27,669 nt of DNA from a virus: the IMG/VR virus record IMGVR_UViG_3300025890_000122, positions 1 to 27,669 of that record; one strand, written 5' to 3'. Numbering within the stretch: the stretch's first letter is position 1; each line of letters begins with the position of its first letter. Below the pieces are notes generated by a model. That model saw only the letters and a list, made by a program, of their open reading frames with translations. It did not search any database and was not told the DNA's origin. The position numbers and the translations under genes are program-made. Of the stretch, positions 1 to 27,669 are shown piece after piece.

Positions 1-3000
1 ATGTATGACTTACTGCTGTCTGCATTATTGATACGCAAGTCATTGGCTAGAATTTTTAAATTACCCGTGCCTACATCCGCAATAACGCTATCTGTAGCGT
101 TGTGGTAAATCTGTAGGTCTGAGCCAGCACCAAAGATGGCTTTACCGTTATCAGGAAATTTAGCGTCTGACGTAAAAGTAACGTCCTGGCTTGAGTCAAT
201 AGTGACAGCAGTGCTTGTGGCGTTATCCGTAATACCTACAGAACTAAATTTAGCGGGAGAACCTCCAGAACTAACACTAAGAGTTCCTGAATTATCCGAA
301 ATGCTTAGATTTCCGAGAGTAAGTGTGTTTCCGCTCAGGTACAAATCCCTAAACTTATATGTAGAGCTTCCTAGATCGTAAGTTTCATTTGCATTTGGAA
401 TAATTGATCCCGAAACCGCCCCAAGTTTTGTTTGTACTCTTGCATCTGTGTAATAAAGATTATTGCCTTCGGATAAATCAGTTGTACTCTTACTAGCAAA
501 GCTTAGGTTGGCTCCAGTAGCTAAAGCTACTCTTGCATCTGCTCTTGCATTTGTGTAATAAAGATTGTTACCTTCGGATAAGTCAGTTGTACTATTATTA
601 GCAAGACTTAAGTTAGCTCCAGTAGCTAAAGCTACTCTTGCATCTGCTCTTGCATCTGTGTAATAAAGATTGGTACCTTCGGATAAGTTTGTTGTGCTAT
701 GGTTACTTAAACTTGAGACAGTGCCCGTTACAGCAGCAGTAACAGTATTAAAAGTTACATTGTCTGTTGTTGCAACGGCTTGTCCAATAGAGATTTGCCC
801 CGCTGATAGTCCTACACCTGTACCCGCTGTAATTGCAGCTCGAGCTCTTGTGTCTGTATAGTATAAATTATTTGAACCTTCTCCCAGATCGTCTGTAGTT
901 CGTTGTACTAACCAAGCGTTTGCAGTACTAGTAAAGTCTGATGTATTTAATTTATTTCCTAAAGATGTTGCAGTTGTAGTGGCAAAATTGGGGTCATCTC
1001 CAAGAGCTGCTGCAAGTTCATTAAGAGTATCTAAAGTTCCAGGAGCACTATCCACTAGGCTTGCAATTTCTGTGCTAACGTGTGTACCCACGTATGCCTG
1101 CGTTGCAATAGCATTACCCTCTACTTCGAATACTCCTGAGTTATTTGAAAGAGTAATATTCCCAAGCTCAATGTTTCTTCCAAGGTGTAAATCTCTCCAA
1201 ACCTTAGAAGAAGTACCTATATCATAAGTATTTGTAGTCCCGGGCACTAGATTAGCTGAAGATGTATTCGGAGAAACCCACTCATATTCTTGTGGGTGCG
1301 TTAAAACTTTAATTGCTAAAACATCCCCCACTGAAGCAGACGCACCAACAGGGTCAGGAATACCATATAAATCATCAATTTCGAGCGGAGCAGCATTCCA
1401 CTCACTACTACTAGAGCTATACCAAAGAACTGCGGGGCTTGCTCCTGTGGTACTGCTCGAAGTAGAAGGCGCGTCTGCTCCGGTATTTACATTTGTTAGA
1501 TTTCCAATACTAAAAGTGCCGCTCTCCCACTTTTGATTCGATGAATTATATGCAAGAACATGATTGTTTGAAGGACTAGTAATATTAGTATCTTCTAAAC
1601 TTGCAAGAGTAGCTAATGTATTCTCCCATCTAGAGTTTGCTGAATTATACTTAATCATGTGGCCATCAGCAACACCTGATATTGTTACATCGCCTAAGTC
1701 TCCTAAGTCTTCTGCAAAGCCGGGAACTCCTGTAAGAGAGCTAAATGCTCCATCAAAAGCGTCAGTAATTCCATATCCTGCTATAGTAGTAGGTTTATTG
1801 CTCAAGTCTGCAAATGAAACACTAGATGCCGCCCAATTAGTACCATTATATCTTAATACTTGTCCCGTGGAAGGGCTGCCTGAAGATACATCACTTAAAT
1901 CATTTAATACGGAAACTCCTGTCGCGGGAGTAGTCCAGCTATAGTCTGTACCGCTCCAAGTTAATACTTGGTTTGTTTGGGCACTAGTTTTATTTAAATG
2001 AGTGTCTACATCACCATCTGTATACAAATCATTTGTTGTAAGAATAGTGGGCTTATTTGTAATGTGAGTCCAATCAACTGGAGAGTCTACCCAAGCTGCT
2101 CCATCATATCTTAGATAGTCATTTGTATTTAGTGTACCTAAACTTACGTCGGTAATATCATTTAGAGCAAGACTTATCGCATTTGTTGGCACGCTTCCTG
2201 GGCCCCAAATCGAGCCATTCCATACAAGCAGGTTATTAGTAGAGGGGGCGGTATTAGCTACATTTCCTAAATCCCCTATATTATAAATACTAAATCCATC
2301 ATTTTCCCACGCGGAAGATGTGCTATTATACCTAAGAATATCTTTATTATTAGCGCCAACTTGAGTAACATCATTTAAGTCTCTTAGATTTGTAGCACTA
2401 GGACCGGGCACCCAAGCATAGTCCGTACCGTTCCAACTTAATATTTCGTCTGTTCCGGCACTATTTTTATTTAAATGAGTATCTACACGTGTATCAAAGT
2501 CCGTAATCCCATAACCTGCAACAGTTGTTGGTTTGCCTCCCAAGCCTGTAAAAGTCATCGTTTGATCTGACCAAAATCCTCCAGAGCCTCCACCAGGATT
2601 TTGTGTCCACATTAATACATCTCCATAGGGGATGATACTAGGGCTGCTTAGTCCAACGTCGGATAAATCGGTTAACTCTTCAACAGAGCCTACTATTTGT
2701 CCGTAAGAAACCCACTCATAGTCTGATCCATTATAGCTTAAAACTTTATCTTGATTACTAGCGCTAGTTCTATTTAAATGAGCGTCTACATCCGTATCTG
2801 TATATAATAAAGCATTAACTTCTGTTTGACTATAAGTTTGATTTTTTGTATATACATCTGTAATACCATACCCTGCAACGGTTGTTGGAGTATTCTCCAG
2901 ATCTGCCCAGTCCCCAGAAAGCGCAATATCATGAAACCCCGCCCCCGTTTTTGTTTTATTTCTCCAGTCAGATGTTGAGGACTGATAGACTAACAAATCG

Positions 3001-4796
3001 CCATCAGCTAGATCAACAATAGTAACATCTGTTAAAGTATCAAGAACGAAATCTTCCGGCTCATACTCACCGCTGGTAGAGTTGTATTGTAAAATTTGAT
3101 CATTTGCAGGAGCAGTATTTGCAACATCTTCTAGTTCTCGAATAGTATGATCAACTGGCTCATATTGTGTATTTGCAGCATTATACTTTAATATTTGATT
3201 ATCGCTTGCGGTAGTAGTCGATACATCTTCTAACGAGGTTGTTTTAAAGTCTACAGATTGATATTCAGAGCTTGTATTATTATACTTTAAAACAGTGGCA
3301 TCTCCAGGGTTAGAGGAAGATACATTCTCTATATTCATTGTTGTGTGGGCAACAATCGACATGGCGGTGCCTTGCGCATTCACTTGCTTAAGAATTGTGC
3401 CCGGCGTAGCCGAATCAATAGTTAAGCTAGCAAACGTTCCCCCATTAGCATCAAGATTTCCATCCTCATCTACAATAAAGTCACCGTTCCCTACATCTAA
3501 CTCGGCTGCATATATACTATCCACCCACAGAGTATTCCACCTTAAAGAGGTACTACCTAGATCATATGTATTAGTTGTTGTGGGCGCAAAAGAAGAGGCA
3601 ACTCGTGCATAAAAGAAAATAGTATCTGAAGGAGTATCTCCAACTGTAGTATTGCCATTTAAATTAGTGGTTCCATTTACTGTTAAAGATCCGTTTGTTA
3701 CAAGATCTCCATTTGCATTAACAGTAAGATCACCACTACCAATATCAAGAGTTTGACCCTCTAAAGCGCCCCCAGCAGTTATATCCCCGGAGGCTTCTAA
3801 ATCTCCTGTTATATTTAGACCTTTATTTAGGTTCCACTTATCATCAGAAGAAGTGTAAAGTATAGTTGCATTAGCACCTTCAAGAGTAAAGCCCCCTAGA
3901 TTTACCGCTGCTGCGTTTGTAGCGCCTTCACCAATTACAACATTCTTATCATCAACTGTCATAACACTACTATTAATAGTAGTAGTTAAACCATCTACTT
4001 GTAGATCTCCAAGAATTTGAACAAGACCAGAGTTTGCTCCTACAACTGCAGGATCAATAATAATTGTAGCAGGGCCCGTTATGGTGCCTCCCGCGACTTC
4101 GACATTTCCTGAAACTACTAAAGTACCAGTATTATCTCCGTGAGTAGCAGGATCAATTGCAAAGTTATTAGGTACTTTAAGAGAGGCTCCTGCAATTACT
4201 AAGCTTCCTGTATCATCTCCATGGGTAGCAGGATCAATTGTAAAATCATCAGGAACTTTTAAAGTTGCACCTTTTATATTTACAGTGCCGGTATCATCTC
4301 CATGGGTGGCAGGATCAATAATTAATTCTGCAGGGCCTTTTATAGTTCCGCCTGCAACTTCAAGATTTCCCGCAATCGTTACCTCGCCCGTGTTGTCCCC
4401 ATGAGTGGCAGGATCAATGACAAAATCTGCGGGGCCTCGTAAGTACCCACGAAGCTCTAAGTTGTTCATCTTAGAGTTTATTTCAAGGCCATCCCAATTA
4501 AAGGTATCTCCGCTTGGATCACCAATAGCGACTTTGTAGTAGAGAGGATCTTGGCCATCTGCTCCAAACCAGAACCCCTGCCCTACATCATAAGCTGTTT
4601 TACCTCCTTTAATTGAGCCCGCGCCCATAAAGGTAATACCACCGCCTATAGTATCAACTATAATACCGGCATTTAGGCCGCTGTCTACAATTGCTGTACC
4701 CGTGCCATCATCAATGCCACCACCTGGCCCCGCTCCTGGTCCTCCATTATAAGGGCGAACGTCTAACCAAATTTCTGCAACAACCTTACCTGCCAT
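1..4796 (-). CDS. Giant repeat-built tail fiber / virion structural protein, C-terminus cut off by the window edge
   Basis: I read this frame by hand. It starts at an ATG that overlaps the stop of the upstream tip gene (TAATG) and I met no stop down to base 3, giving at least 1598 codons. The N-terminus (MAGKVVAEIWLDVRPYNGG) leads into a Gly/Pro-rich linker, then five copies of an IDPATHG-type unit, a TINSSVMTVDDKNVVIGEGA motif typical of phage fibers, and about fifteen LxDV...YNxxxxxW units. PTTxAGYGITD, the core of the Phage_fiber_2 tail-fibre repeat, occurs three times. A TYDLGxSxxxWRDL motif occurs three times (near 3550, 1210 and 365), and a near-identical 35-aa tandem repeat lies near the left edge. 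It probably forms trimeric beta-rich fibers used for host contact, attached to the tip protein encoded just upstream. The exact role (side fiber or central fiber) and the receptor-binding end cannot be judged because the C-terminus is missing. Confidence 0.85.
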   Translation of the reverse strand, partial: MAGKVVAEIWLDVRPYNGGPGAGPGGGIDDGTGTAIVDSGLNAGIIVDTIGGGITFMGAGSIKGGKTAYDVGQGFWFGADGQDPLYYKVAIGDPSGDTFNWDGLEINSKMNNLELRGYLRGPADFVIDPATHGDNTGEVTIAGNLEVAGGTIKGPAELIIDPATHGDDTGTVNIKGATLKVPDDFTIDPATHGDDTGSLVIAGASLKVPNNFAIDPATHGDNTGTLVVSGNVEVAGGTITGPATIIIDPAVVGANSGLVQILGDLQVDGLTTTINSSVMTVDDKNVVIGEGATNAAAVNLGGFTLEGANATILYTSSDDKWNLNKGLNITGDLEASGDITAGGALEGQTLDIGSGDLTVNANGDLVTNGSLTVNGTTNLNGNTTVGDTPSDTIFFYARVASSFAPTTTNTYDLGSTSLRWNTLWVDSIYAAELDVGNGDFIVDEDGNLDANGGTFASLTIDSATPGTILKQVNAQGTAMSIVAHTTMNIENVSSSNPGDATVLKYNNTSSEYQSVDFKTTSLEDVSTTTASDNQILKYNAANTQYEPVDHTIRELEDVANTAPANDQILQYNSTSGEYEPEDFVLDTLTDVTIVDLADGDLLVYQSSTSDWRNKTKTGAGFHDIALSGDWADLENTPTTVAGYGITDVYTKNQTYSQTEVNALLYTDTDVDAHLNRTSASNQDKVLSYNGSDYEWVSYGQIVGSVEELTDLSDVGLSSPSIIPYGDVLMWTQNPGGGSGGFWSDQTMTFTGLGGKPTTVAGYGITDFDTRVDTHLNKNSAGTDEILSWNGTDYAWVPGPSATNLRDLNDVTQVGANNKDILRYNSTSSAWENDGFSIYNIGDLGNVANTAPSTNNLLVWNGSIWGPGSVPTNAISLALNDITDVSLGTLNTNDYLRYDGAAWVDSPVDWTHITNKPTILTTNDLYTDGDVDTHLNKTSAQTNQVLTWSGTDYSWTTPATGVSVLNDLSDVSSGSPSTGQVLRYNGTNWAASSVSFADLSNKPTTIAGYGITDAFDGAFSSLTGVPGFAEDLGDLGDVTISGVADGHMIKYNSANSRWENTLATLASLEDTNITSPSNNHVLAYNSSNQKWESGTFSIGNLTNVNTGADAPSTSSSTTGASPAVLWYSSSSSEWNAAPLEIDDLYGIPDPVGASASVGDVLAIKVLTHPQEYEWVSPNTSSANLVPGTTNTYDIGTSSKVWRDLHLGRNIELGNITLSNNSGVFEVEGNAIATQAYVGTHVSTEIASLVDSAPGTLDTLNELAAALGDDPNFATTTATSLGNKLNTSDFTSTANAWLVQRTTDDLGEGSNNLYYTDTRARAAITAGTGVGLSAGQISIGQAVATTDNVTFNTVTAAVTGTVSSLSNHSTTNLSEGTNLYYTDARADARVALATGANLSLANNSTTDLSEGNNLYYTNARADARVALATGANLSFASKSTTDLSEGNNLYYTDARVQTKLGAVSGSIIPNANETYDLGSSTYKFRDLYLSGNTLTLGNLSISDNSGTLSVSSGGSPAKFSSVGITDNATSTAVTIDSSQDVTFTSDAKFPDNGKAIFGAGSDLQIYHNATDSVIADVGTGNLKILANDLRINNADSSKSY
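436..714 (-). repeat. 105-bp tandem repeat (35-aa units) inside the fiber gene
   Basis: The string gtaataaagatt recurs at 450, 555 and 660, exactly 105 bases apart, and most of the sequence between the copies is identical. The two full units and a third partial one encode 35-residue blocks around LSEGxNLYYTDARADARVAL. A more diverged relative of the block lies around 840-900. The period is a multiple of three, so the reading frame is kept. High nucleotide identity suggests recent duplication or ongoing conversion. Confidence 0.88.
1400..3290 (-). repeat. Array of about fifteen degenerate LxDV...YNxxxxxW protein repeats in the fiber
   Basis: The translated minus strand repeatedly shows the pattern LxDV, about ten residues rich in Thr, Ser, Pro and Asn, ILxYN, then an aromatic residue five or six positions later. 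Examples are LEDVANTAPANDQILQYN and LNDLSDVSSGSPSTGQVLRYN. Three PTTxAGYGITD segments are interspersed (near 1780, 2515 and 2870), each following an L-x-N-x-P-T-type lead. Repeats are clear at protein level but diverged in DNA, so they are old. This layout is known from shafts of phage tail fibers. Exact unit borders were not computed. Confidence 0.75.
4020..4440 (-). repeat. Five IDPATHG repeats with alternating 99/81-bp spacing
   Basis: The string gcaggatcaat, encoding the IDPA core on the minus strand, lies with its ggatc at 4051, 4150, 4231, 4312 and 4411. Spacings are 99, 81, 81 and 99 bases, so units are 33, 27, 27 and 33 residues. The consensus is a hydrophobic lead such as GPAxxIIDPATHGDDTGT, then a short beta-like stretch (VxIxGxLxVxG). 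The longer units carry an extra GGTIxGPA segment. They form the N-proximal part of the fiber. The motif resembles beta-solenoid-like fiber repeats, but I cannot assign a fold. Confidence 0.8.
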
Positions 4797-7700
4797 TAAC
4801 TTCCCCTATCAATTTGTGCGATTACCGCATCATTTGTTGTGTCTGGACGATACGCTGTTCTATATAAATAATTAATAGTACTAGCGGATGGACTTAATCT
4901 ATCCAATCGTATTTGAGTGTCTGATATTATTTGTACTACAAAGGCGGAGGTTTCTCCCACAACCGAAGAAGAGCTTGTAAGCTCAGTATCTGTATAAGCC
5001 ACTACGTCTCCCTCTTGAAAATCTGTTGTAAATGTTGTGCCCACCCCTGTAATTGTATATCCGCTATCTCTAGTGAAAGAGGTTCCTGATATTGCGGTCC
5101 AAGCAGTATCAAGAGTTGCACTTCCATCGCCTATATCACGCCAGTAGTCCGGCCCATAATTATTTGTACTAACGTCCCACTCTGCTAAGAAACATTTCGG
5201 AACATTATGGTCAAAAATTACATATAACTCTCTAGTGTCGTTATCTGCTACATTTGAAAGGTCAACAACAGCATTGGCTTCTGTAACATTTGCAGGGTTT
5301 CCAGGGGCTCCCTGACTTGCAAGAATAGCAGGATAGGCATCGAATATAAACTCTTCGCTTCCTTGAGCAATTCCATCCGTTCTAGTGCTTTTTATAGCAT
5401 AGTAGTCCCAATTACGAGTACCATTTGCTACAGTCGTAGTAGTACTATAACTTGCTTGTAAAGATCCTATCGTATACTCCTCTCCTCCATCAAGCAGTTT
5501 AATATCACTCAGAGTGTGTGTATCATTAGCCCCTCGCCACTTATAGTTTCCTACTCTTTGTCCGTTCCAAACAAACTGATATCGTTTTGCTCCTAAAGGT
5601 TCCGTAAGTCTTTGCATAACATACGCACCTGAAGGTATAGTTCCTCCAAACTCTGGATCTACAGTCCATGCGCTCGATAAAGAGAAAAACTCACTAGAAG
5701 AATCAGTTGAAATTTTTGCAGCAGTATTTGAAGTTGCTCCTTTAGGTATTCCATGAATTCTTTCTGGCAGGCTTGCTGTTCCAAAGCCCCTTACCCCTTC
5801 TTCAGTTATGTCTGGGTAATAGTTTGAAAATATGGAATCTAAATTAGTTGACTGAGACTTTAAACCTCGAACAATCTTATACCGAATCCAATACCATCTT
5901 TCAGTTGTTCCTTGCTCTTGTAGTATCGGGTCAATAGTAGTTGTGCCTGATACAGTAAGAATATTACTAGCACCGCTAAAGTTACCGTTTGTTGGATTCA
6001 TCCAAACTTCAATTGAGTGAGTTGATGGAGAATAGCTTCCTGTATTTTCCCAATTAAGCTCTATACCTCCAACAGCTCCTTCGCTTTCAACAATTTGACT
6101 TGCTATCAAGTTTATAGGGCGAGTGGCTAAAGGAGTGCTATTTGTGTCTCCTTCATCATAGGCCTGAACCAAATCATTAGCCATATGAGAAATAATATAT
6201 GCATTATCATCATGCTCTCTTGCAACTACATCTACTAATAAATCTGACTGAACTTTTATACTTTCAATTCTAAATAGTTTATTTGTCCAGTTAAAATTAG
6301 GATACGTGATTGCAATTATATTACCTGCTAAAAGTAAATAGCCTTTAGGCGGCATTTTAAAGCTTATAGTAAGGCCCGCCCTAGACTCCTCTAAAGCTTG
6401 TTCTATCTGTATGCGGGCATTAAAGTAATTAGTAATTGCAGGAGCTCTAAAAGTTCCTTGTCTTTGTATGCCTTTGTCTTGATTTAAGTAGTCTGAGTTG
6501 AAAAATGATATAGTTCTATTTTCGAAAACAAGCGCAGGATCTGTTAATTGTGCACTAAACGCATTAAATGTCTTAGAAATTCCTTTATCATCTATTTTTA
6601 TATCTCCAATAATATCATGTTCAGTAATAACTTCTGTGTTTGCGTCAAACTCAGAAATAGGCTTGGCCTTTACTTTCATATCTAAATAGTACTTTCCATT
6701 ACTATAGCGCAAAATACCATTAAATTGCTGTAATAAAGTATTTACATTATCAAATAGTTTTTGAGAGGTATCAATAACTGGGTTAATCTGATGTCGCGTC
6801 ACCCAACGCTGCTCCCAAGTCTCCCACCCTACATACTTCCAGTATTTTACTTCATCACTATCATACAAGGAGTACCCTCCTACTACTTGAAGAGAGTTTC
6901 TAATAGATTGTATTTGTTTTACAAGAGGGTTTCCCGAAGGCGCACTAAAAGCTTTTTCATCTGAATAATCTTGTGAAGCAGCAGTAGCGGTTCCCCATAC
7001 GCGATATCTAGTTCTATCTATATAAAAGGTAGAGTTGTTTGCAGTTATATTTTTAAGTGTAACTGTAGACTGGGAAGGTATAAGGCGTGAGGGCTCATCT
7101 ATCGCAATGCCCTCTGTACCGGGATTATCAGTAGAAAGTATAATTCTATTAGAGCCAGGGTCTGTTTGGCTCCATACTACATCATTTAAAAAATATTTTT
7201 CATTTTTAACCCACTTTTTCCCTAATTTGCCTATACAATTTGTAAAGGTTATTTGACTAATATTATTAATATTTCCTTGAGATTCTAGTTTTGCGACAGT
7301 AAGTTCTATTTTTGATATTTCTCCTTGAAAAATTAAAGGCTCCGCAGTATTTGCAGGATACCTACATATATCGCCTACAGAATAAGAAGCTAGTTTAGTG
7401 TCGTGGGCCTCTACTATAACAGTTACATCTGATCGCGTATCGCAAGTAAGAGCCGCTTCTTTAAAAGAAGGTATATCAATTAAGTCCGCGGTTAATCCTT
7501 TTCCAAATCTTTTATTCATCAAATAATCTAATAAGATTAAAGCAGGGTTATTAGTAACTCTAGCGTCTTGAGCGCTTATTACTGCTTGATACTGAGAACT
7601 TTCTCCTTCAACCTCGTCTTGAATTACATCGCTACTTCGTTGTCCGTAACTATATTTAAGATTAGTTAAAACACTCTCATTGCTTCTAGTTATAATGTCT

Positions 7701-10648
7701 TTACTTAAAGGTAAAATATCATTAGCAGAGCAGAACGTTGCTAAGGCAGAATCTTCAGGTTGCTGTACTGTAGCTTTGGTTTCAAAATCTCCACCCTCGT
7801 CTCTCGAAAAGTTCAGTGTTAGGCCGTTTGCCTCAGAAATAGTAAATACGTCTGAACTGCTTTGATATATCATACTATAATTTTTAACATAAACAGTTGG
7901 AAGATTAGTATACTTGTAAGTAGTAACAGTATCAAAGAGTAGGGAGTCTGAACCAAGTAGATCACTTGTTGAAGTTTGAGTTTTAGTTGTGCTAATAGTC
8001 CCTGCAGTGATCGCTGCCTCTAATCTCTGCCTCAACTGGTCACTCTTCGAGTCTGACACCTCTCGTGAAGTATAGAGCACAACTTTTCCATTTCTAGAAG
8101 AATTGAAGTGGGCTACTAGCATCGAAGCTGAAAGAGTTTGTTTGTGCGTATAATTTCCTACTGAAAAAGATATATGTACGTTTTTTTCTGATTCAGCTGC
8201 AACTTTTATGGCGTTTCGAGCGAAGGTGTCATCATAAAGTTCATGAAAATCTAATCCGTATGCGTGTTTATACACAGTCCTAGTTTGAGGTGTACCGTAC
8301 TTATCGATCACAAAGATTTCACTCTTTGCTTGTTGCTCATAATAAAAATCTACGGAATTTAGAGAGAAAACGGAAGTTCCATCAATTACAAGACCTCCTA
8401 CATCAAAAAGATTGTTTCCTGTCGTGGGATTAACCGTAGCGTCTGTAATTTCAGGGGTACTATCATTTCCAGTGTACCACTCTGCACGCATTACCCAGTC
8501 CACACTAGTATTACTCGCCGAAGGTCGCATAGTTATCTTTCCGGCGGTACCATTATTAATTTGGTCAAGTATACTTTGGGTAGAGCCTGTAGTAGCCCCC
8601 AATCTAAATCTGTAGTCTACTTGAGCAAAAGGATCGTACTGTACCCATTTGTCAATAATTTGACAAGCAGTGCCATTACTTGATACAGTAGGGTCGCCTA
8701 CAAATACATGTACTATATCTCCAAGGTTATAGTTAGAGTGTAAAGTTTGATCAACAACTGCTTTATAGCTACCATCATAGTTTATACAATTTACATATTT
8801 ACCTTTTACAACATAATCAAACTTGGGCTGCTGCCCAGAAGAAGCATTAATTTTATCTTTTTGCAAAACATATGCAGTATCGGCTAATGTGTGATTTTTA
8901 TTCCAGTAGTCTTTTTTACTATAACCAGCTTTAGGCTTATAAAATAGCTGTTGTATTTTGAAGCCATTATTCTCTGCTACAGCCCCCGTCTGTATATCGG
9001 CGTTTTGGTTTAAAAATCCTGCATGAAAAGTTACATCAATAGTATCAGTATCTCCTCTAAAATCAAACTTAAATGTCTTATTATGCGTAATTCCAACATT
9101 ACTAGTAGAGTAAAGATCAGTTGCAGGTGCAGAAGTGCCTCCCATTGCTTCTGTAAAGCTTACCTCGTGTGTTCCATTTAAGCTAAACTGCACGACTTGG
9201 TCCTCTGGATCAACTGACGGGTCAGTGAAGGCATTCCCGCTATAAACTGTTCCTACCGCCTCCGCCCACTGCGCGAGGCGAGCAACTTTATAGTCCCCTC
9301 CTAAAACACTTCCCTTATCCATTACGCCTACACAAATAGTTCCTGAATAATTGCCTGCAGGAACTCCCGCACCTCTATTAAGACTATCTGCTTCGTCTCT
9401 ACAGACGAGCCCTTCGCCTTCTATAATAACATCGTAAATGGCCCTTATAGGCCCCTCGGATATAACATTTATATTGTAAAGGGTACTATCTTCATTCGTG
9501 CCCGTAGTACTGCCTTCTACCGCTCCAAGTTCTCCTAGCTCTATATCGGCAAACACAGGAATGGTTTCAATTTTATTAACACCATACACAACAGGAATAA
9601 ATTTTGATGCTAAATTAATACTTATATCTAATTCTTCGGCAACTTTGTAAGTTTCCTGTTCCATAGAATAGCTTTGCTTAAGCCCAAAAAAGCTACTTTT
9701 CTTTCTTAGTTTTGGTCTCGTCTTTGTTTGAATATAAGGTGCCAGTACATTTAAAGATTTATCAGCATGCTCAAATCCAAAATCTGAGCCATATTGTGGT
9801 TTTATTAAAGAATCTTCTACCGTAACACCAGAGCCGTCTAAAGCTCTATGAAACTCATCGGCAGTTAATCTTCCTTGAACTCGTACAAAATCGCCCCAAT
9901 GACTTGTAAGAGTCCATCTCATTTCAGATTTACCTGCAGCACTGTCTTTTAGTGACCCCTTTGAAATAATACCTTTAAATAGGAGTACAGGAGCCCCATA
10001 CAAAACTCCTGTTTTGGGGTTCGCAAAGCACCTATAAACATCTACAGTTTTATTAATATAGCTTTGAAAGTTAAGTGCCGTTAAAGAACTAGATGTTAAA
10101 GCGGTGATAGCGCCAGAGTTATAAGTAGCTGTAACTTGAGCCCCTGACACGGCACTAGTAGCTGTAATTGCTGTAATATCAATGCTTGTACCAGAACGAA
10201 TTCTATTCAACCGAGCAGTAAAGTCTACTCCGCTGCCTTCAAACTTTACTTCATCTCCTACTTGAAATCCTGATTGAAAAAGATCCAAGTCAACAGTAGC
10301 AGTTGTTGAGCCTCCTGCGGCTAGCTGAGAGCATGTTAAAGTTACAATAGCATTTCGACCCAAGCTGTTGGCACTTAGACTAAGAGACATTCCAGTAGCT
10401 TTTGCTTCTGTATTTTCGATTACGTCCCCTACTTTTCCAAATTGAGTTGGGTTATACGTCTGATTATCAAAGTCTACAGGATATGGAGCATCAGTAAGAT
10501 ATACAAAGTTTGTATCCGGAACAGTTTGATTATTCTTTTCATAGTTAATATTTGAAGGTTTTTCAAACTTAACAAGATGATATACCTGTAAAGGTACGTT
10601 ATCTACAAGTGCGTTTTTGAGAGCATTGTCTACATTACGAAGAGCCAT
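4796..10648 (-). CDS. Tail tip / central hub protein, gpL-like N-terminus fused to lambda J-like body
   Basis: This 1950-aa protein follows the tape measure and distal tail genes, the place of the lambda tip genes. Residues from about 1 to 280 resemble a gpL-like minor tail domain (a segment near 215-240 reads YGAPVLLFKGIISKGSLKD, then a WTLTSHWGDF motif). From about 290 a J-like hub begins: VVYGVNKIETIPVFAD near 350, ALILLDYLMNKRFGKGL near 1035 (a recognisable J-family signature), and a conserved block at about 1286-1325 with FNGILRYSNGKYYLDM. A fibronectin-III-like segment starts near 1508 (RPINLIASQIVESEG). The protein should close the tail tip and carry the fibers; it has no signal peptide, as expected for a virion protein. 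Separate K-like (peptidase) and I-like genes are absent here. The start ATG has AAGGA upstream in the 9-base gap. The stop overlaps the fiber start by one base. The family call is firm; domain borders are approximate. Confidence 0.88.
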   Translation of the reverse strand: MALRNVDNALKNALVDNVPLQVYHLVKFEKPSNINYEKNNQTVPDTNFVYLTDAPYPVDFDNQTYNPTQFGKVGDVIENTEAKATGMSLSLSANSLGRNAIVTLTCSQLAAGGSTTATVDLDLFQSGFQVGDEVKFEGSGVDFTARLNRIRSGTSIDITAITATSAVSGAQVTATYNSGAITALTSSSLTALNFQSYINKTVDVYRCFANPKTGVLYGAPVLLFKGIISKGSLKDSAAGKSEMRWTLTSHWGDFVRVQGRLTADEFHRALDGSGVTVEDSLIKPQYGSDFGFEHADKSLNVLAPYIQTKTRPKLRKKSSFFGLKQSYSMEQETYKVAEELDISINLASKFIPVVYGVNKIETIPVFADIELGELGAVEGSTTGTNEDSTLYNINVISEGPIRAIYDVIIEGEGLVCRDEADSLNRGAGVPAGNYSGTICVGVMDKGSVLGGDYKVARLAQWAEAVGTVYSGNAFTDPSVDPEDQVVQFSLNGTHEVSFTEAMGGTSAPATDLYSTSNVGITHNKTFKFDFRGDTDTIDVTFHAGFLNQNADIQTGAVAENNGFKIQQLFYKPKAGYSKKDYWNKNHTLADTAYVLQKDKINASSGQQPKFDYVVKGKYVNCINYDGSYKAVVDQTLHSNYNLGDIVHVFVGDPTVSSNGTACQIIDKWVQYDPFAQVDYRFRLGATTGSTQSILDQINNGTAGKITMRPSASNTSVDWVMRAEWYTGNDSTPEITDATVNPTTGNNLFDVGGLVIDGTSVFSLNSVDFYYEQQAKSEIFVIDKYGTPQTRTVYKHAYGLDFHELYDDTFARNAIKVAAESEKNVHISFSVGNYTHKQTLSASMLVAHFNSSRNGKVVLYTSREVSDSKSDQLRQRLEAAITAGTISTTKTQTSTSDLLGSDSLLFDTVTTYKYTNLPTVYVKNYSMIYQSSSDVFTISEANGLTLNFSRDEGGDFETKATVQQPEDSALATFCSANDILPLSKDIITRSNESVLTNLKYSYGQRSSDVIQDEVEGESSQYQAVISAQDARVTNNPALILLDYLMNKRFGKGLTADLIDIPSFKEAALTCDTRSDVTVIVEAHDTKLASYSVGDICRYPANTAEPLIFQGEISKIELTVAKLESQGNINNISQITFTNCIGKLGKKWVKNEKYFLNDVVWSQTDPGSNRIILSTDNPGTEGIAIDEPSRLIPSQSTVTLKNITANNSTFYIDRTRYRVWGTATAASQDYSDEKAFSAPSGNPLVKQIQSIRNSLQVVGGYSLYDSDEVKYWKYVGWETWEQRWVTRHQINPVIDTSQKLFDNVNTLLQQFNGILRYSNGKYYLDMKVKAKPISEFDANTEVITEHDIIGDIKIDDKGISKTFNAFSAQLTDPALVFENRTISFFNSDYLNQDKGIQRQGTFRAPAITNYFNARIQIEQALEESRAGLTISFKMPPKGYLLLAGNIIAITYPNFNWTNKLFRIESIKVQSDLLVDVVAREHDDNAYIISHMANDLVQAYDEGDTNSTPLATRPINLIASQIVESEGAVGGIELNWENTGSYSPSTHSIEVWMNPTNGNFSGASNILTVSGTTTIDPILQEQGTTERWYWIRYKIVRGLKSQSTNLDSIFSNYYPDITEEGVRGFGTASLPERIHGIPKGATSNTAAKISTDSSSEFFSLSSAWTVDPEFGGTIPSGAYVMQRLTEPLGAKRYQFVWNGQRVGNYKWRGANDTHTLSDIKLLDGGEEYTIGSLQASYSTTTTVANGTRNWDYYAIKSTRTDGIAQGSEEFIFDAYPAILASQGAPGNPANVTEANAVVDLSNVADNDTRELYVIFDHNVPKCFLAEWDVSTNNYGPDYWRDIGDGSATLDTAWTAISGTSFTRDSGYTITGVGTTFTTDFQEGDVVAYTDTELTSSSSVVGETSAFVVQIISDTQIRLDRLSPSASTINYLYRTAYRPDTTNDAVIAQIDRGS

Positions 10649-10657
10649 ATAAATTCC

Positions 10658-11317
10658 TTATGATAAAGTTTCTTCTAATTTAACAGAAAAAGAATAAAGG
10701 CCAGAAGAATCGAGTGAATAGTCTACAGTGTTGCCTACGGCAATTGCGCGAATTTTTGGATTAGCCACCTCAAAAGTTATTGTAGCACTTCCAGTTGTAT
10801 CTACTTTTCGTTGTAATGTAGGTGTTACATATAGATAATGATTACTGCTATCAATTGCAGTTATTTTGTATGCTTTTTTATGTGTAGCATCAGTAGAATC
10901 AGATACAGTAAGTAAATCCCCTTTCTGAATATTGGCAGAATTTGTTACAGCCAAATACTGCTGCCCTGCAGGTTGAGAAAGACTTGCTGCTACAGTTGTA
11001 GTAATACTTCCTGCGTTGCTATACTGAGGAAGATTTACAAAAAACGCCTCTTGAAAAGACTGTCTTTGTAAAAGAAAGGGGTATACAGTATTAAATTGCG
11101 TTTTTGTCAACTTATTATAGGTAATATCAATTTTCCATTGATGGTACTGATTAATTCTACGGTATGTAATTCCAGATCGAGAACGATCAGTTAGTACGTC
11201 TTGAACTGAGGATAATTTTACAGTTTTATAGCCTGGGCCTGCAACACCCCCACTAAGGTCTTGGCCTGCTTCGTCAATAGTATTAACGGGATCTGGTAGT
11301 ATATTTTGAACTGCCAT
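10658..11317 (-). CDS. Distal tail / minor tail protein
   Basis: This 219-aa protein sits between the tape measure (2-base gap) and the tip protein (9-base gap), where siphophages encode the distal tail or gpM-type protein that joins tube to tip. The N-terminal half contains a typical pattern of these proteins: a segment on the input geometry (SGITYRRINQYHQWKIDITY), then KxQFNTVYPFLLQRQ, and an aromatic strand (EAFFVNLPQYSN). The middle (residues about 95-175) looks like an inserted beta domain rich in Ser/Thr, and the end (VDYSLDSSGLYSFSVKLEETLS) returns to the core fold. Assignment rests on position and these sequence patterns. It could be called Dit-like or gpM-like; I cannot separate the two without a structure comparison. 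Confidence 0.7.
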   Translation of the reverse strand: MAVQNILPDPVNTIDEAGQDLSGGVAGPGYKTVKLSSVQDVLTDRSRSGITYRRINQYHQWKIDITYNKLTKTQFNTVYPFLLQRQSFQEAFFVNLPQYSNAGSITTTVAASLSQPAGQQYLAVTNSANIQKGDLLTVSDSTDATHKKAYKITAIDSSNHYLYVTPTLQRKVDTTGSATITFEVANPKIRAIAVGNTVDYSLDSSGLYSFSVKLEETLS

Positions 11318-11319
11318 TC

Positions 11320-14300
11320 TTAGTACTCCTGAATGCTTATAGACTCAAGAAAAGTCTCGCCATTCGCATTTGCTGCGTCTCTCAGCATACCTATAATGTT
11401 ACCACGTTGATTCATTAAAATATCTTCCACTCCATCAGCGTCTAGTGCTGTGATGTTAATATTTGCATTGATTGGTGCACCCAGTTGTGAAGTTTCATCA
11501 GACGGTACAATTGTTCCAGGACGCTCAGGAACAAACATTTCCGGTCCCTGCTCGCCTACCATGAATGCAGTATTTCCGCCATTTGCACGATACTTCATAC
11601 CGCTTGCAGCAGGTCGGAAGTTTTCCGGACCTCCAATGCCTTGAGCTCCTCGGAAGTATGCAATCTCTCCTCCAGCTCCTTGCGACTTGGCAAGGTCTGT
11701 TGTAGTACGTCGCTCTCCTACGTTAATTTGGGTGGGAGCAGAAGCGCCTGCGTCGGGAGAGCTACCACCGCCTTGATAAGAAGTCGAAGAAATTGCTGCA
11801 AGCTGTGCTGCACCCATTGCTGCAGCCATTGCCGCCATTGCTATATTGCCCGGGAACGGCGTCGTGGCCATAGCATTCATGATAGCTTGAGCCGTGCCCA
11901 TAATTACTCCGGCCATTTTCATCTTTTTATCTTGTTCGAAAGCCTTACGCTTAATCTTATCTTTCTTCGCTTCTAGTGCTTTAATTTTTGCAATACTTTC
12001 TTTTGACTTACCGTCTTTCTTCTTTTCTGCGGCAATTTCTTTGTCGATTGCTGACACAGCTTGATTTGCCTTTGCCTGTTGCATTGCACCGATAGCCGAA
12101 ATAGTAGCTCCAACTGCCTGCATTGCAGTTTGAACAGTAAGTCCTCCGTTCGACATTTCTTCAAATGCAAGACTGAAGGCTTCTCCCATTTGGAGAGCAC
12201 CTTGGCCGATAGCAGACATTAGTGCGCCTTCGGGGCTTAGTTGAGCTAAGTCAGACATAAACCCTTCTGTTTGCTCTTTTAAGAAAGCAAACTTTTCAGA
12301 AGTAGTGCCTTGATTCATTACACCTTCGGGGTCTGCCATATCTTGGGCAACCCCTGTTATAGCGCCCGTCATTCCTTCAGGCGCGCCCATGCGTACTGCA
12401 GTGTCTCCTGCAATACCAATGCTTTCTTGCGAAAGCCCTACATTACTTTGCTTAAGTGCCGCGATTTCTCTTTCAATTTCTAGTTTTCTTTCTAAAGTGG
12501 TGACTTCGGCATCAAGCTCAGTTTGAAGTATTTTAATCTGCTCATTATTAAGAGCTTCTTGAGCTGAGATTGCTTTTTGAATTATGCCCCTTTCTCGTAA
12601 CAAAGCTATACGTGCTTGTTCTAACTGTACAGCTTGCTGCTCTGCGGGGGTTTGTTGCAGTTGCCGTCTTTGTAAATCTTTTCTTTTAGCTATTAAAGCT
12701 GTAAGTTTTACTTCTTTTTCAAGAGCAGTTGTAGAGTCTCCCTGACGATCACGAGTTAAATTATATATCTCTCTTTCTAGGTCTCTTATTTGGCGATTTA
12801 CAATAACTTGCTCTTTCGTATTTGCGATCCTTTCTTGGCCTGCAGCTCTTAAAGCCTCTACACTCGCCATTCCTTGGTCTACTTCGAGTCTAGCTCTTCG
12901 TTCTTCATTGGCCCTTATTTTTGCATCAGCAGCTCCAGTCATTATTATTTTATTAAACTCTGCTGAACTTTTGAGAAGCCCCTCCATCTCAGACCTCACA
13001 TTAGATATATTAATTGGAGATACACTATCAACAGCAGAGGGAGAAGTATCTCCATGAATCGCTTTTAGATCTTTAATTCTTGCTTGCTCAAACTCAATCT
13101 GCTTTGCTAATAGCATAAAGTCTAGCCTAGTTGCTTCTAATCTGTTACTTAAAGCTTTATCTTCCATTGCCAACTTTCGAGATAAAAAATTCTCTTCGAT
13201 GGCAAGATCTTCTTCTGGAGTCAGTGCTCTGCCTACTTCTTGGCTCTTTGTTGCTTTTGCTGCTCGCATCTCAAGGTCTAGAGTACTCTGCTGTAAAGAA
13301 GCTAACTTTTGTGCAATTGAAAGATTTCTTCGGCGAGCTCCTACAATTGCAGTTACAACTGTAAGACTTTTTTCTTCATCTGTAACTCTTTTTGCTTCAA
13401 GCCGAGACCGCTGCGCCGCTATGTCTGCGAGCTCTCGGGTTTTCTTAAGGCCTTCGTCCATGAATTGGGCTGTTTTCTCTCTGGCATCAAGAGCCACTAA
13501 CTCTTGGTCCAAAGATTGATTTTGTAAGTCTACTTGTAAACCAGCTGCAAAAGCATTATTTTTCGCGACTTTCCCTACTTCTTTTGATTGTTGTGTAAGC
13601 TCTTTTGCTTTTTCTACTGCTTTTATATAGGAAATATCTAGTTTTTCTATTTCGTCTGCCAAAACTCCTGCAACATCTTGTAGTTCAGGCATTGAGCCTG
13701 TAACTATTAAGAGTTTTTTACCTATTTCCATTAGATCTTTAAGATCTGCGTCTGCTATACCAGTAGCTAAGCCTTCTACGCTTTCAGATGCTTTCTTTGC
13801 TTCATTATCTAGAGCTCTCAGTCGTTGAATTGTATCAGCCATGGGGCCCCTAGCTGATCTGCCCAAATCAGCAAAAGCTGTTTTAACTTCGGATATCGCT
13901 CCACCAACTCCGTCAATAGAGCTATCTACACTTGAGAGCGGCTTAACAAAGTTCTCAACAAGTTGTTGAGCGGTGCCGGTATCTTTTCCGGCATTCATTG
14001 CATTAATTATGTCAGTAACTACTCGGACGCCTTCCTTACCTATTGTATCTAATTGATCACTTTTTACTAGGCTTGTAAAAAATCTTTGAGTAGCAAGTGC
14101 AACATTATCACGAGCTTCGGCTTCGCTTTCAGAGTTTTCTATAACTTGATTTATAGTTCCTGATAATTCTCGCATAAGACCTATACGAGTTTTGAGGGTT
14201 GCATTTCCCGCCTCTACAGCGGTTCTATCGCCTGCTAAATATTGGTCGAGTTTACTCGCAACTTTTCCAAAATTATCAAATCTTTCCGTTGCCTCATCAA

Positions 14301-15957
14301 CAACTTTATTTGATCGAGTAAAAAATTCTATCCACTCATCTGGTATAAAAGAAGCAAGAGTGGATGCAATAAAGATAAACATTCCAATACCTGGAATAGC
14401 ATTTAAGAAAGCAGATCCAGCAAATCTAGCTGCTAGTCCTAGGCCTCTAAGGCCATTTTTAGCTAAATTAGCTTTTGCTGCAGTACTTCCAAGAACTTTA
14501 CCTTCTTTCTGGAAAGTTTTCATTGTATCTTTAAATTCTAGTTTGGTTCCTTTTAGGGCGGCAACAAAGCCTCCGATAGCCCCCGCGCCTGCAATCTTAT
14601 CAAATACACCCCCTGCACGCCTACCAGAACGACTTTGTGCGGCAGCCGCAGATCCTGCGGCACCTGCTACTAGTCTTTTAGACTCTGCTGCTTGAAGAGC
14701 TTCTGTTTCTACTCGAAGTTGTCTTATAGCTGCTAATTCTAGCTCTTTTGCTGCAAGAGCCTCTCCACTATATCTTTGTAAGGCTACAGCGCGAAGGGCC
14801 TCAGACTTTTTAAGATTAACTACAGCGATATTTATTTCTTTTGTAGAAAGAGTTCCGGCTTTAAATGCAGGAACCATTTTTTGAATACTAGGGGGAAGTA
14901 CTTTAATACTAGCAGCTAGGTTACCTACTGATTTTTGTTGTGCTAAGAATTCTCTATTTATTACCTTACTGGAAGCTTTAAATGCTTTAGAGGCCTCTGC
15001 CCCCACTTCTCTGTATTTTATAGCAATAGCACCTATAGAGGGCAACAGATTGGAAGCAATACTTCTTGTAAATAGTATTAAAACTCCCAATAAAGCTCCG
15101 GGACTTTGAGCCAAAACATCAACAATAGGCACTAAAACTTTATTTGCCAATTCTAAACCTGCCTGAGCTAAGTTTGCGAAACTAGCTGCAAGCTGATCGT
15201 ATGGATTAGCATCTAAAGCGTCTGCGATTCCTCCGAACTTTTTAAGACCTTGTTCAGTGGTAGCATTCAAAAATGCTTGCTGGCGTTCAAAAGTTGTTAA
15301 TTCTGCCGCAGTTTTATCAAGTGTAGCAGCGTACTCTCGTGTAGCATCGTCAAGCCGTACAATAATTCCTAATTCATCGAGAATTTCTGGCTCTAGCTTT
15401 GCTGTACCTCTAACCAAACGATCTAAAGCGTCGCCCATGTCCCTACCTAAAGCAATTGAGGCACCTTTTGCGACTTTAGTAAGTTTTTCAAGTTGTACAG
15501 TAGAGAATCCTGCTGAAGAAGCTACAGCAGTTGCTCTTAGTGCTTGTTCTGCACTAATAGCACCGTCTGTAATTTCTTGTAGTTTTTTTGCAGTAAAAGG
15601 TAAGTTTCTTCCTGCAGAAGCTCCTACCTCATTCAAACCGGCTGTTAATTGTTCGAAGGCCGCAGCCCTACGAAGAACTCCAAAAGCTGCTGTAAGTGCA
15701 AAGACATTCGCCGCTAAAGTTGCATATGCAGCAACAAGCCCGCTACTTCCGGAACCCATAGTTTGCTGCATCTTACTAAAAGCTTTTGTACTATTAGAGG
15801 TAGCTCCAGCTACTCCTTTTTCCCCTTTATTGTAAGAGCTTCTAGATTTAGTTAACCTTTCTGTAGATTTTGCAGCTTGCTCAGCTTTTTGAGACACGAG
15901 CGAAAGACTTCCGTCATCAGAAATCTTTACCTTAATATTAATTTCATTTTGGGCCAC
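11320..15957 (-). CDS. Tape measure protein
   Basis: At 1545 aa this is the longest alpha-helical protein in the window and follows the chaperone pair, as in lambda. It sets tail length during assembly and is usually ejected with the DNA. Visible hydrophobic helices lie at about residues 73-95, 281-315, 520-538 and an Ala/Met-rich stretch at 1344-1390. The regions in between are long charged heptad-like segments, predicted coiled coil (for example about 690-1240). Near the C-terminus FMVGEQGPEMFVPERPGTIV (about 1462-1481) is a hallmark of tape measure proteins. By the usual rule of about 0.15 nm per residue, it would suggest a tail of roughly 230 nm. The start overlaps the end of the second chaperone ORF by 14 bases, which suggests translational coupling. 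No lysozyme or peptidase motif was seen in it. Confidence 0.93.
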   Translation of the reverse strand: MAQNEINIKVKISDDGSLSLVSQKAEQAAKSTERLTKSRSSYNKGEKGVAGATSNSTKAFSKMQQTMGSGSSGLVAAYATLAANVFALTAAFGVLRRAAAFEQLTAGLNEVGASAGRNLPFTAKKLQEITDGAISAEQALRATAVASSAGFSTVQLEKLTKVAKGASIALGRDMGDALDRLVRGTAKLEPEILDELGIIVRLDDATREYAATLDKTAAELTTFERQQAFLNATTEQGLKKFGGIADALDANPYDQLAASFANLAQAGLELANKVLVPIVDVLAQSPGALLGVLILFTRSIASNLLPSIGAIAIKYREVGAEASKAFKASSKVINREFLAQQKSVGNLAASIKVLPPSIQKMVPAFKAGTLSTKEINIAVVNLKKSEALRAVALQRYSGEALAAKELELAAIRQLRVETEALQAAESKRLVAGAAGSAAAAQSRSGRRAGGVFDKIAGAGAIGGFVAALKGTKLEFKDTMKTFQKEGKVLGSTAAKANLAKNGLRGLGLAARFAGSAFLNAIPGIGMFIFIASTLASFIPDEWIEFFTRSNKVVDEATERFDNFGKVASKLDQYLAGDRTAVEAGNATLKTRIGLMRELSGTINQVIENSESEAEARDNVALATQRFFTSLVKSDQLDTIGKEGVRVVTDIINAMNAGKDTGTAQQLVENFVKPLSSVDSSIDGVGGAISEVKTAFADLGRSARGPMADTIQRLRALDNEAKKASESVEGLATGIADADLKDLMEIGKKLLIVTGSMPELQDVAGVLADEIEKLDISYIKAVEKAKELTQQSKEVGKVAKNNAFAAGLQVDLQNQSLDQELVALDAREKTAQFMDEGLKKTRELADIAAQRSRLEAKRVTDEEKSLTVVTAIVGARRRNLSIAQKLASLQQSTLDLEMRAAKATKSQEVGRALTPEEDLAIEENFLSRKLAMEDKALSNRLEATRLDFMLLAKQIEFEQARIKDLKAIHGDTSPSAVDSVSPINISNVRSEMEGLLKSSAEFNKIIMTGAADAKIRANEERRARLEVDQGMASVEALRAAGQERIANTKEQVIVNRQIRDLEREIYNLTRDRQGDSTTALEKEVKLTALIAKRKDLQRRQLQQTPAEQQAVQLEQARIALLRERGIIQKAISAQEALNNEQIKILQTELDAEVTTLERKLEIEREIAALKQSNVGLSQESIGIAGDTAVRMGAPEGMTGAITGVAQDMADPEGVMNQGTTSEKFAFLKEQTEGFMSDLAQLSPEGALMSAIGQGALQMGEAFSLAFEEMSNGGLTVQTAMQAVGATISAIGAMQQAKANQAVSAIDKEIAAEKKKDGKSKESIAKIKALEAKKDKIKRKAFEQDKKMKMAGVIMGTAQAIMNAMATTPFPGNIAMAAMAAAMGAAQLAAISSTSYQGGGSSPDAGASAPTQINVGERRTTTDLAKSQGAGGEIAYFRGAQGIGGPENFRPAASGMKYRANGGNTAFMVGEQGPEMFVPERPGTIVPSDETSQLGAPINANINITALDADGVEDILMNQRGNIIGMLRDAANANGETFLESISIQEY

Positions 15958-16276
15958 TCGTTTTTCTCTTTAGCTTATCTCGCTCCTTCTTTAAACTTTC
16001 AGAAGACTTTTTGATAGCTCTTGAGTCCAGAAAATTTAATACATCCATTAAAAGTTCTGTATCATTTACTCCATACACATCAGTAAGTATAGGTAAGTTA
16101 GTATAATCTTTTCCAATATATCCAATATCTGGATATACTCTATCTCCTAAAAGATTAAATACATTTATTGCACTTATTACATCTTCCGGGAAGTCTTCCC
16201 AAGTAGGGGGTATTTCATCTTCTACCGGATCTTGCCCTAGCTGCTCCATCATCTCAAAATAACGCTCTTGCGTCAT
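15944..16276 (-). CDS. Tail assembly chaperone, T-like frame (probably made as a frameshifted GT fusion)
   Basis: This 110-aa ORF (MTQERYFEMMEQLGQ...) has the composition and position of the T part of the lambda gpG/gpGT chaperone pair, directly before the tape measure. The frame stays open upstream of the ATG, reading LERLEKLYNNLEAN straight into MTQERYF, so a longer domain is clearly encoded. The first upstream stop in this frame is a TAG around 16344-16342. The natural product is therefore likely a fusion of the upstream 147-aa protein to this frame, about 263-264 aa, made by a +1 or -2 ribosomal shift. Independent starts at the ATG are also possible: an AGAGG stands about five bases ahead of it. 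The GT form binds the tape measure in lambda; here that is by analogy. Confidence 0.8.
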   Translation of the reverse strand: MTQERYFEMMEQLGQDPVEDEIPPTWEDFPEDVISAINVFNLLGDRVYPDIGYIGKDYTNLPILTDVYGVNDTELLMDVLNFLDSRAIKKSSESLKKERDKLKRKTSGPK

Positions 16277-16292
16277 GTTGGCCTCTAGATTG

Positions 16293-16344
16293 TTATACAG
16301 CTTCTCCAGTCTCTCCAGTACTTGATCCTTTTGAGTCTGTACGA
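16293..16344 (-). promoter_or_regulatory. Putative programmed +1 / -2 frameshift window between the two chaperone frames
   Basis: The downstream frame is +1 (equivalently -2) relative to the upstream one, and is open from the TAG at about 16342 to the upstream gene's stop at 16293. Two candidate slip sites are visible. At 16331-16328 an AAA codon is followed by G, so Lys-tRNA can move +1 from AAA to AAG. At 16315-16311 the run GGAGAG lets the Glu-tRNA on GAG move back two bases onto another GAG with full pairing; a weaker copy (GGAGAA) follows six bases later. No classic -1 heptamer fits because the frame relation is wrong. The choice between sites is inference. Confidence 0.6.
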
Positions 16345-16736
16345 AAGTTGTCTAAATCAAAGACTACCTCATTGAGCCATGTATCGAATTCTGTAGAGGA
16401 AGAGACAAGAACTTCTGCGTTTTCTGCAGTATAGGGAAGTTCTTCTGACATATCTTTGTTATCTGTATCAATAAGTAGTAGAGTTTCCAAGTTTGCAAGA
16501 GTAAGGCCTTCCCACCCTTTGATAACTGAGTTACTAAACTCTGTTACAAACTTTTCTTCGTCTAGAGTTTCTACCACTTGACGAGTCTTTCTATCAAATT
16601 TTTGTACCGTGCAACGCTTTCGAAGATTAGTTAACTCTTTACGAGAAAGGTTTGCAACTTTGACCTTAAAGTCTGTAAGCCCGGGAAAGTCTACCCAAAC
16701 TTCTTTAACGTCAACCATTAATTTTTTTAAATCCAT
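16293..16736 (-). CDS. Tail assembly chaperone, G-like
   Basis: This 147-aa ORF lies two genes upstream of the tape measure and directly before the T-like frame, matching lambda gene G in order and size. The sequence starts MDLKKLMVDVKEVWVDFPGL and continues with a FKVKVANLSRKELTNLRKRC segment typical of this family (phage tail tube to chaperone spacing), then an acidic C-terminus. It would keep the tape measure soluble and recruit tube subunits. The start has a good AGGAG (minus strand, in the 13-base gap to the tube-like gene). Ribosomes that do not shift stop at the TAA at 16295-16293. The last six codons overlap the T-like frame. Confidence 0.8.
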   Translation of the reverse strand: MDLKKLMVDVKEVWVDFPGLTDFKVKVANLSRKELTNLRKRCTVQKFDRKTRQVVETLDEEKFVTEFSNSVIKGWEGLTLANLETLLLIDTDNKDMSEELPYTAENAEVLVSSSTEFDTWLNEVVFDLDNFRTDSKGSSTGETGEAV

Positions 16737-16749
16737 TCTAAATTACTCC

Positions 16750-17694
16750 TTAGCTAGTATTGTATTGTAGTATAGTACTTAATGTACTATTAGTGGTTAA
16801 TCTCCAGTCAAATGACTGAGTGTATAAAGATCCTGCTGATACTCTATTAGTGTAGGACACATTTGGCATATTAAAGTCTAGTCCTGCAAAAGACCCAGAG
16901 TATGTGTCTCCTGCTTTAATTCTTAAAGATGTGTCTTTATCAAAGTTTAATAAAGTACTTTCTGTTCCATCCTGTAAATATCTTCGTATGTTGCCAGAAA
17001 ATATTTTTTGACTTACTGTGAAACCACTGGGGTACATTGCATTTGTATTATCTGTTACATTTAATCCTTGATTTACGGTTTCATATCCCGTCCAGGTTAC
17101 TTCATTTTGAAGCTCAGCAGAAACCCCAAAGACACAGCTAGTAATATCGGTAAGATCCAATGTTACTTCTATCTTCGGTATAATGCGAGTTAGGGTAGAG
17201 GGAGTGGAAACAAATGTCTCAGATAAAGTTCCTATAAAATTATTAAATGTAGTTTGAGGAACATTATTTGTATTATTTGATGCACTTCTAATTAGTTTTT
17301 CTGCTTCACCTTCAATTTGCATTTTTAACAAGCTATTTCTAGCAATTGTAAAAGACACATTTGTTATTACAGAGTTCTCTAATTTAAAAGTGCTTTCATC
17401 TGATATAAAGTACAGATGAAAAACATCATGAGCAATTGCTCTATCAAATAAAACACTAGCACTATTGGTACTCTCTTTTGCCAAATTCACAGTAAATGAA
17501 AAAGATGCTGGATTTGCCTTAACAATCGTAGATCTTTCAAAGTACTGCGGAGAATGTACAGTGTCTACAGAAGAGGTTGACTCAGTAAAAGTTTGTCCGA
17601 AAGAGATATCGGTTTCGGGGAAAACTTCGTATACTTGAGTGCCGGGAAGAACCAAAGCAAGTTTGGTATTCTTGGTAAAGTTAAAGGCCGGCAT
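16750..17694 (-). CDS. Second tail-tube-like protein
   Basis: This 314-aa protein starts MPAFNFTKNTKLALVLPGTQ and shares with the preceding 397-aa tube protein a similar opening: a strand pair, a TxxFxQxxxxSTSSV-type segment (DISFGQTFTESTSSVDTVHS here, GFSFSQSTATTEVSVSEM there), and an aromatic strand about 30 residues later. Both are beta-rich with few charged residues. It is probably a second tube or tube-cap protein of the tail, but it could be a specialised ring that meets the head or the tip. It is read from its own sigma70 promoter (17746-17718) and has a strong AGGAG ahead of its ATG. The Shine-Dalgarno and the codon spacing fit this start well. The paralogy is a reading of sequence pattern, not a computed alignment. 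Confidence 0.65.
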   Translation of the reverse strand: MPAFNFTKNTKLALVLPGTQVYEVFPETDISFGQTFTESTSSVDTVHSPQYFERSTIVKANPASFSFTVNLAKESTNSASVLFDRAIAHDVFHLYFISDESTFKLENSVITNVSFTIARNSLLKMQIEGEAEKLIRSASNNTNNVPQTTFNNFIGTLSETFVSTPSTLTRIIPKIEVTLDLTDITSCVFGVSAELQNEVTWTGYETVNQGLNVTDNTNAMYPSGFTVSQKIFSGNIRRYLQDGTESTLLNFDKDTSLRIKAGDTYSGSFAGLDFNMPNVSYTNRVSAGSLYTQSFDWRLTTNSTLSTILQYNTS

Positions 17695-17717
17695 TTTTTA
17701 TCTCCTCATAATATGGT

Positions 17718-17746
17718 ATATTACTCCATCCAAGATATTTTGTCAA
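17718..17746 (-). promoter_or_regulatory. Sigma70-type promoter for the 314-aa tube-like gene and downstream tail genes
   Basis: On the minus strand TTGACA (17746-17741) is followed after exactly 17 bases by TAATAT (17723-17718), a perfect -35 and a 4/6 -10 at optimal spacing. Transcription would start near 17711, and an AGGAG lies about 10 bases upstream of the ATG at 17694. It directly follows a terminator, so the downstream operon gets fresh initiation. A second transcript from here would supply the tube-like protein, chaperones, tape measure and tip genes. Confidence 0.8.
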
Positions 17747-17770
17747 GAATTATTTTTTGAAGGTATATAG

Positions 17771-17796
17771 AAAAAACGGGCCGTAGCCCGTTTTTA
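17771..17796 (-). terminator. Rho-independent terminator after the tail tube gene
   Basis: A perfect inverted repeat lies here: on the minus strand AAAAACGGGC, loop TACG, GCCCGTTTTT plus one more T. In the RNA of this strand the C(UACG)G loop is an extra-stable UNCG tetraloop; on the other strand the loop is CGTA, which is not. That orients the terminator to the minus-strand tube gene, whose stop is at 17815. It probably ends much of the abundant tube-protein message; some read-through is likely. Confidence 0.88.
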
Positions 17797-17814
17797 AAGT
17801 CTTAAAATGTTTTA

Positions 17815-19008
17815 TTAAGCTGCATGATACGCAATAGTTGCTTCATTTGTTGCATCTAAGCTCGACGGTAACGCATGGAAGTTTACTTCCAGACCAATAA
17901 CATCTTCAATCTGGTGTGTAGGAATTTCCAAGTGTGCCGTTGGTATATCAATAACCAGTTTCGGTGCAGTGGCTCCTCCAACACTGAATACAAGATCCAT
18001 TGAGTTTGTTACGACATTCACAGCGGATGCAAGGTCATCAAATAGATCTGCACTTGTACCGGTAGTAGAAGTATTAGCAGAGGTTCCGGAGTTTAAGTAA
18101 CAAGTAAAGCTCCCAGATACATTTCGATTGCCTGTAACATTTCCAAGAGGCTGGTTTACAACGCATAGCTCTTCTGGAGTAAGATAAGTGAGATTATTCT
18201 CAAAAGTTATACTTCCACCCGTAAGTGTAAGAGCATAGTTTGCCATAAACTCATCGCCAGTTGTAGAATCCGCATTTGCATCACCAGTTGTTGCATCATC
18301 ATCTTGGTCGGTATTACCAATTGTAACTTCAAGAGTTGTAAGGCGATTTCGAATAAAGTTATTAGTACTATGCGGAATACCATCAGCAATAATTGCCGCG
18401 TGCCAGTTAGAGGGCATGGCAGGAATTTCTTCTAACAAAGAGCCTAAGCCATTCCAATCAAGAGTAAGAATACCATCAATATCAAAATCCATTGTAACAG
18501 TATTACAAACTGCACCGCTAATTCTGTAAATTGTTTGAGGGTTACCAGGACCCGCACTGTAGCTTGCTGGTGCTGTGCCACAGGCGCCCAGTACAAAGTA
18601 CAAAGTAAAAGTTCCTAACGCTGAAACATTACTATCATCAAAGTCAATAGTAGATGTAGTAGTAGCTTTAGTAATTGCATTTGCCCAGAGACGAGTGCCA
18701 GAAGTGTAAGCACCCGCATTTACAAAATTTGCCCAAAGGACTTCATCTGTATGATTACCCAGAGAGTTTGCTGTAAAAGGACGAGCATACATTTGCAAAT
18801 TCCATTCTGCAGGCTCAAACGCATCTGTAAACATTCTACGACCTCGACGAGAAACCCCGGTCAAGTCTGCCATTTCTGATACTGATACCTCGGTAGTAGC
18901 AGTAGATTGTGAAAAAGAAAACCCATCAAGTACCGGAAGTTCCCAATAATTGGTACCGTCTGATGCATACACATGGGTATTCCGTGAGAGTTGTAATTGT
19001 GCTGCCAT
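17815..19008 (-). CDS. Major tail tube protein
   Basis: This 397-aa beta-rich protein lies directly after the tail-terminator-containing gene, the usual place of the main tube protein. It opens MAAQLQLSRNTHVYASDGTN, a strand-rich tube N-terminus, and ends with a typical closing segment (LEIPTHQIEDVIGLEVNFHA...). Little Lys/Arg and much Thr/Ser/Gly fit a self-assembling tube subunit. It is long compared with plain tube proteins, so an extra surface domain may be present; residues about 210-270 (acidic DDDATTGDANADSTTGDE) look like an insertion. A strong AGGAG precedes the ATG (minus strand, 19021-19017), and a terminator follows at 17771-17796, consistent with high expression. Hexameric rings would stack to build the tail. 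Confidence 0.85.
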   Translation of the reverse strand: MAAQLQLSRNTHVYASDGTNYWELPVLDGFSFSQSTATTEVSVSEMADLTGVSRRGRRMFTDAFEPAEWNLQMYARPFTANSLGNHTDEVLWANFVNAGAYTSGTRLWANAITKATTTSTIDFDDSNVSALGTFTLYFVLGACGTAPASYSAGPGNPQTIYRISGAVCNTVTMDFDIDGILTLDWNGLGSLLEEIPAMPSNWHAAIIADGIPHSTNNFIRNRLTTLEVTIGNTDQDDDATTGDANADSTTGDEFMANYALTLTGGSITFENNLTYLTPEELCVVNQPLGNVTGNRNVSGSFTCYLNSGTSANTSTTGTSADLFDDLASAVNVVTNSMDLVFSVGGATAPKLVIDIPTAHLEIPTHQIEDVIGLEVNFHALPSSLDATNEATIAYHAA

Positions 19009-19072
19009 AGTATATCTCCTATGATCCTGAAAAGGCTAAGTCGTGAATCGTTTGATTCGTGCCAGCATTTTC

Positions 19073-22030
19073 TTAGTAATGAACCTGTATTAAGATTTCT
19101 CCTACTCCATACGGCTCAAGAACTCCTTCGTCAGTTTCGATACTGACTATTTTAATGTCGAGTGTTTTTTGAGCAACTCCTTGCTTATCTGTATAAGATA
19201 AGGCGGCTTGCTCATCTAATACTGTTTCTACATCTTCTAGTAGTTTATCAAGCGCTATGACTGCATCTTCTTCTTGCACATAACATCTTATTGTTATGCT
19301 TAAGTACCGATCACGATATCCTGCAGCTTGATACTCTCTAGTTTCCGACCCTGCATTTAAATGAATTGCAGGAAATTCTTCTATTTCATCCCAGAACTTT
19401 AGTCTTGGATGTACATTGTTAAATACATCAGTTAAAAAAGCCGCGCTTCCGTTAATTTTCTTTAATTCTCTAACTATAGCATCTACTATTGAGGAGCGTC
19501 TAGTTGTATGAGGCCGTCCAACATAAGTTGTAAAAGTTCCACCACTCGAAGTAGGAGGCGCTGTAGGCGCAGGAGCAATTGTAAAAGTAGAAGTAGCTAC
19601 AGAGGTACCTGTAGGGCTTCCAGTTCTAATTGTTAGAGTTCCTTGTGTGGCAGTACTTGATACAGCTGCTAAAGTAAAAGAACCTCTATTTGAGTTTATA
19701 GTAAATTGACCTGAAGAAACACTTGTTACTTGAAAGCTACTAGTTGGGGTGGCTTCCCAATATAAAACTGTTCCATTAGAAACATTTTGTGTTTCTACTG
19801 CAACAGTTATAGGGGTACCTACTGTTATAGTACTTGGTACATCAATAAAATAAGTAGGCGGCAAGAGCTGCACTGGCTCAGTAATTGTAAAAGTGGTCGT
19901 TGCTACGACTGTCCCGCTCGTACTTCCAGTCCTAATTTCTATTGTTGCTGTTTCATCCCCTTCTGTTGCTGAGTCCTCGACTGGGGATAGTGTAAAAGAG
20001 CCGATATTATTATTAATATTAAAGCTGCCGTAGGGAATAGAAAAATCTGCGGCGGGTGTGGCTGTCCAATATAGTGTAGTACCATCTGTAACATTATTTG
20101 CGGACACATTTATGGTGTCTGTTGAACCTTCTTCAATAGTCACTGGAGCTGTAACAGAATAAGTAGGTGCTAGCGTATTATACTGCTGATAAGCGATTCT
20201 GTTGGGGCCTCCCATCAAGGCACCCCCTGCAGCAGGCAAGTGGCTTCTCCAACCCACTTCTACTCCTGCTACTGTAATTCCATCTATGTAGTTAGGGTCG
20301 TCTGGGTACCCCTCCATAATAGCGTTTTCTATAGTAGCATTATTATACGAAGTTGCTACAAAAGTTTTTAGTTGTGCCGGAGTTAGTCCAGGATTTTTTT
20401 CTAAAATACAAGATAAAATTCCTGCAACTCCCGGAGCCGCCATTGAAGTACCAGTTAATTTAATCAAGCCTTCTGTAGCGTCTAGGGGGTGACTGATTTC
20501 TGTAGCCCCTTGAAGAACGTATTTATTGGGGCCGTCCAACCTCCTGCCTGTGGATGTACTTACAAAAGGGCCGCTTCCACTAGAAGCTCCTAATATATAC
20601 GAGCCTGGATGCCATAATGCAACTCCGGGACCTCTTCCGGAAGAGCTATGCATTGCTATTTTGTATGGCCCGCGCGGGCGGCCTGGACCATCTTCTACTT
20701 GAAAAGTACGCCTGTAGGTTGTGTTCAAGTTGCCTACTATAAAAGAATCTGGATGATGTATTCCTCCTCTATGTAGATAGTGGGTTCCTGAATTTATCCC
20801 AAGATAAGGAGTTGTTGGTGCAGGACTAGGTGTTGCAAAAGTAATTGTATTATTCCAGTCTACATGAGAGGGCTCTGCAATATACTCATTAGTATTTCCT
20901 GCAGAGGTAACTACATGAACTCCTTCGTCAATCAACTCCTCTATGTCTGCTACCATAGTAGGCGAGTAGTAGGGTATTTTTGCCTGAAGATAAGGCCAGT
21001 TAGCTCCTCCACCGCTTGCATTGTCACTATCGTACCAAGAGTATGAAACTCCGTAACGAAGATTTCTATGTCTGTGATCGTCTACTGTATTGTTATTTGG
21101 TCGTAAATCTGCATCTGAAGAATAGGTATTGCCTCTATAATTAATTGAACTGATATAGTCTGATCTAAAGAAGAAAGTCCCGCCCCAGCTCATATTTACA
21201 ATAGTCGGGCGCTTATTTCCATTAGAGTCTACAGGCTTATTTCTATGAAATATTTTTATTTGATCAAAAGCATCTGCATAGTCGGTATAGTCACTCAGCC
21301 CTCCCCATTCCGCGGTCATCGCTCCAAATTGCAGCTTTTGCGCGTAAATTTGAGCTCCTCTAGCATACCCCATGCTTTTACCGGCGGCAGTACTTGCTAC
21401 ATGAGTTCCGTGGCCAACCCAATCTCTATAGTAGTCATTAAGATTAGAGGGACTTGTACCAATTCCAGTTACTGCCGCCCAATCGATTTTATTAACTCTA
21501 CTTACGCCATTTGCATCTTGAAATTCATAGTGCTCTGCATCTACTCCGGTATCTTGAATAACTATATCTACGCCTTCACCGTCGGCCGTGTAAACATAAG
21601 TGCCTGTATAAGTATTATTCCAACTGCCGGTGCTTGTGTCTAGACCCCAAGGCTCTGCTTTCTTTGTTATTCCTCCTGCTTGAGGAAACTGCCAAGGATA
21701 CCCTTCTCCGTCGCTAAACTCGTCTATTTGCCCCCATTTCCTGTAAGTTCTTTCCGGGTCTGAACCTTGTCCATCATGGCCTATTTCTATATGAGGGTTC
21801 TGCCAGTAGGGGATTTCAACAGCAATTACGTCTTCATTTGATTGTAGCTCACTCGCTTCTGCGTCTGTCAAATAATAATGAGTGAGTCTAGCACTCGCGG
21901 GCCTTTCATTTGCTACTTCTACTTGGCGATTAGGTATTCCATCTCGTCCTTGGAGTTCAAGCATTTGTTCATGGAATCGAGTAAAATCAACTCCTTTTTT
22001 AAGAACAACTATGTACTCTTTTTCGGACAT
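19073..22030 (-). CDS. Subtilisin-family (S8) protease fused to two Ig-like repeats and a tail-terminator-like C-terminus
   Basis: This 985-aa protein joins parts that are normally separate. Residues 1-78 resemble an I9-type subtilisin propeptide (EYIVVLKKGVDF... ending in VIAVEIP). The protease body has all key residues: D160 (QDTGVD), H207 (GHGTHVAS), oxyanion N379 (SAGNTN) and S529 (TGTSMAAPGVAG). Two repeats at about 622-718 and 725-818 share the pattern VTDGTTLYWTATP / VSNGTVLYWEATP, Ig- or Calx-beta-like. After a Thr/Pro linker, residues 836-985 form a compact domain (SSIVDAIVRELKK ... FPAIHLNAG ... LSITIRCYVQEEDAVIALDK) that matches the look of siphophage tail terminator proteins. No signal peptide is present. 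The gene sits between the neck protein and the tube, the terminator's usual slot, with AGGAG ahead of its ATG. The terminator identity is by pattern and position; the protease call is firm. The fusion could place six protease copies around the neck, or release itself by self-cleavage. Confidence 0.82.
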   Translation of the reverse strand: MSEKEYIVVLKKGVDFTRFHEQMLELQGRDGIPNRQVEVANERPASARLTHYYLTDAEASELQSNEDVIAVEIPYWQNPHIEIGHDGQGSDPERTYRKWGQIDEFSDGEGYPWQFPQAGGITKKAEPWGLDTSTGSWNNTYTGTYVYTADGEGVDIVIQDTGVDAEHYEFQDANGVSRVNKIDWAAVTGIGTSPSNLNDYYRDWVGHGTHVASTAAGKSMGYARGAQIYAQKLQFGAMTAEWGGLSDYTDYADAFDQIKIFHRNKPVDSNGNKRPTIVNMSWGGTFFFRSDYISSINYRGNTYSSDADLRPNNNTVDDHRHRNLRYGVSYSWYDSDNASGGGANWPYLQAKIPYYSPTMVADIEELIDEGVHVVTSAGNTNEYIAEPSHVDWNNTITFATPSPAPTTPYLGINSGTHYLHRGGIHHPDSFIVGNLNTTYRRTFQVEDGPGRPRGPYKIAMHSSSGRGPGVALWHPGSYILGASSGSGPFVSTSTGRRLDGPNKYVLQGATEISHPLDATEGLIKLTGTSMAAPGVAGILSCILEKNPGLTPAQLKTFVATSYNNATIENAIMEGYPDDPNYIDGITVAGVEVGWRSHLPAAGGALMGGPNRIAYQQYNTLAPTYSVTAPVTIEEGSTDTINVSANNVTDGTTLYWTATPAADFSIPYGSFNINNNIGSFTLSPVEDSATEGDETATIEIRTGSTSGTVVATTTFTITEPVQLLPPTYFIDVPSTITVGTPITVAVETQNVSNGTVLYWEATPTSSFQVTSVSSGQFTINSNRGSFTLAAVSSTATQGTLTIRTGSPTGTSVATSTFTIAPAPTAPPTSSGGTFTTYVGRPHTTRRSSIVDAIVRELKKINGSAAFLTDVFNNVHPRLKFWDEIEEFPAIHLNAGSETREYQAAGYRDRYLSITIRCYVQEEDAVIALDKLLEDVETVLDEQAALSYTDKQGVAQKTLDIKIVSIETDEGVLEPYGVGEILIQVHY

Positions 22031-23452
22031 TTATACTCTCCTAGTGTAGAATCTTCCAATAGCAAACTGAGTTGCAATTTCTCTTATAGACTTATCAATT
22101 AATTTTCGAGGGTCTCTATTCACAGAGCCTTGAGCGTTTCCTTGCTCAAATGTTTCATATGGGTTTCTCATATAGGTGTAGCCCACACTTGGAAATCCTT
22201 GTGCAGTTTGAGCAATGTCTGTAACTCGTACACTGCTTGCAAATCTTCCTGTTTGGTACTGCAACGCGGGCGGTACCATATTTTTTGCTATTACTCCTGG
22301 CAGTTGTTGGTTGAAAATGCCTATGTAACTTGCTATCGAATAAGGCGATTTTTGTGCCTTTGGCGAAGGTAGCTTTACTTTAGGGACAGCTACTTTACCC
22401 AAATTAAGAGCAGGATTTTTTGTTAACTTACCTTTTTTTGACGTTCCAGCACTTCGTGTAGAATTTTTTACTTTAGGTATTTTAGAAACCGTAACACCCT
22501 TTACTTTAGTAAACTTTGTGAGTACTGCTTTTGTCGCTTTCTTTTCATATCTTTGAGCGGGGCTATCTGAACCTTTTAAACCTGCTATAGGAGTTTTATT
22601 ATTTAAACGCTCGATAGCGGCTCGAAGTTGCCGCATGAGCTTATCTTTGGCCTGCGCACTGGCAAAACCGGCTTTTTGATTTCCTGCACGGCTTTCAGCA
22701 GTAATTGTGAAATCCTCTGTGGAGTCGTTTCGTACAATTTCTAAGTCTATACCTAATTGCTGTAGATTTGACATTAACACTTCGCGCTTCGCCTTAGAAG
22801 TATAGTTTTTATTTACTGCGGTATCAATGGCATCTGCAATTCGGCTTTCTAAAATGCCTTCTCCTTCCATGTGCCCGCCTTCTACAAGATCAGCCCCTTT
22901 ATCAACTTCTGTTTTACCTTCTTTCATGAGGCCACTTGAAATATATCGACCTTGCTCTTTATCGTAGTAGCCGTCTTTTACGGTTTTATTTAATCTTCTA
23001 CCGTACTCTTCTTTTAGAAAGCTATTTAATCCAAGTACAAAAGAATTTAACTCGTTCGTATATAGTTTTTTTAACTTTGTAAAATTATCAAAATTTGGGT
23101 TTTCTGCATTTGACTTCGGATTAATAGCTTCATTTAAAGTTACTTTAATAAAATGTTGATTTGAAACTACTATTACTTCGCGAGTCTTTTTAAAAGTTTT
23201 AGCGTTAGCTTGGCATGCAGCAAGAATCTTATACGCTCCATCCTCTAAATGCTTTTGAACCTGGGCTTTTCCAAAAAGAGCAAGAATGTTTCTAACTTCA
23301 AACTCTTTTTTTATCTCTTGTATAAATAATCGAGGAAGAAAAACGAAATGATTTGTGCGCCTATCCGCAGTCTGGCTTCTGTATGCTTTACTACTTTTAC
23401 TTAGGTCTTTTTCTAAAGATACTAAAAAAGCCTGCAGGCTAGAACGAGACAT
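22031..23452 (-). CDS. Large neck / tail-completion protein (HK97 gp10-like C-terminus)
   Basis: This 473-aa protein sits between the head-tail connector and the terminator-containing gene, where head-closure or tail-completion proteins are encoded. The last ~100 residues carry a pattern I associate with gp10-type proteins: YQTGRFASSVRVTDIAQTAQ, then PSVGYTYMRNPYETFEQG, then RDPRKLIDKSIREIATQFAI. The first ~240 residues are charged and helical and are extra compared with the usual 130-200 aa. Residues about 280-360 are unusually Lys/Ser/Thr/Pro-rich (KKATKAVLTKFTKVKGVTVS... KNSTRSAGTSKKGKLTK), a basic linker that could bind DNA or be cleaved. The ATG overlaps the preceding stop (TAATG), and the stop abuts the next start, so the genes are coupled. 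Function by position and motif; moderate confidence. Confidence 0.6.
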   Translation of the reverse strand: MSRSSLQAFLVSLEKDLSKSSKAYRSQTADRRTNHFVFLPRLFIQEIKKEFEVRNILALFGKAQVQKHLEDGAYKILAACQANAKTFKKTREVIVVSNQHFIKVTLNEAINPKSNAENPNFDNFTKLKKLYTNELNSFVLGLNSFLKEEYGRRLNKTVKDGYYDKEQGRYISSGLMKEGKTEVDKGADLVEGGHMEGEGILESRIADAIDTAVNKNYTSKAKREVLMSNLQQLGIDLEIVRNDSTEDFTITAESRAGNQKAGFASAQAKDKLMRQLRAAIERLNNKTPIAGLKGSDSPAQRYEKKATKAVLTKFTKVKGVTVSKIPKVKNSTRSAGTSKKGKLTKNPALNLGKVAVPKVKLPSPKAQKSPYSIASYIGIFNQQLPGVIAKNMVPPALQYQTGRFASSVRVTDIAQTAQGFPSVGYTYMRNPYETFEQGNAQGSVNRDPRKLIDKSIREIATQFAIGRFYTRRV

Positions 23453-24033
23453 TAATGATTTTTATATAAATCGAGTATGCGCTTAATATGATCAGGAAAC
23501 GCTACACTGCTGTCTTGACTACTAGAGCCAGGATTTTGAAGAGTTGCACCTGCTAAAGTACGGCGCTCTTTATACTCATCTCTAAAATAGTAAGTAATTA
23601 AATCAATTACCGCTAGTTTTAAGTCAAGAGGTACTGCTGAGTACCCTGCAGTATATGTCACTTGCACTGCACCCGCTCCACGGGGCCAGTTTTTATAGGT
23701 AGATCCGGTCACATAAAATACAGTATCCGTGTTTTTGTCAAGATAATAGTCTGTAGTTTGCACGGTCGTGTAGCTAGAGGTGACCGAATCTCTTTTCTGT
23801 ACGGAAACAATAGTATTTACGGGGCTCTCAGTCAGTTGAAGAAGATGAGTGTCCCAATCTATACTAAAAGTTTCTACTTTATTTGTAGAAAAATAATCTA
23901 CAAAAGAATTACCGCAATAAGTTTTTACTAATTGGCTCACAGACGCAATTAATTGCGAAAGATTATAGTCATCTTTCGGATTTTGGATGTTTTCCATGTC
24001 TTTATACTCACGAAGAGTAATTAAATCTGCCAT
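23452..24033 (-). CDS. Head-tail connector / adaptor protein, HK97 gp6-like
   Basis: This 193-aa protein follows the capsid gene and has the layout of the gp6-like connector family: an N-terminal helical part (LSQLIASVSQLVKTYCGN), a beta core beginning SPVNTIVSVQKRD, a DYYLDKN hairpin, then VQVTYTAGYSAVPLDLKLAVIDLITYYFRDE, which is a signature of this family. It would form a ring on the portal. It lies 20 bases after the capsid terminator hairpin's T-run, and I see no Shine-Dalgarno ahead of its ATG (TTACTAATTGATTTACTATG). Its stop overlaps the next start (TAATG). Confidence 0.85.
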   Translation of the reverse strand: MADLITLREYKDMENIQNPKDDYNLSQLIASVSQLVKTYCGNSFVDYFSTNKVETFSIDWDTHLLQLTESPVNTIVSVQKRDSVTSSYTTVQTTDYYLDKNTDTVFYVTGSTYKNWPRGAGAVQVTYTAGYSAVPLDLKLAVIDLITYYFRDEYKERRTLAGATLQNPGSSSQDSSVAFPDHIKRILDLYKNH

Positions 24034-24050
24034 AGTAAATCAATTAGTAA

Positions 24051-24079
24051 AAACTTGGGGAGGAAGCCCTCCCCAGTTT
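24051..24079 (-). terminator. Rho-independent terminator after the capsid gene
   Basis: On the minus strand AAACTGGGGAGG, loop GCTT, CCTCCCC then A-bulge, AGTTT and TTAC forms a stable GC-rich hairpin, with one bulged base, ending in a run of five T. It starts 14 bases after the capsid stop at 24093. Reading through it is needed to make the downstream connector genes, so it probably lowers, rather than stops, their expression relative to capsid. Confidence 0.82.
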
Positions 24080-24092
24080 ATTTAGATAGCTA

Positions 24093-26117
24093 TTAAACTG
24101 CTGTTTGAACAACCTTAACAACCGACACATCAGTAGTACCGTTATTAGCAACGAGTTGGTTGAAGCCGAGTGACTGGCTAGCAACGATTACTCGACGCTG
24201 ATTAAGTACTTCGTAATCTTGCTCTACGGCTACACCGCGGAGACGTGGGATTACGTGATTACGCAAGTTAACTGCATAACCTATAGTCTGTGATACAGTT
24301 GAAGACTCTGCAGGCAGTTGATCAGACACAACTACTGGAGTTCCATAGATAGCACCTACAGTACCTGTAATCTTCGTTGCGAGATCAGAACCTACGTCTG
24401 TAATATCAGCAAACTGGCTATCAGCAATCAGATCGTAGTAACGATTCTGGGACACGACATAGATCAAATCTTCTGGCATCATGCCATACTTGCCCATCAA
24501 CTTACGAGCTGAAAGGAAGTCCGCTGCGTCAAGAGCACCAGCATTGGTTGAGCCGACAACTGAAGATACAAATGCGTTAGTACCTGCAAGTGCCTCAAGA
24601 CCATCAAATGCCTGAGTACCACCAGTGGTTGCGTTAAGAACAGCGTCATCTACTGCGCGAGCGTGAGCACGTGCAACAGACTCAACAAGCATTGGCATCA
24701 AGTTAACAAGAACTTCTTCGTCAATGTTGTTGTCCATGAAAGTAGTCGAGATCAATCGAGTGGCTTTCAGGATTACTTGCTTAGCGTTATACTGAGCGTT
24801 AGTGACTTGAGGACGGTTCTCCAAGTTACCTGCGGTATCAGTGTTTGATCCCCAAGCTGCGGGACCTGCGTCTGTCTGGATTGGCAGTACTTGAGTCTGT
24901 GAGTTAATTGTGATCTCACGGAACGCTTGTGCCAACTTAAGCTCGAGCATGATTTCCTTCTCAATTTGAGTAGAAACTTCTTGAGCAATATCACCAGCGT
25001 TAGCTGCATAGTTGATACCTGCTTTTTGCATCAAGTTCTTAGAGTAGTCAGTTTCCCAGCCCTTACCTGTCATAACACCTAGAAGGTGCCCATACATGAA
25101 GTCCTTACCAAACTTAGAAAGGTCTCCGTCATGGCTACGATCTCCAAATACACGCTTAGACTCGCGCATTTTTGTAATCTCTTCTGACTTCTCTTCGAGA
25201 TCAGACTTATACTTAGCCATTACTTCTTCGATTTTAGCATCTTTCTCAGCTAGTTTAGCTTCGACATCTGCCATAAGACGATCAGCACCTGACTCTACAC
25301 CAACCTGAATGGCTGATTGAACTTCTTGCTCTTGTTGAGCTTTTTGCTCGGCTTCCACCTGAGCTTTCTCAACGGCTTCTTGTGCTGTCTTTTCTTCAAC
25401 AGCCTTTTGCTCGGCTTGCTTCATTGCGATCTTAGCAGCAGTCTCCTCCGCTACTTTTTTAGCAAAAGCTTCCAAGTCGATTTCGGGAGTTTTTACTTCT
25501 TCCGACATTTGGATCTCCTTATTCGCGGGTTTTTCCGCGTCGTCCGGTGTTTCACTAGCTATAAATGAATTTTCATTCTTAGCCAGAGACTGACCGGCTA
25601 GATCTACACGATTTGTGAAAGTTTTTTTGAATTCATTGTACTCGTCTACGGAGTCAAATGATTTCGCCAGAGAAAAAGTCGCTGCTTGGTTACATGGTAC
25701 CGATACCACTGATACCTCAAACAACTCAGCATCCTTAATCTTTAATCCGTCGGTTTCCGCTAGGTAATCAGCATCCTTGACTCGGAAACCAACAGAAAAT
25801 GCTCCAAGAATGCCTTCTTTTACAAGCTGCGCAACATGATCGGGCGCAGATTTAGAAATTTTAGCCTTTAGTTCAAGACCGTTTTCAGTGACTTTAAGTC
25901 CTGTAGCGCGTCCAATAGGCTTGTTATAATCATGATTGAAAAGAATAATAGGATTCTTTTCAAAGTTTTGAAGTCCGCCCTTTGTCCAAGCAGTTGCATC
26001 AATAGTATCACCTGCGCGGTCAAAGTCGTGGGTACTTGCCATACCACAAATATGTACACCACCATCGTCCTCTTCTAGAGCTTTAAATGTAGAGGTGAAA
26101 TTAAAAATCTTTTCCAT
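24093..26117 (-). CDS. Prohead protease, scaffold and HK97-type major capsid protein in one ORF
   Basis: This 674-aa ORF contains three parts. Residues 1-150 are an S78-family prohead protease: H62 in FNHDYNKPIG, S108 in GAFSVGFR, E134 in ELFEVSVVSVP form the expected triad order. Residues about 205-320 are a charged coiled coil rich in Glu, Lys, Ala and Gln (a delta/scaffold domain). From about 330 to 674 follows an HK97-fold capsid with typical blocks: EKEIMLELKLAQAFREITIN, RPQVTNAQYNAKQVILKATRLIS, YVVSQNRYYDLIAD, AIYGTPVVVSDQLP and RLRGVAVEQDYEVLNQRR. An in-frame ATG at residue 204 with a strong AAGGAG should give a 471-aa scaffold-capsid product at higher yield. Cleavage by the protease probably removes the coiled coil near residue 320-330. 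Codons in the capsid part look more GC-rich and regular than in neighbours. A terminator follows. Confidence 0.93.
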   Translation of the reverse strand: MEKIFNFTSTFKALEEDDGGVHICGMASTHDFDRAGDTIDATAWTKGGLQNFEKNPIILFNHDYNKPIGRATGLKVTENGLELKAKISKSAPDHVAQLVKEGILGAFSVGFRVKDADYLAETDGLKIKDAELFEVSVVSVPCNQAATFSLAKSFDSVDEYNEFKKTFTNRVDLAGQSLAKNENSFIASETPDDAEKPANKEIQMSEEVKTPEIDLEAFAKKVAEETAAKIAMKQAEQKAVEEKTAQEAVEKAQVEAEQKAQQEQEVQSAIQVGVESGADRLMADVEAKLAEKDAKIEEVMAKYKSDLEEKSEEITKMRESKRVFGDRSHDGDLSKFGKDFMYGHLLGVMTGKGWETDYSKNLMQKAGINYAANAGDIAQEVSTQIEKEIMLELKLAQAFREITINSQTQVLPIQTDAGPAAWGSNTDTAGNLENRPQVTNAQYNAKQVILKATRLISTTFMDNNIDEEVLVNLMPMLVESVARAHARAVDDAVLNATTGGTQAFDGLEALAGTNAFVSSVVGSTNAGALDAADFLSARKLMGKYGMMPEDLIYVVSQNRYYDLIADSQFADITDVGSDLATKITGTVGAIYGTPVVVSDQLPAESSTVSQTIGYAVNLRNHVIPRLRGVAVEQDYEVLNQRRVIVASQSLGFNQLVANNGTTDVSVVKVVQTAV
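25506..25539 (-). promoter_or_regulatory. Internal ribosome binding site and hairpin for separate scaffold-capsid translation
   Basis: On the minus strand AAGGAG (25520-25515) lies six bases ahead of an in-frame ATG (25508-25506, residue 204 of the protease-capsid ORF, MSEEVKTPEI). Just upstream CGCGG AAAAAC CCGCG (25539-25524) can form a 5-bp hairpin that would sit beside but not cover the site. Protein composition changes exactly here from an inter-domain linker to the coiled-coil scaffold. This supports a second, internal start that yields capsid in excess of protease. Confidence 0.72.
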
Positions 26118-26119
26118 TA

Positions 26120-26401
26120 TTAGTCTTCACTCTTTTTTTCTGCTTTAGCAGGCTTGCTCGGAGCAGGTTTTGCTTTCGGAGCAGGTTTTGGAGCTTCCAT
26201 AAGTTCTGGATATTTTAATTTTAAAGCATGTATTACGTACTTCCATGCTTTAAAGCTTCTTTTTACAGAAATTGCATGAAGGGCTTTATCTGCCCCTACC
26301 TTAGCTACATAGTCTTTATATTCAATAGTTAAAGGAAGCTTATGCTCCTTAAAGTGTCCATGTGCAATATCTAAAACCGTTTGTTTTTGACGTACTGCCA
26401 T
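26120..26401 (-). CDS. Small basic protein of unknown function between portal and capsid
   Basis: This 93-aa ORF (MAVRQKQTVLDIAHGHFKEH...) abuts the portal stop and ends two bases before the protease-capsid start, so it is part of the head operon. An AGGAG lies a few bases ahead of its ATG inside the portal 3' end. Residues 1-65 look helical and basic (KALHAISVKRSFKAWKYVI). The last 25 residues are a repeated Lys/Pro/Ala tail (APKPAPKAKPAPSKPAKAEKK). I do not recognise a family. Its place suggests a capsid-assembly or packaging role, but this is inference only. Confidence 0.7.
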   Translation of the reverse strand: MAVRQKQTVLDIAHGHFKEHKLPLTIEYKDYVAKVGADKALHAISVKRSFKAWKYVIHALKLKYPELMEAPKPAPKAKPAPSKPAKAEKKSED

Positions 26402-27598
26402 TTAGTCTTCTCCTACTTCAGGCGGTCTTCCACCTTCATCTGGATTTACGGCACTCCCGGCAATATTTGCGGGTACACGTAAATCATCATAGCCATCCAC
26501 AGGCTCAAAGTTTAAAGCTTCTCGTGCTTCATTAGGGCTAATAATACCAGTGTTTACAAGAGCTTGGTAATAAGACGCTTGATCTCTTAACTCAGGCTGT
26601 AATGCGGGAATATTACTTGCTTCTTCTATAATCTCGAACCCAAAAAATCTTTCTAGTGCAAAATTAATTTTACGAACAATTGGAAGAATAGTTTCTAGAT
26701 AGTATAGCCGCATATTGGGGCGTAAGTTGGCATTATTGCCTGAATCTAAAAGAATAGGGGGTACTCCCAATGCTTTTAAAATAATTTTTTCATTATCTTC
26801 AATTGCTGCCTGAAAATCTAGCTCTTTAAAGTTTACATTTGATATCTCATCAATTTCTATGCCACCATCTAAAATCAATGGTCTTCGCCCGCCCGCATCT
26901 GGTCTATATCGAGCTTGCCAAGATTGAATCATTCGTTCTTTAATTTTTTCAGATAAAGTATTCGGGGACTTTAATACAAGTCCAGGTACTGCCCCATTTT
27001 TAAAAAAGTTATCTTGAAAATCTCTCATTCGTCTAGTAAGCACCATTGTGCGCAGGGCAGGTTTAAGTCTAGATATTCCTCTATAGATAGAGTAGAAAGA
27101 ATTTTCTTTAATATGAATGATCTCTTGGGGAGTAAAGTTTATTGTTTCGTTGTAAGTGTACTTTTCAATGTAAGTTTTTTCACTAGCATGAATAATCATT
27201 TTACTTGCAGGTAGATGGTATAAATGTACCCCATCATAGTAAATAAAAATGTTTCCATCAATTATATAGTCTATTAGTAAGTTACGACGAAAAGAACTAA
27301 TATCCTGAAATAAGTTGGGCTCTTTATTTAAAAGTAAGTCAACCCTAGATCTTTTAATTCCCTTAACGACACTTTGAATAGGTAGTTGAGCGCCTACTTT
27401 TACATTAATCTCGGCAGCATCATCGACTAGCATATTAACACCGCGATTTACAATTTCTAAGTCTTCATATGCTCTTTCAAAGTTAAAAGTAGGTTCGCGA
27501 CTGCTTTCTATTTTACCGTCAAAGTACGATTGGGCAGGGTTCAATTTTTCTTGACCCTTATTAGGCTTTCTGCCAAATATCGTGTTATACCATGCCAT
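26402..27598 (-). CDS. Portal protein, HK97 family
   Basis: This 398-aa protein has the length and motifs of HK97-type portals: an N-terminal GRKP... NPAQSYFDG segment, ERAYEDLEIVNRGVNMLVDDAAE (start of the clip/stem region), IDYIIDGNIFIYYDGVHLYHLPAS, TPQEIIHIKENSFYSIYRGI, a KEDQ-like FQAAIEDNEKIILKALGVPP block, and ALNFEPVDGYDDLRVPAN near the end, which is highly characteristic. It forms the dodecameric DNA gate at one capsid vertex. Its start ATG (ATGGCATGG) overlaps the end of the upstream gene by 14 bases. A weak AGAGA-type site precedes it. The C-terminus is short and Pro/Glu-rich. Confidence 0.95.
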   Translation of the reverse strand: MAWYNTIFGRKPNKGQEKLNPAQSYFDGKIESSREPTFNFERAYEDLEIVNRGVNMLVDDAAEINVKVGAQLPIQSVVKGIKRSRVDLLLNKEPNLFQDISSFRRNLLIDYIIDGNIFIYYDGVHLYHLPASKMIIHASEKTYIEKYTYNETINFTPQEIIHIKENSFYSIYRGISRLKPALRTMVLTRRMRDFQDNFFKNGAVPGLVLKSPNTLSEKIKERMIQSWQARYRPDAGGRRPLILDGGIEIDEISNVNFKELDFQAAIEDNEKIILKALGVPPILLDSGNNANLRPNMRLYYLETILPIVRKINFALERFFGFEIIEEASNIPALQPELRDQASYYQALVNTGIISPNEAREALNFEPVDGYDDLRVPANIAGSAVNPDEGGRPPEVGED

Positions 27599-27669
27599 AC
27601 TTTTCTCTTTGTAATTCTACCCAGCGCATTTGTTTTTCTGCAGTGCCAAGTCCAGGGTTTCGTCCATAA
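27585..27669 (-). CDS. C-terminal end of an upstream gene, cut by the window edge (packaging gene by position)
   Basis: A frame on the minus strand enters the window and ends at a TAA at 27587-27585, giving the last 27 residues: YGRNPGLGTAEKQMRWVELQ and REKYGMV. The other frames in this stretch give unlikely Trp- and Cys-rich sequence. It overlaps the portal start by 14 bases, the usual tight packing of these genes. In HK97-like phages the gene before the portal is the large terminase, so that is the most likely identity, but 27 residues are too few to show it. Confidence 0.55.
   Translation of the reverse strand, partial: YGRNPGLGTAEKQMRWVELQREKYGMV

Follow-up and report, generated by a model that had tools for sequence, protein, structure and literature searches.

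The usual view of tail terminators is that of minimal ring proteins, which end the growth of the tail tube and join it to the head. In phage T5 the terminator, p142, is a bare 161-residue protein and forms a hexamer in the neck (PMC11784142). In lactococcal phages of the 936 and TP901-1 types, the neck passage structure is an optional collar with host-facing modules that varies among close relatives (PMC6669499); it is a dedicated protein bearing mostly carbohydrate-binding domains and has been proposed to sit at the tail-capsid connector or portal. Phage tail tube and capsid proteins can likewise bear Ig-like domains, which are optional beta-sandwiches on virion proteins; the known Ig-like classes comprise fibres, baseplate, tail tube, capsid and Hoc, with the terminator unlisted (PMC9022992).

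Subtilisin-like proteases (MEROPS S8) of T4-like cyanophages (P-SSM2, S-RSM4, S-H38, S-CREM1, Sf-FR1; PHROG 9158) are encoded by separate genes beside baseplate or tail-fibre genes and are unjoined to a terminator. Marine T4-like phages often carry related S8 genes, for which we found no described function. In gp144 of the T4-like phage S-SCSM1 (YP_010669921), S8 is fused to lectin-like domains, a LamG/ConA-like region annotated as baseplate, and the record notes a virion protein; according to the corresponding paper, virion proteins were identified by mass spectrometry (PMC9602691).

Here we describe a viral contig (IMG/VR record IMGVR_UViG_3300025890_000122, positions 1 to 27,669; "the window" denotes this whole stretch of 27,669 nucleotides) in which an S8 protease and a T5 p142-type terminator are parts of one protein. 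In contrast to T5 p142, about 837 residues of protease and repeats stand in front of the terminator. The fusion resembles gp144 in placing S8 inside a large protein, but gp144 has no terminator; the neck passage structure, unlike the fusion, involves neither terminator nor protease, and its hallmarks (BppU-like N-terminal ring domain, coiled coil, carbohydrate-binding tip) are absent from the profiles and the model of the fusion. No subtilisin-terminator fusion was described in the literature searched and, across this literature and 50,697 phage records, we found no described terminator of the p142 type that carries an enzyme, its parts being known separately.

Results

The gene on the minus strand at 19073-22030 is a single uninterrupted open reading frame of 985 aa with an ATG start. 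From N- to C-terminus, it encodes an I9-like propeptide, an S8 protease, two Ig/Calx-beta-like repeats, a Pro/Ser/Thr linker and a p142-type terminator. The features of the locus are as follows.

22031..23452, minus strand: T5 p143-like tail completion gene, directly upstream (PHROG 3725, E=7.1e-5; PF25747, E=1.7e-5 at 25 bits, slightly under the cut-off of 27)
22038..22042, minus strand: Shine-Dalgarno AGGAG, within the 3' end of the upstream gene (ACACTAGGAGA); also precedes stand-alone terminators
19073..22030, minus strand: whole fusion gene, 985 aa (open frame; architecture also in contigs L002, L003 and L004)
21779..22030, minus strand: I9-like propeptide, residues 1-84 (AlphaFold; conserved in other phage S8 proteins)
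20342..21580, minus strand: predicted Peptidase S8 catalytic domain, residues 151-563 (PF00082, E=6.7e-25; PDB relatives aqualysin and proteinase K)
21551..21553, minus strand: catalytic Asp160 (invariant alignment column)
21410..21412, minus strand: catalytic His207, HGTHVA (invariant alignment column)
20894..20896, minus strand: oxyanion Asn379, SAGN (invariant alignment column)
20444..20446, minus strand: catalytic Ser529, GTSMAAP (invariant alignment column)
19865..20170, minus strand: Ig/Calx-beta-like repeat 1, residues 621-722 (likeness to repeats after S8 in marine phage proteins)
19565..19864, minus strand: Ig/Calx-beta-like repeat 2, residues 723-822 (51% identity to repeat 1; beta-sandwich in the model)
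19520..19564, minus strand: Pro/Ser/Thr/Gly linker, residues 823-837, joint between module and terminator (translation; low pLDDT at 823-842)
19076..19519, minus strand: T5 p142-type tail terminator domain, residues 838-985 (PF23818, hmmsearch, Foldseek, dN/dS)
17815..19008, minus strand: major tail tube gene, next downstream (PHROG 3575, E=9.8e-43)

The PHROG profiles divide the frame between PHROG 9158 (residues 2-568, E=2.7e-54) and the tail terminator PHROG 3907 (E=4.2e-34); together with Pfam and the alignment, this bears out the initial annotation, which had read one ORF with an intact subtilisin body and a C-terminal terminator.

In the window, structural genes on the minus strand form a block that runs from head to tail. 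Its gene order is that of the T5-like Vibrio phage Ceto (portal, small gene, protease and capsid, next gene, tail completion, terminator, tube, baseplate tube, chaperone), and the fusion occupies the p142 slot between the tail completion and tube genes. With a portal that shares about 40% identity with those of cultured T5-like phages, the phage is a distant, uncultured relative of this group. The ribosome-binding site AGGAG of the fusion is the one serving stand-alone terminators in relatives. A bare terminator started at the domain boundary is ruled out by the lack of any ATG, GTG or TTG between codons 723 and 918 of the window's fusion. The prohead protease (S78 domain, Pfam) at 24093-26117 on the minus strand is joined to the major capsid protein in one 674-aa ORF; in Ceto and Proteus T5-like relatives, the two are listed as separate proteins. 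The p143-like gene at 22031-23452 (minus strand) encodes 473 aa, far more than the 255 positions of its model, with conserved ends and a hypervariable middle (43-49% DNA identity between L003 and L004). Past the window, a small ORF directly upstream of the portal (L002:27-446) shows by eye an HNH-like CxxC...HH pattern and is retained in several relatives.

The C-terminal domain of the fusion is a complete T5 p142-type tail terminator. Phage_tail_terminator_7 (PF23818) matches residues 843-985 (E=1.3e-33; 116.3 bits against a cut-off of 27; profile positions 2-152 of 161), and a profile made from 30 relatives retrieves the terminators of T5 (8bcp, E=7.7e-26) and DT57C (3.5e-26) from the PDB with hmmsearch. 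The predicted structure of the domain (mean pLDDT 86) matches T5 p142 in Foldseek (8bcu, E=4.2e-14, TM 0.85) and, more weakly, lambda gpU (E=1.8e-5), the GTA terminator, T4 gp15 and others. Thus fold, homologous sequence and gene slot are shared over the whole domain with p142 of T5 and DT57C (PF23818; 8bcp, 8bcu, 9ilv, 8hqo). The comparison with known terminator structures upholds the assignment made in the initial annotation; its boundary moves from residue 836 to about 838. No other terminator was found among the window proteins scanned with PHROGs and Pfam or in the three fused sister contigs, and each of 16 records tested, these sisters included, gives a single PF23818 match; the fused copy must therefore serve as the terminator. 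Its dN/dS is 0.055 (window vs L003).

The S8 domain is of the proteinase-K type, with an Asp-His-Ser triad and an oxyanion Asn in canonical subtilase motifs. Aligned with four further S8 proteins of phages, the fusion shows no variation at D160, H207, N379 and S529, the residues correctly named at the outset. In the full-length predicted structure, the subtilisin body is modelled with mostly good confidence as far as about residue 430, and residues 485-549 and 558-620 are poorly predicted. Between the window and L003, the S8 domain has a dN/dS of 0.19 at a synonymous divergence of 0.88, and this purifying selection argues for a working enzyme. I9-type propeptides are common in subtilases. As for the I9-like propeptide initially proposed, AlphaFold gives residues 3-72 a beta-alpha-beta-beta-alpha-beta fold (block pLDDT 83-94), but the Pfam I9 profile has no score on the ORF at E<1. 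The two Ig-like repeats hold up, with 51% mutual identity and beta-sandwich folds in the model; the best-matching repeats after S8 in other marine phage proteins reach 51-56% identity to repeat 1. The linker is predicted to be disordered (low pLDDT, 823-842). In a fold search of the full-length model against the PDB, terminators came first, followed by mostly unspecific Ig matches. A CBM_6 match at 751-815 falls below the curated cut-off. NCBIfam mycosin and dentilisin identities were rejected, as their matches lie far below cut-off and reflect the common S8 core.

A scan of IMG/VR viral contigs gave 79 terminator loci, 76 of which are bare terminators of 149-154 aa without extension, and three of which (L002, L003, L004) carry the fusion; these records are fragments, perhaps incomplete, and records very near the window may fall outside the searches. 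L002 belongs to the same phage species as the window (99.4% DNA). L003 holds the whole fusion in 884 aa with a single repeat, and L004 holds it with one in-frame TAG. This TAG is at codon 550 within the otherwise open gene L004:6001-8643, whose terminator would need readthrough or restart at a downstream ATG; TAG is a normal stop in the relative L005. A profile scan, degenerate DNA scans and a bacterial-genome scan yielded no fused copies beyond the four contigs, and none of 50,697 cultured phage records covered 80% of the query. Two further candidates (L264, L265) were dismissed as chance 14-residue frames.

L005 and the window share 97% identity on both flanks, but L005 lacks the module and has a bare terminator starting with GTG. 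Between L003 and L004, DNA identity is 91-98% across the module, mostly 63-82% downstream and as little as 43-49% midway through the upstream gene; their synonymous difference amounts to 0.08 for the protease against 0.71 for the terminator, and the dN/dS of the protease in their modules is 0.48. L004 and the module-less L006 are 74-95% identical on both sides. Fused terminators are scattered among unfused ones in the tree, and a single clade is rejected (AU p=3e-65). Since L005 lacks the module between near-identical flanks and the modules of L003 and L004 are alike in divergent flanks, the block of protease and repeats is, judged by sequence, a horizontally exchanged cassette joined to the N-terminus of the terminator. 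Each time, the junction lies after the last codon of the upstream gene and before the first helix of the terminator, and the start codon and N-terminus of the terminator appear to be the fixed point of the swap. No foreign GC signature was seen, the protease part having 43.7% against 36-44% for the structural genes of the window. No S8 gene was found elsewhere in 13 module-less records (up to 78.7 kb, possibly incomplete). An assembly chimera, or an error joining separate genes, had been considered from the start and is ruled out by the architecture shared among four contigs, by purifying selection and by the start sequence of L005, which is not derivable by simple module deletion. The unfused terminator in homologous phages is an alternative allele without protease, not one of two separate genes.

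The nearest other proteases are mostly 30-38% identical and occur in marine contigs and cyanophages. The S8 proteins of the T4-like cyanophages named above share the propeptide-plus-S8 layout at 22-33% identity, and wider marine members of the PHROG 9158 type have the same repeat family as the fusion, some of the protease relatives carrying it after S8. In annotated genomes, these relatives adjoin tail-fibre, baseplate wedge or tail-pin genes, and in unannotated contigs several neighbours match baseplate or fibre PHROGs. The marine phage S8 proteins are a widespread and varied protease group. Four S8 ORFs (L110, L113, L130, L168) may, judged by eye, have a cupredoxin-like end segment after the repeats, and five S8 proteins (L090, L093, L095, L099, L121) have a different long C-terminus. 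A 3.2-kb contig in a bacterial bin (L247, Rubrivirga MAG contig JAAXJP010000012.1) encodes a 523-aa phage-type S8 gene and is probably viral.

Discussion

Our results are best read, and we think probably, as an accessory, neck-anchored virion protease acting on proteins of host or environmental surfaces. For the fusion we infer a hexameric state, presence in the virion, outward exposure, activity and a substrate. The C-terminal domain would form a hexameric ring capping the tail tube under the head, and the two Ig/Calx-beta-like domains with the flexible linker would act as a stalk holding the S8 protease outside the neck. The propeptide would assist folding, inhibit the enzyme and then be removed by autocleavage, so that a virion could have a collar of up to six active proteases. 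Their targets would most likely be proteins at the host cell surface or in its vicinity (surface layer, appendages, matrix), whose cleavage would aid adsorption or release. The module itself is swapped among related marine phages at the start codon and N-terminus of the terminator. An outer position of the arms seems likely, because the DNA-passing lumen of the ring could hardly hold six arms of ~90 kDa. T5 p142 with an N-terminal His tag is a soluble monomer and with a C-terminal tag gives aberrant fibres (PMC11784142), which makes an N-terminal graft a plausible topology. A host surface or matrix protein is our preferred guess for the substrate, given the tail-associated relatives of the protease and the carbohydrate-binding collars borne on lactococcal necks. 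Some observations count against display at the neck: it lies at a distance from the tail tip, which makes the contact with the host and to which the protease relatives appear to belong; the TAG at codon 550 of L004 blocks the full protein without readthrough or restart; and the protease could be set free by autoproteolytic cleavage of the linker.

The last point leads to another reading, in which S8 would cleave the linker of its own chain, leaving the terminator to assemble by itself and the released protease to work in the dying host or its surroundings. Subtilisins self-process and the linker is predicted to be disordered, in keeping with such a release, but a separate gene would suffice for it, yet the fusion has been kept in four contigs and through several divergences, with repeats and linker retained; we consider this unlikely. 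The initial annotation had offered display at the neck and maturation as options. Delivery of S8 by the terminator to process neck, tail or head proteins would suit the location at the head-tail joint and the use of proteases by phages in head maturation. However, the window already has a prohead protease, and L005 (97% flanks; a record of only 9 kb) and other close relatives lack the module, and no S8 was found elsewhere in their records, so that conserved virion parts should not need the protease. These module-less relatives point to an accessory role, and maturation seems improbable, all the more as an essential function; display at the neck is the preferred option.

A mixed ring has also been considered, in which restart at Met606 would give an additional repeat-plus-terminator form and only some of the six subunits would carry the enzyme. 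The in-frame ATG is conserved after a purine-rich GGGGG (window) or GGAGG (L003, L004), and in L004 it sits 3' of the TAG codon. The residues around Met606, however, belong to a motif seen again in other S8 proteins, where L, W or M can stand at this position, so the DNA there may be constrained by the protein alone, and we regard a mixed ring as very unlikely. Finally, the fusion might lack function and be a short-lived product of gene joining that is heading for decay, in line with its rarity (four contigs), the nonsense codon in L004 and the dN/dS of 0.48 between the L003 and L004 proteases; against this stand the value of 0.19 between the more diverged S8 domains of the window and L003, the intact catalytic residues and the lack of any other terminator found, which make decay hardly credible.

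Each part of the fusion was known already, and what is new is a variant of neck or tail decoration, with an enzyme on a p142-type terminator. Returning to the accessory virion protease, a wider picture can be put forward tentatively, in which the neck ring would serve to mount an exchangeable enzyme: six subtilisins, controlled by their propeptides and held on Ig-like stalks, might form a catalytic collar that digests protein barriers around the host, with recombination at the N-terminus of the terminator moving them from one phage backbone to another. With its defined anchor and expected copy number, the fusion offers a handle on the S8 group of marine T4-like phages, and near-identical genomes with and without the cassette provide a natural test of the role of a virion-borne protease. 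If a terminator were shown to tolerate, and to carry naturally, about 837 extra residues of an enzyme, the neck would become a place where catalytic payloads can be displayed.
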